From assembly GCA_903893815.1 (NCBI GenBank), contig CAITNS010000045.1:1-64000 (forward strand): DNA of 64,000 bases, read 5' to 3'. Made by a program: the position numbers and the translations under genes. Shown here in pieces: positions 1 to 64,000 of this stretch (positions are counted from its first letter, which is position 1; the number at the start of each line of letters is the position of its first letter). This stretch comes from an uncultured Bacteroidota bacterium. GTDB lineage: Bacteria > Bacteroidota > Bacteroidia > B-17B0 > Aurantibacillaceae. Under the pieces are notes generated by a model. The model saw nothing but the letters and a program-made list of their open reading frames with translations. It was not told the DNA's origin and searched no databases.

Positions 1-1520
1 AAGCGGCAAAGAAAGCAGAAGAAGCAAGATTGGCCGCAGAGAAAGCAGTAGCAGAGAAAGCAGCTCAAGAGAAGTTAGCACAAGAAAAAGCAGCAGCGGA
101 TAAAGCCGCTCAAGATAAAGCGGCTCAAGAAAAGTTAGCTCAGGAAAAATTAGCACAAGAAAAACTAGCACAAGAAAAAGCAGCACAAGAGAAAGCAGCA
201 GCTGAAAAATTAGCAAAAGAACAAGAAGCAGCAAAGAAAGCAGAAGAAGCAAGATTGGCAGCTGAAAAAGCAGCAGCAGAAAAGGCAGCTCAGGAAAAGT
301 TAGCTCAAGAAAAAGCAGCACAAGAAAAACTAGCACAAGAAAAAGCAGCAGCTGAAAAACTAGCAAAAGAACAAGAAGCGGCAAAGAAAGCAGAAGAAGC
401 AAGATTGGCCGCAGAGAAAGCAGCATCAGATAAAGCCGCTCAAGAAAAAGCTGCTCAAGAAAAACTAGCACAGGAAAAAGCCGCAGCAGAGAAGTCAGCT
501 CAAGAAAAAGCAGCACAAGAGAAAGCCGCTCAAGATAAACTTGCACAAGAAAATTTAGCACAAGAAAAAGCAGCAGCGGATAAAGCCGCTCAAGATAAAT
601 TTGCACAAGAAAAAGCAGCACAAGAGAAAGTAGCCGCAGACAAAGCAGCTCAAGAAAAGTTAGCACAAGAGAAAGCCGTTCAAGAAAAACTAGCTCAAGA
701 AAAACTAGCACAGGAAAAAGCCGCAGCAGAGAAAGCAGCAGCAGATAAAGCCGCTCAAGAGAAGTTAGCTCAAGAAAAAGCAGCTCAAGAAAAGTTAGCT
801 CAGGAAAAAGCAGCTCAAGAGAAAGTAGCCGCAGACAAAGCAGCTCAAGATAAAGTGGCTCAAGAAAAGTTAGCTCAGGAAAAAGCAGCAGCGGATAAAG
901 CCGCTCAAGATAAACTTGCACAAGAGAAAGCCGCTCAAGATAAACTTGCTCAGGAAAAAGCAGCAGCAGATAAAGTCGCTCAAGAAAAACTAGCACAAGA
1001 AAAAGCAGCAGCGGATAAAGCAGCTCAAGAAAAACTAGCACAAGAAAAACTAGCACAAGAAAAAGCAGCAGCGGATAAAGTAGCTCAAGAGAAAGCAGCT
1101 CAAGAAAAGTTAGCTCAGGAAAAAGCAGCTCAAGATAAACTTGCACAAGAAAAGTTAGCACAAGAAAAAGCAGCAGCGGATAAAGCCGCGCAAGATAAAG
1201 CAGCTCAAGAAAAGTTAGCTCAGGAAAAAGCAGCTCAAGAAAAACTTGCGCAAGAAAAAGCAGCTCAAGAAAAGTTAGCCCAAGAGGCATCAGCCAGAGC
1301 AGCAGCAGAAAAGGCTTCTCAAGAAAGGGCAGCCGCTCAGAAAAAAGCCTCCGAGAAAAAAGAGCAAGAAATGATTCTTAAAAATAAAATTGCGCAGGAA
1401 AAGAAGGCGGCAGAAAAAGCAGCGCAAGAAAAAGTAGAAGCCGAAAAAGCTGCTCAAGAAAAAATAGTAGCCGAAAAAGCAGCGGCCGACAAAATTGCTA
1501 ATGAAAAATTAGCAGCCGAA
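1..1520 (+). repeat. 15-bp-period coding repeat (pentapeptide units)
   Basis: The DNA consists of back-to-back 15-bp units such as aaagcagctcaagaa and aaattagcacaagaa, differing mainly at synonymous positions and at the Leu/Ala/Val and Gln/Ala choices. Longer higher-order copies also occur (for example the segment around 190-260 recurs near 350-420). Such tracts expand and contract by slippage and are prone to short-read assembly collapse. Confidence 0.85.
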
Positions 1521-1796
1521 AATTCGAAAAAGCAAACTGGAATTATTACGCCAATTAATACGGGAGCTGAAGCAGGAGATGGAAAAATTGGCTCGAAAGA
1601 CGCCAAGCACGCCGTTTTACAATCTATAGGTGGTGAAAATAAATACAGGGAAAATATTAAACGTGGTGATGAATTATTTAAGATGAAACGTTATGCTGAA
1701 GCAAAACCAGTTTATGAAGAAGCATTAAAAATTAAAGCTAACGATCCTTATGCAACTAATAAATTAGCTGAAATAGAAAAATTAATTAAAAAGTAA
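1..1796 (+). CDS. Alanine/lysine/glutamate pentapeptide-repeat rod protein with TPR-like C-terminus (5' end outside window)
   Basis: The frame is open to the left edge, so the N-terminus is missing; the first possible start (TTG at 30) lies inside the repeat and is not a real start. About 500 residues are built from five-residue units of the type [10 protein letters not shown] and KAAAD, with two copies of a longer [18 protein letters not shown] block. In these units Lys and Glu are four residues apart, which favours a stable single alpha-helix; five-residue spacing does not give a heptad coiled-coil stripe. The last 70 residues ([20 protein letters not shown]) form a TPR-like helix pair almost identical to the end of the next gene, so the two are tandem paralogues 8 bp apart. 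The helical rod resembles TolA domain II in composition only. Function unknown; a periplasmic or envelope location is inferred from the paralogue's signal peptide. Confidence 0.8.
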
Positions 1797-1804
1797 TTCT
1801 TTAG

Positions 1805-3223
1805 ATGAATAAAAAGTCGCTCGTTATATTTTTAAGTAGTTTATTCCTGCACACTATTTTAAATGCACAAGAATGGACACTTAAATTGAGAAGTTCTGTT
1901 GAATTACGTACCTTTAAATTGACAAATAAAGTTGATATCTCTGAGGAAAAATTAGCTGGAGCAACCATTACACTTTCTAAAGGTGCCATCACTATTACAC
2001 AAATACAAAGCGATGGAAGTGGTGATTTTGTAATTGATGTTCCGGCAAATGGAGATTATATTTTAACGATTTCTTATTCTGGATGTAATCCCAAAAAGTT
2101 TGCAATTTCAACTATGAATGTCCCCGAAGAATTAGCAAAAGATAATTATAAGCCAACATTTGGAATTGAAGGTGTTATTATGGCGAAAGCTTTTCCTTCT
2201 ATCAATTATTCTGTTTTACAGCAAGCTCTCGCAAGAATTGTTTATACGCCTAATGGTAAAAAATTTGATGATGAAGAAGGGTATACAAATCAAATGTTAG
2301 CAGAGCTTACTAAAATTAGAGAGGCTGAAAATGTCTTGATGAATAATTTTACTTCAACTAATAATACTGGAGATGTTGCATTGAGTAAAGGAGATTGTCC
2401 CTTAGCAAAGGCAAGTTATGAAAAAGCAATGACCATTATTCCAGGAGAACGTTATCCAAGCGACCAATTGCCAAAAGTAGGCGACTGCTTAAAGCAAAAA
2501 GAGTTAGCAGATAAAAAAGCAGCAGACGAAGCTAAATTAGCAGCTGAAAAATTAGCAGCTGAGAAATTAGCCAAAGAAAAAGCTGCACAAGAAAAATTAG
2601 AAGCAGATAAGTTAGCAAAAGATAAAGTCGCTCAAGAAGCATCAAATAAAGCTGCTCAAGCAGAGGCTGAGAAAGCTCAAAACGCTCAATTAGCTGCCGA
2701 AAAAGCTGAAACTGAGCGTTTAGCTAAAGATAAGATTGCTCAAGCAGCAGCCGCTAAAGCAACTAAAGCTGAGTCCGAAAAAGCACAAAAAGATAAATTG
2801 GCTAAAGAAAAACTAGAGGCCGATAAGATTGCAAAAGAAGCTTCCACTAAGGCAGCTAAAGAGGCAGCTGAGAAGGCAACTCAAAGTAAAGTCACCAAAA
2901 CTAAAGAAACCCCTAAAGAACCTGTAAAAGAAAAAACAACTACTCCAGCAAAGGAAACTACAAGAGAAATTGTTCCAAGTAGCACAAGTTCTTCTGAAAC
3001 TGGTTCCGCAGGAGTAGGGAGTGGTGATGCAAAATATAGTATCCCTCAAGCATTAGGCGCAGATAAATATAATGCAACCATTAAACGTGCCGATGAATTA
3101 TTTAAGATGAAACGTTACTCAGAGGCAAAACCAATGTACGAAGAAGCATTAAAACAAAAACCTAATGACCCCGCTGCAACTAATAAGTTGGCCGAGATAG
3201 AAAAGTTGACTATAAAGAAATAA
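1805..3223 (+). CDS. Secreted protein: regulatory-like beta domain, Ala/Lys/Glu helical rod, TPR-like C-terminus
   Basis: Residues 1-21 are a signal peptide (cleavage after LNAQ). Residues about 45-105 (AGATITLSKGAITITQIQSD) look like a carboxypeptidase-regulatory-like beta-sandwich. Residues about 185-220 resemble a degenerate TPR (CPLAKASYEKAMTIIPGE). Residues about 235-395 are an Ala/Lys/Glu-rich helical rod, shorter and less regular than in the upstream paralogue, and the last 70 residues repeat the upstream TPR-like module ([20 protein letters not shown]). It starts 8 bp after the upstream stop, so the two are probably co-transcribed. Its stop is 2 bp from the stop of the convergent DUF2461 gene. 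Likely an envelope structural or scaffold protein; function not known. Confidence 0.8.
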   Translation: MNKKSLVIFLSSLFLHTILNAQEWTLKLRSSVELRTFKLTNKVDISEEKLAGATITLSKGAITITQIQSDGSGDFVIDVPANGDYILTISYSGCNPKKFAISTMNVPEELAKDNYKPTFGIEGVIMAKAFPSINYSVLQQALARIVYTPNGKKFDDEEGYTNQMLAELTKIREAENVLMNNFTSTNNTGDVALSKGDCPLAKASYEKAMTIIPGERYPSDQLPKVGDCLKQKELADKKAADEAKLAAEKLAAEKLAKEKAAQEKLEADKLAKDKVAQEASNKAAQAEAEKAQNAQLAAEKAETERLAKDKIAQAAAAKATKAESEKAQKDKLAKEKLEADKIAKEASTKAAKEAAEKATQSKVTKTKETPKEPVKEKTTTPAKETTREIVPSSTSSSETGSAGVGSGDAKYSIPQALGADKYNATIKRADELFKMKRYSEAKPMYEEALKQKPNDPAATNKLAEIEKLTIKK

Positions 3224-3225
3224 GA

Positions 3226-3924
3226 TTAAATCTCAATTCCATTAAGATCCGTTGTTAATAAATCACTCATGTAATCAAAAAAAGGACGCATGTGTTTAAA
3301 TGTTTTATTTACTTCATTTAAAAAACCATCACTCAACACTTCGTTATCAGTAAACTTTCTGATTAGTAAAAATTGCTTATAGCGTAATAAGTCAATTGCT
3401 TTGCTATCAGAATCAAATCCTTTGGGTGTAGTTTTTAATTGTTCTCCTTGCAAGGTTCCAAAAGTGGAAATGAAATTTTTACTTTTTAAGATCTTACGCA
3501 TGGAAGCATCATCAAAATCAAAATCATCTCTTATGCGTTTTAAGTCTTCAGGATTTGGACTCCAAAAACCGCCAGCAATAAAACTGTTCCCCGCTTCAAT
3601 ATGAAAGTAATAGCCACCGCGGCGGTATTTTGTGGCTCTTCTAAAACTCCCACTCCAATTGGTTTTGTAAGGTGTTTTTTCTTTCGAAAAACGCGTATCT
3701 CTGTAAATGCGATGTAGACTCTTTTTACCGCTTGGCGTTTCAATCACATCGTGAGTATTAAGTTCCATTAATAAGGCATCAGCAAATACTTCTATATAAT
3801 GTTGTTCTATTAAAAATTGGTCTTTATTGGCATTAAACCAATCTCTATCGTTATGTTTTTTTATTAAAGCTAAAAAATCTAAGCTCGATTTTGTAATGCA
3901 AATTTTGTTTTTAGACTTTGTCAT
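3226..3924 (-). CDS. DUF2461 (TIGR02453) family protein
   Basis: The sequence matches the DUF2461 family of about 220-230 residues: DFLALIKKHNDRDWFNANK near the N-terminus, RIYRDTRFSKEKTPYKTN in the middle and GGYYFHIEAG before the C-terminal half. The biochemical role of the family is not established. An upstream ATG at 4011 would add 29 hydrophobic residues not seen in the family; I chose the ATG at 3924, which gives the usual length and is preceded about 8 bp upstream by TATCTTTAC, close to the Bacteroidota -7 box. It converges on the secreted rod protein with 2 bp between stops. Confidence 0.85.
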   Translation of the reverse strand: MTKSKNKICITKSSLDFLALIKKHNDRDWFNANKDQFLIEQHYIEVFADALLMELNTHDVIETPSGKKSLHRIYRDTRFSKEKTPYKTNWSGSFRRATKYRRGGYYFHIEAGNSFIAGGFWSPNPEDLKRIRDDFDFDDASMRKILKSKNFISTFGTLQGEQLKTTPKGFDSDSKAIDLLRYKQFLLIRKFTDNEVLSDGFLNEVNKTFKHMRPFFDYMSDLLTTDLNGIEI

Positions 3925-4045
3925 AGTAGTAAAGATATCAAGAATACTGATATTGGTAAAAAAGAGAATGCTAAATAAAATATATTTTGTGAAATTTGAA
4001 TAAATTGACAAAAAAATAAATTTAGGGGTATGGAAACAACATTAG

Positions 4046-4727
4046 ATGCAAAAAATCCTTTATAAACCTAAGGATATTGTTAGTGGAGATTTTTAATATG
4101 CTATTTCTAATCAACACCCAGGTAGCGATATAGAGAAATTTTATTTATATACGGCAGGTTTTGCAGGACATCGTTTACCCGGTGCATTTATGAGTATGCT
4201 TAATATCTCCTACTTAAATGAATCTATTATTGAGAAAAAAATAGCAAGCCCTAATTTAGTGTTTGATCATATCAGGGAAGAAATTATCTCTTCTTTGAAT
4301 TCAGAAGGAAGTGAAGAGGAATCGAAAAGACGGAATGGATTGAATTTTAGTAGCCTTTGATTTTACTAATAATGTATTGGAATATGCCGCAGCCAATAAC
4401 AGTTTTTATATTGTTAGAAACGGAGAATTAATTTCATGTCTTCCCGATAAAATGTCTGTTGGTAAGCATAGTGATATGAAACCATTTACTTTGATAAAAA
4501 TGAATTTACAAAAGGAGATATTGTTTATTCTTTAACGGATGGTTACGCTGATCAGTTTGGCGGACCAAAAGAAAAAAATCAAATACAAGCCATTAGAAGG
4601 TTTATTGGTAAATAATTATAAATTACCAATAGATGAGCAAAAAAATATTTTAAACGAGAAATTTGAAGCTTGGAAAGGCAATTTAGAACAATTGGATGAT
4701 GTGCTTTTAATTGGAATAAGGGTATAA
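4046..4727 (+). pseudogene. Decayed SpoIIE/PP2C-type serine phosphatase
   Basis: Reading across frames recovers a SpoIIE-like phosphatase domain: ILYKPKDIVSGDF, HRLPGAFMSMLNISYLNE, VAFDFTNNVLEYAAANN, FTKGDIVYSLTDGYADQFGG and a C-terminal LEQLDDVLLIGIRV. It is broken by an in-frame TAA after SGDF, a frameshift near 4325, a TGA at the expected Cys or Trp just after, a frameshift near 4495 and another near 4570 in an A-run. The DCTGHG metal-ligand motif has become GFAGHR. The N-terminal sensor or TPR part that usually precedes this domain in Bacteroidota is absent. Only the last 62 codons form an intact short ORF (4539-4727), not expected to be functional. Confidence 0.85.
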
Positions 4728-4831
4728 TATTACTCTTGAAATCGTTTAATTTTGCTTCGAGATTTCGTTAAATTGTTAAAACATTGCCTTTTTTGTGATT
4801 AAGTTTTCTTAAAAACAGCCTCCTTAATTTG

Positions 4832-4839
4832 TAAATTTG
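4832..4839 (+). promoter_or_regulatory. Candidate -7 box of the DUF3127 gene
   Basis: TAAATTTG fits the Bacteroidota TAnnTTTG -7 consensus and lies 44 bp before the ATG at 4884. No clear TTG -33 element is seen at the right spacing. Confidence 0.35.
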
Positions 4840-4883
4840 CTTTAATGCATTAATTTGTAATCAATAACGTAAATATATATACA

Positions 4884-5267
4884 ATGGAAGTAACAGGACA
4901 ATTAAAATTAAAGTACGACACACAGAAAGTAAGTGACAAATTTCAAAAGAGAGATTTCGTATTAGCAACAGATTTAAGCACGCCATACCCACAGTTTGTG
5001 AGTTTTCAAGTAACGCAAGATAAATGCACCATGCTTGATTCTTTTAATCAAGGTGATGAAATAAAAGTACAATTCAACTTACGCGGTCGTGAGTGGAATG
5101 GACCTCAAGGCATCAAATATTTCAATACATTAGAAGCATGGAGAATTGAAAAAGTTGGCGATGGACAATCTTCTGCTCCTGCTCAAAATAATGCTGGAAT
5201 GCAAGAAAATACAGCTGCACCTGTTTTTAATAGCAGCATCTCTGATAACGACGATTTACCTTTCTAA
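4884..5267 (+). CDS. DUF3127 domain protein, OB-fold/single-strand-binding-like
   Basis: A 127-residue protein whose first 90 residues match DUF3127 (MEVTGQLKLKYDTQKVSDKF, QVTQDKCTMLDSFNQGDEIK, NLRGREWNGPQGIKYFNTLE). The last 35 residues are low complexity (Ser, Ala, Asn, Gln) and end in SDNDDLPF, an acidic tip like the protein-interaction tail of bacterial SSB (typically ending DDDIPF). DUF3127 is thought to adopt an SSB-like OB fold, so DNA binding is a reasonable inference, but no activity is established. It stands alone with its own promoter-like box and a terminator. Confidence 0.85.
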   Translation: MEVTGQLKLKYDTQKVSDKFQKRDFVLATDLSTPYPQFVSFQVTQDKCTMLDSFNQGDEIKVQFNLRGREWNGPQGIKYFNTLEAWRIEKVGDGQSSAPAQNNAGMQENTAAPVFNSSISDNDDLPF

Positions 5268-5285
5268 TAAATTAACAACAAATTA

Positions 5286-5313
5286 AAGCCTAAGATAAAT
5301 TCTTAGGCTTTTT
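5286..5313 (+). terminator. Rho-independent terminator after the DUF3127 gene
   Basis: Perfect 9-bp stem aagcctaag / cttaggctt with a 7-nt loop, followed by T residues. It lies between the DUF3127 stop (5267) and the asparaginase start (5319), so the asparaginase start codon is only 5 bp beyond it and its transcript probably starts upstream of or within this region. Confidence 0.8.
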
Positions 5314-5318
5314 ACTTT

Positions 5319-6350
5319 ATGGCAAAGTCAAAACCTTCTATTCTTCTCATCTACACAGGCGGTACTATAGGTATGATGCAGGATGTTCGAACAGGCGAAT
5401 TAAAGCCCTTTAATTTTAAAGCACTCACCAAACAAATTCCTGAGCTAGAAAAATTCGATATTGAATTATCTTCTATTTCTTTTAAACATCCTATTGATTC
5501 TTCAAACATGCATCCACATGTGTGGATTGAATTAGCAACGATTATTAAAGACAATTATGCAAAGTATGATGGTTTTGTAATTTTACATGGTTCTGATACA
5601 ATGTCATATACTGCAAGTGCTTTGAGTTTTATGTTAGAGAATTTGGCTAAGCCCATTATTTTAACAGGTTCTCAGTTACCAATTGGAATAATTAGAACAG
5701 ATGGAAAAGAAAATTTAATTACTGCTATAGAAATTGCTGCTGCTCAAAAAAACAATAAACCTATAGTAACTGAAGTGTGTATTTATTTTGAATATAAATT
5801 ACATAGAGGAAATCGCACTTATAAATATAATTCAGCACATTTCGATGCCTTTAAATCCCCTAATTATCCTGCATTAGCAGAGGCTGGAGTTAACATACAA
5901 TACAATCAAACAGCTTTATTAAAACCTTCAAAAAAAGCATTGGCAGTTCATACCCAATTAGAGAATGATATTGCGGTATTGAAATTATTTCCCGGATTAA
6001 GTAGAAAAATCACCTTATCAATTTTAAATACAACAGGTATTAAAGCGGTGATAATGGAAACTTTTGGAGCTGGAAATGCAAGTACAGAAGAATGGTTTAT
6101 TCAAGCTTTAAAAACAGCCATTGATAAGGGTATTATTATTTATAATGTCACTCAATGCGCCGAAGGCAAAGTCATTCAAGGAATGTACGAAACAAGCAGT
6201 CAGTTGAAGAAAATAGGTGTAGTCAGTGGTTTTGATATTACGTTTGAAAGTGCTATTGCAAAATTAATGTACGTACTTGGTAAAAAAGTACCTACATCAA
6301 AAGCAAAACAATTATTAGAGACCAATTTAAGAGGAGAAATAACAATTTAA
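5319..6350 (+). CDS. ansA: Type I L-asparaginase
   Basis: Hydrolyses L-asparagine to aspartate and ammonia. The two active-site motifs are present: YTGGTIG at residues 12-18 (nucleophilic Thr) and HGSDTM at 90-95. There is no signal peptide, and the 343-residue length and ENLAKPIILTGSQLPIG segment fit the cytoplasmic type I enzyme (AnsA) rather than the periplasmic type II. Start ATG follows the terminator of the preceding gene by 5 bp. Confidence 0.92.
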   Translation: MAKSKPSILLIYTGGTIGMMQDVRTGELKPFNFKALTKQIPELEKFDIELSSISFKHPIDSSNMHPHVWIELATIIKDNYAKYDGFVILHGSDTMSYTASALSFMLENLAKPIILTGSQLPIGIIRTDGKENLITAIEIAAAQKNNKPIVTEVCIYFEYKLHRGNRTYKYNSAHFDAFKSPNYPALAEAGVNIQYNQTALLKPSKKALAVHTQLENDIAVLKLFPGLSRKITLSILNTTGIKAVIMETFGAGNASTEEWFIQALKTAIDKGIIIYNVTQCAEGKVIQGMYETSSQLKKIGVVSGFDITFESAIAKLMYVLGKKVPTSKAKQLLETNLRGEITI

Positions 6351-6362
6351 ATTTAACAACAC

Positions 6363-6408
6363 TACTCAGCGACCTCTGCGAAAAAACTTTGCGACCTTTG
6401 TGGTTAAA
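6363..6408. repeat. Interspersed CTCTGCGAAAAAACTTTGCG-type element
   Basis: The run gcgacctctgcgaaaaaac followed by tttgcgacctttgtggtt has no coding potential. A diverged reverse-complement relative occurs at 53944-53985. Both sit between genes. Confidence 0.55.
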
Positions 6409-6508
6409 TAATAGAAATATGAAATAGCCATGTGCCGAAACTCACAAACACCAATGAAGATATATGGCTTATACCATATCACAATAAAAAAACAATAAAT
6501 ATCTACAT

Positions 6509-6862
6509 ATGAAGAATCAAATCAACGTAGAAGGAATTAGATTATATTCATATCATGGTTGCTTACCCGAAGAAACTAAAATTGGTGGAGAGTACATTGT
6601 AGATGTTTATATGGTATATGATTTTAACGAAGCGGCAGTTAAAGATGATTTAAATTTAACTATTGATTACTGCACCGTGTTTGAAATTTGTAAAGCAGAG
6701 ATGGCTATTCCATCAAAATTAATTGAGCATGTAGGTAAACGAATTTATGATAAAATCATTCATGCGTTTCCAAAATTGATTGAAACGAAAGTAAAAGTGA
6801 CTAAACTATTACCGCCTATGAATGGGCCAGTAGATAAGGTTTCAATTATAATCGAAGATTAA
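6509..6862 (+). CDS. folB: Dihydroneopterin aldolase
   Basis: Folate biosynthesis: converts 7,8-dihydroneopterin to 6-hydroxymethyl-7,8-dihydropterin and glycolaldehyde. The 117-residue length and motifs fit FolB: IRLYSYHGCLPEE near the N-terminus, LNLTIDYCTVFE (usual TIDYxxV), and KVTKLLPPMNGPVDKVSI near the end. The catalytic Lys of family members is in the KxxPP region, here KLLPP. Monocistronic; flanked by interspersed repeats on both sides. Confidence 0.92.
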   Translation: MKNQINVEGIRLYSYHGCLPEETKIGGEYIVDVYMVYDFNEAAVKDDLNLTIDYCTVFEICKAEMAIPSKLIEHVGKRIYDKIIHAFPKLIETKVKVTKLLPPMNGPVDKVSIIIED

Positions 6863-6876
6863 TTTTTCTTTTTTAT

Positions 6877-6997
6877 AGAACGCAGATAACGCGGATTGGT
6901 TATGATTTAATAAGATTTTAATGAGTAAGATCATTTTTTAATACAATGATTTTTTAATCATATTAATCTTACAAAATCTGTGTCATCAGCGTTCCAT
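6877..6997. repeat. About 120-bp imperfect palindromic intergenic element
   Basis: The left arm begins gaacgcagataacgcggatt and the right arm, read on the other strand, begins gaacgctgatgacacagatt (16 of 20 matching). The arms continue AT-rich and close on a GATCATT/AATGAT core. It fills the space between the convergent folB and zinc-ribbon genes, so it could also end transcription, but it has no simple terminator U-tract. Confidence 0.65.
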
Positions 6998-7005
6998 TTT
7001 TTTGA

Positions 7006-7365
7006 TTACGCATCAATCTTCCTCTTTACTAATAAATAGTAATTTCCTTCAATAGGTAAGTAGCCAAATTCATAACAAAAGAAATAATTTTTACCTTCTT
7101 TGGTTGTCGTAATATTAGTGTGGTAATTAAAATTAAAACCTTTATCTATTAACTTCTGCTGAGATACTTTTGCAGTTTCTCCTGTCAAAAGCTCTGTCAT
7201 AATTCTTCTGTTTTTGCGTAAAATGTTTGTGATGTTGCGAACATAGTTTGTACTATCGCTATTTAATTTATTGTTGTGTGAATTGCGACATAAGTCGCTG
7301 CAAAATTTTTTGTCAACTCTTCCGTTAAAGGTTTCTCCGCATTCTAAACACAATTTCTTTTCCAT
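7006..7365 (-). CDS. Small N-terminal zinc-ribbon protein, function unknown
   Basis: Start chosen at the ATG at 7365 (MEKKLCLECGETF); the longer reading frame from 7401 would overlap nadE. The protein has four cysteines as CLEC and CSDLC (positions 5, 8, 21, 25), the treble-clef zinc-ribbon pattern of DUF2116-like proteins, then about 90 residues of helical and beta sequence ending YLLVKRKIDA. It starts 5 bp after the nadE stop, so it is very likely co-transcribed with nadE. No function is known to me; nucleic-acid or protein binding by the ribbon is a guess. Confidence 0.75.
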   Translation of the reverse strand: MEKKLCLECGETFNGRVDKKFCSDLCRNSHNNKLNSDSTNYVRNITNILRKNRRIMTELLTGETAKVSQQKLIDKGFNFNYHTNITTTKEGKNYFFCYEFGYLPIEGNYYLLVKRKIDA

Positions 7366-7370
7366 CGCTA

Positions 7371-8150
7371 TTATTTTAAAAAGTCTTTTGGTATTAAACA
7401 CACTGGTATAGGATCCATTTTATGTTTATTGGCTCTATTTCGGTTTTGGTAAATTTGCATTGCTACTGTTTGTCTTTCGTTTAATTCGTAGCTTTCTTTG
7501 TTTTCAATATACAACATTGCCCATTCTAATTCATCGTATGTAGCTCCAATTTGATCTTCGTCTGTTCTTCCATCTGCAAAAAGTCCATCGGTTGGCCGCG
7601 CATTTAAAATAGAATTAACCACACCCACTTTTGCAGCTAAAGCATACACTTCCGATTTCATTAAATCCGCAATAGGACTCACATCTACACCGCCATCTCC
7701 ATACTTTGTGTAAAAGCCAATCCCAAAATCTTCTACTTTATTTCCTGTGCCTGCCACTAATAATTTATGGTGACCAGCATATGCGTATAATGTTGTCATT
7801 CTTAACCTAGCTCTTGTATTTGCCAACGTTAAAAAATCTTGAATGTTTTTATCGTAGGTTTTTTCCATTTCTTCAAAAATGGAAGTTAAGTTTACTTCAG
7901 CACTGCTAACATTGGAGTATGTTTTTTTTAACCCTTCAATATGTTCGTTTCCTCTATCGTATTCTGTTTTATGCTGACGGATGGGCATATTTAAGCAAAT
8001 TACTTTTTTACCTGTCAAAGCGCATAAGGTAGATGTTAAAGCAGAGTCAATTCCACCTGAGATACCAATCACAAAGCCCTCAGTTTTTGAAGAGTCAGAA
8101 TATGTTTTTAGCCAATTAACAATATGTTGAATGATGTCGTTATGTTTCAT
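7371..8150 (-). CDS. nadE: NAD+ synthase, ammonia-dependent
   Basis: Makes NAD+ from deamido-NAD+, ATP and ammonia. The PP-loop motif SGGIDS is at residues 31-36 and the family segments AGTGNKVEDFGIGFYTKYGDG and DLMKSEVYALA follow. At 259 residues there is no glutaminase domain. I chose ATG 8150 (MKHNDIIQHI), because the 22 extra residues from 8216 would run through the terminator hairpin at 8173-8208 and have no family counterpart. Near gldB, as in flavobacteria where nadE and gldB are often neighbours. Confidence 0.93.
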   Translation of the reverse strand: MKHNDIIQHIVNWLKTYSDSSKTEGFVIGISGGIDSALTSTLCALTGKKVICLNMPIRQHKTEYDRGNEHIEGLKKTYSNVSSAEVNLTSIFEEMEKTYDKNIQDFLTLANTRARLRMTTLYAYAGHHKLLVAGTGNKVEDFGIGFYTKYGDGGVDVSPIADLMKSEVYALAAKVGVVNSILNARPTDGLFADGRTDEDQIGATYDELEWAMLYIENKESYELNERQTVAMQIYQNRNRANKHKMDPIPVCLIPKDFLK

Positions 8151-8172
8151 ATATAAGGTAAATATAAAAATA

Positions 8173-8208
8173 AAAAATCCCATCCGCCAACTGACGAATG
8201 GGATTTTT
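8173..8208 (-). terminator. Terminator of the outer-membrane barrel gene
   Basis: Stem aaaaatcccat / atgggattttt around a 14-nt loop, with A/T tracts on both sides so that it can act in both directions. It lies 21 bp beyond the stop of the gene ending at 8230. Confidence 0.8.
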
Positions 8209-8229
8209 GATAACAAATTTTAGAAAAAA

Positions 8230-9096
8230 CTAGAATAAAATTCCAACGTTAATTCTAATAGCATTCATTAATAAATTTTGTTTTACAAAAGAAAAGGTTA
8301 CGGTTCCGTCAGAATAAGATTTATAGTCGTATGCCATATATTTTGATTCTTTTTTCATTAAGTTAGTAAATGAACGGAAGTAATTAATACTTAAGAAGGC
8401 AGAAGTGGACCCAGATAAACGGTATTCTGCACCTAAACCAACATTCATACCAACTCTTAATGGAATTAAAGAACCGTCTTTGTTAATATTGATATTTGTG
8501 TTTGTTCCAGTCCCATTATTTACATTAGATCCAAAAGTTGTGCTGCTAGTATATTTATCAGTAGCTCTTGCTTTAATTCGAACACCAATTTCTCCACCAA
8601 ATACACCAAAATATTTAAAACCACCAATTTCCTTAGTCATCATTTTTAGAGCTAATGGAATCGTAACATGAGTAGTTTTGATTTTTCTTTCTATAATACC
8701 ATTATACCTAACATCTCCTGCCTGAACAATATTTGACTCTTGCATCCCATCTTTTATTTCGTTCAATTCATTTGATCCATTTAATGTATATCCAATAGCA
8801 TATGGTGTAACTGCTAAAGGCTCATATTTGTATTTAATGCCACCGTTTTCAAAATCGCCACCAATACCAGTTACAAAGTAAGCTGTTTTTGATAGTCTAA
8901 ATTCCATCGCTAAGCCAAATCCAAATCCAAAACCTGTACTTGATCTTGTAGTGTTATTGTCTTTAGATGAAAACCATGTAGGTTGAGCCGCTACTTTTAA
9001 ACCTAATCTAAATTTTTTATCGTCATCACTTTCTTGCGCAAGAAACGAATTAGCTAACAATAATGTGCTAGAAACTAAAAGTAAAATCTTTTTCAT
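8230..9096 (-). CDS. Outer-membrane beta-barrel protein (PorT/OmpW-like)
   Basis: Signal peptide at residues 1-20 (LANSFLAQ). The mature protein alternates short amphipathic strands with polar loops (RLGLKVAAQPTWFSS, GFGFGFGLAMEFRL, YFVTGIGGDFENGG, FKYFGVFGGEIGVRIKARA) and ends RINVGILF, the C-terminal aromatic typical of outer-membrane barrels. A Gly/Asn/Thr-rich loop lies at about residues 180-200. This is the general Bacteroidota OMP_b-brl family; substrate or partner unknown. Monocistronic with its own terminator, and divergent from gldB. Confidence 0.8.
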   Translation of the reverse strand: MKKILLLVSSTLLLANSFLAQESDDDKKFRLGLKVAAQPTWFSSKDNNTTRSSTGFGFGFGLAMEFRLSKTAYFVTGIGGDFENGGIKYKYEPLAVTPYAIGYTLNGSNELNEIKDGMQESNIVQAGDVRYNGIIERKIKTTHVTIPLALKMMTKEIGGFKYFGVFGGEIGVRIKARATDKYTSSTTFGSNVNNGTGTNTNININKDGSLIPLRVGMNVGLGAEYRLSGSTSAFLSINYFRSFTNLMKKESKYMAYDYKSYSDGTVTFSFVKQNLLMNAIRINVGILF

Positions 9097-9148
9097 GTGT
9101 ATGTTTTTTATATAATTTAACTTTTGTAAAAATAATATAATTTTTGTT

Positions 9149-10171
9149 ATGAAAAGCTATTTTAAAATCATTGCCACTCTTTTATTTGTTAATTTTTTAA
9201 CAGGCTGTAAACACAATCAGTTGGATATTGATACAAGTAACATAGTACTTGAACCAATTGCCTTTAAACGATTAGATAAAGATGTGTTTTTATTAACAGC
9301 CGAAAATTGTCAATTAAAAATGGGAGAGTTTGAAAAAAAGTATTCTACATTTTATATGCGTTATATATCCTCCATAGTTAATAACGGAGGAAAAACAGAT
9401 TCATTATATTCTCAAACTTTATTGCGTTTTATAACAAATAAAGATATTCAAACCGCCTACAATGATTTAAATAAAACATACTCTGATAATGATATTGAAT
9501 TAATAGGAGATGAAATGACGGAAGCCGTTAAACGCTTTAAAGTTTTTTTTCCGAAACGTAAAACACCAAAACAATTTGTGACGTTTATGAGTGGTTTTCA
9601 ATACAATGTAGTTTATGTTGATTCTACTTTAGGTGTTGGCTTGGATATGTATTTAGGAAGTAAAAATCCTTTTTATAGCATGATGCAGCTGCCAAATTTT
9701 AGAACACGTACAATGAATAAAGAACACGTTTTATCAGATGCCGTTCGTGGTTGGGTAATTACCGAATTTGATAACGCTGATCCTGTGAATAATTTATTGA
9801 ATCACATGATTTTTTACGGTAAACTATTTTATGTATGTGATGGCTTATTACCTAATGTGCAAGATTCAATAAAAATGGGATATACAACTGCACAAATGAA
9901 CTATTTAGATAAATATGAAAAAAATGTGTGGGGTTTTTTTGCTAAGGATAATAAATTATATGACAATGATTTAAAATTAGTATCTGAATTCACTAGCGAT
10001 GGACCATTTACAAGAGCAATTAGTAAAGATTGTCCACCAAGGGTTGCTATGTGGTTAGGTCAACAAATTGTGAAATCCTATATGGAACATAATAGCGATG
10101 TAACATTAGAAGATTTAATGAACGAAAAGGACGCGCAGAAAATTTTATCAAAATCGAAGTACAAACCTTAA
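9149..10171 (+). CDS. gldB: Gliding motility lipoprotein GldB
   Basis: Lipoprotein signal with lipobox Cys at residue 20 (FLTGC). Family segments include FYMRYISSIVN, GVGLDMYLGS, VRGWVITEFD, HMIFYGKLFYVCDGLLP and GPFTRAISKDCPPRVAMWLG. GldB is needed for gliding in Flavobacterium johnsoniae; homologues also occur in non-gliding Bacteroidota, so motility cannot be concluded from this gene alone. Type IX secretion itself is supported by two cargo genes in this window. The usual gldC partner does not follow. Confidence 0.92.
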   Translation: MKSYFKIIATLLFVNFLTGCKHNQLDIDTSNIVLEPIAFKRLDKDVFLLTAENCQLKMGEFEKKYSTFYMRYISSIVNNGGKTDSLYSQTLLRFITNKDIQTAYNDLNKTYSDNDIELIGDEMTEAVKRFKVFFPKRKTPKQFVTFMSGFQYNVVYVDSTLGVGLDMYLGSKNPFYSMMQLPNFRTRTMNKEHVLSDAVRGWVITEFDNADPVNNLLNHMIFYGKLFYVCDGLLPNVQDSIKMGYTTAQMNYLDKYEKNVWGFFAKDNKLYDNDLKLVSEFTSDGPFTRAISKDCPPRVAMWLGQQIVKSYMEHNSDVTLEDLMNEKDAQKILSKSKYKP

Positions 10172-10189
10172 AATGGATTGAAAAGATGA

Positions 10190-10258
10190 AAGAGATTTAA
10201 GGGAGACAGGACTACTTAAATTGTCTCTTCTGTCCCTTTTGTCTATTAAGTCCCTTCA
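10190..10258. repeat. Purine-rich imperfect inverted repeat, aagggac type
   Basis: Left arm ttaagggagacaggac, right arm gtctcttctgtccctt, followed by a second ccctt unit (gtctattaagtccctt). It fills the interval between gldB and the SprT-like gene. No coding potential. Confidence 0.5.
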
Positions 10259-10263
10259 AAAAT

Positions 10264-10911
10264 ATGAGCCTTCGCGAGCAACAAATACAACGTAATTCGG
10301 AAATATTAAAAAAATATATTCCGGAGTTTGCCGTCGTTCAAATTGCTATTTGGATTATTGAATTTGATTTTAAATTAAAAATTACCAAAGAACGTAGTAC
10401 GAAATTAGGTGACTATACCTCGCCAAGAGATGGATTAAATCATATCATTACCATTAACCATAACTTAAATCAGTACTCATTTTTTATTACCTTGGTTCAC
10501 GAAATTGCGCATTTACATACCTTTAATAAACATCGCAATACAGTTGCCCCTCACGGACAAGAATGGAAGGAATCGTTTAGGATTTTAATGACACCTTTTT
10601 TAAGTACGGATAATTTGCCTTTAGATGTTTTGTATGCACTGCGTAAATATTTACAAAATCCAGCCGCTGCCAGTTGTAGTGATACAACCCTAATGCGTAC
10701 TTTAAAATTGTATGATACGCATGATACAAACGGACACTTAATATTATTAGAACATTTACCTTATCGAACGCATTTTTTATACAATGGTTCGCGTATTTTT
10801 GAAAAAGGAGAGAAGCTTCGTAAACGTTATCGTTGTAAAGAAATTAGCACGGGCTCGGTGTATTTATTTAGCCCACTTGCCGAAGTTGAAGTTTTTGAAT
10901 CGAATACTTAA
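10264..10911 (+). CDS. SprT-like zinc metalloprotease-domain protein
   Basis: HEIAH at residues 79-83 within FFITLVHEIAHLHTF, followed by HGQEWKESF, which supplies the third histidine, the SprT/Spartan arrangement. The C-terminal half (THFLYNGSRIFEKGEKLRKR) corresponds to the SprT ribbon region but lacks zinc-binding cysteine pairs. At 215 residues it has the normal length of Bacteroidota SprT-like proteins. Proteolytic activity is inferred from the motif. Physiological substrate unknown; the eukaryotic relative Spartan cuts DNA-protein crosslinks. Confidence 0.85.
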   Translation: MSLREQQIQRNSEILKKYIPEFAVVQIAIWIIEFDFKLKITKERSTKLGDYTSPRDGLNHIITINHNLNQYSFFITLVHEIAHLHTFNKHRNTVAPHGQEWKESFRILMTPFLSTDNLPLDVLYALRKYLQNPAAASCSDTTLMRTLKLYDTHDTNGHLILLEHLPYRTHFLYNGSRIFEKGEKLRKRYRCKEISTGSVYLFSPLAEVEVFESNT

Positions 10912-11026
10912 GCATTTATTTTTTCAACATTGGTAATTATTAAGTGTTTAGTTTAGAGTGATTTAAGCTTGTCATAGAAAATTCAATTTGTTAATAAATC
11001 CAACACTTTCGGCACTTTTATCGAGT

Positions 11027-11034
11027 TATATTTG
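11027..11034 (+). promoter_or_regulatory. Candidate -7 box upstream of tex
   Basis: TATATTTG fits the Bacteroidota TAnnTTTG consensus 53 bp upstream of the tex ATG. The -33 region has TTTC rather than TTG. Confidence 0.4.
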
Positions 11035-11087
11035 TTTAACACTGTTTCATAAAACCAGAAACAATGAAATTTTAAACAAGAAACACA

Positions 11088-13334
11088 ATGACCGATACTT
11101 CTTTATTTTTTAAAATTGCTGCTGAGTTAAAAGTTGATGCGAAGCAAGTTAAATCCACTGTTGAATTATTAGATGAAGGCGCCACCGTTCCATTTATCTC
11201 TCGTTACCGTAAAGAGGTTACAGGTAGTTTGGATGAAGTTCAAGTAATCACTATTAAAAATGAAATTGAACGCTTACGTCAATTAGAACAACGTCGTGAG
11301 GCTATTTTAAAATCGATTGAAGGCCAAGGAAAATTAACACAAGAATTATCAGATAAAATTTTAGCAGCCGAAACACTTTCGACCTTAGAAGATTTGTATT
11401 TACCATACAAACCTAAACGTCGTACCAAAGCAACTGCTGCTCGTGAAAAAGGATTAGAACCTTTGGCACAATTAATTTTAGCGCAGGAAACGAAAGAGTT
11501 ATTTCCTGAAGCTTTAAAATTTGTGAATAAAGAATTAGGAGTAGAGCATCCTGATGACGCTTTAGCTGGCGCAAGAGATATTATTGCAGAGATTATTAGT
11601 GAAGATGCCGTGGTGCGTGAAGGCATGCGTGTGCTATTTAAAAAATCGGCCATCATCAAAACAAAAGTCATCAGAGGAAAAGAAGAGGAAGGACAAAAGT
11701 TTGAGGATTATTTTGAATGGGAAGAATCATTAATGTCTTGCCCAAGCCACCGCATGTTAGCGATGCGTCGCGGAGAAAAAGAAGATTTTTTGATTTTAGA
11801 TATTATTATTGACGATGAACAAGCGCATGAACAAATCAAAAAACAATTTATTAAATCGCGTAACGAATGTGCTGAACAAATTACTTTAGCAATTGAAGAT
11901 GGTTATAAGCGTTTGTTACAACCAAGTATTGAAGCAGAGATGCGTTTGTTTACTAAACAAATAGCTGATGAAAAAGCCATACAAGTATTTGCTGATAATT
12001 TACGCGAGTTATTATTAGCGTCGCCATTAGGACAAAAATCTATTTTAGCAATTGATCCAGGATTTAGATCAGGTTGTAAAGTTGTAGCCTTAGATGCCCA
12101 AGGTAAATTACTAGAAGAAACTGTTATTTATCCTCACGAGCCTCAACGCCGTGTGATGGATGCGCAACATGTAGTAATGGCTATGTGCGCTAAACATGAG
12201 TTAGAAGCTATTGCTATTGGTAACGGAACAGCATCAAGAGAAACTGAACAATTTATTAGAAGCATTGAAGTATTACCTAAAACAATTCCTGTGATTATGG
12301 TAAGTGAAGCAGGCGCTTCTATTTACTCGGCCTCAGATGTGGCGCGTGAAGAATTTCCTGAATATGATTTAACCGTGCGTGGTGCCGTTTCTATCGGTCG
12401 TCGTTTAGCAGATCCATTAGCGGAATTAGTAAAGTTAGATGCTAAATCCATTGGTGTTGGCCAGTATCAGCATGATGTGGATCAAGTAGCGTTAAAAAAT
12501 AAATTAGATTCAGTAGTGATGAGTTGTGTAAATGGAGTAGGGGTTGAGTTAAATACAGCTTCTAAACAATTACTATCTTATGTATCAGGTATTGGCGAAG
12601 GTTTAGCGAAAAATATTGTGGATTATAGAAATGAACACGGGGCTTTTAAATCGCGTAAAGAGTTATTAAAAGTAAATCGTATGGGCGATAAAGTGTTTGA
12701 ACAATGTTCAGGTTTCTTGCGCATCAGAGATGGTATTCATCCATTAGATAAAAGTGCGGTGCATCCAGAGGCATATCATATTGTAGAAAAAATGGCAAGC
12801 GATTTAAATTGTAGCATTGATGATTTAATTAATGATAAAGACTTGCGAAAAAAAATTAATTTAATGTCTTACGTAACGGACGCTATTGGTTTGCCAACGT
12901 TAAAGGATATTATGAGTGAGTTGGAGAAACCAGGACGTGATCCTCGTAAATCGTTTGAAGTCTTTAGTTTTGACGAGCACGTGCATAGTATTGAAGATTT
13001 AAGAGAAGGTATGCGTTTACCAGGCATTGTGACTAACGTTACTAATTTTGGTGCATTTGTGGATGTGGGTGTACATCAAGATGGATTAGTGCATATTTCT
13101 CAATTGAGTGATACTTTTGTGGATGATCCAAATATGATTGTAAAAGTAGGCCAACAAGTTTGGGTAAATGTAACGGAGTGTGACGTAAAACGTAAACGTA
13201 TTGCTTTATCCATGAAAGGCGAAGCTTCCGTAAGCGCGCATAAACCATCGCAAAAAAAAGAAGAAGTAGCTTCTTACGATCCTAATGATATGATGTCGGC
13301 TTTGGCTGCATTAAAAGGGAAGTTTAAGAAGTAG
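11088..13334 (+). CDS. tex: Tex family RNA-binding transcription accessory protein
   Basis: The domain order is complete: N-terminal helical Tex region, a YqgF/RuvX-like fold with IDPGFRSGCKVVALD at about residue 325, helix-hairpin-helix motifs (VSGIGEGLAKNIVDYRNEHG), and an S1 RNA-binding domain (PGIVTNVTNFGAFVDVGVHQ) near residue 650. Tex acts in the cytoplasm on transcription and RNA surveillance. The 748-residue length is normal. The last codons (ALAALKGKFKK plus stop) are repeated 660 bp downstream, beyond a toxin-antitoxin pair; see the direct repeat entries. Confidence 0.94.
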   Translation: MTDTSLFFKIAAELKVDAKQVKSTVELLDEGATVPFISRYRKEVTGSLDEVQVITIKNEIERLRQLEQRREAILKSIEGQGKLTQELSDKILAAETLSTLEDLYLPYKPKRRTKATAAREKGLEPLAQLILAQETKELFPEALKFVNKELGVEHPDDALAGARDIIAEIISEDAVVREGMRVLFKKSAIIKTKVIRGKEEEGQKFEDYFEWEESLMSCPSHRMLAMRRGEKEDFLILDIIIDDEQAHEQIKKQFIKSRNECAEQITLAIEDGYKRLLQPSIEAEMRLFTKQIADEKAIQVFADNLRELLLASPLGQKSILAIDPGFRSGCKVVALDAQGKLLEETVIYPHEPQRRVMDAQHVVMAMCAKHELEAIAIGNGTASRETEQFIRSIEVLPKTIPVIMVSEAGASIYSASDVAREEFPEYDLTVRGAVSIGRRLADPLAELVKLDAKSIGVGQYQHDVDQVALKNKLDSVVMSCVNGVGVELNTASKQLLSYVSGIGEGLAKNIVDYRNEHGAFKSRKELLKVNRMGDKVFEQCSGFLRIRDGIHPLDKSAVHPEAYHIVEKMASDLNCSIDDLINDKDLRKKINLMSYVTDAIGLPTLKDIMSELEKPGRDPRKSFEVFSFDEHVHSIEDLREGMRLPGIVTNVTNFGAFVDVGVHQDGLVHISQLSDTFVDDPNMIVKVGQQVWVNVTECDVKRKRIALSMKGEASVSAHKPSQKKEEVASYDPNDMMSALAALKGKFKK

Positions 13335-13339
13335 GATTT
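13308..13339 (+). repeat. Direct repeat, left copy: tex 3' end
   Basis: 32 bp beginning gcattaaaagggaagtttaa and ending taggattt, covering the last nine tex codons, its TAG stop and five more bases. Identical to 13970-14001. Confidence 0.95.
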
Positions 13340-13407
13340 ATGAAGTGCATCTCTTTTATATCATCTATAAAATTACTAAATTCGTTAATACATAAAATAT
13401 ACATCTA

Positions 13408-13653
13408 ATGAAAACTTCAGCTTTAAAAAAAGAAATATATCAAGCTATCGATAATACCAAGGATAATGAAATCTTAGAGGCTGTATATACCATATTAAAA
13501 CGTACAGTTGTTGACGAGGAAGAAGCAACAGAATTGACAACGGCACAGAAAAAAGAATTAGATAAGCGTTTAGCAGACCACAAAGCTGGAAAGCTAAAGT
13601 ATTATACAATAGATGAAGTTAAAAAGGCTGTATTTAAAGCTATAAAAAAGTAA
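13408..13653 (+). CDS. Antitoxin of a RelE/ParE-type module
   Basis: An 81-residue charged helical protein (MKTSALKKEIYQAIDNTKDN, TTAQKKELDKRLADHKAGK) whose C-terminal half resembles the addiction-module component family (TIGR02574-like). It starts 73 bp after tex and is followed 2 bp later by a ParE-like toxin gene, the usual antitoxin-first order. Antitoxins of this kind neutralise the toxin and usually repress their own promoter. Part of a segment bounded by a direct repeat of the tex 3' end. Confidence 0.8.
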   Translation: MKTSALKKEIYQAIDNTKDNEILEAVYTILKRTVVDEEEATELTTAQKKELDKRLADHKAGKLKYYTIDEVKKAVFKAIKK

Positions 13654-13655
13654 AG

Positions 13656-13955
13656 ATGTTGCCGTATATATTTACAGAAAACGCTATGTCTGATATGATA
13701 AAACAAGCCATGTACTATGAGGATAAAGAAAAAGGTTTAGGTCTTAAGTTTATGGATGGAATAACATTAGCTGCAGAAGAAGTAAGTAAAATGCCAAAAG
13801 TATTTGTGAGTTCATACAAAAATACAAGAGAACGAAAAACCAAACATTTCCCTTATAAATTAATATATACATTAGAAGAAGGAATTATATATATCCATGC
13901 CGTATATGCTTGTAAAGCAAATCCCAAAAATAAATATAATAGAATGAAAAAATAA
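13656..13955 (+). CDS. RelE/ParE-family toxin
   Basis: A 99-residue protein with the RelE/ParE layout: N-terminal strand and helix pair (IFTENAMSDMIKQAMYYEDK), a long second helix (GLKFMDGITLAAEEVSKMP), then the conserved HFPYKLIYTLEEGIIYIHAV beta-hairpin with the usual PYxLIY motif. ParE members poison gyrase, whereas RelE members cut mRNA; the sequence alone does not decide, though the HFPYKLIY style is common in ParE-like proteins. It lies 2 bp after the antitoxin gene. Confidence 0.82.
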   Translation: MLPYIFTENAMSDMIKQAMYYEDKEKGLGLKFMDGITLAAEEVSKMPKVFVSSYKNTRERKTKHFPYKLIYTLEEGIIYIHAVYACKANPKNKYNRMKK

Positions 13956-13969
13956 ACTTGCCCTTAGCG

Positions 13970-14001
13970 GCATTAAAAGGGAAGTTTAAGAAGTAGGATT
14001 T
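13970..14001 (+). repeat. Direct repeat, right copy: detached tex 3' end
   Basis: Identical 32 bp to 13308-13339. Just upstream the reading tta gcg replaces ttg gct of tex, so the encoded LAALKGKFKK-stop is kept while two codons differ synonymously. This looks like the 3' end of a second, slightly diverged tex allele rather than a simple copy of the first. Confidence 0.93.
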
Positions 14002-14012
14002 GTATGTTTTAA

Positions 14013-14087
14013 TTAAGCCATAAATTTATATTGATAGCCTTGCGCTAACTTATTGAATATTTCTACAGCTTGTTTGTTTTTGTTCAT
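14013..14087 (-). pseudogene. N-terminal stub of a SAM-dependent methyltransferase
   Basis: A 24-codon frame, MNKNKQAVEIFNKLAQGYQY then KFMA and stop, too short for the ORF listing. It resembles the start of the class I methyltransferases of Bacteroidota that begin with (N)KQAVExFNKLAxxYQDKFMD. The rest of the gene is missing: the stub stops 12 bp from the right copy of the tex direct repeat. I infer that the event that brought in the toxin-antitoxin segment removed the remainder. The family match is from memory and rests on few residues. Confidence 0.5.
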
Positions 14088-14092
14088 TCAAA

Positions 14093-15367
14093 TTAAATAG
14101 CAGGCAACAACTTTGCTTTGCATTCGCCAAAGCCAATGCGTGTTTTGTTGTTTGTGCAGTAGCCTCTTAAAATAACAGTATCATTATCATTAATAAATTT
14201 ACGCTCGCTGCCATCATTTAATTTTAAAGGCTTTGTGCCTTTCCAACTTAGTTCCATCATACTGCCATACTCTTTTGGGTCAGGCCCGCTTATTGTTCCA
14301 CTGCCCATCATATCACCAACATTTACATTACAACCATTTACAGTGTGATGTGCTAATTGTTGTTCCATAGTCCAATACATGTATTTGTAATTTGAATTAC
14401 AAATTACAGTTTCTGTGCTGTTTTCTGGTTGTATGGCTACTTCTAATTTAATATCTACATTTTTATTTCCCGTATATTCTAAATATGGAAACACTTTTGG
14501 TTCTTGAACATAACCTTCTGTTCTAAATGGTTCTAAAGCATCTAGAGTGACAATCCAAGGTGAAATTGTACTTGCAAAGTTTTTAGATAAGAAGGGCCCT
14601 AGGGGCACATATTCCCAAGTTTGAATATCACGCGCACTCCAATCATTAAATAATACCATTCCAAAAATATAATCGTCTGCTTTTTCAGTACTAATGCTTT
14701 CGCCTAGTTTACTTGCTTTTCCAATAATAAAAGCAGTTTCTAGTTCAAAGTCTAATAATTTACAAGGTCCAAAAGTTGGCACTTCGGCATCTGCTGGTTT
14801 CATTTGTCCTTTTGGTCGGTATAAATCAGTTCCGCTAACAGTAATACTACTTGCACGGCCATGGTAACCAACCGGAATGTATTTCCAGTTTTGTAATAAG
14901 GCATTTTTTGGATCACGAATCATCGTTCCAATATTTGTAGCATGATCAATACTGCTATAAAAATCAGTGTAATCGCCCACTTTTACGGGTAATAAAAGAT
15001 TAATGCTATTGTTGGTTTTAAAAATAGAGGCGAACACTTCTTTGTTATCTTGTAATTCTTTGTTATCACTGTTAAGTAGTTCGGATAAGCGGTCTCTTAA
15101 AGCACGAGTGGTGTCTTTTCCTAGTTCAATAAAATCATTTAAATACGCTTTATTAAATACTTCTTTATCGATATTTAATTTTGAAAAAAAGCCGCGACTC
15201 GCTAATTCATATAAATCAATAGCGTAATTACCAATGGCAGAGCAAGCATGGTGTTTTACTGTGCTATCCGAAAAAATGCCAAAAGGTAGGTTTTGAATTG
15301 GGAAATCAGAGTTAGCATCAACAGATATCCAAGATATAAGGGCAGGGTTATTAGCTTTTATGTTCAT
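14093..15367 (-). CDS. fahA: Fumarylacetoacetase
   Basis: Last step of tyrosine breakdown: cleaves fumarylacetoacetate to fumarate and acetoacetate. The 424-residue length and two-domain layout are normal. Visible motifs are DYTDFYSS at 132-139 (metal and substrate site), GYHGRASS at 167-174 with the catalytic His, FELETAFIIG, FNDWSARDIQ and WEYVPLGPF. No other tyrosine-degradation gene is next to it. Confidence 0.95.
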   Translation of the reverse strand: MNIKANNPALISWISVDANSDFPIQNLPFGIFSDSTVKHHACSAIGNYAIDLYELASRGFFSKLNIDKEVFNKAYLNDFIELGKDTTRALRDRLSELLNSDNKELQDNKEVFASIFKTNNSINLLLPVKVGDYTDFYSSIDHATNIGTMIRDPKNALLQNWKYIPVGYHGRASSITVSGTDLYRPKGQMKPADAEVPTFGPCKLLDFELETAFIIGKASKLGESISTEKADDYIFGMVLFNDWSARDIQTWEYVPLGPFLSKNFASTISPWIVTLDALEPFRTEGYVQEPKVFPYLEYTGNKNVDIKLEVAIQPENSTETVICNSNYKYMYWTMEQQLAHHTVNGCNVNVGDMMGSGTISGPDPKEYGSMMELSWKGTKPLKLNDGSERKFINDNDTVILRGYCTNNKTRIGFGECKAKLLPAI

Positions 15368-15454
15368 GTTTAGTAAAGTTAAAAAAGAGTAAAAATGTAT
15401 TTAATGTGTGTTATTTATTGGTATATAAACATAGTAAAATTATATATTTATGGC

Positions 15455-16132
15455 ATGCAATTTAAGAAACTTATTCTTCTTTTTTTAATTCATTTTTCTG
15501 CCATTTTAGTAGGTCAAAATCCTAATGATTTTGCTTTTGTATTGAGCGAAAGAGCCGTTAATAAGGTATTTACAGCTATTGGTGAAATTAAAGGTAAAAG
15601 TCAGTATGAAGTGCTCGGCATTATTGACGGTCATTATACCTGGAAAGTCCTAAATCCTAAAATCAGTTTTAAGCCTGATAGCAGCGATTTTACCTGCGAA
15701 GCAAAAGTAGAAGTAGGGCCTTTTGGATATAAATCAGAAGTATTAGGGCATGTAAAGATTGGATATGACGATCAAAAAAATGTGATTTCAATTAAAATTA
15801 CTGACGCTGTTTTTGAATTATATACGATGGTATTGAAGAAAAAAATCCACATAAAAGACATACATTTAGAAGATTATTTTAAAGATCCTTTTTTGTTTGA
15901 AGGACCTAAAAGTATAGCAACCGATATGTCATTTACCATGCCCGATAGTACTGTAAAACAAATTTACATACAACCAACAGTTTGTGTGATGAAAGTTGTA
16001 AAGCAAGCCATTAAAACCATGTGCGATATTGCGGTTCAAGATAAACCATTCAAAAAAGATGTGAAAGTAACACCGCCCATACAACAAGCTGAAGTAAAGG
16101 AGAAAAAGAATAAAGCACAACAGGTTCGTTAA
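15455..16132 (+). CDS. Secreted protein of unknown function
   Basis: Start taken at ATG 15455 (MQFKKLILLFLIHFSAILVG), which gives a clean signal peptide cleaved before QNPNDF; the 20 codons from 15395 have no support. The mature part is mainly beta-strand, (YEVLGIIDGHYTWKVLNPK, DFTCEAKVEVGPFGYKSEVL) and ends in a basic Lys/Gln-rich tail. I do not recognise a family. It is followed 10 bp later by a PAP2 phosphatase gene and a GT39-type glycosyltransferase gene, probably as one operon. Confidence 0.7.
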   Translation: MQFKKLILLFLIHFSAILVGQNPNDFAFVLSERAVNKVFTAIGEIKGKSQYEVLGIIDGHYTWKVLNPKISFKPDSSDFTCEAKVEVGPFGYKSEVLGHVKIGYDDQKNVISIKITDAVFELYTMVLKKKIHIKDIHLEDYFKDPFLFEGPKSIATDMSFTMPDSTVKQIYIQPTVCVMKVVKQAIKTMCDIAVQDKPFKKDVKVTPPIQQAEVKEKKNKAQQVR

Positions 16133-16142
16133 ACAACTAAAA

Positions 16143-16817
16143 TTGAAAGCATTAATTAAACATAACATCATTTATATTCTTTTGTATTTACTACTATTGG
16201 GTATAGTTGGTTATGTATTATTAAATGAAGGAAAAGTGCCTATTCATAGAGAAATGAATACCTATGTTGGCAATACGTTTATTGATCAATTTTTAGCCTA
16301 CGCTACACATTTTGGAGATGGTTTATTTGCTGTTTTAATTGCGATTGCTTTTTCATTTCAAAATGTGCGTGTGTCATTATACATCTTGTTTTCATATGCT
16401 GGAGCAGGTATTATGTCTTATATTTTAAAACATTGGGTATATTATGAAGTTACTCGCCCGCATTTTGTGTTTCAGTATTATGTGCGTGAGCAATTAAAAT
16501 TAGTTGATGGAGTTGATGTAGTAGCTTTTCATTCTTTTCCCAGTGGGCATGCTTTATCTGCTTTTGCACTGTTTTTTTGTTTGTTATTTATTACAAAGAA
16601 TCATTTTTCGAAAACGGTATTTTTTTTATTTGCCATTTTAGCGGCCTATAGTAGAGTTCATTTATCTCAACATTGGTTGATTGATGTATATGCAGGCTCT
16701 ATTATTGGCGTATGTTTTTCTATATTGCTATATGTTGTGTTTTATTCAACTAATAAATGGCCTCATTTAAATATGAGTTTACCAGTGTTACTCAAAAATA
16801 GAAAGAAAAGTGTTTAA
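16143..16817 (+). CDS. PAP2-family membrane phosphatase
   Basis: The three PAP2 signatures are present: a KxnRP motif (KHWVYYEVTRP, with eight rather than the usual six residues between Lys and Arg), PSGH at 133-136 and SRVHLSQHWLID at 170-181. At least five membrane helices are visible. The start is TTG at 16143, chosen because the first ATG would remove the first transmembrane helix (IIYILLYLLLLGIVGYVLL). Probable substrate is a lipid or polyprenyl phosphate or diphosphate. Its end overlaps the GTG start of the next gene by 8 bp. Confidence 0.85.
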   Translation: MKALIKHNIIYILLYLLLLGIVGYVLLNEGKVPIHREMNTYVGNTFIDQFLAYATHFGDGLFAVLIAIAFSFQNVRVSLYILFSYAGAGIMSYILKHWVYYEVTRPHFVFQYYVREQLKLVDGVDVVAFHSFPSGHALSAFALFFCLLFITKNHFSKTVFFLFAILAAYSRVHLSQHWLIDVYAGSIIGVCFSILLYVVFYSTNKWPHLNMSLPVLLKNRKKSV

Positions 16818-18546
16818 ACTATTAAATACAGATATTAAAGCGTATGCTTTTATTTTTATAGCAGCTGGCTTGCTTTATATTCCTTTTATTGGGAATATGC
16901 CTTTATTTGATTGGGATGAAGTTAATTTTGCAGAGTGTGCTCGCGAAATGTTAGTTTCTAATAACTATTCGGAGGTTCAGTTATATTTTCATCCTTTTTG
17001 GGAAAAACCACCTTTGTTTATTTGGTTGCAGGCCATAAGTATGAATGTGTTTGGTGTGAATGAATTTGCTGCACGATTTCCAAATGCTTTATGTGGTGTA
17101 ATTACATTAATGGTATTATATAAAACAGGAAAAGAATTAAATGATCGGAAATTTGCCTTAACCTGGGTGTTTGTATACGCATCTACATTATTACCTCACG
17201 TATTTTTTAAAAGTGGAATCATCGATCCTTGGTTTAATTTATTTATATATGTGGCGGTATATTACTTAATTCAACATACCAATAATCCAGTAGGGAAATT
17301 TGGATATAGAACTGCTATTATTTCTGGATTTTTTTTAGGATTAGCTTTATTAACGAAAGGTCCTGCGGCTTTAATTTTAGTGAGTTTAACGATTACTGTG
17401 TTTTTTGTATTAGGACGATTTAAAAAAATATCGTCTTTTAAATTTATGGCTTCCTTTTTCTTAGCTTTTCTAATTACAGGCTTAAGCTGGTTTGCAGTCA
17501 TGTATTTAAAAGGTAACGGACAAGTGATTAAAGAATTTATTGATTATCAAATACGATTATTTAATACAGAAGATAGCGACCATGGCGGACCATTTATTTA
17601 TCATTTTGTGGTTTTATTGTTGGTTTGTTTTCCTTCATCTTTATTTTTAATATTGGCCCACAAAAAATCAGCTACTGATACTCCTTATCGAATACATAGC
17701 AAGCGTTGGATGATGAGTTTGTTTTGGGTTATTTTAATTTTGTTTTCGATAGTACAAACTAAAATTGTGCATTACTCGTCATTGTGTTATTTTCCGCTAA
17801 CGTATTTAGCAACCTATGCTATTCAAAAATTATTTGCAGCACAGTATAATTGGAAAAAAGTATTCCATTTGTTTTTTGTCTTCATTAGCACTTTACTTGG
17901 ATTCGCTTTTGTATTAATAGGTTGTGTGTCAATTTTTAAGCCATGGTTGCTCAGGAGTGATTTAATTACAGATCCATTTGCAGTTGAAAATTTAAAGGCG
18001 AATGTACATTGGAGTGGTTATGAATGGATTATTGGAGTTGTGTTTTTGGGAGTAACTTACTATAGTTTATTTAAAATTAAAAAAGGAAGTTTTAAATTTA
18101 TATACCTATTGTTTTTAGGCTCCTTGTTTGCCGTGTATAGTTTAATTATGATTGTGGCACCTAAAGTTGAACAATACTCACAACGCACAGCGATTGAGTT
18201 TTATAAACAGTGCGCCAAACATGGTTTTAGTGTAGAGTCTATTGGCTTTAAAAGTTATGCAACGTTATTTTATGGAGAATTAGAACCTTCATTTGAAAAT
18301 AATCAATCGTTTAAAGATTATCTTAAATTACATCTTAACGAGTATGAAAGTCAAAATATTAATGTTGATATTTCTTATAGTTTAATTCGAACCAATTGGA
18401 TGAGAGATATCCAATCAAGTAAGCCTTCTTGTTTTGTAGCAAAAATATTAGATGAGGAAGTTATAAAAGATTCTAGTCCTTATTTAAAGGAGTTGTATCG
18501 TAAAAATGGATTTATTTTTTATATCCGTGTGTTTGATCTAAAATAA
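16810..18546 (+). CDS. GT39/ArnT-like membrane glycosyltransferase
   Basis: A polytopic protein of 578 residues starting with GTG inside the end of the PAP2 gene. Residues about 33-45 read FDWDEVNFAECARE, the acidic first-loop motif of the GT39/GT83 (PMT/ArnT) superfamily, followed by a cluster of hydrophobic helices and a C-terminal soluble tail. These enzymes move a sugar from a polyprenyl-phosphate carrier to an acceptor on the periplasmic side. The coupled PAP2 gene could act on the carrier lipid. Acceptor unknown. Confidence 0.85.
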   Translation: MFKLLNTDIKAYAFIFIAAGLLYIPFIGNMPLFDWDEVNFAECAREMLVSNNYSEVQLYFHPFWEKPPLFIWLQAISMNVFGVNEFAARFPNALCGVITLMVLYKTGKELNDRKFALTWVFVYASTLLPHVFFKSGIIDPWFNLFIYVAVYYLIQHTNNPVGKFGYRTAIISGFFLGLALLTKGPAALILVSLTITVFFVLGRFKKISSFKFMASFFLAFLITGLSWFAVMYLKGNGQVIKEFIDYQIRLFNTEDSDHGGPFIYHFVVLLLVCFPSSLFLILAHKKSATDTPYRIHSKRWMMSLFWVILILFSIVQTKIVHYSSLCYFPLTYLATYAIQKLFAAQYNWKKVFHLFFVFISTLLGFAFVLIGCVSIFKPWLLRSDLITDPFAVENLKANVHWSGYEWIIGVVFLGVTYYSLFKIKKGSFKFIYLLFLGSLFAVYSLIMIVAPKVEQYSQRTAIEFYKQCAKHGFSVESIGFKSYATLFYGELEPSFENNQSFKDYLKLHLNEYESQNINVDISYSLIRTNWMRDIQSSKPSCFVAKILDEEVIKDSSPYLKELYRKNGFIFYIRVFDLK

Positions 18547-18576
18547 TAGTTGTAGACGATACGTGTAATTTATACT

Positions 18577-18942
18577 TTAACGACGTTTGGCGATTTTGTT
18601 TCCTGTACCTCTTTGTCGGTTACATTTAAATCGCAAAGCGTTTTTATCCCTTAAGGCCACATGTTTTGTTTTACGAGATTTCATTCGTTTACGCCACATT
18701 TTAAAGCTCGATGGCAAGGAATATTTTCTCATAAATTCAATCACCTCTTTTTCTCTTAGTCCAAACTGAAATTCAATCGCTTCAAAAGGAGTCCTGTCTT
18801 CCCAAGCCATTTCAATAATTCTATTAATATCTTTTTCAGATATAGGAGTTGATTGATTTTCATGTTTAGCTTCTTGTATTGCTAAATAAGCTAGCGGAGA
18901 AGGTAAATCACTGTAAAGACATGTTAAACCTGTTTCATCCAT
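18577..18942 (-). CDS. DUF2805 (TIGR03643) family protein
   Basis: The core ISEKDINRIIEMAWEDRTPF plus FQFGLREKEVIEFMRKYSLP and SFKMWRKRMKSRKTKH is the DUF2805 signature, a small probably helix-turn-helix-like, basic protein. A 30-residue N-terminal extension and a C-terminal basic tail (ALRFKCNRQRGTGNKIAKRR) bring it to 121 residues. The family is usually found with photolyase/cryptochrome genes, as here. Function unknown. It is separated from the CRY-DASH gene by 503 bp that hold two small membrane-protein genes. Confidence 0.85.
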   Translation of the reverse strand: MDETGLTCLYSDLPSPLAYLAIQEAKHENQSTPISEKDINRIIEMAWEDRTPFEAIEFQFGLREKEVIEFMRKYSLPSSFKMWRKRMKSRKTKHVALRDKNALRFKCNRQRGTGNKIAKRR

Positions 18943-19031
18943 AAATCATAATATTATTATAATTATTTAATAATTGTTTTCAAGAATTATTTACTGTTAT
19001 ATCAGTGAATTGGAATTAAACACCTGAATAT

Positions 19032-19130
19032 CTATGAGTTTGTATTGTTTTTATCTTGTAGCGAAAAGTAAAACCCTACACCAAAAATTATAGTAATCAG
19101 TCCTGCAAAATATGGAATTAGTTCTGCCAT
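19032..19130 (-). CDS. Small single-helix membrane protein (32 aa)
   Basis: Too short for the ORF listing. It reads MAELIPYFAGLITIIFGVGF then YFSLQDKNNTNS and stop: one transmembrane helix with a short polar tail. Its ATG lies 1 bp after the stop of the 58-residue membrane protein upstream, which argues for a two-gene transcript. No family recognised; coding status is inferred from the tight spacing and the helix. Confidence 0.5.
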   Translation of the reverse strand: MAELIPYFAGLITIIFGVGFYFSLQDKNNTNS

Positions 19131-19131
19131 G

Positions 19132-19308
19132 TTATTTAGATTTAATTAATTTTAAATAAATACCAAATGCTAGTATAGATGGAACCCAAATTCCAATAAA
19201 AGTAGCATCTTGTTTTTCTCCCAAAAAGAATAAAATTTCAGAATATATTAAGGATAGCAACGAGGCAACAAATAATAATTTATCAGCTATAGTGAATTTT
19301 TTGAACAT
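19132..19308 (-). CDS. Small two-helix membrane protein (58 aa)
   Basis: Not in the ORF listing because of its length. It begins MFKKFTIADKLLFVASLLSL and continues through IYSEILFFLGEKQDATF to a second helix, IGIWVPSILAFGIYLKLIK, ending SK. Two hydrophobic helices joined by a charged loop. The composition and the GIWVPSILxFGIYxKL segment look like small conserved proteins seen in other Bacteroidota, from memory only. Located between CRY-DASH and DUF2805 on the same strand. Confidence 0.6.
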   Translation of the reverse strand: MFKKFTIADKLLFVASLLSLIYSEILFFLGEKQDATFIGIWVPSILAFGIYLKLIKSK

Positions 19309-19445
19309 GTGTCGAAAATGTTTGTATTAATTAATATTAATGGTTAAACATCGAAAATCACAAATTGTTTAGAATTTAATTCACTTTGAATTTAATAACA
19401 CTAGTTTTACTTTTTAGTAGAAATTTATTTAGAAGGTCTCTAGAA

Positions 19446-20741
19446 TTAAATTTTCGTCAGCCATAAGTTTCTGTAAGTTTTTTTTGAATCGTAATCGTTA
19501 GCTTGTTTTTCAATATTGAAATAGCGATTGCCTCGTGGGTCGTTACCAACACCGGCTAAATAAGCCCAGTTTCCCCAGTTGCTGCAAACATCATAGTCTA
19601 TTAGCTGTTGCTCAAAATAAGCAGCTCCGTAACGCCAATCTAATTTTAAATCATTACAAAGATAACTTGCAACATTTTGCCTTCCTCTATTGCTCATATA
19701 GCCAGTGAGTTTTAATTCAAGCATATTGGCATCTATGAAATCATTACCAGTTTGCGAGTTAATCCATTTATATAATAATTCTTCGTTATGGCTATTGATT
19801 ATTAATTCATCAGATTTAATACCTGTTTGAAGAAAAAATTGATGACGATGTTTTTTCATCATAAACCTAAAGTAATCTCTCCATAACAATTCAAATATTA
19901 ACCAATAGGTAGATTCGTTTGCTCCAAATTGTTCTTCATATTTTTTGAGCTCCACATATATTTCTCTTGGTGATAAACAGCCTAAAGCTAGCCATGCCGA
20001 AAATTTTGAAGAGTAATCAGCTCCTATCATTTCATTGCGAGTTTCTTTATAATTTGAAATAGATTTAGTTTGTTCAAAATAATAGCGTAAACGCTGGTAA
20101 GCTTCTGCCTCACCTCCTTTAAAAGTAATGGCGGTTCTAGAGTCTGTTTGAATTGGATTTAACCCTAGTTGCTCTAAACGAGGTAATTGTAAGTCGGGAA
20201 TTGTAGGTGATTTGATTGTTAAGGGAGCTGAAAAAATCGCACGAATCATAGAATCTTTTTCAGTACGTTTTCTAAAATTAGTAAATACATCAGGAATATC
20301 TTTTATCGAAAAAGGCAAATCTTGAGCGTGATATAATGTGCTGGTGCTAAATGTTTCGATTTCGCATTTCAATTTCCAAAGCTCTTTTTCTAAACGCTCT
20401 TCCGTTTGTTTTTCTTCATAAGCTACTTCTTTTTTAGCAAATAGTTTTTGTGCATTATATTTTTGTGCTACTTTGTATAATTCGTATTCTGGCTTTCCTC
20501 TTAAAATTAATAAGCCCGAACCAATGGCTCTCAAATTTGTATCTAAATCTTGTAAGGATTCTAATAAAAATTGTGTTCTGAAATTGCCTGTTTTTTGAAA
20601 TCCAAATTCGGTTGTTTTAAAATGTGTTTCATCAAAACAATACACTGGAATTATTTCATCACTTTGCTCAATGGCTTTCACCAATGTTTCGTTGTCATGT
20701 AATCGTAAATCGGTTTTAAACCAAACAATAGAGGTTCGCAT
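19446..20741 (-). CDS. DASH-family cryptochrome/photolyase
   Basis: N-terminal photolyase alpha/beta domain (SIVWFKTDLRLHDNETLVKA) and C-terminal FAD domain with FSAWLALGCLSPREIY, LLWRDYFRFMMKKH, GYMSNRGRQNVASYL and WGNWAYLAGVGNDPRGNRYF. The last two motifs are characteristic of CRY-DASH, which repairs cyclobutane dimers in single-stranded DNA and binds FAD and a folate antenna. The start ATG shares one base with the stop of the upstream Fe-S photolyase gene (TAATG), so translation is probably coupled. Confidence 0.92.
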   Translation of the reverse strand: MRTSIVWFKTDLRLHDNETLVKAIEQSDEIIPVYCFDETHFKTTEFGFQKTGNFRTQFLLESLQDLDTNLRAIGSGLLILRGKPEYELYKVAQKYNAQKLFAKKEVAYEEKQTEERLEKELWKLKCEIETFSTSTLYHAQDLPFSIKDIPDVFTNFRKRTEKDSMIRAIFSAPLTIKSPTIPDLQLPRLEQLGLNPIQTDSRTAITFKGGEAEAYQRLRYYFEQTKSISNYKETRNEMIGADYSSKFSAWLALGCLSPREIYVELKKYEEQFGANESTYWLIFELLWRDYFRFMMKKHRHQFFLQTGIKSDELIINSHNEELLYKWINSQTGNDFIDANMLELKLTGYMSNRGRQNVASYLCNDLKLDWRYGAAYFEQQLIDYDVCSNWGNWAYLAGVGNDPRGNRYFNIEKQANDYDSKKTYRNLWLTKI

Positions 20742-22294
20742 TATAATTCATTAATATGTTCTAAATAATACTGTGCTTGTTGCAATAAGTCTGATTTAGC
20801 TTTTGGTTCCATCCTGTTCCAAACATTATACATCATACCTATTCGTGGATTTTTAGCTAATTTATCTTTGTGCTGGTCGTAAAAGTTCCAATACAAACTA
20901 TTAAAAGGACAAGCTTTATCACCTGTTTTAACTGATTTTTTATAAAAACATCCACCGCAATAGTGACTCATTTTATCAATGTATGTTGCAGAACTTACAT
21001 ATGGTTTAGTCCCAACTATGCCACCATCAGCAAACTGACTCATACCTCGTGTGTTTGTAATCTCCACCCAATCTAAAGCATCTATGTAAATTCCTAAATA
21101 CCATTTATCTACTTCATCGGGATGCACACCTGCTAATAAAGCAAAGTTACCTGTAATCATTAATCGTTGAATGTGATGAGCGTATGCGTATTCTAAAGAT
21201 TGATGTATGGTGTGTTTTAAACAACTCATTTTTGTTTTACCAGTCCAATACCAATCTGGTAATTTGTTTTGATGTTCAAAATAATTGAGGGTGGCGTACT
21301 CTGGCATTTTTTGCCAATATATGCCGCGCATGTATTCTCGCCAGCCAATAATTTGTCTTACAAAACCTTCTAGTTGATTAAATTCAATTTCATTAGGACG
21401 TTTTTTCCATTCGTCAATAGCTTTGTTAATGACTTCTATGGGGGAAATTAATTTTGTGTTTAATGAAAAAGAAATGCGTGAGTGATAAAGCGACCATTCA
21501 TTTGGTGTCATGGCATCTTCATAGGTTCCAAATAATGGCAAACATTCTATCACAAAAAAATCTAACAATTGTAACGATTGGGTTCGGTTGATTGGCCAAA
21601 TAAAGTTTTTAGAATCAATATTACCAATTGTTTTAATGTTCGCTTTTTTTAGTTCGTTACTAATTTCTGTAACATTATTACTAAATATGAAGGGAGATGT
21701 AGCTTTATGAGTAACAGGTAATTTTTTTCTATTATCCTCATCATAATTCCATTTGCCAGTTAATGGATTGTTACCATCCATTAATATGTGATGTTTTTTA
21801 CGCATATAGCGATAAAAACTTTCCATTAAGTAGGTTTTCTTTCCTTTAAAAAATTCGCCAAGTTCAGTTCGTGTACTAAAAAAATGTTCGCTGTCTACTA
21901 CTTGATTTGATATTGCAAGATTTGCAGTAAATGTTTTTAAATGTTTGTCCACCCTGTATTCATCAGGTAGTTGGTACTGAAACTCTGTAAATTGATATTT
22001 ATTTATGAGTGCTTTACAGTTTTTATCAAATGCTTGAAGATTATTTTTATCATTTAGCTTTACATAGATAACGTGATGTTTTTGTTCTTGTAATTCTTTG
22101 GCAAATTGTTGCATGGCAGCAAAAAAGCCAGCGACTTTTTGAATGTGATGCCATGCGTAATCAGTTTCACTTCGTATTTCCATTAATACGTAAGTAACAT
22201 TAGCGTCTACGGTTTTAAACCACGAATGATTGTTATTAAGTTGATCACCTAAAATTAAGCGAAGTGTTTTTATTTTTGTTTTTGAGTTCTGCAT
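20741..22294 (-). CDS. Iron-sulfur bacterial cryptochrome/(6-4) photolyase (PhrB/CryB type, DPRP domain)
   Basis: N-terminal DPRP domain ([16 protein letters not shown]) and the Fe-S photolyase C-terminus. The four cluster cysteines are Cys358, Cys446, Cys449 and Cys462; their spacing (88, 3, 13) equals the one I recall for Agrobacterium PhrB (350, 438, 441, 454). [20 protein letters not shown] carries the active-site histidine region. The family repairs (6-4) photoproducts or senses light. The gene starts inside the 3' end of the DUF2256 gene and ends in a TAATG overlap with CRY-DASH. Confidence 0.92.
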
Positions 22295-22413
22295 TTGTCG
22301 CTGCAGTATTTCACGTTATCCCAATTTTTCTCCCATTTTTTTCTCCACGAAAAAGGTTTTTCGCAGGTCACACATATTTTTGAAGGGAGGTGTTGTTTTT
22401 TAACGCCTTGCAT
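22270..22413 (-). CDS. DUF2256 small zinc-finger protein (47 aa)
   Basis: Missed by length filters. It begins [20 protein letters not shown] and continues [20 protein letters not shown], ending CRTQKQK. CVTC (14-17) and CSDKC (37-41) form a treble-clef zinc site, and the [22 protein letters not shown] core is the DUF2256 signature. The family is usually next to photolyase/cryptochrome genes; its role is unknown. The last 25 bp overlap the start of the Fe-S photolyase gene, so it is the first gene of that operon. Confidence 0.88.
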
Positions 22414-22436
22414 TGTTATTAAAACACATTGTTACG
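22411..22436 (-). promoter_or_regulatory. Candidate regulatory element before the DUF2256-photolyase operon
   Basis: On the minus strand CGTAACAATGTGTTTTAATA precedes the ATG, with its CG 23 bp upstream. A similar string, CGTTACAAAATTGTTTTATA, is placed 24 bp upstream of the SDR start codon at 28990. Shared pattern roughly CGTwACAA..TGTTTTA. Confidence 0.35.
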
Positions 22437-22517
22437 ATTAATGTTTATGATTATTACACAGTTTATAATATTAATTTTGCTTAAACAAATTGACTTTGAG
22501 TCTGTTCATTTACTATA

Positions 22518-23435
22518 TTGGATGATAGAATTAAGATAGTTGAAGTAAAAAATTTAGTAAAAAATTACGGTAATTTTTGTGCTGTAAAAGATGTGAGTTT
22601 TGATGTGTATCAAAATGATGTTTTTGGTTTTTTAGGTCCAAACGGTGCAGGAAAAAGCACAACAATTCGAACAATATTGTCGCTCATAAGTCCCACAAGT
22701 GGAACTATAAATTTATTTGGTAAAAGCTTAATTACTAATAGAAATTATGCTTTATCTAAAATTGGATGTATTGTTGAAAAACCTGATTTTTATAAGTACT
22801 TGTCAGCTAAAAAAAACTTAGAAATATTTGCACGTATTTCGGGTATGTCAATAAGCAAAACTAAAGTTAGTGAGTTGATAGAATTTGTTGGATTAACTGG
22901 ACGAGAAAACGATAAATTAAGTGGGTTTTCGCATGGTATGAAACAACGGCTTGGTATTGCACAAACACTTTTGCATGATCCTGAATTAATTATTTTAGAT
23001 GAACCAACTACAGGCTTAGATCCGCAAGGTATAATTGATATTAGAAATTTAATACTACAACTTAAAAACGAAAAAAATAAAACGGTCATTCTTTCATCAC
23101 ATATTTTGTCTGAAATTGAGTTGATTGCCAATAGAATGATCATAATAAATAAAGGCAAAACTATTGTGCAGGGTAATGTTGTTGACCTTTTAAATAGTGA
23201 AGAAGTTATTGTTCAGTTTAAGGTGGATGATGTTTCAAAAGCGATCGAACTTTTGAAACAATCTGAATTTAACAGTAATGAAATAACAAACAATGATTCA
23301 AACTTACTAATACACACAAAGGTGGAAGCTATTGCTATAATTAATAATTTATTTTGTTCAAATACTATTAATGTTAGCTCCATTGAAACCAAACGAAAAC
23401 TAGAAGATTATTTTTTAAGATTAATAAATACCTAA
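22518..23435 (+). CDS. ABC transporter ATP-binding protein
   Basis: Walker A GPNGAGKS at about residues 40-47, signature LSGFSHGMKQRLGIAQ, Walker B ELIILDEPTTGLDPQG and the switch His in VILSSHILSEIE. The start is TTG at 22518 (LDDRIKIVEV); the ATG at 22522 is out of frame and ends quickly. The 305-residue length includes an extension of about 80 residues after the ATPase core. It overlaps the permease gene by one base (TAATG). The family of ABC-2 exporters includes NosF- and BcrA-like ATPases; substrate unknown. Confidence 0.9.
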   Translation: MDDRIKIVEVKNLVKNYGNFCAVKDVSFDVYQNDVFGFLGPNGAGKSTTIRTILSLISPTSGTINLFGKSLITNRNYALSKIGCIVEKPDFYKYLSAKKNLEIFARISGMSISKTKVSELIEFVGLTGRENDKLSGFSHGMKQRLGIAQTLLHDPELIILDEPTTGLDPQGIIDIRNLILQLKNEKNKTVILSSHILSEIELIANRMIIINKGKTIVQGNVVDLLNSEEVIVQFKVDDVSKAIELLKQSEFNSNEITNNDSNLLIHTKVEAIAIINNLFCSNTINVSSIETKRKLEDYFLRLINT

Positions 23436-24277
23436 TGTTATTTAAAAGCACATATAATGAATTATTAAAAATTGCCTTTAAGCCAAGGAGTTATATTGGT
23501 ATTGCTGGCATTATTTTAATTATTTCTATTATATTATTTGCAATGAAGGTTGATGGGAGCTTTTATATTTCATTGATTACTGGGCAATTTGATCAATCTT
23601 TATTATTTGAAGGAGAAATTTTAAACGGTAATTTGATTGCCTATATAATTATCCAAATGCTCATTATACACGTGCCATTACTTATTGCATTTGTGACTGG
23701 TGATTTAGTATCGGGTGAATCTGCAATGGGAACCATACGGTTATTATTAACAAAGCCTGTTTCAAGAAGTACCATATTATGGTCGAAATTTTTTGCTAGT
23801 TGTATTTACACGTTAATTGTGATGTTATGTTTGGCATTTATGTCATTTGTTTTAGGTAAACTAATATTTGGACAAGGTGATTTAATGGTTTTAAAGTCTG
23901 ACGGATTAATTGTATTTCAAGAAGGAGATATTACTTGGCGGTTTTTTTACGGATTTGCTATTGCCTTTTTATCATTAGTAACTGTTGCAACATTAGCTTT
24001 AACATTATCCTGTTTTTCAGAAAACTCAATAGGGCCTATTGTTGCTACGATGGGTATTATTTTATTATTTACTATAATTGGCTCGATGGACGTCCCGGTT
24101 TTTGATGTTATCCGACCATTTTTGTTTACCACGCACATGGCAGCTTGGCGTTATTTTTTTGATGACCCTTTGAATACAACCAATATTTTTTATTCAATTA
24201 CTATTTTAGTCGCACATATTGGTGTTTTACTTGCCATTGCATTTTATAAATTTAATAAAAAAGATATTTTATCGTAA
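23435..24277 (+). CDS. ABC-2 type permease
   Basis: Six hydrophobic segments (IGIAGIILIISIILF, GNLIAYIIIQMLIIHVPLLIAF, FFASCIYTLIVMLCLAFMSF and others) with the ABC-2 motif DLVSGESAMGTIRLLLTKPV in the first cytoplasmic loop, as in NosY-like permeases. It overlaps the ATPase gene by one base upstream and the next gene by one base downstream. It works with the ATPase as an exporter half; substrate unknown. Confidence 0.88.
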   Translation: MLFKSTYNELLKIAFKPRSYIGIAGIILIISIILFAMKVDGSFYISLITGQFDQSLLFEGEILNGNLIAYIIIQMLIIHVPLLIAFVTGDLVSGESAMGTIRLLLTKPVSRSTILWSKFFASCIYTLIVMLCLAFMSFVLGKLIFGQGDLMVLKSDGLIVFQEGDITWRFFYGFAIAFLSLVTVATLALTLSCFSENSIGPIVATMGIILLFTIIGSMDVPVFDVIRPFLFTTHMAAWRYFFDDPLNTTNIFYSITILVAHIGVLLAIAFYKFNKKDILS

Positions 24278-24969
24278 TGATTCATATTAAAGTAATATTT
24301 ATTTTATTAGTATTGTTTTTATCTAATACTAACGTCATTGCTCAAAATCCACGTGCTATGCTAAATCAAGTTCAGATTAAAATTAATAAGGCAAATAATT
24401 ATAAAGCAGATATTAATATAAAGGTTGATTTACCATATATAACGATGATGCCTATTGACACGAAGTTGTACTTTAAGCAAAAGGATAAATTTAAGATTGA
24501 CACGAAGAGTATTGCTATTTTGCCTAAGCAAGGTTTTTTGCAATTAAATATGCTGGTAAATGATACCGTAAATTATACTGCTATTTTTCAGAGTAAAGAA
24601 ACTATTAACCGAATAAAAACAAGTTTAATTAATTTAATTCCTAATAATGATACAAGTGATGTTGTATTGGCGAAATTGTGGGTTGATGCAACTAATTTAG
24701 TTATTGTAAAGTCACAGGTAACAACTAAATCAAGTGGAACAGTAAAAACAGAATATACTTATGGAGCGCAATTAGCTTTTGGGTTACCAGACTGCATTAA
24801 ATTTATTGTAGATATTAAAAAATTTAAAATACCTAAAGCACTTGCCGCAGATATTAATACGTCTAAAAGTAAAAAAGTAGAAAAAGATAAGGGAGAAATT
24901 ACCGTTGTATTGAAAAATTACGAAATCAACAAAGGCATCGCTGATAGCTTTTTCGAAAAAGTTAAGTAA
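24277..24969 (+). CDS. Periplasmic LolA-like protein of the ABC operon
   Basis: Signal peptide at residues 1-22 (LVLFLSNTNVIAQ). The mature 208 residues are beta-rich (YKADINIKVDLPYITMMPID, YFKQKDKFKIDTKSIAILP) and resemble the LolA/LolB or outer-membrane lipoprotein-sorting fold; the match is by general pattern, not a diagnostic motif. The one-base overlap with the permease suggests a periplasmic partner of that exporter. Its stop is 1 bp from the stop of the convergent DUF2071 gene. Confidence 0.6.
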   Translation: MIHIKVIFILLVLFLSNTNVIAQNPRAMLNQVQIKINKANNYKADINIKVDLPYITMMPIDTKLYFKQKDKFKIDTKSIAILPKQGFLQLNMLVNDTVNYTAIFQSKETINRIKTSLINLIPNNDTSDVVLAKLWVDATNLVIVKSQVTTKSSGTVKTEYTYGAQLAFGLPDCIKFIVDIKKFKIPKALAADINTSKSKKVEKDKGEITVVLKNYEINKGIADSFFEKVK

Positions 24970-24970
24970 T

Positions 24971-25684
24971 TTAAAACCAGTTTCTTTTCCAATCCACACT
25001 AATATCAGATCCTTCGGCAAGCATAATACTATGTGGTTTAGTGCGGTTTAATACTTCAAAATGTTTTCCGTAAAATGTAAAAAAGTCGCAATTAATATCG
25101 TATTCTTTGATATCATTAACTTCCCAACTAGCATGATTTATTTTATATTCAATACTATTGTTAGAATCTACTTTTGTGTAACCATAATAGTGCTCAAATA
25201 TATATTCTTCAATACTTCCACTTACCATTTTTTGCGAAGTAGCACTGGCCTTTACGGTTAAGCTATTCCAAGTTTTATTTACCAACCATTTATACTCTAT
25301 TTCTTTAGTGTTTTCATTTATTTTCCATGTATGTTTAGTTGGTATGGCTATGTAATGTTCTTTGTACAATTTATTGGCAACCAAAGCAACCGTTTTATTT
25401 GGTACGGTCTCGTTTATAAACACCACGCCCCGCCTTGTTTCATTTCCAACCTTTCTAACGACATAAAAACGCAAGTTGACTTCTTCAAAAGTTCCAAAAA
25501 TTGGCACAGGTAACTTAAATATGTGTGAGTCTTTAAATAAAAATCCTACCAAACTAATATATGCCTTCCCATTATAATAATCTAAATCAACTCCTTTTGG
25601 TAAATATGGCAAAAGGTAAGATGGGTCAATTTGATAATTGGCCATGATTAGATTTTCCCATTTTGCGGTTAAAAAGGTTTTCAT
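24971..25684 (-). CDS. DUF2071 (YqjF-like) family protein
   Basis: Start chosen at ATG 25684 ([20 protein letters not shown]), which overlaps the TspO stop by one base (TAATG); the longer frame to 25735 would run inside tspO. The motifs AKWENLIMANYQIDPSYLLP, GKAYISLVGFLF, NLRFYVVRK and RRGVVFINE are those of DUF2071, related to acetoacetate decarboxylase folds. No catalytic activity is established. It is the last gene of the right-hand photolyase transcript and is a usual member of this cluster. Confidence 0.85.
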   Translation of the reverse strand: MKTFLTAKWENLIMANYQIDPSYLLPYLPKGVDLDYYNGKAYISLVGFLFKDSHIFKLPVPIFGTFEEVNLRFYVVRKVGNETRRGVVFINETVPNKTVALVANKLYKEHYIAIPTKHTWKINENTKEIEYKWLVNKTWNSLTVKASATSQKMVSGSIEEYIFEHYYGYTKVDSNNSIEYKINHASWEVNDIKEYDINCDFFTFYGKHFEVLNRTKPHSIMLAEGSDISVDWKRNWF

Positions 25685-26151
25685 TAATTCAAATACCAAA
25701 TAGCAGCGTTTAAAACACCAGCAAAACTTACCCATAGTAAATAAGGGATTTGTAAATAAGCAGCTGTTTTATCAATCTTTGTAAATGTATAAATCATGGT
25801 GGCAATACTTATCCACATGATTATTATTTCAATAAATGAAATGGCTAACATTTGAAATCTAAAAAATAGAAAACTCCATAAAAAATTTAAAATCAATTGA
25901 ATACAAAATATCAAAATAGCTTTTCTTTTTAGCTCACTATCCTGCGATTGTAATATCCGGTAAAATGAAATTCCCATTAAAATATAAAGCATCGACCAAA
26001 CAGGACCAAACAAATAATTAGGAGGATTAAAAAATGGTTTATTTAAACCCACGTACCAACTACTAATCCCAGATGCTGTAGCGTAGCCGGAGAACCCTCC
26101 AATTAGTAAGGGCAATAAAATACAAAGTGTTAATTTAAGATAACGATTCAT
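25684..26151 (-). CDS. tspO: TspO/MBR-family tryptophan-rich sensory protein
   Basis: Five transmembrane helices in 155 residues. Family motifs include [21 protein letters not shown] (split as [13 protein letters not shown] and [11 protein letters not shown]), and the helix-4 region [13 protein letters not shown]. TspO proteins bind porphyrins and act in light, oxygen and stress responses. It overlaps the cryptochrome gene by 4 bp upstream (ATGA) and DUF2071 by 1 bp downstream. Confidence 0.92.
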
Positions 26152-27641
26152 TTTTTTATTCTTTTAGTTAAATGCGATTTGGGGTTACTCACGTGTTTTT
26201 GTAAGATACGCATTCCTTCTTGTTTTACGTCCTCATTTTTTCGGTATTCCCAAACCATGTCACTTGCGTATTTCCTTGTTTCTTCTATGTTAACGATAGG
26301 TTTTGGGTAATCTTTCCCAATTTCACATTGATAGAGTTGTTGTTCTATTAACGACAAATTCCAAGGTTCATGAATTAAATGCACGGGAACTTCCTTTAAT
26401 TCAGGAATCCATTGCTTTATAAATAATCCTTCTGGATCATGTTCTTCGGAGTTTTTTATAGGATTATAAATACGAATCGTATTGATACCAGTAACACCTG
26501 ATTGCATTTGTAGTTGAGGATAATGAATACCTGGTTCGTAATCTAAAAACTGTCGTGCCAAAAAGTGCAAATCTCGCCAATCTTGCCATAAATTAAATAC
26601 AAAAAAAGAAACCACCATGGCTCTCATTCTAAAGTTAATGTAACCAGTTGCTACAACACAACGCATACAAGCATCTACAATTGGTACGCCTGTTTGGCCA
26701 TTTTGCCACGCTTTTATATAAACTTCATTTCTTGGTTTTATTAATTGGTTATAAGCTCTGTTTATATTTTCAAATTCATAACGACACTCATCTTCAAATT
26801 TTTGCATAAAATGGCAATGCCAATGCAATCGCGATACAAAATTCGTAAGCGCTCTTTTATTTTCAGAGGTGTTATAATGTTGTTTTGTATACTGATAAAC
26901 CATGCGCATGCTAATATTGCCATAAGTTAAATAAGGAGATAGTCTGCTACAGCCTTTTCTGCTGAGTAGTGGTTTACTGATATGTTTGCTGTAATTTACA
27001 TAGCGTTCTTTGATAAAACTATCCATATAACGCCAAGCCCAATACTCGCCGCCTTGCTGAAAGTTTTTATTTCTGTTAGTGATTTCAGGTGATAGTGGAT
27101 CTCCTTTTATGGATTTGAAAACGGATTCATTTAAGGATAAGATATTCCAATGGTCTTCGTTTACTAGTTTTGGAAGTTCGGTCATTTTTTGCTGCCAACG
27201 TTCTTCCCAATTTGTTCTTGATTTTAATTTTCGAATAATACCATGCAATTGATATTCTTTCCATTTGATATGATTGCTTTTACAAAATCCTTGGATTTCT
27301 ATATCTCTATCAAAGGTAAGTTTGTTGCCAATTTCTTGATGGGAGTAGATTGTATTAATCTGATAATGATTGGCAATCGACTGAAAAACGGTTAACGATT
27401 CGTTATGGCAAACATAAAGTTGAGCATTTAAGTTTTTTAATTTCGTTTGCATTTCTTCGAGCGACTCGTGAATGAATCGCAAATGCCTCACATCACTATC
27501 ATCATAAGCCATTACGGAAGGCTCAAAGCAGTATAATAATAAAATTGGTAATGGTTGTTGTTGCGCGAAAAATAGTGGTTCGTGATCGGTAAATCTTAAA
27601 TCACGTTTAAACCAAACAATATTAATTGTTTCTTTATTCAA
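26148..27641 (-). CDS. Cryptochrome/deoxyribodipyrimidine photolyase
   Basis: N-terminal alpha/beta antenna domain ([20 protein letters not shown]) and FAD domain with [50 protein letters not shown] and the C-terminal [20 protein letters not shown]. The FAD pocket residues of the superfamily are intact, so light-dependent repair or signalling is expected; it belongs to a Bacteroidota group distinct from CRY-DASH and the Fe-S type. The 5' end overlaps the flavin reductase gene by 8 bp. Confidence 0.88.
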
Positions 27642-28299
27642 TGTACCCTAATTTTGCTTCACTCGTATCTTTATCGGCTTTTGCATAACTTAATCTTGCC
27701 AGTCGTTCGGTTTTATGGTAGCTATCCAAACCACTACAAGTAATACTTTTTGCTTTTTCAATATCTAAAAAACCATCTTCACATAAACAGTTATTCGGAA
27801 AATACACTTGATTAATTTGACCGATAACTAATACCGTATTATTTGTTGTAATATTAATACGTTCTTTAAATTGCACTCCTAATTGAATATGACTTTCTTT
27901 CACAAAGGGCGCTTTAAAACCCAGTTTATAATCTTCTGTTAAATGTGTTGCATCAAATTCAGATATTTCTCTTGAGTATCGCGCGGATGTTTGATGAGCT
28001 TGCTGATAAATGTTTTCATTGATATGATTTATGGTATAAAAACCTGTTTCCATAATATTATAAATGGTGTGCCTTTCAACGGAGTCTGGTCGTGAGATAA
28101 AGCCAATATAAGGAGGATTAGCTCCTACGTGAATTATTGAATTAAAAACAGCCAAATTGGTTTGTTTTTCTTTATTAATGGTGCCGATTAAAGCCAAGCT
28201 TTTAAAGCCTGTTAATGAATTTACAAATGCCGCTCGGTATCGTTGCTCTAATCCCATTAAATCAACAAACGATAAATAGCGTTGAGAAGTATTTTCCAT
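27634..28299 (-). CDS. Flavin reductase/FMN-binding split-barrel protein
   Basis: Start set at ATG 28299 ([20 protein letters not shown]), 4 bp after the SDR stop; the frame to 28338 would overlap the SDR gene. Core motifs are [40 protein letters not shown] and [19 protein letters not shown], as in the flavin reductase-like FMN-binding family. In the photolyase cluster it could supply reduced flavin, which is inference from context. Confidence 0.85.
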
Positions 28300-28303
28300 T
28301 TTG

Positions 28304-28990
28304 TTAGTTTTTAATAGTAGACATGCCTCCGTCCACATGAATTACTTGTCCTGTTACCCAAGATGAATTTTCTGACAATAAAAACTCTGCAGTGTTTGCA
28401 AGATCCATAGGATCCCCAATACGTTTAAGCGCATGGCGATTGTTACTTGCTTCTAATTTTTCGGGCGTATTAATTAATTTTTCTGCCATTGCCGTTTGTG
28501 TTAAAGATGGTGCAATACAATTTACTCTGATCTTTGGAGAAAATTCAGCTGCCAAAGCCTTTGTTAATCCCTCAATAGCTCCTTTACTGATTGAAACAGT
28601 GGAGTGAAATGGCATTCCAGTTTGCACGGCTACTGTACTAAATAATACAATAGAAGGTTTTTTTGATTGCTGTAAATTTGGAGTGTATGATTGAATTGCT
28701 TTGATGGCGCCTAATACATTTAATTCCAAATCATCTAAAAAATCTTGTTTTTTTAATGCACGAAATGGTTTTAAATTTATGGAGCCTGGACAATACACTA
28801 AGCCATCTATAGTTCCATCTAATTTCGGCATTTCTTCGTTCGATAAAATATCGTGTTGGTAAAAATGACTAAACGAAGCGTCAGGTAAATTTCTAGAAAT
28901 TGAAATAACTGTCTCTCTTTGTTTAATAAGCTTGTTAGCGAGTGCTTTTCCTATACCTGATGATGCACCAATAATTAAAGTTGTTTTCAT
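28304..28990 (-). CDS. Short-chain dehydrogenase/reductase lacking the catalytic tyrosine
   Basis: Nucleotide-binding GASSGIG at residues 8-14, NxxG region (VYCPGSINL), Ser118 in LFSTVAV, Lys136 in SISKGAIEGLTKALA, RVNCIAPSLTQT, and the C-terminal SSWVTGQVIHVDGG. The usual YxxxK reads VSISK, so Val132 sits where the catalytic Tyr should be. The protein may therefore bind NAD(P) without the classical reductase activity, or use another residue. First gene of the right-hand photolyase transcript. Confidence 0.88.
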   Translation of the reverse strand: MKTTLIIGASSGIGKALANKLIKQRETVISISRNLPDASFSHFYQHDILSNEEMPKLDGTIDGLVYCPGSINLKPFRALKKQDFLDDLELNVLGAIKAIQSYTPNLQQSKKPSIVLFSTVAVQTGMPFHSTVSISKGAIEGLTKALAAEFSPKIRVNCIAPSLTQTAMAEKLINTPEKLEASNNRHALKRIGDPMDLANTAEFLLSENSSWVTGQVIHVDGGMSTIKN

Positions 28991-29014
28991 ATCTTATAAA
29001 ACAATTTTGTAACG
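28988..29014 (-). promoter_or_regulatory. Candidate regulatory element before the SDR-cryptochrome operon
   Basis: Minus strand CGTTACAAAATTGTTTTATA lies just upstream of the ATG and resembles the element before DUF2256 at nearly the same distance. An overlapping dyad AAACAAT-N11-ATTGTTT spans 28999-29023. The position so close to the start codon suits an operator better than a -35/-10 promoter. Confidence 0.35.
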
Positions 29015-29033
29015 CTATTGTTTAACTTATTTG

Positions 29034-31112
29034 TTAATACACAATAATTTTTTGTGTGGTGATAATATTGTTCATATTCACTTTCACAAAGTAAATACCT
29101 TTACTAATATCATTCACAGGAATAGAAATGCTATGGTTTCCATTTGTAAACGCTTGTTTATGTATTGTTTTTACAGTTTTTCCTAATACATCGTGTAAGG
29201 TAATTTCAACAACTTTATCTTCTAATAAATCAAAAACAACAGATACTTGGTCGTTAGATGGATTAGGGAACACAGAAAGATTTAAAGCGTGATTGAATTG
29301 TTCATTTATACTTGTAATGGTAGTTAAATTGATATCATCTAAATAAAAATTATTGGAAGATGTCATTTCGGTTACTAATCTAAATCTAAATAATACACTA
29401 GTAGCTGTGCTTAATGTTCCAATAGTAATTACTTCCTGTTGAAATTGATTAGATGTTGGAACAAAGTTTCCATTCACTACACCACTTACGCCAGCAACAG
29501 TTGATTTTATGGTTTTGCTGAAACGTGGGATCCAAGTTGCACCACAGTTGGTAGAGAAAAATAAACTAAACACATCTCCAGAGGCACTCAATTGATCTCT
29601 TTCGGCACCAGCCCATTTAAAGGTCAGGGCGTTATAAGGCATGGAACTAAAATCGTATGTTGGCGAATAAATATCAATTGTAGAAGAAGGTGCCGCCGAT
29701 TCACTTACATAAGCACTGCTGTTGCCAGATGCAAAAGCGGTATTGGTTTGTTGCCAGTTAGTATTTGTGGTTGACACGTTTCGTAACATCCAAGTGGAGT
29801 TTGGTAAAGTACTGGTTTCAAATCCTTCAGCCAATGATGAAGAAATAGGGGCAGCTAAAACAGTAATGTAACCTGTTTTAATTTCAGGGGTAGATGATCC
29901 TGCTGTATTACTCGAAATTAATTGCACGGAGTAAGTACCTGGTGTATTATATGTAACGGAAGGATTTTGTGCATTAGATGTATTTGGTGTACCACCTTCA
30001 AAAATCCACGACCAATTGTTTGGTGTCGAAATATTACTTAAGTCAGTATAATTGATAGATTGTCCTAAACAAATGATTTGTTTTTCAGATTTAAATAATG
30101 CTGAAGGTGCACAAACAGCTGCGGGCGTAATACCTGTTGCGGCTAAATTTGCTGGACTACTTAAATTATTTCTAGAACCAGCAGATGAATTGAGTGCATT
30201 TGTCATTCTTACACATTGTTGATTGGTGAACATGACACAGCAATATGAATAATCCATATAGTTTTGGTAGTTTTCGGAAATAGATGGATTGCAAATTCGA
30301 GAACCTGTTAATGATGAACAGGATGTAAAACCTTTAGTAACTGGCGTATCGTTTACTTGGTCGTTTCCACAAGCAACATTTGGGTTATTTGAATTTCCCC
30401 AAGTATGTTGTAAGTTTAACCAATGCCCGATTTCATGTGTTAATGCTCGTGACTGATTTACATTTCCTGTTCCTATACTGCCTACATAATTTTGTAAAAT
30501 TACAATACCATCCATAGGATCGCCTGGTCCGAAACTTCCAGGATAGTAAGTGTATCCAGCTGCTCCAAAAGAAATATTTTTTACAACATAAATATTTAAA
30601 TACATGGTTGGGTCCCAAGAATATATATAGTCTTGAAAATCACCTTCCCAACTATTGGTTTTGGTATCAAAAAAACGATTGATACCGCTAGTGCAATTTC
30701 CGTTTGGATCTCGCTTTGCTAGCTCAAAAGTAATTTTAGCATCGCCTATTGCATTTTTTAAAGGAGCAATAACTAACGATGTATCTGCATTTTGAAGATT
30801 AAAATCTCTATTAAAAATAGCCATCTGATCTTGGATCTGTGCATCCGAAATGTTTTCGTAGCCATTTACATGTAATACATGAAACACCACTGGTATTGTA
30901 TAGTTAGCTACAGCCGTTTTTCCAGCTTCGTTAGTCTGACTCATGGCATTCAAATTATTTTGAATAGATTCAAATTGTTGTCTTAATTCTGGATGTTTTT
31001 TAAAATTGGCTTCCATGGCTTCGATGGAGCCACACCAGTTTTGATTAACTTGTGCTAATAAGCTATGATTTAATAGGTATATTGAAAAGAGACTGTATAT
31101 AAATTGACGCAT
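29034..31112 (-). CDS. Secreted M43-type zinc metalloprotease, PKD domain, type IX sorting signal
   Basis: Signal peptide 1-20. HEIGH at 226-230 in SRALTHEIGHWLNLQHTWG is the M43 (pappalysin) HExxHxxxxxH site. A PKD domain follows at about 335-420 (WSWIFEGGTPNTSNAQNPSV), then a beta-sandwich domain (about 430-610), and a type A type IX C-terminal domain (LSVFPNPSNDQVSVVF to TTQKIIVY). Expected to be exported by type IX secretion and bound to the surface or released. Monocistronic, minus strand. Confidence 0.92.
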   Translation of the reverse strand: MRQFIYSLFSIYLLNHSLLAQVNQNWCGSIEAMEANFKKHPELRQQFESIQNNLNAMSQTNEAGKTAVANYTIPVVFHVLHVNGYENISDAQIQDQMAIFNRDFNLQNADTSLVIAPLKNAIGDAKITFELAKRDPNGNCTSGINRFFDTKTNSWEGDFQDYIYSWDPTMYLNIYVVKNISFGAAGYTYYPGSFGPGDPMDGIVILQNYVGSIGTGNVNQSRALTHEIGHWLNLQHTWGNSNNPNVACGNDQVNDTPVTKGFTSCSSLTGSRICNPSISENYQNYMDYSYCCVMFTNQQCVRMTNALNSSAGSRNNLSSPANLAATGITPAAVCAPSALFKSEKQIICLGQSINYTDLSNISTPNNWSWIFEGGTPNTSNAQNPSVTYNTPGTYSVQLISSNTAGSSTPEIKTGYITVLAAPISSSLAEGFETSTLPNSTWMLRNVSTTNTNWQQTNTAFASGNSSAYVSESAAPSSTIDIYSPTYDFSSMPYNALTFKWAGAERDQLSASGDVFSLFFSTNCGATWIPRFSKTIKSTVAGVSGVVNGNFVPTSNQFQQEVITIGTLSTATSVLFRFRLVTEMTSSNNFYLDDINLTTITSINEQFNHALNLSVFPNPSNDQVSVVFDLLEDKVVEITLHDVLGKTVKTIHKQAFTNGNHSISIPVNDISKGIYFVKVNMNNIITTQKIIVY

Positions 31113-31235
31113 GATATATTTTTTATGAATATCTAAGATACTGATATAAAACAGTTTTACAAAGAGAATGTTTTGATAATTCGTATGCTCATTTCAGAAT
31201 ATTCTCTTATGTTTATGTTTCAAAATATAGGTACT

Positions 31236-32252
31236 ATGATAATTGATTTAAGAAGTGATACAGTAACAAAACCAACTAAAGCCATGATGGACGCCATGAT
31301 GAGCGCACCCGTGGGAGATGATGTGTTTAATGAAGACCCAACGATATTAGCATTGGAACAAAAAGCAGCAAAACTATTTAATAAGGAAGCTGCTTTGTTT
31401 TGCCCTAGTGGCACCATGACTAATCAAATTGCCATTAGATGTCACACTGTGCCAGGAGATGAATTGTTGTGTGATGTGAATTCACATATTTATAATTACG
31501 AAGGCGGAGGAATTTCCTCAAACTCTGGCGTGCAAGCTAAATTAATACAAGGTGATAGAGGCCGTATCACGGCAAAACATATTGAAGATAATATTAATGC
31601 TGATTATGATTGGTTAACTCGCACCTCTTTAGTGTGTTTAGAAAATACCGTTAATAGAGCAGGAGGGAGTTTTTACGATTTACAAACGATTAAAGATATA
31701 AAACAAATATGCCAGCAAAAACAATTGCCTTTGCATTTAGATGGCGCTCGTATTTTTAATGCTTTAGTGGAGAGTGATTATACCGCTGCCGATATTGGAA
31801 ATCAATTTGATTCTGTTTCTATTTGTTTGAGCAAAGGTTTAGGTGCGCCCGTGGGTTCTTTATTAATTGGTACACCGGCATTTATTAAAAAAGCACGACG
31901 TGTGCGAAAAGTATTTGGTGGCGGTATGCGCCAAGCTGGTTTTTTAGCGGCTGCAGGAATTTATGCTTTAGATAACAATATTAACCGATTAAAAGAAGAC
32001 CATGCTCGCGCTAAACAATTAGGTAATGCATTAAGTGCTTTACCTTATGTAGAAAGTGTAATGCCAGTTGATACCAATATTGTTATTTTTAATTTAACCA
32101 ATAAATACACAGCCGCTAGTTTTGAAGAAGCTTTAAAACCTTATGATATTAAGTTAGCAGCTTTTGGCAAACAAACCATTCGCTTCGTGACGCATCTAGA
32201 TTTTACGAATGATATGTTGACTAAGGTGATTGAGGTGTTGAAGAAATTGTGA
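31236..32252 (+). CDS. ltaE: Low-specificity L-threonine aldolase
   Basis: PLP enzyme splitting L-threonine/allo-threonine to glycine and acetaldehyde. Start at ATG 31236 (MIIDLRSDTVTKPTKAMMDA), which is the family N-terminus; 31173 adds 21 unsupported residues. Motifs: VGDDVFNEDPT, ALFCPSGTMTNQIAI, LHLDGARIFNA and SICLSKGLGAPVGS with the PLP lysine. Followed by a strong terminator. Confidence 0.93.
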   Translation: MIIDLRSDTVTKPTKAMMDAMMSAPVGDDVFNEDPTILALEQKAAKLFNKEAALFCPSGTMTNQIAIRCHTVPGDELLCDVNSHIYNYEGGGISSNSGVQAKLIQGDRGRITAKHIEDNINADYDWLTRTSLVCLENTVNRAGGSFYDLQTIKDIKQICQQKQLPLHLDGARIFNALVESDYTAADIGNQFDSVSICLSKGLGAPVGSLLIGTPAFIKKARRVRKVFGGGMRQAGFLAAAGIYALDNNINRLKEDHARAKQLGNALSALPYVESVMPVDTNIVIFNLTNKYTAASFEEALKPYDIKLAAFGKQTIRFVTHLDFTNDMLTKVIEVLKKL

Positions 32253-32344
32253 CAACGAATTGAAATTACTATTTCATTAATTTTAAACTATTGTTTTATT
32301 ATCATTTTAGAGAGACTTCGTCCATCTTTATAACTTACTTCTCC

Positions 32345-32380
32345 GCTCCGCTGCATTAAAAATGCAGCGGAGCCGTTTTT
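32345..32380 (+). terminator. Rho-independent terminator after ltaE
   Basis: Perfect 13-bp GC-rich stem gctccgctgcatt / aatgcagcggagc with a 3-nt loop, then cg and five T residues. The T-run is on the + side, so it serves ltaE rather than the convergent TonB-receptor gene. Confidence 0.88.
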
Positions 32381-32400
32381 ATAGTCAATAAAATGTTTTC

Positions 32401-34899
32401 TTAAAACTTCACCTGCAACTTCAAATTCAAAGTTCTACGCGTTAAATAATTTGGTACCGCGTATTGGCGATTAGTAACATCTGTTACCCAAGTGTAAGAA
32501 ACGGTATTGTCGATTTGTAATAAATTAAAAACTTCTAAGCTAACAAACATACCTTTGATGTGATGAAACGCATTTGTTTTTGGTAAAGGCTTATCTTCTT
32601 TAATAATTTGATAAGCCAATCCAATGTCCACTCTTCGGTAAGGAGGCATTCTAAATACTTGTTTCCAACGCTCATGATCTGGTGGTCCAAATGGTAAGCC
32701 TGCACCAAACTGCATATTTAAATACATTTTACAAGAAGGTACTTTTGGAATATAGTCTTGAAAAAACAAACCAAAAGTAATACGCTGGTCGGTAGGGCGA
32801 GGAATATACCCTGGTCTTTCAACGATACTATCTGCTGCTTTAGTATCAAAGGTGTAACCTGGAATAATACTATCGCCAGCGGCATTAAAGTAAGTTACTT
32901 TTCTGTCATCACTGATGTTTTCCATCGTTTTTAAATAGCCAATGGTGGCCCATGATTCGATGCCTTTTACAAATTCGCCATTAATACGTAAATCAACACC
33001 TTGCGTATAACCTACCGAATTGTTTTTTGCAAAATATCTAATACGGGTATTATCAATTTCATAAGGAATTAAATCTTTTAATTCTTTATAGTAGCCTGCT
33101 AAAATCACTTTAAATGGTCGGCGCCATAATTTAAAATTATAATCAGCCGATAATAAATAATGTACAGATTGTTGTGCTTTGATGTTTGCGTTTAATTTTC
33201 CGTCAAAGCCACGCATCTCTCTGTAAAAAGGTGGTTGGTAATAGTAACCCCAAGAGGCTTTAAATAAAATATCTTGTTTCCAATAGGGTTTATAAGATAA
33301 TGTCAATCGTGGCGATACAACTGTTTGTTTATTATAATCCCAAAAATTTGCACGTACACCACCTGTGGCTGTTATCACAGAAGAATCTTTTAATTGTTTA
33401 CTAAACACGTATTGCATATAGCCTTGCACACGGTTACTTTGTAAATTAATTTTAGTTTTAACCACGTCAATTAAATTAATTTCAGTAGCACTATAAGGTG
33501 CTACATATCCAGCCGAGTCAATAGTTCGCCACTCACTTAATTTATCTTCAATAATTTCGTGCTGGTAACGGGCACCCCATAAAAATTCGCTATTGCGCCC
33601 AATAAGACGAGTGCCTTTGTGTTCTAGATTTAATACCGTTGCATCAATACGATTACGACCGTTATTTAAAAAAGTGCCAATCCCTCTGTTAAACGCCACT
33701 TGTCCAAAATTATCTTTACCAAAATCTGCTTCTAATTGGTCAATATAATATTGACCTTGTACCGTATAATTTTCTTCTTCTTTGGCATTGTAGGCAGATG
33801 CAATTAATTTTAATTTAGTTTTGGAATTAGGTTTAAAGGTGGTAGATAAACCTCCCATCATAGTAGTGTATTGAGTTAACTCACGCCCATCAAAAAAGAT
33901 GCTCAATTTAACCGCATTGTTTACGGTACCAAAAGTCGTTTCTCGGTTTGCAGGAATAACCAAGTATTGATTATTAGCGACATTTCCTAAAAACTCAATG
34001 CTCCATTTTTCGTTTAGAGTAAAGGTGATAAATGATTGCACATCATAAAAGCGTGGACGATATTCTCCTTTGGTATCCATGCTTTTAAGTAAATAGGTAT
34101 TTGATTTGTAACGAGAGCCTAAACTCCAAGCAATGACTCTGTTTTTTGAAACACCTTGTAAATGTAAACTTCCTCCTAGCAAACTCCCACTCACCGTTCC
34201 TGCAAACTTCAAAGGTTTTTTGTAAGTAATATCTAATACGGATGACATTTTATCGCCGTACTTTGCTTCAAAGCCTCCCGCCGAAAAATTAATATTACTT
34301 ACCATATCAGGGTTCGCAAAACTTAAACCTTCTTGTTGTCCGCTTCGCGCTAAAAAAGGACGGTACACTTCAATATCATTTACATATACTAAATTCTCAT
34401 CAAAATTTCCACCACGTACTGAGTAACCACTGCTTAATTCGTTATTGCTACTAACCCCAATTTGTGTTTTAATGATGTCTTCTAAATTTCCACTAGGGCT
34501 AGGAATGTAAATAAAGTTTTTAGGATTGATGCTTTGCATTTCTACCGCTCTATTTTTTTCGTAAACCACATCCACAATTTCAAAATTATTTTTGGTGGCT
34601 AAGCGCGGGCTGTAGTTTTTTTGTTCTCCTGCTTTTAAATTAAATTTTTGATTGACTTGTTTATAGCTAATACTATAAACCGAAAGTGTAATGTCTTTAT
34701 TTGCAGGAACAGTTAAAATGTATTTTCCATTAGCATCCGAATTGGTGTTGATGGAGCCATCCTCTAAAATGGCAATTTGTACATCCGGAATACTCTCGCC
34801 GTCATCATCTTTTATGGTACCCGAAATAGTAGCTGTTTGCCCTAAGCAAATAACTCCAAATAAAAATAGGATAAAGGTATAAACGTGTTTTTGTAGCAC
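32401..34899 (-). CDS. TonB-dependent receptor with carboxypeptidase-regulatory-like N-terminus
   Basis: Signal peptide 1-20 (FGVICLGQ), regulatory-like beta domain about 23-105 (ATISGTIKDDDGESIPDVQI), plug domain about 125-235 (LEDIIKTQIGVSSNNELSSG, YSVRGGNFDENLVYVND), then a 22-strand-type barrel ending in LNLKLQVKF with the terminal aromatic. Outer-membrane import energised by TonB. There is no SusD next to it, and the substrate is unknown. Upstream by 61 bp on the same strand is another regulatory-like protein gene. Confidence 0.92.
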   Translation of the reverse strand: MLQKHVYTFILFLFGVICLGQTATISGTIKDDDGESIPDVQIAILEDGSINTNSDANGKYILTVPANKDITLSVYSISYKQVNQKFNLKAGEQKNYSPRLATKNNFEIVDVVYEKNRAVEMQSINPKNFIYIPSPSGNLEDIIKTQIGVSSNNELSSGYSVRGGNFDENLVYVNDIEVYRPFLARSGQQEGLSFANPDMVSNINFSAGGFEAKYGDKMSSVLDITYKKPLKFAGTVSGSLLGGSLHLQGVSKNRVIAWSLGSRYKSNTYLLKSMDTKGEYRPRFYDVQSFITFTLNEKWSIEFLGNVANNQYLVIPANRETTFGTVNNAVKLSIFFDGRELTQYTTMMGGLSTTFKPNSKTKLKLIASAYNAKEEENYTVQGQYYIDQLEADFGKDNFGQVAFNRGIGTFLNNGRNRIDATVLNLEHKGTRLIGRNSEFLWGARYQHEIIEDKLSEWRTIDSAGYVAPYSATEINLIDVVKTKINLQSNRVQGYMQYVFSKQLKDSSVITATGGVRANFWDYNKQTVVSPRLTLSYKPYWKQDILFKASWGYYYQPPFYREMRGFDGKLNANIKAQQSVHYLLSADYNFKLWRRPFKVILAGYYKELKDLIPYEIDNTRIRYFAKNNSVGYTQGVDLRINGEFVKGIESWATIGYLKTMENISDDRKVTYFNAAGDSIIPGYTFDTKAADSIVERPGYIPRPTDQRITFGLFFQDYIPKVPSCKMYLNMQFGAGLPFGPPDHERWKQVFRMPPYRRVDIGLAYQIIKEDKPLPKTNAFHHIKGMFVSLEVFNLLQIDNTVSYTWVTDVTNRQYAVPNYLTRRTLNLKLQVKF

Positions 34900-34960
34900 A
34901 GATTCAATAACGGTGTTATCCTACAAATATTGCAAAAAGAAATTGAATTTGAGCCTTGTT

Positions 34961-35587
34961 TTATTTTATTTTAAGCTTACCGCTGCGCCAAGCATCAATA
35001 AATTTAGCCCAAGCCACAGGATTTAATAAACTCACACTTGGGTATTGCCCTACTTGATACAAACGAGTATATTGTTGCTGCATTCTAACTCGGTAATTAG
35101 CAGCTGCGTCCATTGAGCCTCCTTTAATAGATTCACGAACATCTTCATTATCCATGTTTTTATAAGCACGTTCAATGTCGGTATCGCTTAAATCTAAATC
35201 AAGAATGGCGCGCTTAAATTGTTCTTTACTTGGCCAAGGAAATACGTTTACCTGTGCTAATTGAATCGTGTCTTTTGTTAAAATTTGAATAATTGAATAG
35301 TGTTTGCCGGTTAAGGTATCCGCTAAATTATAAGCTTTGCTTTTATGGTTAATTGAAAAGAATTGTAATTCATCACCTGGGCGGGCCACAATGGTAAAGA
35401 AACCGTAGAAATCACTCACGGTTCCGGAGCGAGTTCCTTTTAGCATAATGGATACAAATGGTAATGGTTGTAAACTATCATCTAATACAACACCCGAAAT
35501 TTGTAAGTATTTTTCGTTAGCAGTTTTGTTTTGCGAAAATAAATTAGCAGAAAAAAATATAAGAGTAATAATAAATAAATGCTTCAT
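34961..35587 (-). CDS. Secreted carboxypeptidase-regulatory-like domain protein
   Basis: Signal peptide 1-18 (FFSANLFSQ). Residues about 28-100 form the beta domain (QISGVVLDDSLQPLPFVSIM, TRSGTVSDFYGFFTIVARPG). The C-terminal half is helical and basic (MQQQYTRLYQVGQYPSVSLL, FIDAWRSGKLKIK). Small proteins of this type are common near TonB receptors in Bacteroidota; role unknown. Confidence 0.8.
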   Translation of the reverse strand: MKHLFIITLIFFSANLFSQNKTANEKYLQISGVVLDDSLQPLPFVSIMLKGTRSGTVSDFYGFFTIVARPGDELQFFSINHKSKAYNLADTLTGKHYSIIQILTKDTIQLAQVNVFPWPSKEQFKRAILDLDLSDTDIERAYKNMDNEDVRESIKGGSMDAAANYRVRMQQQYTRLYQVGQYPSVSLLNPVAWAKFIDAWRSGKLKIK

Positions 35588-35694
35588 GGTAATATGTTGT
35601 AATAATTTGTACTATTTGTAAAAATACAATTTAAATGAAGGAAAGGAACGCAAATAAACATAAATTAACAAACAAAATGGGCTGATTTACTTCA

Positions 35695-35862
35695 TGATTT
35701 GTCCCTCATATTTCGCAAATATTCGCAGATTTTTTTAGTGTTAATACGCATTCATTAATGGAGGCAATTCTATTTAAATAATGTACTAGAAACGATTTCC
35801 CTCTGTGTTAATCCGCGAAATCTGCGGGAGATATTTTGATCTACGAAATCTGCTGGACGCAC
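35695..35862. repeat. Interspersed noncoding element with repeated cgaaatctgc units
   Basis: Contains tcgcaaatattcgcagattt near 35712, then ctgtgttaatccgcgaaatc followed by tgcgggag near 35812, and acgaaatctgctggac near 35843. The first unit is partly an inverted copy of the second and the third is a direct copy. This 277-bp gap holds no gene. Confidence 0.55.
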
Positions 35863-35864
35863 TA

Positions 35865-36449
35865 TCAATTCTTCTGCATCCATTTATCAATTTGAAAAAC
35901 TAATAAAGAAGTTCCAATGCCAATTACCATACCTCCTAAAACATCACTAGGAAAATGAACGCCTAATCGCATGCGCGAATATCCTACGGCACAAGCATAA
36001 GCATAAGATGGCAAAGCCACATACCATTTTTTTGTAGATAATGTTAAAGCCGTAGCTGTTGCAAAAGCGGTTGATGTGTGACCTGAAGGAAAAGAATATT
36101 TACCTGCGTGCGTGCGTTTTACAATATCGTTGGGGTATTGCTCAAAAGGTCGCGGACGATTAATAGCGTATTTCAAACCTGATGTTAAAAGCACATTTAA
36201 GCCAATAGCAAGGCCTGTTTTAACACCATTGCGCATCATAATTTTGTCGTTATTCACATAACCATTTAAAATTAATGAACCTGGAGCAATAACCATAGCG
36301 GGATAAATAGACTCAGAAGTAATCTTCATGGTTTTATCCCAATTTGGATGCTCATTTTTATTAATAGCTCTCAACATCGTAAAATCTAAGTTTTGCGAAT
36401 GAACAAGGGATTGTTGTGCTATTAAAAGTATTAGTATTAGCTTTTTCAT
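35865..36449 (-). CDS. Periplasmic PAP2-family phosphatase
   Basis: Start at ATG 36449 (MKKLILILLIAQQSLVHSQN), giving a signal peptide and overlapping the site-2 protease stop by 4 bp (ATGA). PAP2 motifs: KYAINRPRP, FPSGHTSTAFATA and SRMRLGVHFPSDVLGG. A lipid-phosphate or polyprenyl-diphosphate phosphatase is expected, active on the periplasmic side. The longer frame from 36518 would sit inside the neighbouring gene. Confidence 0.88.
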   Translation of the reverse strand: MKKLILILLIAQQSLVHSQNLDFTMLRAINKNEHPNWDKTMKITSESIYPAMVIAPGSLILNGYVNNDKIMMRNGVKTGLAIGLNVLLTSGLKYAINRPRPFEQYPNDIVKRTHAGKYSFPSGHTSTAFATATALTLSTKKWYVALPSYAYACAVGYSRMRLGVHFPSDVLGGMVIGIGTSLLVFQIDKWMQKN

Positions 36450-37447
36450 TGTGTGGCTTGTAGAGCTACAATTATTTTTGGGATATAATAAATGATTGGT
36501 AAAAGCAAGAAGAAACAAAAAATTAAGAAGGCAATTAGCGTCCCAACAATTTTTAAATCTTTGATAATAGGTGTTTTTAAAACTGCCACTACATGCTGTA
36601 TCAAACCACCTTCAATAACACTATATTGATGCAGACCAGCTTGAATTCCTTTATAACGTTTGTTGAATGATAAAATAATACAATCTCTGATTACCCAGTA
36701 ATCTTTGTCAGGTAGTTCATTATAATCAGTGATGTAATTAATTTTTTCTTGAATCAAATAATCTCTGATTTTTTGGTTTTTAATTTCCATAATTAAATCA
36801 AATATCATAGAGATAGGGATGATTAAAAAGAATAAACTTTTAAATAAAACAGCAAATAGTAACAATACTAAAATAGAAATACTTGTAAATACAACTCTTA
36901 AAGCATGGTTATGATTAATAAATAAGGTTTCTAATAATCGTCCCCCATCTAAAGGCATAAATGGTAATAGGTTGAAAAAATTAAGACCTAAAAATATTTT
37001 CCCTAACATATCTAATCGCTCATTTGGATACGCATCGGTATACATTAGTAAGACAATTCCCACAATAATACCAGGAACCGGGCCCGCCAAAACAACTACA
37101 GTCATTTGTCGTTGCGAAATAATGGATTTTTTGCCAGTAACATAAGCTCCTAAAAGCGGTAATACAAATAACTTTACGTTATTGTAATTGAAAGCCTTCA
37201 TAGCAAAAAAATGTCCGAATTCATGCACTAATAATGCTAATAAAACTGCTGCAATATAAATTGGTTCTGTTTTAAAAATAAAGAGGAATAAAAAACCGTA
37301 TATAGCTAGGCTTATCAGTGATTTTCTTACCCAATTTTTTTCATCCTGCATTAGCACAGGTTTAGGTAAAATAGTAGGTTTCGACTGAAAATTTGGGTTT
37401 TCAGTCGATTCATTCTCGTTATTATGTTCAGGTTCTATAGGTTCCAC
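36446..37447 (-). CDS. Site-2 protease (M50) family membrane protein
   Basis: HEFGH at residues 75-79 in a transmembrane helix, and LPFMPLDGGRLLE at about 160 supplies the Asp ligand, the M50 pattern. Start is GTG at 37447, overlapping the NhaD stop by one base (TAGTG). The N-terminal 40 residues are polar and probably cytoplasmic; the C-terminal half holds a soluble segment (KINYITDYNELPDKDYWVIR) and a last helix. Substrate unknown; no anti-sigma gene is adjacent. Confidence 0.85.
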   Translation of the reverse strand: MEPIEPEHNNENESTENPNFQSKPTILPKPVLMQDEKNWVRKSLISLAIYGFLFLFIFKTEPIYIAAVLLALLVHEFGHFFAMKAFNYNNVKLFVLPLLGAYVTGKKSIISQRQMTVVVLAGPVPGIIVGIVLLMYTDAYPNERLDMLGKIFLGLNFFNLLPFMPLDGGRLLETLFINHNHALRVVFTSISILVLLLFAVLFKSLFFLIIPISMIFDLIMEIKNQKIRDYLIQEKINYITDYNELPDKDYWVIRDCIILSFNKRYKGIQAGLHQYSVIEGGLIQHVVAVLKTPIIKDLKIVGTLIAFLIFCFFLLLPIIYYIPKIIVALQATQ

Positions 37448-38709
37448 TATGCAATAATACTATTTTGTAAATTATAAATTAAAAAGCCAGCAATGTATCC
37501 AACAAATGCCAACCACGAAATGTTTTTAAAATACCAACTAAAACTAATATTTTCCATTCCCATCACGGCAACTCCTGCTGCACTTCCAATAATTAAGCAA
37601 CTGCCACCTGTTCCTGTGCAATAAGCCATCATTTCCCAAAACGTATCATTGGTAGGGAAATCATACATGCCCATAGAGGCTGCTAATAAAGGTACATTGT
37701 CGACTATAGCAGATAGTAATCCAATTAAGAAAGAAATGATTTTTAAGTTGCCAATATGGTCATTTAGTAAAGTGGCAGTATTTTGTAATACATGAATTTC
37801 TTGTAAGCAGGCAACGGCTAGTAATATTCCTAAAAAGAATAAAACACTTGGCACGTCTGTTTTGGTAATGGCGTTAACAACCGAAAATTTTCCTTTCTCA
37901 AATTCATCTTTACGTTTATGAATTAATTCGGTTACAACCCACATAATTCCTAAACCAAATAAAATGCCCATATAAGGAGGTAAGTGAGTAATGGTTTTAA
38001 ATACTGGAACAAATAATAAACAAGCTAAACCCAAACCAAAAATGAGTGTTTTTTCTTTAGACGAAATAGAACTATCTTTTTTTTCAATATTTATCGAGAT
38101 AACCTGCCCTTTAATTTTAATCATACTAAAAGCCAATGGAACCAACATGCATATCAAACTCGGTAAAAATAAATGAGTAATAATTATACTTGGTGTTAGT
38201 TTATTAGCTACCCATAGCATGGTTGTGGTTACGTCGCCAATAGGACTAAAACAGCCGCCAGCATTTGCCGAAATAATCACTAAACCTAAAAAGTAGTAAC
38301 GATCTGTTTTTTCTGGAATTATTTTTTTTACAACCGTTGCCATCACAATAGCAGTGGTTAAATTATCTAATACTGCTGATAATACAAAGGCTAAAACAGA
38401 GACAATAATTAATAAATAACGTTTATTAGTCGTATTTATTTTTTCGATAATAATATCAAAGCCATCGTGAGCGTCAATTAGTTCCACAATGGTCATGGCG
38501 CCTAATAGAAAAAATAAAATTTCGGAAATATCTGCTAAGTGATGACTTAAACCTCCAATAAAATTTGTATCGGTAGAGTAGAGGGCATAAACAGTCCAGC
38601 ATAAAACGCCTAATAAAAGGGCAGTTCCTGCTTTGTTGATATTAAAGTTATGCTCTAAAGCAATAACTAAATAACCAAAAATAAAGAGTATAATTATTAA
38701 GGACGTCAT
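37447..38709 (-). CDS. nhaD: NhaD-type Na+/H+ antiporter
   Basis: A 420-residue polytopic protein with NhaD segments: ALEHNFNINKAGTALLLGVL at the N-terminus, DAHDGFDIIIEKINTTNKR, LSAVLDNLTTAIVMATVVKK, ISANAGGCFSPIGDVTTTML and IVDNVPLLAASMGMY. Exchanges Na+ (or Li+) for protons. First gene of a three-gene transcript with the M50 protease and the PAP2 phosphatase, all with overlapping ends. Confidence 0.92.
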   Translation of the reverse strand: MTSLIIILFIFGYLVIALEHNFNINKAGTALLLGVLCWTVYALYSTDTNFIGGLSHHLADISEILFFLLGAMTIVELIDAHDGFDIIIEKINTTNKRYLLIIVSVLAFVLSAVLDNLTTAIVMATVVKKIIPEKTDRYYFLGLVIISANAGGCFSPIGDVTTTMLWVANKLTPSIIITHLFLPSLICMLVPLAFSMIKIKGQVISINIEKKDSSISSKEKTLIFGLGLACLLFVPVFKTITHLPPYMGILFGLGIMWVVTELIHKRKDEFEKGKFSVVNAITKTDVPSVLFFLGILLAVACLQEIHVLQNTATLLNDHIGNLKIISFLIGLLSAIVDNVPLLAASMGMYDFPTNDTFWEMMAYCTGTGGSCLIIGSAAGVAVMGMENISFSWYFKNISWLAFVGYIAGFLIYNLQNSIIA

Positions 38710-38757
38710 TTTTTCGAAGTAAAGATAGTGGATTATATGTTTTTAAATAAAATTATA

Positions 38758-38765
38758 TATATTTG
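38758..38765 (+). promoter_or_regulatory. Candidate -7 box of the amino-acid permease gene
   Basis: TATATTTG fits TAnnTTTG, 40 bp before the ATG at 38806. No clear TTG -33 element. Confidence 0.35.
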
Positions 38766-38805
38766 GATAGTTAAGTTTAATTTATAATAAAAAATAGATA
38801 CAAAT

Positions 38806-40272
38806 ATGTCAATTTGGAGAATAAAACCAGTTTCAGCTTTTGAGGCTGATATGAAAAAAAGTGAAATGAAAAGAGTTTTAGGCAAGTGGAGCCTAACAGC
38901 CATTGGTATTGGTGCTATTATTGGCGGAGGTATTTTTGTTTTAACAGGAACAGGAGCATACTTTCATGCCGGCCCGGCTTTGGCTTTATCGTTCGTAATT
39001 GCCGGAATTGCCTGTGTTTTTGCAGCATTATGTTATAGTGAATTTGCAAGTATGATTCCCGTTGAAGGTTCAGCGTATGCATACGCTTATGGCACAATTG
39101 GCGAAATGTTTGCCTGGATAATAGGTTGGGGTTTAGTTTTAGAATACGCCATGGGTTCCATGACTGTTGCAGTTAGTTGGAGCGGCTATTTTAATAAATT
39201 TTTAGGATTGTTTAATGTGCATTTGCCAAATTACTTAACTCAGGACCCGGGTAGTTATGCGGGCTCAGGTTTTTCTATGAATTTGCCAGCTACTATAATA
39301 GTATTATTAGTAACTGCATTATTAGTTAGAGGAACTAAAGAAGCAGCAAAAGCAAATAATGTAATTGTTATTATAAAAATTGCAGCGGTTTTATTTGTTA
39401 TTATAGTTGGTGCTTTTTGTGTTAATACAGCAAATTGGGTTCCATTTATACCTGATGAAACTTCAATTATGAATCATGGTGAAAGTCGTAATGTTTATGG
39501 TTGGAATGGTATTATATCTGGAGCAGCAGCAATATTTTTTGCTTATGTTGGATTTGATGCTGTTTCTACACAAGCTGGTGAGGCTATTAATCCTAAAAAA
39601 GATGTTCCCTTTGCTATTATCACTTCATTAATGGTTTGTACAGCATTATATATAGCTGTTTCATTAGTATTAACAGGTATGATGAACTACAAAGATTTTG
39701 ATCCAATGGGTCAATATCCAAATGCTATAAAAGCACCAGTAGCAATGGCTTTTGAAATAGCAGGTATGCCTTGGGCTGTATTTATTATTACAATAGCTGC
39801 AACGGTAGGTTTAATTTCAGTTTTGATGGTTATGATGTTAGGACAATCTAGAATATTTATGGGAATGTCAAAGGATGGATTAATACCAAAATTCTTTTCT
39901 GAATTGCATCCTGTAAATAAAACTCCTTACAAGAATACTGTGTTTTTAGGAGTGATAATTGCATTAGTAGCTGGGTTTACGCCTATTAGTACGTTAGCAG
40001 ATATGACTAGTTTTGGCACTTTATTTGCCTTTACGATGGTTTGTATTGCAGTGTGGTTATTAAGAGTTAAACAACCTAATTTACAAAGAAATTTTAAAGT
40101 TCCAGCACTTCCAGTAATTGCTGTGTGTGGCATTTTAATTAATACCTTTCTAATGATTAAATTAGATAAAGACGCTCAATTATTTTCGATAGCATGGTTA
40201 GGACTTGGATTAATAATTTATTTCTTATACAGTAAACGAAACAGTAATCTTGAAAAACAAGGTATAGAATAA
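38806..40272 (+). CDS. APC-superfamily amino-acid permease
   Basis: Twelve or so hydrophobic segments with the APC motif GAIIGGGIFVLTGTGA in helix 1, CYSEFASMIPVEGSAYAYAY in helices 2-3 and FFAYVGFDAVSTQAGEAINP in helix 6, typical of the cationic amino acid transporter-like (YfnA/CAT) branch. The 488-residue length is normal. Monocistronic; the IS remnant begins about 20 bp beyond its stop. Confidence 0.9.
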   Translation: MSIWRIKPVSAFEADMKKSEMKRVLGKWSLTAIGIGAIIGGGIFVLTGTGAYFHAGPALALSFVIAGIACVFAALCYSEFASMIPVEGSAYAYAYGTIGEMFAWIIGWGLVLEYAMGSMTVAVSWSGYFNKFLGLFNVHLPNYLTQDPGSYAGSGFSMNLPATIIVLLVTALLVRGTKEAAKANNVIVIIKIAAVLFVIIVGAFCVNTANWVPFIPDETSIMNHGESRNVYGWNGIISGAAAIFFAYVGFDAVSTQAGEAINPKKDVPFAIITSLMVCTALYIAVSLVLTGMMNYKDFDPMGQYPNAIKAPVAMAFEIAGMPWAVFIITIAATVGLISVLMVMMLGQSRIFMGMSKDGLIPKFFSELHPVNKTPYKNTVFLGVIIALVAGFTPISTLADMTSFGTLFAFTMVCIAVWLLRVKQPNLQRNFKVPALPVIAVCGILINTFLMIKLDKDAQLFSIAWLGLGLIIYFLYSKRNSNLEKQGIE

Positions 40273-40288
40273 TACACAGCCATCCGAA

Positions 40289-40848
40289 AGTTTTAATCTT
40301 CGCATGCTACTTTTAAAAAGTATGTTTAGTTTAGCCGATGAAGTTTTAAAACCTGCATGGATACAAAATCCTTATTGGCAATACTTTTGTGGCGAACAAT
40401 ATTTTAGAGAAACTGCACCGTGTGACCCAAGTGATTTAGCTCATTTAAGAAAACGTATTGGAAAAGAAGGAAGTGAGTTTCTTTTAAAACTAAGCGTTCA
40501 ATTACATGGCAAATATTGCTATGACGAGCGCCAAGTATTAGTAGAAACAACAGTTCAGGAAAAAGACATGACGTTTCCTACAGATGATAAATTGTATTAT
40601 GCTGTTATTGAACAGTGTTAGAAAATAGCTAGGGATAACAACATCAAATTGCATCAAAGCTTCAAGTTTTTAGCTAAAGAAAAGCGTTTAAAACTTCGCT
40701 TTCCCCATCACCCTAAAAAGAAAGCATGTCATGCTTTAAAAAAATAAGAAGTTTTGAAAAAATTAATTTGACAATTAAAAAAACAATTGAATGAATCTCA
40801 AAATATACAGTACGAAAAAAAATTTAGCGTTTTTTTATTTGGTATAAT
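40289..40848 (+). pseudogene. IS5-type transposase remnant
   Basis: One continuous frame carries transposase segments NLRMLLLKSMFSLADE, NPYWQYFCGEQYFRE, DLAHLRKRIGKEGSEF and VETTVQEKDMTFPTDDKLYY, then after an in-frame TAG (40619) KIARDNNIKLHQSFKFLAKE, after a TAA (40745) EVLKKLI and after a TGA (40769) QLKKQLNESQNIQYEKK. It has no frameshifts but three nonsense codons, and the DDE-bearing C-terminal part and recognisable terminal inverted repeats are missing. The family call comes from the N-terminal pattern. Confidence 0.75.
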
Positions 40849-40854
40849 TATATT

Positions 40855-42219
40855 TTATAAATCTAAAATCTGTTTACCATGTTCCTTTGTTTTCACATCG
40901 TTAATAACATGAGCAATTAATCCTTTTTCATTAATGATAAAAGTAGTTCTAATGATTCCATCGTAAATTTTGCCCATAAACTGTTTTGTCCCCCAAACGT
41001 CATAAGCTTTAATAATACTCATGTCGGTATCTGCTAATAAGGAGAATGGTAAATCGTATTTCGTAGCAAATTTTTTATGCATTTTTTCATCATCTGCACT
41101 TACGCCCAATACTACAAAATTCTTCTTACTTAAATATTGATGTTCGTCTCTTAAACTACAAGCTTCCATAGTGCATCCTGGAGTATTATCTTTTGGATAA
41201 AAATAAAGAACAATGTTTTTGCCTTTTAAATCGGTTGAAGAAATTAATTTTCCGTTTTGATCTTTTGCTTTAAATGCTGGAGCTTTGTCTCCCATTTTTA
41301 AAGAAGTACTATGTGCCACAAACTTTGTTTGTTTTACTTCTGTCGTTTTTTTAACAACGGTTGTGGATTTCTTTACAGCAACCTTTTTAGCAACTGCTTT
41401 TTTTGCAGCAGGTTTTATTGAAGCTTTAGGTGCTGTATTTTTTGCCGCTAACTTTTTAGGAGCTGTTTTTTTTGTTGCTGAACTTGCCGATGTCTTAATT
41501 TTTTTTGTTGCCATAACTAATTTTGGTATATCGTTTTTTAAAGTGACTTTCTTATTTGATAACGAATGAGGAGCACTTTTGTTTATCGTTTTTGTTTTAA
41601 AATACAGACAGCATTCTGTTAAGGGGCAAATCTCACATTTTGGTGTTCTTGCTAGGCAAGTATATCTGCCATGCAGTATAAGCCAATGATGAGCTGTTGC
41701 CACATATTGTTCGGGAATGTATTTTATTAATTGTTGTTCACTTTGTAAAGGCGTTATAGCTTTTGTTAAACCTAGTCGATTAGAAACTCTAAATACATGA
41801 GTATCAACGGCCATTGCAGGTTTATCATAAATAACAGACGCTACTACATTTGCCGTTTTACGTCCAACTCCAGGCAGTTTAACTAATTCGTCAATATCGC
41901 TTGGAATAACGCCTTTAAAATCATTTAAAAGCATGTTAGCCATATTCACCAAATGCTTGGCTTTGTTATTAGGGTAACTAACGCTTCTGATGTAATTAAA
42001 TATAGTATCGGAACTTGCAGAAGCTAGAGCTTCGGCATTTGGATAATCTCTGAATAGTTTTGGTGTAACTTGATTAATACGTTTATCAGTACACTGAGCC
42101 GATAAAATAACCGCTACAATTAGTTCATAAGGATTACTATATTGTAATTCAGTTTCAGCAACCGGAACATTGGTTTTAAAATAATTGATAACGCCGTTAT
42201 AACGCTCTTTTAAAGTCAT
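40855..42219 (-). CDS. nth: Endonuclease III fused through a lysine-rich linker to a Bcp-type peroxiredoxin
   Basis: Residues 1-210 are a complete endonuclease III: HhH LPGVGRKTANVV with catalytic Lys121, AVDTHVFRV with Asp139, and [4Fe-4S] cysteines 188, 195, 198 and 204. Residues 211-308 are a Lys/Ala/Thr-rich H1-like linker. Residues 309-454 are a thioredoxin-dependent peroxiredoxin with peroxidatic Cys349 and resolving Cys354 (NTPGCTMEACS). An internal in-frame ATG at 41514 (MATKKIKTSASS) could give a separate peroxiredoxin with a basic tail. In other Bacteroidota nth and bcp are separate neighbours, so this is a fusion by loss of the intervening stop, or two overlapping products. Confidence 0.9.
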   Translation of the reverse strand: MTLKERYNGVINYFKTNVPVAETELQYSNPYELIVAVILSAQCTDKRINQVTPKLFRDYPNAEALASASSDTIFNYIRSVSYPNNKAKHLVNMANMLLNDFKGVIPSDIDELVKLPGVGRKTANVVASVIYDKPAMAVDTHVFRVSNRLGLTKAITPLQSEQQLIKYIPEQYVATAHHWLILHGRYTCLARTPKCEICPLTECCLYFKTKTINKSAPHSLSNKKVTLKNDIPKLVMATKKIKTSASSATKKTAPKKLAAKNTAPKASIKPAAKKAVAKKVAVKKSTTVVKKTTEVKQTKFVAHSTSLKMGDKAPAFKAKDQNGKLISSTDLKGKNIVLYFYPKDNTPGCTMEACSLRDEHQYLSKKNFVVLGVSADDEKMHKKFATKYDLPFSLLADTDMSIIKAYDVWGTKQFMGKIYDGIIRTTFIINEKGLIAHVINDVKTKEHGKQILDL

Positions 42220-42254
42220 CTTTTTAATTTTATATTAATGTAAATATAGTTGAA

Positions 42255-42290
42255 AAAAAAGCTATCAATAATATTATTGATAGCTTTTTT
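42255..42290 (-). terminator. Bidirectional-looking terminator of the DUF4197 gene
   Basis: A perfect inverted repeat, aaaaaagctatcaataat / attattgatagctttttt, centred at 42272/42273, with no unpaired loop bases beyond the turn. It lies 28 bp past the DUF4197 stop and upstream of the nth start. Confidence 0.85.
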
Positions 42291-42317
42291 ATTTCGTAAG
42301 ATTGAACTTTCAGAAGT

Positions 42318-43121
42318 TTATTTTTTAGCACCAAATACTTTTTTTAAAAGGTCTGTTACTTGTGCCATTGGATCTTTTCTGATTTTTGCTTCCTCGTCTT
42401 TAATTAAAGTCATTAAACCATTAATTGCTTTATTACAAACATAATCATCTAAATTTGGATTTTGTTTTTTAACACCAGGTAATTTGTTATAAGCAGTCGC
42501 TAAAGGTTTCCAATAACTAGCAACTTTAGCTTTAGTCACAGCTTCTTTAATGGTTGGCATAAACTTCTCTTTCAAAGGAGCATATGTTTTTTCTCTTAAG
42601 TAATGAGTTGCAGCAGTATCGCCACCGTTTAAAATAGCAAATCCATCTCCAATACTCATTCCTGTAATTGCATCTTTAAACACAGGAACCGATTTTTTGG
42701 CCGCTTCTTCAGCCGCTCTATTTAATGAAGTCTCAAATTCTGTTACTTTTTTCTGCATTCCCATTTTAATTAATTTGGCACGCATATCCTTCGCTTCTTC
42801 AGGCCAAGGAATAAATATGGCTGGATTTTTAAGGAAACCATCAGCTTTTGAAGCTAAACCTGAAGAGTTGTTGGTTCCAACATTTAAAGCTTCTTTTAAA
42901 CCATTAATCACTTCATCATTTGTTAAAGCTGGAGCCTTTGGAGTGCCCGTAACAATAGCGGTTGCTTTATCAATAACAACTGCTGAGTTTGTTTTAGCAG
43001 CATCAATAATCGTTGTTGAATTTGTAATAGCAGCATCTTTTATAATATTACCCCAGTTTTGAGCTTCAGAAGTTAAACTTACAGTAACTAGTGCTATTAT
43101 TAATAAGAATTTATTTTTCAT
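42318..43121 (-). CDS. DUF4197 secreted protein
   Basis: Signal peptide 1-20 (TVSLTSEAQNW). The mature protein matches DUF4197: LTNDEVINGLKEALNVGTNN, PAIFIPWPEEAKDMRAKLIK, GMSIGDGFAILNGGDTAATH and YLREKTYAPLKEKFMPTIKE. The N-terminal part (residues 25-60) has a loose repeat of AAITNSTTIIDAAKTNSAVV. Helical, periplasmic, role unknown. Confidence 0.88.
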   Translation of the reverse strand: MKNKFLLIIALVTVSLTSEAQNWGNIIKDAAITNSTTIIDAAKTNSAVVIDKATAIVTGTPKAPALTNDEVINGLKEALNVGTNNSSGLASKADGFLKNPAIFIPWPEEAKDMRAKLIKMGMQKKVTEFETSLNRAAEEAAKKSVPVFKDAITGMSIGDGFAILNGGDTAATHYLREKTYAPLKEKFMPTIKEAVTKAKVASYWKPLATAYNKLPGVKKQNPNLDDYVCNKAINGLMTLIKDEEAKIRKDPMAQVTDLLKKVFGAKK

Positions 43122-43219
43122 AATGGATATTTTTTAATAAGTATTTACATTTTTAAAAGAGAACTATCTCTTAATATTTAAATTTACAATGGTTTTACAA
43201 ATATATTGCCAAATATACT

Positions 43220-44485
43220 ATGAATGCAGAACTTTTAACAATAGGTAACGAAATATTAATCGGACAAATTACGAACACTAATGCTGTTTGGATGGCTCAG
43301 GAACTTAATCTAATTGGCGTAAGTGTTGTTCACATGAGTTCGGTAGCAGATGAAAAGCACTCTATTTTAAAGGCTTTTGCGGATGCTAGCAAACGAGCAG
43401 ATATTGTTTTAATAACTGGTGGACTTGGTCCAACAAAGGATGATATTACAAAATCTACCTTTTGCGAGTACTTTGAAACTGAATTAGTGACAGATGAAAA
43501 TGTGTTAAAAGATGTTACAGGATTTTTTTCGAAGCGAAATAAGGAAGTTTCTGAAATTAACAGAAAGCAAGCTGAAGTTCCAAAGGGCTGTTTGGTGATT
43601 AGAAATAAAAATGGAACAGCTCCAGGTATGTGGATGGAAAAAAATAATACTATTTTTGTTTCTATGCCAGGGGTGCCTTACGAGATGCAAGCTATGGTTA
43701 CAGACAATGTAATTCCTGAAATAAAAAGAAGATTTAAATTGCCTTTTATTTTTCATAAAACTATTTTAACGCAAGGCATTGGAGAGAGTGATTTAGCCGA
43801 TTTAATTAGTGATTGGGAAGATAGCTTAACTGAAAAAGAAATTGGGTTAGCTTATTTACCCTCGCCAGGAATGGTTCGATTGAGATTAAGTAGTAAAGGA
43901 TTTGATGAATTAGAGCTACACCATAAAATAGAATCTCAAATAGAAAAGGTGAAGCCTTTGATAGAAAAATATATTTATGGTTACGAAGAATATGGCAAAA
44001 CTCAGCCTAAGATTGAAGAAATATTAGGAGAGTTATTGTTGGAAAAAGGATTGAAATTAGGGTTAGCAGAAAGTTGTACCGGTGGTTATATTTCTCATTT
44101 AATTACTAGTGTTGCAGGTAGTTCTAGTTATTACAATGGTTGTATTGTCCCTTATCATAATGAGTTTAAACACAATTTATTGAAAGTTGATAATACTATT
44201 TTCGAAAAACAAGGAGCTGTTAGCAAAGCGTGTGTGATGGCAATGGCTAAAGAAACTTTGAACACCTTTAAGGCAGACGTCGCTATTGCAGTTTCAGGCA
44301 TAGCAGGCCCAGGAGGAGGAACCGATGAAAAGCCAGTAGGTACAACCTGGATAGCTGTAGCTTATGGAGATAGAATAGTACCTAAACAATTTGTGTTTGG
44401 TCATAATAGACAACGCAATATTCAAATGACAGCTAATACCGCTATGAATATGTTGCGAAAATTAATTTTAAAAATTGAAGACTAA
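43220..44485 (+). CDS. cinA: CinA-family protein (competence/damage-inducible)
   Basis: N-terminal MoaB/MogA-like COG1058 domain (ELLTIGNEILIGQITNTNAV, ITGGLGPTKDDITKS) and C-terminal amidohydrolase domain (GLAESCTGGYISHLITSVAG, SGIAGPGGGTDEKPVGT). The COG1058 part hydrolyses ADP-ribose and the CinA part deamidates NMN in the pyridine-nucleotide salvage route. The 421-residue length is normal for both domains. Two further NAD-related genes lie 1-2 kb downstream, on the other strand. Confidence 0.93.
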   Translation: MNAELLTIGNEILIGQITNTNAVWMAQELNLIGVSVVHMSSVADEKHSILKAFADASKRADIVLITGGLGPTKDDITKSTFCEYFETELVTDENVLKDVTGFFSKRNKEVSEINRKQAEVPKGCLVIRNKNGTAPGMWMEKNNTIFVSMPGVPYEMQAMVTDNVIPEIKRRFKLPFIFHKTILTQGIGESDLADLISDWEDSLTEKEIGLAYLPSPGMVRLRLSSKGFDELELHHKIESQIEKVKPLIEKYIYGYEEYGKTQPKIEEILGELLLEKGLKLGLAESCTGGYISHLITSVAGSSSYYNGCIVPYHNEFKHNLLKVDNTIFEKQGAVSKACVMAMAKETLNTFKADVAIAVSGIAGPGGGTDEKPVGTTWIAVAYGDRIVPKQFVFGHNRQRNIQMTANTAMNMLRKLILKIED

Positions 44486-44490
44486 ATAGG

Positions 44491-44549
44491 AGTTGTTTGA
44501 TTTCAGTTATTTGTTGTTTGATATATCCAAAAACAAATATCCAACAACT
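44491..44549. repeat. Imperfect hairpin between cinA and the hydrolase gene
   Basis: Left arm agttgtttgat, then a 7-nt insertion, then atttgttgtttga; the right arm read in reverse is agttgttggatatttgtttt. About 21 of 24 positions pair. No T-run follows, so it is not a simple terminator. Confidence 0.45.
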
Positions 44550-44562
44550 AAAAACTAATTTT

Positions 44563-45330
44563 ATGAAACTAGCATACAGAGAATTTGGAGAAGGACAACC
44601 GTTAATTATTTTACATGGCTTATTCGGGCAAAGCGATAATTGGAATACATTGGCCAAACGGTTTGGAGAAAATGGATTCAGAGTTTTCACGGTCGACCAG
44701 CGTAATCATGGATTATCACATCATGATAATGCATGGGATTACCATATGATGGCAATGGATTTAAAAGAATTTATTGAAACACATCAATTACAAAATGTGA
44801 TTTTATTAGGACATAGCATGGGCGGTAAAACGGTTATGTTTTTTGAACAACTGTTTCCAAATATTGCGCAAAAATTAATTGTGGCGGATATTGCTCCTAG
44901 AGCGTATGAGCCTCATCACGATTCTGTTTTAAAAGCATTAAATGCTGTAGATTTTACAGAAATAAATACACGCAAAGAAGCTGAAAATATTTTAGGACAC
45001 TATATTTCAGATTTTGGAACCAAGCAGTTTTTGTTAAAAAATATTTATTGGCGTGAAGATGAAACAAAGCAAATGGCTTGGCGTTTTAATTTAAAAGTAA
45101 TTACTGCAGAATATAATAACATTGGTGTGAGAGTTCCAGATTTTAAAAGTGATGCAGAGACATTGTTTATAAGAGGAGAGAAATCAAATTATATTTCCGA
45201 TGAGGATGAAAAAGACTTTGACACACGCTTTTCAAATTATCAGTTAAAAACAATTGCTAATAGCGGACATTGGGTTCATGCTGAACAGCCAGAAGCTTTT
45301 TATAATTGTGTGATGGAATTTATTAGTTAA
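44563..45330 (+). CDS. Alpha/beta-hydrolase fold protein
   Basis: Start ATG 44563 (MKLAYREFGEGQPLIILHGL). HGLFGQSDNW oxyanion region, nucleophile elbow GHSMGGK with the active Ser, and NSGHWVHAEQPEAF with the terminal His: the YbfF/esterase-like pattern. Substrate unknown, cytoplasmic. Its TAA stop and the TAA of the convergent kinase-like gene share a TTAA (45327-45330), so the two coding regions overlap by 4 bp. Confidence 0.88.
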   Translation: MKLAYREFGEGQPLIILHGLFGQSDNWNTLAKRFGENGFRVFTVDQRNHGLSHHDNAWDYHMMAMDLKEFIETHQLQNVILLGHSMGGKTVMFFEQLFPNIAQKLIVADIAPRAYEPHHDSVLKALNAVDFTEINTRKEAENILGHYISDFGTKQFLLKNIYWREDETKQMAWRFNLKVITAEYNNIGVRVPDFKSDAETLFIRGEKSNYISDEDEKDFDTRFSNYQLKTIANSGHWVHAEQPEAFYNCVMEFIS

Positions 45331-45869
45331 GCTTTAAAAGTAGCTTCAATTATTTTAATGGTATTTTTTAAACGGTCTTCACCAATTCCTTTGATGATTT
45401 TATAATCAACATTTAGCTTTTGTAACTCGTGCTTATTTTGCTTAAATAAATGTTCTCTTAAGTCTTCGTTTCTTCGCTGTGGATCAGCAATCCAAGGTAC
45501 ATCGTTGTTGGTGATTAATGATAAATCATAATCATTATCTTTAATCGACTTCGTAATAAAACTAGGAACTTTATTGAATTTATGAGTACACCAAATTTTG
45601 ATGGTGATTAAGGATGTGTCGCAAAATAAAAAACGGTTAGCTTTTGGCAAGTATTCTGCCTCTAATTCTAATTGTTTTTTTGCTATGATTTCTAAATCGA
45701 AAGTGTCATAATTATTAATGTCATGTACTTCGAAATAAGTTCTGGCGTATTCGGGAACATAAACCGTGTTATAATATTTTGCTAATTGTTCGCATAATAT
45801 TGTTTTTCCTGTACTTTCAGGACCAACAATTACTATTCTTTTTATTCTTTGGTCAGTTGTTTTTTCCAT
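45327..45869 (-). CDS. NadR-like nicotinamide riboside kinase domain protein
   Basis: Walker A GPESTGKT at about residues 16-23 and downstream YVPEYARTYFE, FCDTSLITIKIWCTHKF and WIADPQRRNEDLREHLF, as in the C-terminal kinase domain of NadR and its stand-alone homologues in Bacteroidota. Expected to phosphorylate nicotinamide riboside to NMN. It overlaps the 3' end of pnuC by 28 bp, which supports the role: transport then phosphorylation traps the riboside. Confidence 0.85.
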   Translation of the reverse strand: MEKTTDQRIKRIVIVGPESTGKTILCEQLAKYYNTVYVPEYARTYFEVHDINNYDTFDLEIIAKKQLELEAEYLPKANRFLFCDTSLITIKIWCTHKFNKVPSFITKSIKDNDYDLSLITNNDVPWIADPQRRNEDLREHLFKQNKHELQKLNVDYKIIKGIGEDRLKNTIKIIEATFKA

Positions 45870-46393
45870 GAGTAAAATCCATAATAGGCCATTAAACTAA
45901 AAAATCCATAGAGCAGGGCATAAGCAGGTAAATCTTTGATGACGTATAAAAACACATAGGCTGCATCAATAATAATCCAGAGCATCCAATTTTCAACCCA
46001 CTTTTTAGCCATCATAAATGTACAAGTAAAACTGCACGAAGTCAATATAGCATCAAATAATATTTGGTCGGACTTAAAATAATGTAAAAGGTAATAATAT
46101 ACAATGGTTTGTATGATGATTGATAATATGGCTGGAGCATAATATTTTGAGGGCAATTTGGTTACTGTAAATACTTTACCCTTCTTTTTATTCCAATACA
46201 GCCAACCATATATTCCGCTAATGAAATAAAAAATTTGCAAACCGAAATCTCCAAATAAACGTTGATTGTAAAAGGCTGTGCCGGAAATAACAACGGATAT
46301 CAGTGCCATTGGCCAGCACCAAATACTTTGAAAGATAGTTAGTAAAACACCTGCAATTCCTGTTAATAAAGCTATCCAATCCCAAAATGCCAT
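45842..46393 (-). CDS. pnuC: PnuC-type nicotinamide riboside transporter
   Basis: A 183-residue protein with about seven hydrophobic helices, of the PnuC fold: WDWIALLTGIAGVLLTIFQS at the N-terminus, WCWPMALISVVISGTAFYNQ, YGWLYWNKKK, and VENWMLWIIIDAAYVFLYVI. Facilitated uptake of nicotinamide riboside is the likely job because a riboside kinase-like gene overlaps it. PnuC relatives can also carry thiamine, and a ThiE-like gene lies just upstream, so thiamine remains an alternative. Confidence 0.88.
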   Translation of the reverse strand: MAFWDWIALLTGIAGVLLTIFQSIWCWPMALISVVISGTAFYNQRLFGDFGLQIFYFISGIYGWLYWNKKKGKVFTVTKLPSKYYAPAILSIIIQTIVYYYLLHYFKSDQILFDAILTSCSFTCTFMMAKKWVENWMLWIIIDAAYVFLYVIKDLPAYALLYGFFSLMAYYGFYSWKKQLTKE

Positions 46394-47025
46394 TATTCGA
46401 TGGGAATATTTTTTTCTTTACAGTACCTTACAAAGGCAATATATTTTTCGAAAGGAGAGGTACTTTTCCATAGGTGTCCATAAAGAGCGATACCATGAAA
46501 CCCTAATGCATAAGCAAGTTCCACACTTTTCTCATTCACACCACCTCTGGCGTATATTTTTTTGCCTGATTTTTGAATCGCAGCTTTTACTGTTTCAGGA
46601 TAAAAGCCACTATACAATTCGCCAGAAATATTATGAAACATAGTCCCCAAAAAACAATAGTCTGTTTTTACTTTTTGTTCTTCGTATAATGAAGTAATTC
46701 TTTTATAAGAAATTGAACGAATTAAATGTCGTTTTCTTATATATATCATTCTTGTATTCCACCATAAATGAAATTTCCTTTTTAAGTGAGTAGATGTAAA
46801 ATGAAAACCTTTTAAATCATATTTTAATGCTAAACGGTGATGAGAATGAATGATGATGCGATTATGAAAATGTGCTGGAATTTCTTTGATATAGGCATCT
46901 AATTCTTTGGTTGAAAATCTATTTTTACGAACATGTAAAGTTTCTAATCCAGCTTCAAACATTTGAATGATGGCTACAATTTCGGTATCGCTTTTTTGCG
47001 ATTGGGTAATAACTACCAACTTCAT
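46393..47025 (-). CDS. Thiamine-phosphate synthase/TenI-like protein
   Basis: A 210-residue TIM-barrel of the ThiE/TenI family: LETLHVRKNRFSTKELDAYI, IIIHSHHRLALKYDLKGFHF, FLGTMFHNISG and YARGGVNEKSVELAYALGFH. The usual DGVHLGQ motif reads KGFHFTS, and the RxKxx phosphate-handling segment is weak, so catalysis as a thiamine-phosphate synthase is uncertain and TenI-like is possible. It overlaps pnuC by one base and begins 1 bp after the GGGP synthase stop. Confidence 0.7.
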   Translation of the reverse strand: MKLVVITQSQKSDTEIVAIIQMFEAGLETLHVRKNRFSTKELDAYIKEIPAHFHNRIIIHSHHRLALKYDLKGFHFTSTHLKRKFHLWWNTRMIYIRKRHLIRSISYKRITSLYEEQKVKTDYCFLGTMFHNISGELYSGFYPETVKAAIQKSGKKIYARGGVNEKSVELAYALGFHGIALYGHLWKSTSPFEKYIAFVRYCKEKNIPIE

Positions 47026-47026
47026 C

Positions 47027-47713
47027 TTAGAATAATTTATTTATGTCTATTAATAATTCAGGACGTTTTTCAAGTGCATTGCCAATAACCAAATAATCAG
47101 GATTGGATTGTAATATGTTTTTTGTTTTTAATACAGAATCAATTCCACCACCTACAATTAAAGGAATGTTAATATTTTTTTTTACTTCTTTAATAATGGA
47201 AGAGGCTAGTGTTTTTTTTGCCCCACTTCCTGCTTCTAAATAAATTAATTTCTTTCCTAATAATTCACCAGCAATAGCGGTTTCTATAATTTCCTTTTTG
47301 CTAGTTAAGGGTTTAGTTTTAGTTATTTTTTGTGTCGTAGACGTATTGGCACCATCAATTAAAATGTAGCCTGTTGGAATAACGGTTAATTTTGATGCTT
47401 TAATTTTTGAAGCCGCCTTCACATGTTTACCAATTAAATATTCAGCATTTCTGCCAGACAAAAGAGATAACATTAAAATACCGTCGGCTTGTTTTGATAC
47501 CTGCGTTTCATCACCTGGAAAAATAACAACTGGTATTTCGGTAATGGATTTGATAGATTTAATCGTTTTCTCGAAAGTATTTTTCTTTAAAACACTACCT
47601 CCAACAAAAATGTAAGACACTTTACTTTTATTTGCCATTTTAATTAATTCTGGATTGTATTTATCCGGATCAATTAAAATGATGAGTTGTGTATATGTTT
47701 GTTTCTCTAACAA
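47027..47713 (-). CDS. Geranylgeranylglyceryl/heptaprenylglyceryl phosphate synthase family protein
   Basis: PcrB/GGGPS TIM-barrel: LIILIDPDKYNPELIKMANK at the start, YIFVGGSVLKK, VVIFPGDETQVSKQADGIL, TVIPTGYILIDGANTS, IYLEAGSGAKK and PLIVGGGIDSV. The family joins a polyprenyl diphosphate to glycerol-1-phosphate, the first archaeal-type lipid ether bond, and occurs in Bacteroidota. It overlaps the PPTase gene by 7 bp. The product's role in this organism cannot be read from the sequence. Confidence 0.9.
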   Translation of the reverse strand: MLEKQTYTQLIILIDPDKYNPELIKMANKSKVSYIFVGGSVLKKNTFEKTIKSIKSITEIPVVIFPGDETQVSKQADGILMLSLLSGRNAEYLIGKHVKAASKIKASKLTVIPTGYILIDGANTSTTQKITKTKPLTSKKEIIETAIAGELLGKKLIYLEAGSGAKKTLASSIIKEVKKNINIPLIVGGGIDSVLKTKNILQSNPDYLVIGNALEKRPELLIDINKLF

Positions 47714-48294
47714 GCGTTTATTTTATTTAAAGCGTAAACCAAAACATATTCCTCTAAAATTTGATAATTCAAATCAAAAGACTCTGTGAAATTTGGTAAC
47801 TTAATCTTTCCTATAATTGTGCCTAAATTATGTTTTGTAAATGGTTTTACAAACAAATGTTCAATAAAATCAACTTCTTTTAAGCCGTAAATCTTATATA
47901 AAGTTTCCTTAGCGGCCCAATAAATCAGTAATTTTTCAACGTTATCATTAGAATCTGCTAATTCGGATTGTGAAAGAAATTTATGTTTGATTTTAAGTAC
48001 TTTATCTCTTATCAATTCAATATCAATACCTGTAGCCTCTTTTTCATTCACAATAATGGCTAATTTATCATGAGAATGTGAAATAGAGATATGTTTTCTC
48101 TCATTTGTTAAAAAGGGCTTGCCTTTCTCATCATAGTCTATAGTGGCCTCGCGGCCTAATAAGTGATTGATAAGGTAGTTTTTTCCTTGCGTTTCGATGT
48201 CTCTTTTGGCGGTTAAATCAAAGGAATCAGCAAATTCATTCAGGTTTAAAATCCCAAAAAACAGTCCTTTTTTTATGTTAAAAACCTCTATCAA
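47707..48294 (-). CDS. 4'-phosphopantetheinyl transferase superfamily protein
   Basis: Transfers the phosphopantetheine arm from CoA to carrier proteins. GIDIE at residues 89-93 and WAAKE at 126-130 are the Mg2+ and catalytic motifs, with KPFLTNERKHISISHSHD preceding them. The 195-residue length is between AcpS and Sfp types. First gene of the five-gene operon ending with the riboside kinase-like gene, and divergent from ahcY. Confidence 0.88.
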   Translation of the reverse strand: MIEVFNIKKGLFFGILNLNEFADSFDLTAKRDIETQGKNYLINHLLGREATIDYDEKGKPFLTNERKHISISHSHDKLAIIVNEKEATGIDIELIRDKVLKIKHKFLSQSELADSNDNVEKLLIYWAAKETLYKIYGLKEVDFIEHLFVKPFTKHNLGTIIGKIKLPNFTESFDLNYQILEEYVLVYALNKINAC

Positions 48295-48321
48295 TTCTTT
48301 ATTAATTAAACAATATAATTG

Positions 48322-48353
48322 TTTGAGTGTTACAAACTTATATCTTATCTTTG
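48322..48353 (+). promoter_or_regulatory. Candidate ahcY promoter (-33/-7)
   Basis: TTTG at 48322-48325 and TATCTTTG at 48346-48353, 20 bp apart, match the Bacteroidota TTTG/TAnnTTTG promoter. The start codon is 42 bp further on. Confidence 0.55.
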
Positions 48354-48394
48354 CATAATTACAAAAAATAAACTTTTAAATCAATAAAATAAAC

Positions 48395-49714
48395 ATGTCA
48401 GCAGTAGCAACAGGAAAGTACCTAGCGTACAAAGTAAAAGACATCTCATTAGCAGAATGGGGTCGTAAAGAAATTAAATTAGCAGAAGAAGAAATGCCTG
48501 GATTAATGGCGCTTCGTGCTGAATATGGTGCTTCTAAGCCTTTGGCTGGTGCTCGTATTTCAGGTTGTTTACACATGACTATTCAAACTGCTGTATTAAT
48601 TGAAACATTAACAGCTTTAGGTGCAGAGGTTACTTGGAGTTCTTGTAATATTTTTTCAACTCAAGATCATGCAGCAGCAGCTATTGCAGCAGCTGGTATT
48701 CAAGTGTATGCTTGGAAAGGCATGAGTGCTGAAGAATTTGACTGGTGTATTGAACAAACTTTATGGTTTGGCGAAGATCGCAAGCCTTTAAATATGATTT
48801 TAGATGACGGTGGTGATTTAACAAATTTAGTGTTTGATGTTTACCCTGAGTTAGCTGCTGGAATCAAAGGATTATCAGAAGAAACTACAACTGGTGTCCA
48901 CCGTTTATATGAGCGTATGGCTAAAGGAACTTTATTGTTACCAGCTATTAACGTTAACGATTCAGTTACTAAATCTAAATTTGATAACAAATACGGTTGT
49001 CGTGAGTCATTAGTTGATGCGATTCGTAGAGCTACTGACGTTATGATGGCTGGTAAAGTGGCTGTTGTAGCTGGTTATGGTGATGTTGGAAAAGGTTCTG
49101 CTTTATCATTATCTTCACAAGGTGTTCGTGTAATTGTTACCGAAATTGACCCTATTTGTGCTTTACAAGCTGCAATGGATGGTTACCAAGTAATGAAAAT
49201 GGATAACGCTGCTAAAATTGCAGATATCTTAGTAACAACTACTGGTAATAAAGACATTATTGTTGGCCGTCATTTCGAATCAATGAAACATGGTGCTATC
49301 GTTTGTAATATTGGTCACTTTGATACAGAGATTGATATGGCTTGGTTAAACAAAACTTATGGTGCTTCTAAAGATACAATCAAACCTCAAGTAGATCAAT
49401 ACACGATTAACGGAAGAAACATTATCGTTTTAGCGGAAGGGCGTTTAGTAAACTTAGGTTGTGCTACAGGTCACCCAAGTTTTGTAATGAGTAACTCATT
49501 TACAAACCAAACATTAGCTCAATTAGAATTATGGACAAACACAGCTGCTTATGAGAATAAAGTTTATGTGTTGCCAAAAATTTTAGATGAGAAAGTAGCT
49601 CGTTTACACTTATCAAAAATTGGTGTTGAATTAGATACATTAAATAATGATCAAGCTGATTATATTGGTGTTAAAGTAGAAGGTCCTTTTAAAGGAGACG
49701 CTTACAGATACTAG
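48395..49714 (+). CDS. ahcY: Adenosylhomocysteinase
   Basis: Splits S-adenosylhomocysteine to adenosine and homocysteine, relieving methyltransferase inhibition. [20 protein letters not shown] and [20 protein letters not shown] are substrate-site segments, [20 protein letters not shown] is the NAD+ Rossmann motif, and the C-terminus ends in KGDAYRY as in the family. The 439-residue length fits the bacterial form. It is a single-gene unit with its own promoter and terminator. Confidence 0.96.
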
Positions 49715-49730
49715 TATTTAATCTCAAAAT

Positions 49731-49766
49731 AAAAAATCCCCATCTGAAATACAGATGGGGATTTTT
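49731..49766. terminator. Bidirectional terminator between ahcY and ftsK
   Basis: Stem aaaaaatccccatctg / cagatggggatttttt, loop aaata, perfectly paired over 16 bp. Convergent genes on both sides; T-tracts flank both arms, so it serves both strands. Confidence 0.88.
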
Positions 49767-49781
49767 TATTTTAGTGCATTT

Positions 49782-52424
49782 TTACCCCTTAATACTTCTT
49801 ATAATCTCATCTAGCTGAGCCATATCTTTGCACTTTACTTCGCGTGCTTTAGAGCCTTCAAACTGTCCAATGATTCCTGCCGCTTCTAGTTGGTCAACAA
49901 TACGACCAGCGCGGTTATAACCTAGTTTTAATTTACGTTGTAAGAAAGAGGCTGAGCCTTGTTGAAACTGAACCACTAATTTAGCTGCTTCATCAAACAT
50001 TTTATCGCGTTCGCTTAAATCAATTTCTTCTTTGCCATCGCTACCATCTTCGCCAACATATTCTGGCAATAAAAAGGCACTAGGGTAGGCACGTTGCGAA
50101 CCAATGAATTCCGTAATTTTTTCAGCTTCTGGTGTATCTACAAAAGCACATTGTATACGAATTAAATCATTTCCTGTGCTTAATAACATATCACCTCGTC
50201 CAATTAACTGCTCCGCACCGCCAGCATCTAAAATGGTTCGGCTATCAATTTTACTTGTTACACGGAACGCAATACGAGCAGGGAAGTTAGCTTTGATTGT
50301 ACCTGTAATAATATTTACTGATGGACGCTGAGTGGCAATAATTAAATGAATACCGATAGCACGCGCTAATTGAGCTAAACGTGCAATAGGTGTTTCTACT
50401 TCTTTACCAGCAGTCATAATTAAATCAGCAAACTCATCTACAACCAATACAATGTATGGTAAATATTTATGTCCTTCGTTTGGATTTAATTTGCGATTGA
50501 TAAACTTAACGTTATACTCTTTAATATTTCTTACTTGCGCATCTTGTAATAAAGCGTAACGGTTATCCATTTCAATACACAAACTGTTTAATGTATGAAC
50601 AACCTTTGTATTGTCAGTGATAATAGCATCTTCAGAGTTTGGAAGTTTCGCTAAAAAGTGGCGTTCAATTTTATTGAATAAGGTTAACTCTACTTTTTTA
50701 GGATCTACTAACACAAACTTAATTTGTGCAGGATGTTTTTTATAAAGTAAAGACACCAATACAGCGTTTAATCCAACAGACTTACCTTGCCCTGTTGCAC
50801 CAGCCATTAATAAGTGAGGCATCTTTGCTAAATCAGCAATAAAAATTTCATTGTTAATGGTTTTACCTAAAGCAATTGGTAAATCGTGTGTGGTATTTTG
50901 AAATTTCTCAGAGGCAATGATATTACGCATTGGCACCATTTCTGGATTTTGATTTGGCACTTCAATACCAATTGTTCCACGACCTGGAATAGGAGCAATG
51001 ATACGAATACCTAACGCTGCTAAACTTAAAGCGATATCATCCTCTAAGTTTTTGATTTTAGAAATACGAACACCAGGTGCAGGAACTATTTCGTAAAGCG
51101 TAACGGTAGGCCCTACAATAGCTGAGATTTTATCGATTTCAATTCCGTAATTTTTTAATGTGCTAACAATGCGATCTTTGTTAGCTGTTAACTCTTCGTT
51201 ACTAACCTTTGCATTACCTGTACCATAATCAATTAATAATTCAACGCTAGGAAATTGATAGTGTCCTAAATCTAAAGTAGGATCGTATTGTCCAAATTTT
51301 TCTACTAGTTGAGATGCTTTTAACTCATCATCTAAGGTAATTTGATTTTCTTTTGGTTCTTCTTTTACAAATTCTGGTTCTTTTAATATTTCATCTGCGC
51401 CAGGATTATTGATCTCAAAATCTAAATCTTTTTTTGGTTCCTCAGGTTGTGTATTAACTTCTAATTCTAAAGGAATGTTTTCTGCTGCAGGTTCAACAAT
51501 AGGTTCTTCTTTTATTTCTTCATGAGTTGAAATCACTTCAAAGTTTAGTAAAGCTTCTTCCTCTTCTTTACTTAAAGTTGGTTCTTTTTCAAAAACAGTA
51601 TTTGCATGAGGGTTAATAACGTTTGAATTGTCATTTAACTCTTGCTCAATAATATCTTCGTTTTCTAAATTAGGTAATACATCTTTTTTGATATTGAAAT
51701 TCATGTTGATGCTTAATACTAAAAAGCCTAACATGCTAAATGCTAATATGGCTAGGGTTCCAACACTTCCTACATAATTTGATAATTGAATATTTAAGAT
51801 GTAACCATAACCACCACCTAGATAAAATAATTTATCATGAAAGAAAAAAGCTAATACTAAACTTGTCCAAACTAAAAAGAATAACCATTTAGCGGTGAAC
51901 GCAGATGGTTTAGTAATTTGTTTGTTTAATACTTTTTGTAAACCATAAATAATAAAAACAGGCACCAGAATAAAAGACGCTACGCCAAACCATTTGTACA
52001 TAAACAGGTGAGATACAAGTGCACCAAATTTGCCTAGCCAGTTTACTACCTTTGTATCAATAGCAAATAATTCGGAGATAGGACCTAGTACTTTATCTTG
52101 ATCTTTTTCCCAAGTAAAAATATAAGAGGTTAATGCAATAAATAGATAAGCGCCACCAAGAATTAGTAATAATCCAATTAATTTTTGTGTGCGTTCGTTA
52201 CGATATACAGTAACGGTTTTATTCCAACGTTCTAATAACGAAGTTTTAGTTTCAGCTTTTTTAGAAGACGCAGAAGATTTAGCAGAATCTATTTTTGCAG
52301 ATTTTGTTTTATTTTTTGAAGAACTTAATACGGTTTCTTCAATATCGTTTTTGTCAATAGATGAATCCTGAACGACCATATCGTCGACAGTTTTTTCCCT
52401 GAATTTATTTTTGGTTGTTGCCAT
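49782..52424 (-). CDS. ftsK: FtsK/SpoIIIE-family DNA translocase
   Basis: Residues about 75-240 contain four to five transmembrane helices, residues about 240-400 an acidic Pro/Glu-rich linker, then the motor: Walker A GATGQGKSVGLNA at about 537, VVDEFADLI as Walker B, and the C-terminal gamma winged helix (ASFLQRKLKLGYNRAGRIVD). It pumps chromosomal DNA at the septum to finish segregation. The N-terminal 60 residues are Lys/Ser rich. The 880-residue length is normal for Bacteroidota. Confidence 0.95.
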   Translation of the reverse strand: MATTKNKFREKTVDDMVVQDSSIDKNDIEETVLSSSKNKTKSAKIDSAKSSASSKKAETKTSLLERWNKTVTVYRNERTQKLIGLLLILGGAYLFIALTSYIFTWEKDQDKVLGPISELFAIDTKVVNWLGKFGALVSHLFMYKWFGVASFILVPVFIIYGLQKVLNKQITKPSAFTAKWLFFLVWTSLVLAFFFHDKLFYLGGGYGYILNIQLSNYVGSVGTLAILAFSMLGFLVLSINMNFNIKKDVLPNLENEDIIEQELNDNSNVINPHANTVFEKEPTLSKEEEEALLNFEVISTHEEIKEEPIVEPAAENIPLELEVNTQPEEPKKDLDFEINNPGADEILKEPEFVKEEPKENQITLDDELKASQLVEKFGQYDPTLDLGHYQFPSVELLIDYGTGNAKVSNEELTANKDRIVSTLKNYGIEIDKISAIVGPTVTLYEIVPAPGVRISKIKNLEDDIALSLAALGIRIIAPIPGRGTIGIEVPNQNPEMVPMRNIIASEKFQNTTHDLPIALGKTINNEIFIADLAKMPHLLMAGATGQGKSVGLNAVLVSLLYKKHPAQIKFVLVDPKKVELTLFNKIERHFLAKLPNSEDAIITDNTKVVHTLNSLCIEMDNRYALLQDAQVRNIKEYNVKFINRKLNPNEGHKYLPYIVLVVDEFADLIMTAGKEVETPIARLAQLARAIGIHLIIATQRPSVNIITGTIKANFPARIAFRVTSKIDSRTILDAGGAEQLIGRGDMLLSTGNDLIRIQCAFVDTPEAEKITEFIGSQRAYPSAFLLPEYVGEDGSDGKEEIDLSERDKMFDEAAKLVVQFQQGSASFLQRKLKLGYNRAGRIVDQLEAAGIIGQFEGSKAREVKCKDMAQLDEIIRSIKG

Positions 52425-52568
52425 GTTATTATTGTAATAAAAATAAGGGCAAGAGCCCGGAAACTGGAAGAAACCTTAAAATGTTTTAAACGATAGGATT
52501 TTAATAAGTTAGAGCGAATTTGACTCAAAAGAGGCAAAGGGTTAGCGTAAAGGACTAGAAAGTTAAGT

Positions 52569-53912
52569 TTAAACGGTCGCAGCAAGCAAATCGGCGCTCA
52601 CAAAACCATCTTCAGTAATAGTTTTAGTGGAAATAGTATGAGATTGGTTTACCAATTTTTCATCAAAAGGATACACGATTTTGATGTAATTTTCTGTAAA
52701 GCCATTCATAATGCCATTTTTATTTTCATTTTCAAATAGCACTGTATATTCTTTATTAAGGTTTTGCTCATAAAAATGACGCAACTTTTTAGCAGATAAA
52801 ATGCGCAACATCTTATTACGGCGTTTACGCTCGGCATAATCTACAACACCTTCCATCTCAATGGCTTCGGTGTTATCGCGTTCGCTATAAGTAAACACAT
52901 GCAAATATGAAACATCTAATGAATTGATGAAATTGTAAGTATCCGTAAAATGTTCAATGGTTTCTCCTGGGAAACCAACAATTACATCTACACCAATACA
53001 ACAATGCGGCATTAATTCTTTGATTTTAGCAACACGGTCTTGATATAACTCACGTTTATAGCGACGTTTCATTTTTGCTAAAATCTCATTATTCCCACTC
53101 TGTAAAGGAATATGAAAATGTGGCATAAAACGTTTTGACTTTGCTACAAATTCAATTACTTCGTTGGTTAATAAATTAGGTTCGATAGAAGAAATACGAA
53201 TGCGTTCAATGCCTTCTACTTTATCCAATTCTGTAATTAAATCTAAGAAATTATATTCTTTACGTTTTTTAGTCTCGGTGTCAATATCAATTCCGTAGCC
53301 AAAATCACCAAGATTTACACCAGTTAATACAATTTCTTTAACGCCACTTGCCGCTATTTTTTTAGCATTTGAAACAGCATTTTCAATAGTATCGCTGCGG
53401 CTTTTACCACGTGCTAATGGAATGGTACAAAATGTACAGCTATAATCGCAACCATCTTGTACTTTTAAGAAAGAGCGTGTTCTATCTCCAACTGAAAAAG
53501 AATCAACAAAAGTATGAACATCAGAAATCTCACAATTGTGAATTTCGGTATGAACGTTTTTACCTGAAAAGTTAATGTAATTTAGTAATTTGAATTTTTC
53601 AGAAGCACCTAAAACCACATCAACACCTTCAATATTGGAGATTTCATCTGGTTTTAATTGAGCATAACAACCAACAACCGCAATAAACGTATCAGGGTTT
53701 TTAGCTAAAGCAGATTTCACAATCTGCTTACATTCTTTATCTGCATTTTCGGTGACTGAGCAAGTATTTATTACACAAACATCAGCACCCGAGTCAAACG
53801 GCATTTTTTGAAAACCTTTTTCTTGCATCAAACGGGCAATGGTAGATGTTTCTGAAAAATTCAGTTTACAACCAAGGGTATGAAATGATACAGTTTTTCC
53901 TTCAAATGACAT
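52569..53912 (-). CDS. mtaB: tRNA t6A37 methylthiotransferase
   Basis: Radical SAM methylthiotransferase making ms2t6A at tRNA position 37. N-terminal cluster cysteines 15, 51 and 82 (TLGCKLN, NTCSVTE, VVGCYAQ), radical-SAM CDYSCTFC at 155-162, then GVNLGDFGYG, PLQSGNNEIL and VGFPGETIEHF. A short C-terminal TRAM-like tail follows. The 447-residue length fits MtaB rather than MiaB or RimO. A 144-bp gap separates it from ftsK downstream. Confidence 0.93.
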   Translation of the reverse strand: MSFEGKTVSFHTLGCKLNFSETSTIARLMQEKGFQKMPFDSGADVCVINTCSVTENADKECKQIVKSALAKNPDTFIAVVGCYAQLKPDEISNIEGVDVVLGASEKFKLLNYINFSGKNVHTEIHNCEISDVHTFVDSFSVGDRTRSFLKVQDGCDYSCTFCTIPLARGKSRSDTIENAVSNAKKIAASGVKEIVLTGVNLGDFGYGIDIDTETKKRKEYNFLDLITELDKVEGIERIRISSIEPNLLTNEVIEFVAKSKRFMPHFHIPLQSGNNEILAKMKRRYKRELYQDRVAKIKELMPHCCIGVDVIVGFPGETIEHFTDTYNFINSLDVSYLHVFTYSERDNTEAIEMEGVVDYAERKRRNKMLRILSAKKLRHFYEQNLNKEYTVLFENENKNGIMNGFTENYIKIVYPFDEKLVNQSHTISTKTITEDGFVSADLLAATV

Positions 53913-53943
53913 GAGGGCAAAGATAGGGCTTTTTTGTTAGTTT

Positions 53944-53985
53944 TTACCGCAGAGAAAAGGAGTTTTTCGCAAAGAGAAGGAGTAG
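53944..53985. repeat. Interspersed ccgcagagaaaaggag element
   Basis: The + strand reads accgcagagaaaaggagttt then ttcgcaaagagaaggag. Its reverse complement is similar to the 6363-6408 element (ctctgcgaaaaaact pattern). Located between divergent mtaB and the CDGSH gene. Confidence 0.5.
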
Positions 53986-54076
53986 AATTGAATAATTTTT
54001 GTAGATTGTATTAGCTAAATATTGCTGTAAAATATTGATTTATTTGGTATATTTAAACAAATCAAAAAATAAAGCA

Positions 54077-54298
54077 ATGTCGAAAACAAAAATTACGATT
54101 AATACAAATGGTTCAATTAAAGTAGAAGGAGAGTTTGAAATAGTTGATAAAACAGGTAATACTTATGATTTAGGCGGACGAGAAATCGTTGGTTTATGTC
54201 GTTGTGGATTATCTAAAAATAAACCATTTTGTGATGGTTCGCATAATGGTAATTTTGAACATCAAGCTGAAGCTTTTGCATTGCCACCTAAGAAGTAA
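54077..54298 (+). CDS. CDGSH iron-sulfur domain protein
   Basis: A 73-residue protein from ATG 54077 (MSKTKITINTNGSIKVEGEF); the 14-codon extension from 54035 is not supported. CRCGLSKNKPFCDGSHNGNF is the CDGSH [2Fe-2S] motif with three Cys and one His. The C-terminus is short and basic. Likely a small electron-transfer or redox-sensing protein, role unknown. Confidence 0.9.
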   Translation: MSKTKITINTNGSIKVEGEFEIVDKTGNTYDLGGREIVGLCRCGLSKNKPFCDGSHNGNFEHQAEAFALPPKK

Positions 54299-54306
54299 TT
54301 AAAAAT

Positions 54307-54342
54307 AAAAGACCTATTAGAATTATCTAATAGGTCTTTTTT
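54307..54342. terminator. Bidirectional terminator between the CDGSH gene and the S46 peptidase gene
   Basis: Perfect 15-bp stem aaaagacctattaga / tctaataggtctttt with a 4-nt loop, followed by T residues. Convergent genes flank it, so it may serve both. Confidence 0.87.
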
Positions 54343-54360
54343 AAATAATGAATATTGAAG

Positions 54361-56511
54361 TTACTTCACCAATTTCATTTCATTTAATAAATAACCTGCT
54401 CCAGCAAATTTATCAATGATGAATAAAGTGTAGCGCACATCCAAAGTGATATTTCGGCATTGGTTAGGATTATACATAATATCACTCATGGTTCCTTCCC
54501 AATTTCTATCAAAGTTAGTACCAATTAATTGTCCTTTTGCATTAAATACCGGACTGCCACTATTACCACCAGTGGTGTGGTTACTTGCTGTAAAAGCTAC
54601 TTGCAATTTACCATCTTTGTTGGCATATTGTCCGTAATCTTTTTTCTCATAAAGTTCTTTTAATTTTGCAGGCACATCAAACTCTTCGTCTTTTGGAATG
54701 TATTTTTCCATGATACCCTCTAAGGTTGTATAGTAATTGTATTCTACACCATCTTTTGGCACATAATTATTTACTTTACCATAAGCTACTCGCAATGTAG
54801 AGTTAGCATCTGGATAGAATTTTTTGTCTTTAAAGATTTCTTTTTGTCCTTGAATATATAATTTTTGTAATTCATTTATTTCTCTTTCATCGTATTGAAA
54901 TTGAGGAAAAACAGACGTATTATAATATTTTACAATAGAGCTGGTGATGTAAAAAATCGGATCTCTTTCGTACAAATTAGTGTATTTATCATAATCGTTT
55001 AACATCACTTCAGCTTTTTCTTTATCTACAAAATTGGTATTTGAAAATAAGAAGTCGGTCATTTTTTTTGCGTCGTTATTATTAGCAACAATAAACGAAT
55101 CTAACACATAAGGTCTGCTATTGTTTGGCACGCCTTTGATGTATTCTGCTAGCATGGCTTCACATAATTTGATATCAGTTGGTTTATTATAATTTTTAAA
55201 GAAGCCTAACTTTTTGTATTCTTCTAAGGTTTTATCATAGGTGTTTGTGGTCCCTTTTTGTTTTTTCTTTAATTCGTTATTTAAGGTTATATAAAAACGA
55301 GCATAATTAAGCGCGTCAATGGCCATTAAACATTCGCTATAATAATCTACTTGTTTGTTTAGGATTTTATATTCGGCATACACTTTTTGTAATTGAGGAA
55401 AAATATTACCGTACTTTTCTTTTTGAGCAGGATTAACACTTATTGCTTCGTTAAATTGATTTTCAAATAATTGTTTTTTAGCAACAGCATCATATTTTTT
55501 TAAGCCATTCATTTCGCCCATCCATTTTTTGTAGTAGTTAGCAACACTTTGAAATTTACTAGCATAAGCGATACGAACTGCATCACTTTGTAACATATCT
55601 ACATTCATTATATTTAATCGTTTTTCACGAAGAGAAACTTTTAATGGATCGCTTTCGTTCATAATCATATCAACGGCATAGCTTGATAAATATTCTTGTG
55701 TACGACCAGGGAAACCATATACCATGGTAAAATCACCTTGTTTATATCCTTTTAAAGAAATTGGAATCACATTTTTTGGTTTATAAGGAACATTGTCTTT
55801 ACTGTATTCGGCTGGCTTGTTATCTTTATTGGCATAAATACGAAATACTGAAAAATCAGCATTATGACGCGGCCACATCCAGTTATCGCTTTCGCCTCCA
55901 AACTTTCCGATTGAAGAAGGAGGAGCGCCAACCATACGAACATCTTTAAATGTTTCTACAACAAATAAATAATAGTCGTTACCATAAAAAAATGGTTTGA
56001 TAAATGCTTCGTAATGAGTTCCTGCAACAGCTTCTTTTTCTAATTGTTTAATATTAGCTTTAATGATAGAATCTTTTTTAGCTTCGGTGCTGGTAGCGAT
56101 AATTCCTTTTAATACTTTTGCTGTAACATCTTCAATACGCTGTATGATAGTGGCATTTAAGTTTGGCGTATAAACCTCTTCATTTTTATTCATCGCCCAA
56201 AAACCATTGGTTAAGTAATCTTTTTCAACTGTACTATGAAAAGCGATAGCAGAATAACCGCAGTGGTGGTTAGTTAAAATTAAACCTTGGTCAGATACGA
56301 TTTCGGCAGTACAGCCACCTGCAAATTGAACAATGGCATCTTTTAAACTTGATTTATTAACGCTGTAAATTTGTTCGGCAGTTAATTTTAAGCCATTTTT
56401 CTTCATGTCTTTAATGTTCATTGCATTTAAAAGTTGTGGCAACCACATCCCTTCGTCGGCTTTTGATATTAAAGAAATTAATAATGTTAATGCAAGTAGT
56501 TTTTGTTTCAT
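54361..56511 (-). CDS. S46-family dipeptidyl-peptidase, DPP11-like
   Basis: Signal peptide 1-18, then the S46 catalytic triad: TNHHCGYSAI (His), PRHNADFSVFRIYANKD (Asp) and GGNSGSPVFNAKG (Ser). The 716-residue length is typical. The segment NFDRNWEGTMSDIMYNPNQ carries an Arg that, from memory of Porphyromonas DPP11, marks Asp/Glu preference at P1, whereas DPP7 has Gly. DPP11 preference is inference. Periplasmic, role in peptide use. Confidence 0.9.
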   Translation of the reverse strand: MKQKLLALTLLISLISKADEGMWLPQLLNAMNIKDMKKNGLKLTAEQIYSVNKSSLKDAIVQFAGGCTAEIVSDQGLILTNHHCGYSAIAFHSTVEKDYLTNGFWAMNKNEEVYTPNLNATIIQRIEDVTAKVLKGIIATSTEAKKDSIIKANIKQLEKEAVAGTHYEAFIKPFFYGNDYYLFVVETFKDVRMVGAPPSSIGKFGGESDNWMWPRHNADFSVFRIYANKDNKPAEYSKDNVPYKPKNVIPISLKGYKQGDFTMVYGFPGRTQEYLSSYAVDMIMNESDPLKVSLREKRLNIMNVDMLQSDAVRIAYASKFQSVANYYKKWMGEMNGLKKYDAVAKKQLFENQFNEAISVNPAQKEKYGNIFPQLQKVYAEYKILNKQVDYYSECLMAIDALNYARFYITLNNELKKKQKGTTNTYDKTLEEYKKLGFFKNYNKPTDIKLCEAMLAEYIKGVPNNSRPYVLDSFIVANNNDAKKMTDFLFSNTNFVDKEKAEVMLNDYDKYTNLYERDPIFYITSSIVKYYNTSVFPQFQYDEREINELQKLYIQGQKEIFKDKKFYPDANSTLRVAYGKVNNYVPKDGVEYNYYTTLEGIMEKYIPKDEEFDVPAKLKELYEKKDYGQYANKDGKLQVAFTASNHTTGGNSGSPVFNAKGQLIGTNFDRNWEGTMSDIMYNPNQCRNITLDVRYTLFIIDKFAGAGYLLNEMKLVK

Positions 56512-56528
56512 GTTTTGGTTTTATTAAT

Positions 56529-56620
56529 AATTACGAATAAGGTACTAATATACGAATCTGTGTATGCAAAACGTATCATACACAGATTCGTATATTCGTA
56601 TTAAGATTCGTAATCATTTT
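56529..56620. repeat. Palindromic element with a perfect 20-bp inverted repeat
   Basis: 56547-56566 (aatatacgaatctgtgtatg) is exactly repeated inverted at 56577-56596 with a 10-nt loop. Outside it, attacgaat at 56530 pairs with attcgtaat at 56606, so the hairpin continues imperfectly. It lies between the purine nucleoside phosphorylase stop and the S46 start, both on the minus strand. Confidence 0.88.
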
Positions 56621-56640
56621 AATTCGTAATTATAATTGTT

Positions 56641-57456
56641 TTACATACTTCTAATTAATTCCTTCATCAATAAAGTCATTTTAGGTTCTTGCATTTTTGC
56701 AATATGTTGAACTTCTTCGTGACTCACATTTTGAACATCACCTTCAACACCTAAATCAGTTACGATACTTACACCAAATACGCGCATGCCGCCATGTTTT
56801 GCAACAATTACTTCTGGTACAGTACTCATTCCAACGGTATCAGCACCAATTCTTCTGATGTAACTATATTCTGCAGGAGTTTCAAAACAAGGGCCAGTTA
56901 ATCCAGCATAAGAGCCTTGACTTACTTTAATATTATTTGCTTTCGCAATTTCTACAGCCATTGCAATTAATTTTTTATCATACGCTTCGCTCATATCTGG
57001 GAAACGAGGGCCTAGTTCAGCAATGTTTTTTCCAATTAAAGGATTTGTTGGAAATAAATTAATATGATCATTGATAATCATGATTTCTCCAATTTCAAAA
57101 TCAGGATTCATGCCACCACTTGCATTTGATACACATACTGTATGGATGCCAATTGCTTTCATCACACGAACAGGGAATGTAATTTGATGCATGGTGTAAC
57201 CTTCATAAAAATGAAAACGACCTTGCATGGCCATTACTTTTTTGCCACCTAATTCTCCAAATATTAATTTGCCGCTATGACCTTCTACTGTGCTTACAGG
57301 AAAATTCGGAATCTCCTCGTATGGGATAACGAATTCTGCGCTTATTTCTGTTACAAGTCCTCCTAATCCTGTTCCTAAAATAATTCCTATTTCGGGGCGG
57401 AAGTTATTTGTTTTTTCAAGAATACTTTTTGTGGTAAAATTTATTTGTTCTAACAT
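56641..57456 (-). CDS. punA: Purine-nucleoside phosphorylase
   Basis: Phosphorolysis of purine nucleosides to base and (deoxy)ribose-1-phosphate. Motifs of the trimeric type: IGIILGTGLGGL at the N-terminus, GRFHFYEGYTMHQITFPVRV, SNASGGMNPDFEIGEIMIIN and LTGPCFETPAEYSYIRRIGA. The 271-residue length is normal. The start codon lies inside the 3' end of lpxK, overlapping by 41 bp, so the two genes are probably co-transcribed. Confidence 0.94.
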   Translation of the reverse strand: MLEQINFTTKSILEKTNNFRPEIGIILGTGLGGLVTEISAEFVIPYEEIPNFPVSTVEGHSGKLIFGELGGKKVMAMQGRFHFYEGYTMHQITFPVRVMKAIGIHTVCVSNASGGMNPDFEIGEIMIINDHINLFPTNPLIGKNIAELGPRFPDMSEAYDKKLIAMAVEIAKANNIKVSQGSYAGLTGPCFETPAEYSYIRRIGADTVGMSTVPEVIVAKHGGMRVFGVSIVTDLGVEGDVQNVSHEEVQHIAKMQEPKMTLLMKELIRSM

Positions 57457-58498
57457 AGTTTATGATTGTATCGTTAAATTCTTGTGTTTTGTCTTTAAAA
57501 TCTACCTCTATTGGCAAAACGTACAAAGGTAATGTATTTGCTATATCCTGCAAGTCAGTGCCACGTAATCTCATAGCATCTTTTTCTGTAGTGACTACTA
57601 TTTTGTTTCCGCCTTCAATGGCATCTAATTGCGCTCTTACATCTGCAATATCCTGAATTGTAAAGCGGTGATGGTCAGGAAACTGAATATGTTTTATATC
57701 TGAAGCGTATTCTTTTAAGTAGGTAATCATTGGTTGTGGATTACCGATACCTGTAAAAGCAACTATACGATAGCGAAATAAATCATTTAAAGTATCAATG
57801 GTATCAGTAGGATTTTGAAAGCCTTTTAATTCGCCATATTTTAACCAAGTAAAAAATAATTGTTGGTGTGCTAATGGTTTTAAATCTTTAATTACATTTC
57901 TAATTTCAATGGCTGTTGTTTTATCAGGTGTTTTACTGACGATAATAATATCAGCCCTTTCAATGCCTTTTTTTGATTCTCTTAAATAACCAGCCGGCAT
58001 CATGCAATCGTTTAAATACAAGTTATTGTATTCACTTATCACAATTTTCAGTTCGCAGTTTAAAGCACGATGCTGAAAGGCATCATCTAAAATCACCACT
58101 TTTGGAGGCTCAGGAAATTCTAATATTTTTTTAATGCCATTAACTCTATTGGCATCTACGCAAACTTCTAATTGAGGATTTTTTGTTTTGTATTGCAATG
58201 GTTCGTCGCCAATATCAAATGCTGTGCTTAAATTTGTTGCCTGAATAAAGCCAGATGTTTTACGTTTGTAACCGCGACTAAGTATGGCTATTTTAAAGTC
58301 GTTTTGTAATATATTAATTAAATACTCCACATGAGGTGTTTTTCCAGTACCACCAACTGCCAAATTTCCAACACAAATAGTGTGTATGTCAACAGATTTA
58401 CTTTTTAAAAATTTCCAATCGTATAATAAATTACGCAACGAGGTGATAATGCCATAAATTACAGCAAAAGGAAATAAAAGTATTTTCTTTAAAGTCAC
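57416..58498 (-). CDS. lpxK: Tetraacyldisaccharide 4'-kinase
   Basis: Phosphorylates the 4' position of the lipid A disaccharide at the inner membrane. N-terminal membrane anchor, then the Walker A region GNLAVGGTGKTPHVEYL at about residues 43-59, and downstream ILSRGYKRKTSGFI, LDDAFQHRALNCELKIVIS and FTGIGNPQPMITYLKEYAS. The 360-residue length is normal. Its 3' end runs 41 bp past the start of punA. Confidence 0.93.
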   Translation of the reverse strand: MTLKKILLFPFAVIYGIITSLRNLLYDWKFLKSKSVDIHTICVGNLAVGGTGKTPHVEYLINILQNDFKIAILSRGYKRKTSGFIQATNLSTAFDIGDEPLQYKTKNPQLEVCVDANRVNGIKKILEFPEPPKVVILDDAFQHRALNCELKIVISEYNNLYLNDCMMPAGYLRESKKGIERADIIIVSKTPDKTTAIEIRNVIKDLKPLAHQQLFFTWLKYGELKGFQNPTDTIDTLNDLFRYRIVAFTGIGNPQPMITYLKEYASDIKHIQFPDHHRFTIQDIADVRAQLDAIEGGNKIVVTTEKDAMRLRGTDLQDIANTLPLYVLPIEVDFKDKTQEFNDTIINYVRTNKFYHKKYS

Positions 58499-58559
58499 CT
58501 AAATATTAATAAAGTAGTGAATTTAGGGGGTTTTTCTTGAAAAATGAAATCTTTTTAGA

Positions 58560-59786
58560 CTATTCCTTCACTTCAATCCATAATTTGCAAGGCTCTAATT
58601 TACAGCCGTTTGCATCGGTTTCTGTAACCTCTAAATATCCACTTTGATAATCTATATCAACCGTGGTTGAATTGGTGTATTTTCCATTGCTAATCCACAT
58701 ACCTGCAGGCATATTCCAAAGGTATTTTGAACCTTGATGAAAAGGAACGGAGTAGGTGAGATTGGTTGTTTTTGGTTTTACTATTGTTTCGCCAATAATT
58801 TGATAAGGTGTTTTGATGAGTCCGAAAAATTGTGCTGCCCAAAATGTACTATGAAACCCTTTGTTAATTGCGAATAACCCTGTTTTCCCTCCTTGTGTAG
58901 AGCAACTACCTGTATCAATTGGTAAAGCATGACCAATGCCTCTGATTCGGTAATAACGCACTATTTCTTCTTGTTGATTGTTTTTGTAAATGGTACATTC
59001 AATATCTTCATCATTTCTAAAACGCTCATAATGCTCATCTTCTTCATAATCGGCATTGTGAATATTAGTCCATTGTTTAATGAGTTGATTGGAATTATTA
59101 GTGCTGACAACTAGGTCAATTCCACCGTGAAAAACAATTAGTTTCGGATACTTGCCTTTGTAATTTGGGTTTTCTTTTCGAACTAAATCTCCCCAATCTT
59201 CAGGCGATTTAGAAACCATACCCACCATGGAAGTCCCGGCCTTCATAACAGATTCAGCTGATTTGTAGGGGCCGCCAGCCATCACTCCACCTTTATCAAA
59301 TACTTCAGGAAAAACTGCCATCATAATGCTACTCATGGCACCACCTGCCGAAAGACCAATCACATAAATTTTAGTGCTATCAATGTTTTTATTTTTCTTT
59401 AAATGTGTTATCATTTGCATGATAGATGCAGGCTCGCCTTTATCACGACTTTGGTCGGAAGCACGGTACCAATTAAAGCAATTTTCAGGATTATTGATGA
59501 TGATTTGCTCAGGATATAAAACATAAAACTGATGCAGTTTTGCTAATTTATTCCAACCACTTTGTTCGGCGCAGGATTTTGCCATTTGTGTGCAACCATG
59601 CAAAACTACCACTAATGGAGCTTTCTCAGTAATGTTTCCTGGATCATAAAACATCAATTTTAAATTACCAGGATTTGTACCAAAGGGACGAATTTGAACT
59701 AAATCCTCTTGCGAAAAAATAGAATGAATCGTAAAGATGCTCGAAAAAACGGTCACTATTAAGTATAACCTAAATTTTGATTTCAT
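58560..59786 (-). CDS. Secreted PHB-depolymerase-like esterase
   Basis: Signal peptide 1-25. The catalytic domain matches the short-chain PHA depolymerase/esterase PHB family: VVVLHGCTQMAKSCAEQSGW (oxyanion region), lipase box GLSAGGAMS with Ser at about 147, HGGIDLVVSTNNSNQLIKQW, and GIGHALPIDTGSCSTQGGKTG with the C-terminal His. A C-terminal beta domain (about 345-405) lacks a type IX signal. The start shares one base with the stop of the upstream type IX cargo gene, which suggests joint expression. Confidence 0.85.
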   Translation of the reverse strand: MKSKFRLYLIVTVFSSIFTIHSIFSQEDLVQIRPFGTNPGNLKLMFYDPGNITEKAPLVVVLHGCTQMAKSCAEQSGWNKLAKLHQFYVLYPEQIIINNPENCFNWYRASDQSRDKGEPASIMQMITHLKKNKNIDSTKIYVIGLSAGGAMSSIMMAVFPEVFDKGGVMAGGPYKSAESVMKAGTSMVGMVSKSPEDWGDLVRKENPNYKGKYPKLIVFHGGIDLVVSTNNSNQLIKQWTNIHNADYEEDEHYERFRNDEDIECTIYKNNQQEEIVRYYRIRGIGHALPIDTGSCSTQGGKTGLFAINKGFHSTFWAAQFFGLIKTPYQIIGETIVKPKTTNLTYSVPFHQGSKYLWNMPAGMWISNGKYTNSTTVDIDYQSGYLEVTETDANGCKLEPCKLWIEVKE

Positions 59787-60787
59787 TATCTAAATAAAGA
59801 AATATGTCCGTTGCGAACTAGTTTTTTATCGTTACCTCTTTGAATGGCTTCTAAGCGATAAACATAAACGTCATCAGGACAAGGATTTCCTTTAAATTTA
59901 CCATCCCATTTAGCATTAATATTGGTAGATGTGTAAACGGTGTTACCCCATCTGTCAAAAATAGTTAACGAAAAGTAATTGTATTCGCATTGAAATATAG
60001 GAGAGAAAACATCATTTCTATCATCGTCATTTGGCGTAAAACTATTAGGGATATAAACATCACAATCGCAATTTTTATATTTAATAACCACGCTATCTGT
60101 TCTAATACCACAAGTTTTGGATGTGCTAATTACCCAATATAAACCCTCTTTAGTAGCTGTGATACTTGATGTATTAGAGCCTGTATTCCAAAATAATTTT
60201 ACATCTGAAGGAGCTTTAACCGATAGAATTTTGTTAGGCTCGTTTTCACAAACTAAAATTTCTTTACCAAAATTAGGTACTACGGCATTTGCAGAACTTA
60301 CTTTAAATGTATCAATATAAGTACAACCTTTGTTATTGCTTTTTAACCAATACATTCCTGGTTTTTCGATTTTTATTTGGTCGCTAGTTTCCCCTGCACT
60401 CCAAGCGTATTTATAGTTTTTGTTATTTGCGGTAATAGTTATTGGATTGCCGCAAATAATGGTATCTCTGATGCGGATTTTAGGTCTTTCGTTAAACTTT
60501 AAATAGGTGGTATCTATAAGTGTTCTTTTTCCATCAATAATTTTTATTGAGTAAGTGCCTTTCTTTTTGATGTAAAATTGTTTTGTATTTACAATGATGC
60601 CATAACTTGTATTTAATTGATAGGTGGCATTTTTGCTTACTTGATCTTCAGTGAACTTAATTAAAAATGAATCACCCGCACAAATGAATGTTGTATCAGG
60701 TAATAAATTTGATGGTTTTATCTGTGCATTTAAATTACACAGTAAAACACTAAATAGTAATATGAATATGTTTTTTTTGATTCTCAA
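59786..60787 (-). CDS. Type IX cargo protein with gliding-motility-associated C-terminal (type B) sorting domain
   Basis: Signal peptide 1-21 (VLLCNLNAQ). The middle 220 residues are beta-rich immunoglobulin-like repeats with sites such as CGNPITITANNKNYKYAWSA. The last 90 residues are the type B domain: DVYIPNSFTPNDDDRNDVFS, FDRWGNTVYTSTN, KWDGKFKGNPCPDDVYVYRL and NGHISLFR. Exported by type IX secretion. Downstream and overlapping by one base is the esterase gene. Confidence 0.9.
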   Translation of the reverse strand: MRIKKNIFILLFSVLLCNLNAQIKPSNLLPDTTFICAGDSFLIKFTEDQVSKNATYQLNTSYGIIVNTKQFYIKKKGTYSIKIIDGKRTLIDTTYLKFNERPKIRIRDTIICGNPITITANNKNYKYAWSAGETSDQIKIEKPGMYWLKSNNKGCTYIDTFKVSSANAVVPNFGKEILVCENEPNKILSVKAPSDVKLFWNTGSNTSSITATKEGLYWVISTSKTCGIRTDSVVIKYKNCDCDVYIPNSFTPNDDDRNDVFSPIFQCEYNYFSLTIFDRWGNTVYTSTNINAKWDGKFKGNPCPDDVYVYRLEAIQRGNDKKLVRNGHISLFR

Positions 60788-60853
60788 TTAAATGCAAAAG
60801 TTATGCGCTTATGATGTTGTTATTTGTTAATTTATATTAATTATTTTCAAAAA

Positions 60854-61336
60854 TTAAATCTGCAAAGAAATTGTGATTCTTGTACCTTGTTCGGCGGGTG
60901 ATAATTCAGATTTATCGATTATCACCACTTTTTGATTCTTTCCAGTCAGTTTTGTATTCAATTCCAATATATTTTCAATTGTTTTCGTTCCTAGCGATTT
61001 GTGACCAGCTTTCGCATTTTCTTTGGCCTTATTAAATCCAATACCGTCATCTTCAATAATAATTAATAAAGTTTTTTCGTTTTGTTTTTTGAAACGGATG
61101 TATAAATTACCATGTTTATGTTTAGGTAAAATACCATGTATAATCGAGTTTTCGGCATAAGGTTGAATAATCATATTAGGGATTTTAATATCTAGCGTAT
61201 TAATATCCTGAGCCACATCTAAATGAAAATCAAACTTTCCTTTAAATCGTTCTTTTTCTAAATCCAAATAATAATTTAATCGTATTAACTCTTCATGTAA
61301 AGCAATTTCGCTTTGCGAAGCTTTTTCGATAATCAT
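60854..61336 (-). CDS. Detached ATPase (HATPase_c) part of a LytS/YehU-type histidine kinase
   Basis: Contains PYAENSIIHGILPKHKHGNL (N box) and EDDGIGFNKAKENAKAGHKS (G box), so it is the ATP-binding half. It reads in the same frame as the large upstream sensor; translated from 61420, LTSIQNYINLNDSLKASEYL leads directly to the ATG at 61336. It can only be expressed from an internal start, or through the stop. No response regulator lies between it and the next gene. Confidence 0.85.
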   Translation of the reverse strand: MIIEKASQSEIALHEELIRLNYYLDLEKERFKGKFDFHLDVAQDINTLDIKIPNMIIQPYAENSIIHGILPKHKHGNLYIRFKKQNEKTLLIIIEDDGIGFNKAKENAKAGHKSLGTKTIENILELNTKLTGKNQKVVIIDKSELSPAEQGTRITISLQI

Positions 61337-61420
61337 TCTGATTAATCTAGAAAATTTAGCAAGGTATTCACTCGCTTTTAAAGAGTCGTTTAAGTTGATG
61401 TAATTTTGAATAGAAGTTAA

Positions 61421-63796
61421 TTAATTAAAAATAAAGTGCGGACTCATTAACGAATTCATTGCTTGATGTTTCAGTAAATTTACTTGGCGATCTTCTTGCA
61501 CTCTTCTAGTAGCTTTTGTTCGCACACGTTTAACAACAATAACAGCTACAATAATTATAAAGAGTAGTGCTCCAAAAATGATTGATAGCGTAAACCAAAT
61601 GGTTTGCTTAAAAGGAATTTCTTTTTTTATGGTGATATAAATAGGGTCAGACCAATTAAATCCATCGTAGGAATAGATAATTTCTAGTTGATGTGTTCCT
61701 CCGTTAATTGATGTTAAGTGGATTTGCCGGTTTTCTAAATCAAACCATCCTTTGTCTTTATTACTATTGTATCTATAACGGTAATATTGTTTGTTAGGTT
61801 TTACATATAGTGGACTAGAAAAACTAATCATCACATCAGTTTGAGCGCTGGTTAAATTTAATTTATTGTTTTGTAGTTCTATAATACTTCCTTCCGCATC
61901 AATACTTGTTATAAATAACTTATTTGCTGGTCTTGTTTGTTTTAATAGATCATTGATAGCGCATATTGTAATTCCTTTATCACTACAAATGCAACAATTG
62001 TTGCCGTTAAATACAACATCGTTGATAGTGTTTGATAACAATCCGTTTGATTTATTATAAATGACTATTGGTTGAAATTTGTTATCGCAGATAAACAAGC
62101 CATCTAAAGTGGCAATCCATATTCGGTTTTGATAAAATTTTATTTTTTTAACTGCGGTTAATTGTTGCGTACCAATTTCTTGTATTAGGATAGAGTCTTC
62201 GAAAATCGTGATGCCGTTTTCATGTGCTAAGTAAGTTTTGTTCTGGAAGTGTTTAATATCGTTAATACCGAAACTAAACAATTGATTACGATAGTTTTTA
62301 TAGCTTTTTGTTTTTAAAGAATACACACTTAATCCATCAGATGTTCCAACAAGGAGATTATCATTTAGTTCGAAAATAGTATTGATTTTGGTTCTATAAT
62401 CGGGATAAGAAATAAGGGTGTCAATAACCATGTACTTCTCTGACTTATAGTTTTTTATTTTATATAAAGTAGCGGTCCCATCTGCCATATAGGCTTCTTC
62501 TGGGTTTTGGCAATATGAAAATAAACGAGATGCAATTGGAGAAAAATTATAGAAAGAATTATTCAATAAAAATGACCCTTTTTTATTATTAGCTGAGTTT
62601 GTTTTAGAATAGATGACTTCTTTTCCTGAAGTATGAATACCATAAACCGTTTCGTTAAACAACTCATCTGGAGCAATTATAGTTTGAGTGTTGTTATTTG
62701 TTTCATCAAAAATAAATAAGCCATTATTTGTTCCAACCACAATGCTTTTTTCTACAAATGCTGCACTGCTAACTGGTAATATTTTTCGACCAGATGTAAA
62801 GGAGAAGTTTTGTAATTGAGGATTTTGAATAAAGTATACACCATCATTAAAGGTTCCTATCCAAATATGATCGTCGGTATCTTTATAAATACAATTAATT
62901 AGTACTTTGTCTATACCCAATAAATCAAAGGCATCAAAGATGATATTGTTTTCAATAACATATAAATTATCATCAGGATTGTTTGTGAACCAAAGACGTT
63001 GGTATTTGTCGATAATTAATTTACTTACACGAGCCGTGTTATTAGCACTAAAAAAGCTAGTTGCCTTTTGAGTTTTTACCGCGATAGTTTTAATAATTTC
63101 ATTATTTTTAATGCATAAAATAGCATTATCACTTCCTATATATAATGTCCCAGTTGTATCTTCTGTAATAGAATAAATGGGGATTGTTTTTCCAATATTT
63201 ATTTTTTCTTGAACCCCATTTTTAAACTGATATAAACCATCTGTTCTCCCAACTAATACTTGATTTTGTTTAGTTTTAAAAATGGCAAATGCTTGATTGT
63301 TATTGTCTGCTTTTTTTACATTGTCTTCATATACAGTTCCCGTTTTTAATTCGGTTGATGATACCGATATTTGATCGTTTAATGAATATCCGTAATTTGC
63401 ATCCAATATCAATTCATCAACAGAGTTATCAAACACTAGGTTTTTTAAAAGAGAAGCGTCGTTTTCTTTTTTCTTGTATTCGTAAATTCCTTCTCTACGA
63501 TTGATAATGATTAAATTGTCAGCGCTATTAAATCCAATATTTCTGATGTAATTAGATTTAAGAGGGATTTTTGGTTTTATTTTTTCAAATTTATAACCAT
63601 CAAAATTATAGACGCCATTTTCGGTAGCTAAGTATAGTATATGATGTTTATCTTGCTTTATAGCAAAAACATTAGCATTACTTAATCCGTCTTCTGGTCC
63701 ATAATGCTGAAACGAAAAGCTTCGATTTTGAGCATTACTATTTATCGCAAATAGACAGGCGCAAATAATAAATTGAAGTATGTTTTTTTGTAACAT
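61421..63796 (-). CDS. Sensor part of a two-component-propeller histidine kinase, truncated by an in-frame stop
   Basis: Signal peptide 1-22, a periplasmic sensor with Reg_prop/propeller-type repeats (FSFQHYGPEDGLSNANVFAI, LYLATENGVYNFDGYKFEK), a Y_Y_Y domain at about 640-720 (YRYRYNSNKDKGWFDLENR), a membrane helix at about 730-755 and the kinase H box AMNSLMSPHFIFN. The normal next residues are Ser-Leu-Asn-Ser; the Ser position is TAA (61421-61423), a single-base change from TCA. The remainder of the kinase continues without a frameshift to 60854. Confidence 0.88.
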   Translation of the reverse strand: MLQKNILQFIICACLFAINSNAQNRSFSFQHYGPEDGLSNANVFAIKQDKHHILYLATENGVYNFDGYKFEKIKPKIPLKSNYIRNIGFNSADNLIIINRREGIYEYKKKENDASLLKNLVFDNSVDELILDANYGYSLNDQISVSSTELKTGTVYEDNVKKADNNNQAFAIFKTKQNQVLVGRTDGLYQFKNGVQEKINIGKTIPIYSITEDTTGTLYIGSDNAILCIKNNEIIKTIAVKTQKATSFFSANNTARVSKLIIDKYQRLWFTNNPDDNLYVIENNIIFDAFDLLGIDKVLINCIYKDTDDHIWIGTFNDGVYFIQNPQLQNFSFTSGRKILPVSSAAFVEKSIVVGTNNGLFIFDETNNNTQTIIAPDELFNETVYGIHTSGKEVIYSKTNSANNKKGSFLLNNSFYNFSPIASRLFSYCQNPEEAYMADGTATLYKIKNYKSEKYMVIDTLISYPDYRTKINTIFELNDNLLVGTSDGLSVYSLKTKSYKNYRNQLFSFGINDIKHFQNKTYLAHENGITIFEDSILIQEIGTQQLTAVKKIKFYQNRIWIATLDGLFICDNKFQPIVIYNKSNGLLSNTINDVVFNGNNCCICSDKGITICAINDLLKQTRPANKLFITSIDAEGSIIELQNNKLNLTSAQTDVMISFSSPLYVKPNKQYYRYRYNSNKDKGWFDLENRQIHLTSINGGTHQLEIIYSYDGFNWSDPIYITIKKEIPFKQTIWFTLSIIFGALLFIIIVAVIVVKRVRTKATRRVQEDRQVNLLKHQAMNSLMSPHFIFN

Positions 63797-63882
63797 ATAA
63801 AGTACATAAAAATAAGAAAAATATGTTAAACTTGCCTTTTATAAAGGCTTTAATGAAAAAATGAGTTGTTTTTTTGATTATA

Positions 63883-63914
63883 CGTATAGATTTATTATTT
63901 TTGTCGTATAGATT
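63883..63914 (+). promoter_or_regulatory. Candidate promoter and operator of the DUF6364 gene
   Basis: Direct repeats cgtatagatt at 63883-63892 and 63905-63914, 22 bp apart, flank the -7 box TATTTTTG (63896-63903). A TTG at 63874-63876 lies 19 bp upstream of the -7 box. Two repeats two helical turns apart around a promoter are typical of autorepression sites. Confidence 0.4.
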
Positions 63915-63928
63915 AAAAAATTATTGAC

Positions 63929-64000
63929 ATGGATGCAAAAATCACGTTATCATTTGATAAGCAAATTATAGAAAAAGCTAAACGATACGCTGAATCTCAA
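63929..64000 (+). CDS. DUF6364-type antitoxin, N-terminus only (3' end outside window)
   Basis: The first 24 codons, MDAKITLSFDKQIIEKAKRY then AESQ, match the beginning of DUF6364-family proteins, small ribbon-helix-helix-like antitoxins often paired with a PIN-domain toxin. The toxin gene would lie beyond the window edge. Confidence 0.7.
   Translation, partial: MDAKITLSFDKQIIEKAKRYAESQ

Follow-up and report, generated by a model that had tools for sequence, protein, structure and literature searches.

Candidate exported spacer proteins of Bacteroidota with long Ala/Lys/Glu-rich rods between conserved ends

Two tandem genes at the end of a contig of an uncultured Bacteroidota bacterium encode proteins with long rods rich in Ala, Lys and Glu. 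Judged from the sequences of this family, the rod is most likely an overgrown form of the helix that joins two TPR units and would act as an exported spacer. At one locus that can be followed in relatives, the ends of the protein stay the same and the spacer itself seems to be exchanged and stretched. This swap, together with the helical phase of the spacer in relatives, is a more interesting result than the proposal of the initial annotation that the similar TPR-like ends of the two proteins point to a common binding partner. The original observation is confirmed, and its interpretation in terms of helical spacers is partly supported. In a literature search no work on such Bacteroidota proteins was recognised, which is not proof of its absence.

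Two Tandem Rod Genes at a Contig End

The window, that is, the whole stretch of DNA analysed, covers the initial 64 kb of contig C45, which belongs to a genome of 3.69 Mb in 86 contigs. The ORF listing of the window contains the two tandem frames described initially, both on the + strand (Table 1). The frame of gene A is open at its 5' end and, since position 1 of the window is the end of C45, the visible length of rod A is a lower bound. Contig C25 of the same genome carries 385 codons that specify a signal peptide, a carboxypeptidase-regulatory-like domain (CRD), a pre-rod TPR and the start of a similar rod before running off the contig. These are very probably the N-terminal 385 codons of gene A. 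The ends of C25 and C45 have 11 exact bases in common and no more, so that the join rests on position: a phospholipase-D-like gene beside the C25 start adjoins gene A in L042 and gene B in L034 and L040, and L040 also contains genes that stand downstream of B in the window. The signal peptide and regulatory-like domain noticed on the second paralogue are indeed present, and gene A very probably has both too. The names phospholipase D, FAD oxidoreductase, SSB, asparaginase, PorP/SprF and DUF2461 are what we take these sequences to be when read by eye, rather than the outcome of a family search.

Table 1. Coordinates of the rod genes and their parts in the window.
Feature	Positions	Strand	Remarks
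Gene A, 3' part	3..1796	+	597 codons read, cut at contig end
Rod A, Ala/Lys/Glu/Gln pentad repeats	3..1520	+	506 residues visible
Post-rod TPR unit, gene A	1635..1793	+	
Gene B, complete	1805..3223	+	472 aa
Signal peptide of B	1805..1867	+	Hydrophobic stretch, then AQ site; without lipobox
CRD of B (transthyretin/Cna-B-like beta sandwich) and conserved 'PGI[DN]YS'-type beta linker	1874..2275	+	
Pre-rod helical region of B, one TPR hairpin	2276..2449	+	Helices 158-194, 198-211
Rod B, Ala/Lys/Glu-rich, only partly pentad	2492..2938	+	149 residues
Post-rod TPR unit of B	3062..3211	+	Helices 421-434, 438-451, 456-469

A search for further paralogues, a check put forward with the initial annotation, found two elsewhere in the genome. 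Type C (L012) has a rod and an extra C-terminal domain, and type D (L013) is short and without a long rod; rod-like residues in type D paralogues number no more than about 50. In the taxonomic family, 85 of the 87 genomes are matched by the N-terminal profile, among them all 62 with a completeness of 90% or more and a contamination of 5% or less, and a search at the level of the order returned the same 87 genomes. Among title-bearing loci, 29 of 31 are labelled uncultured Bacteroidetes, Bacteroidota or Bacteroidia. The analyses of WGG-domain genes, linkers and codon lags, gaps, phase and N-termini described below omitted L001-L010, L014-L032, L070-L114 and L135-L144, many of which duplicate other loci, although some related loci among them (such as L079, L097 and L099) do not.

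Sequence and Periodicity of the Rods

TRF detects arrays of 15-, 45- and 60-bp period within positions 38-1285. The visible part of rod A is composed of 35% Ala, 20% Lys, 16% Glu and 13% Gln. Its [ED]K motifs are spaced by five residues in 79 of 85 cases, and the longest unbroken run comprises 48 pentads. The charges are strongly ordered: there are 95 K->E(i+4) pairs against 21.0 ± 3.8 in 500 shuffles, 6 E->K(i+4) pairs against 21.2 ± 3.6, and 2 like-charge i+4 pairs against 42.5. Hydrophobic power reaches 27.5 at period 5, compared with 0.07 at period 3.5; 37 of the 48 large hydrophobic residues occupy one pentad position, and Leu, Val, Ile, Met and Phe favour no heptad (mod 7) or hendecad (mod 11) phase. 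Rod B has only 9 pentad units in its 149 residues and keeps the charge order (20 K->E(i+4) pairs vs 7.2 ± 2.0 in shuffles). The non-heptad, strictly five-residue pattern with K(i)-E(i+4) spacing that had been assigned to both rods therefore holds for rod A and only loosely for rod B.

Codons of rod A compared at a lag of five differ at 62% of synonymous and 27% of non-synonymous sites, the corresponding values at lags 3, 4, 6, 7, 8 and 11 being 58-62% and 59-67%. This deficit of non-synonymous difference at lag 5 indicates that the repeats have diverged in DNA and have been held in protein. An earlier dN/dS of 0.16 for the units of rod A was discarded as biased, because the units had been picked by their residues, and the unselected lag test was used instead.

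In the whole family, a composition filter retained 60 rods, which do not include rod A of the window. The 45 that lie in frames uncut by a locus end have 67-959 residues, and two of these, L037 and L046, look frameshifted. K->E(i+4) pairs outnumber E->K(i+4) pairs in all 60, narrowly so in L156 (116 vs 115), the median net charge per residue is 0.013, and Pro plus Gly account for 32 of 20,949 residues, a scarcity to which the filter itself contributes. In 31 of the 60 rods the top period is 4.9-5.1; in 12 it is near 2.0, and in the rest it takes other values. Heptad power is at most half of that of the top period in 58 of them, and for these 58 a coiled coil was rejected for lack of a heptad signal; the other two are L123 and L126 or similar weakly periodic rods. 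Pfam matches of gene A to the histone H1-like HC2 family (62.7 bits, above the cut-off of 40) and to extensin were judged to be compositional and derived from the rod.

End Domains and Export

A hydrophobic export-type stretch is present in 101 of the 102 family proteins with their own N-terminus. An A/S-Q site occurs in 99 of these N-termini and a lipobox-like pattern in 4, none of them in the window. On these features the family proteins are very probably exported and mostly not lipid-anchored.

The C25 copy of the CRD matches Pfam CarboxypepD_reg (PF13620) with 37.4 bits, above the gathering cut-off of 32.3. Window B just misses this cut-off (29.5 bits), and types C (29.7) and D (16.9) also score under it. 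The corresponding region of gene B models as the same fold. The nearest solved folds are transthyretin- and Cna-B-like, with the N-terminal domains of SusC-type transporters as weaker relatives; by sequence, the best match of the N-terminal profile in the PDB is RagA (E 4.4e-4), and SusC homologues are matched as well. With respect to the TPR units, TPR_14 is matched by B at 25.1 bits (cut-off 23.5) and TPR_1 is just missed (26 bits vs 27.8).

In the AlphaFold model of gene B, pLDDT is mostly above 90 for the CRD and the pre-rod TPR, and it is about 90 for the last TPR. The closing helix of the pre-rod TPR passes directly from the pre-rod region into the rod as helix 216-280. Along this helix, pLDDT is at least 77 up to about residue 270, and it is below 50 in 283-286, 288-295 and 343-419, so that the model is confident only over about the first 40 residues of rod B. 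In the type C paralogue a C-terminal domain of 70 residues, here called WGG, follows the post-rod TPR hairpin. It is modelled as five strands and one helix at a pLDDT of about 80, and residues 245-299 of the same model are below 50. Neither Pfam nor NCBIfam gave a match to the WGG domain in the two bearing proteins scanned (L012 and L013), and its profile found nothing in the PDB (best E 0.13). The domain occurs in 136 of the 295 genomes sampled from the class.

The idea that the TPR-like ends are a specific tip for a common partner is not supported. The TPR unit is present before as well as after the rod, and it forms arrays of 12-24 in relatives. Moreover, the B-like proteins of L115 and L117, which come from genomes of 1 and 2 contigs in two congeneric species, have a rod and no end TPR, which indicates that the tip is not essential. 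Gene context and co-occurrence point to no firm partner either. The type IX system gene gldL, present in 277 of the 295 class genomes, has no discriminating value. By eye, a PorP/SprF-like gene of the same system was recognised in just 4 of the 19 type C loci, plus L152. The neighbour families listed as common to type B loci resemble, by eye, DUF2461, SSB, asparaginase and others, and no look-alike of TolQ, TolR, TolB or Pal was seen among them.

Helical Phase of the Linkers between TPR Units

Phase was studied in 27 proteins, each containing four or more TPR units, which provide 307 gaps of 10-100 residues between units of 39 residues. The commonest gaps are 21, 32, 28, 25, 18 and 24. In a scan from 30 to 180 degrees, the angle that best fits the gap lengths is 100.0 degrees per residue (R 0.76), which is that of an alpha helix, and the best R outside 80-120 degrees is 0.43. 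Since the proteins are related (L150 and L164 have identical gap lists), Rayleigh values cannot be read as independent probabilities. When distinct lengths are counted once per protein, R is 0.60 (n = 96), whereas in 10,000 random shifts by no more than two residues it averages 0.17 and never exceeds 0.44. For distinct gap lengths irrespective of occurrence the mean cosine is 0.15 vs 0.03 ± 0.15, so that the phase signal lies in how often the lengths occur.

The 11 gaps of 53-97 residues fall within 73 degrees of the common phase; their R is 0.82 at 98.5 degrees and 0.68 at 67.5, the angle being poorly fixed with so few gaps. The 19 gaps of more than 150 residues have no helical phase (R 0.18), in a test made weak by the uncertainty of the twist. 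Linkers shorter than 40 aa consist of A/K/E/D/Q/R/L in a proportion of 0.81, vs 0.58 in TPR units and 0.42 ± 0.07 in other ORFs. Because gap lengths keep whole alpha-helical turns, the shorter linkers are very probably continuous helices. That they would be helical and are already rich in the residues of the rod suggests that the rod is a linker grown long.

Apparent Exchange of the Spacer at the Type C Locus

The type C gene stands back to back with an FAD-oxidoreductase-like gene. The swap was surveyed in the WGG-domain genes of the kept fetched loci, genes cut before the WGG domain falling outside the list. Once type D and the second L120 copy are set aside, the taxonomic family has 21 such genes; the FAD-oxidoreductase-like neighbour is present in 20, and the remaining one, L049, begins at the edge of its contig. 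Rods of 170 residues or more are found in 16 of the 20. The others are L046, whose rod is frameshifted, L055, with a linker of 88 residues that is not rod-like, L193, with four TPR units and a rod of 107 residues, and L120, the only one of the 20 to have an array, of 15 TPR units, in place of a rod.

Outside the family, the same neighbour accompanies 11 of the 44 listed WGG genes. Five of these (L146, L147, L157, L160 and L166) have 12-24 TPR units and no rod; L145, L183, L184 and L188, all of one genus, combine 9-13 TPR units with short rods; and L161 and L165 are rod-rich mosaics. Both the CRD and the C-terminal domain are present in 30 of the 31 neighbour-bearing genes, the exception being L046, in which the frameshift hides the CRD. 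For the other 33 WGG genes outside the family the neighbour is absent in the fetched stretch, some of these being cut by contig ends, and rods and arrays both occur. One locus with two constant ends thus seems to hold a spacer that is itself the evolving part.

Rod Length and Tandem Pairs

The proposal that the rods are spacers of different lengths is supported by their range of 67-959 residues between conserved ends. The longest rod belongs to a single-contig genome and another of 893 residues to a genome of 2 contigs, which rules out an assembly artefact, a possibility raised in the initial annotation, as the source of long rods as such. A hand count for the genus shows that contig ends interrupt 11 of its 31 type A/B/C genes, at the rod or within it, and short-read rod lengths are therefore lower bounds.

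Each of the seven complete adjacent tandem pairs outside the genus has one long (688-864 aa) and one short (335-432 aa) member; the L120 copies were left out of this count because they are not adjacent. In the genus, B is short (472 and 444 aa) in two species with a long A, split over contigs, and it has 655-863 aa in the four species that have a complete, unshifted B and no match to A. The pair pattern rests on few independent events. A general rule of one long rod per locus is contradicted by the lone L041 protein of 427 aa (genome 82% complete) and by the lone, mid-sized L074, L115, L117, L122 and L126.

Possible Function and Alternative Explanations

We consider the chances about even that these are exported two-headed spacer proteins, in which a single Ala/Lys/Glu helix would hold two heads apart in the cell envelope. 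The first head would be formed by the N-terminal CRD and one TPR hairpin, after a signal peptide mostly without lipobox, and the second by the post-rod TPR hairpin, plus the WGG domain in type C. The rod would be a single alpha helix, presumably grown by slippage from the helix that normally links two TPR units, and it may keep the heads at a set distance. Selection would keep length and stiffness more than residue identity, and paralogues and species would use different lengths, or a TPR array instead. The periplasm is much narrower than 75 nm; a helix of 500-960 residues (75-144 nm) exceeds it, and a simple membrane-to-membrane spacer does not fit.

More tentatively, and with clearly less than even chances, the distance between fixed heads may be tuned through either of two devices that can replace each other at a single genomic position. 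One would be a TPR solenoid whose connecting helices change mostly by whole turns, and the other a seam-free single helix of up to 959 residues grown from one such helix. The five-residue repeat would then provide an Ala-rich helix without a sticky face, and a rod of more than 100 nm, too long to span the periplasm, would run parallel to the envelope or extend out of the cell.

The rod might also be unselected filler, a low-complexity stretch whose length is driven by slippage and which is tolerated as soluble and helical, with only the end domains at work. The wide range of rod lengths, the repeat units that differ between close relatives, the type D proteins nearly without rod and the absence of a conserved helical phase in long rods would all agree with this. 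However, filler fits poorly with the charge order of all 60 filtered rods, the missing heptad seam in 58 of them, the stronger restraint on non-synonymous than on synonymous change between codons one repeat apart in rod A, the long and short members of all seven pairs or the helical turns conserved in short linkers, and we regard it as unlikely. It is less likely still that the rods pair, A with B, in an Ala-driven helical bundle or alacoil, so that the protein is a filament or an oligomer. Ala makes up 22-56% of the family rods, and the account of designed helices in PMC5347031 reports that Ala-rich seven-residue designs oligomerise rather than stay single. Nevertheless, hydrophobic power at 3.45-3.7 residues is low in 58 of the 60 rods, no heptad or hendecad phase exists in rod A, and five-residue steps spread Ala round the helix; we infer that such a step avoids an oligomerising Ala face. 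A TolA-like transducer of force from an inner-membrane motor to the outer membrane is very improbable. In its favour, domain II of TolA forms a helical spacer in numerous gamma-proteobacteria, and RagA and SusC homologues are among the PDB relatives of the CRD. According to PMC12204202, a domain of CRD type in the TonB-dependent transporters of Bacteroides has been implicated in contact with TonB. Against it, the full-length TolA profile (NCBIfam TIGR02794) gives window B only 11.2 bits against a cut-off of 59.45 and does not list the other three paralogues at E <= 1, a signal peptide and CRD stand where TolA has an anchor helix and motor motif, and no tol-pal-like gene was seen among the listed neighbours.

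If the reading with two mutually replaceable devices is true, a single gene position shows a change from repeat solenoid to single-helix rod with both ends constant, and helix phase becomes a read-out of that change from sequence only. The family would also be a source of natural helices of great length, perhaps monomeric, that follow an unusual rule of five residues, and selection of bacterial envelope proteins for spacer length rather than sequence would become testable. Attention is likewise drawn to the WGG domain, present in 136 of the 295 class genomes and without Pfam or NCBIfam match in the proteins scanned.

Comparison with Known Systems

Single alpha helices (SAH), as described in PMC5347031, resemble the rods in being charge-rich, neutral helices with many K->E(i+4) pairs and no heptad seam between two folded domains. 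The same source reports the K->E(+4) order as the more stabilising one in designed helices. Rod A has the excess of opposite charges at i,i+4, the scarcity of like-charge pairs and the lack of a coiled-coil seam that characterise SAH. However, SAH consist of E/K/R-rich blocks, whereas the rods are Ala-rich pentads.

In TolA, too, a helical spacer rich in Ala, Lys and Glu separates an N-terminal part from a globular domain at the C-terminus, but the rod proteins have a signal peptide and a CRD instead of an anchor helix, and rods of up to 959 residues. PorE (PG1058), of the type IX secretion system, is a lipoprotein with a beta-propeller and an OmpA-like peptidoglycan domain, whereas no beta-propeller or OmpA-like Pfam match was found here and the window proteins are without lipobox. 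Both combine TPR and carboxypeptidase-regulatory-like parts in the envelope of Bacteroidota, as far as PorE is described in PMC12204202. Finally, the TPR units of this family match designed consensus TPR solenoids (CTPR) in the PDB, from which they differ in being joined by an extra segment, mostly of 18-32 residues and up to about 100.

C-terminal domain and neighbouring genes

The type C and type D paralogues (L012 and L013) share a C-terminal domain of 70 residues, with the pattern VVVKE..AYVYQKK.F.WGG..YFRD...IT, which is found class-wide, being present in 136 of 295 genomes sampled from the class. In most of the loci read, CRD/spacer proteins carry this WGG domain at their far end; neither Pfam nor NCBIfam matched it in those proteins that were scanned.

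A gene resembling PorP/SprF of type IX secretion, identified by eye, lies near 4 of the 19 type C loci and near one locus outside this set; the loci with such a gene are L012, L048, L050, L051 and L152.

Coordinates of features in the window and in family loci
Feature	Sequence	Positions
70-residue C-terminal domain	L012	6622-6834
70-residue C-terminal domain	L013	3880-4107
Gene resembling PorP/SprF of type IX secretion (recognised by eye)	L012	2603-3565
Apparent tyrosine integrase and serine-recombinase-like gene (by eye)	L011 (contig C25)	5544-8919
Frame change within rod; out-of-character tail at end	L037	6787-8736
Frame change within rod; two overlapping frames read	L046	3166-5923
Tandem repeats, short and rich in AT, with units of 17 bp and 18 bp	Window	43095-43160 and 24265-24312

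The frame changes inside the rods of two family members could be either assembly errors in repeats or real length-changing mutations. The integrase- and recombinase-like genes share contig C25 with what is very probably the start of gene A. ARAGORN found no tRNA in the window, nor did Rfam give any match there at gathering score.

Distribution among genomes

The records that contain the family members L098 and L100 bear the names Candidatus Saccharibacteria and Chitinophaga pinensis in their titles; these contigs are probably mis-binned or mislabelled. The genomes richest in matches to the N-terminal profile are those of genus g8 (G071-G078; for instance, loci L119, L120 and L127), with up to 26 per genome, a figure that includes TPR-only matches. 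These matches include a type C protein in TPR-array form, as well as tandem pairs in which the short gene comes first.
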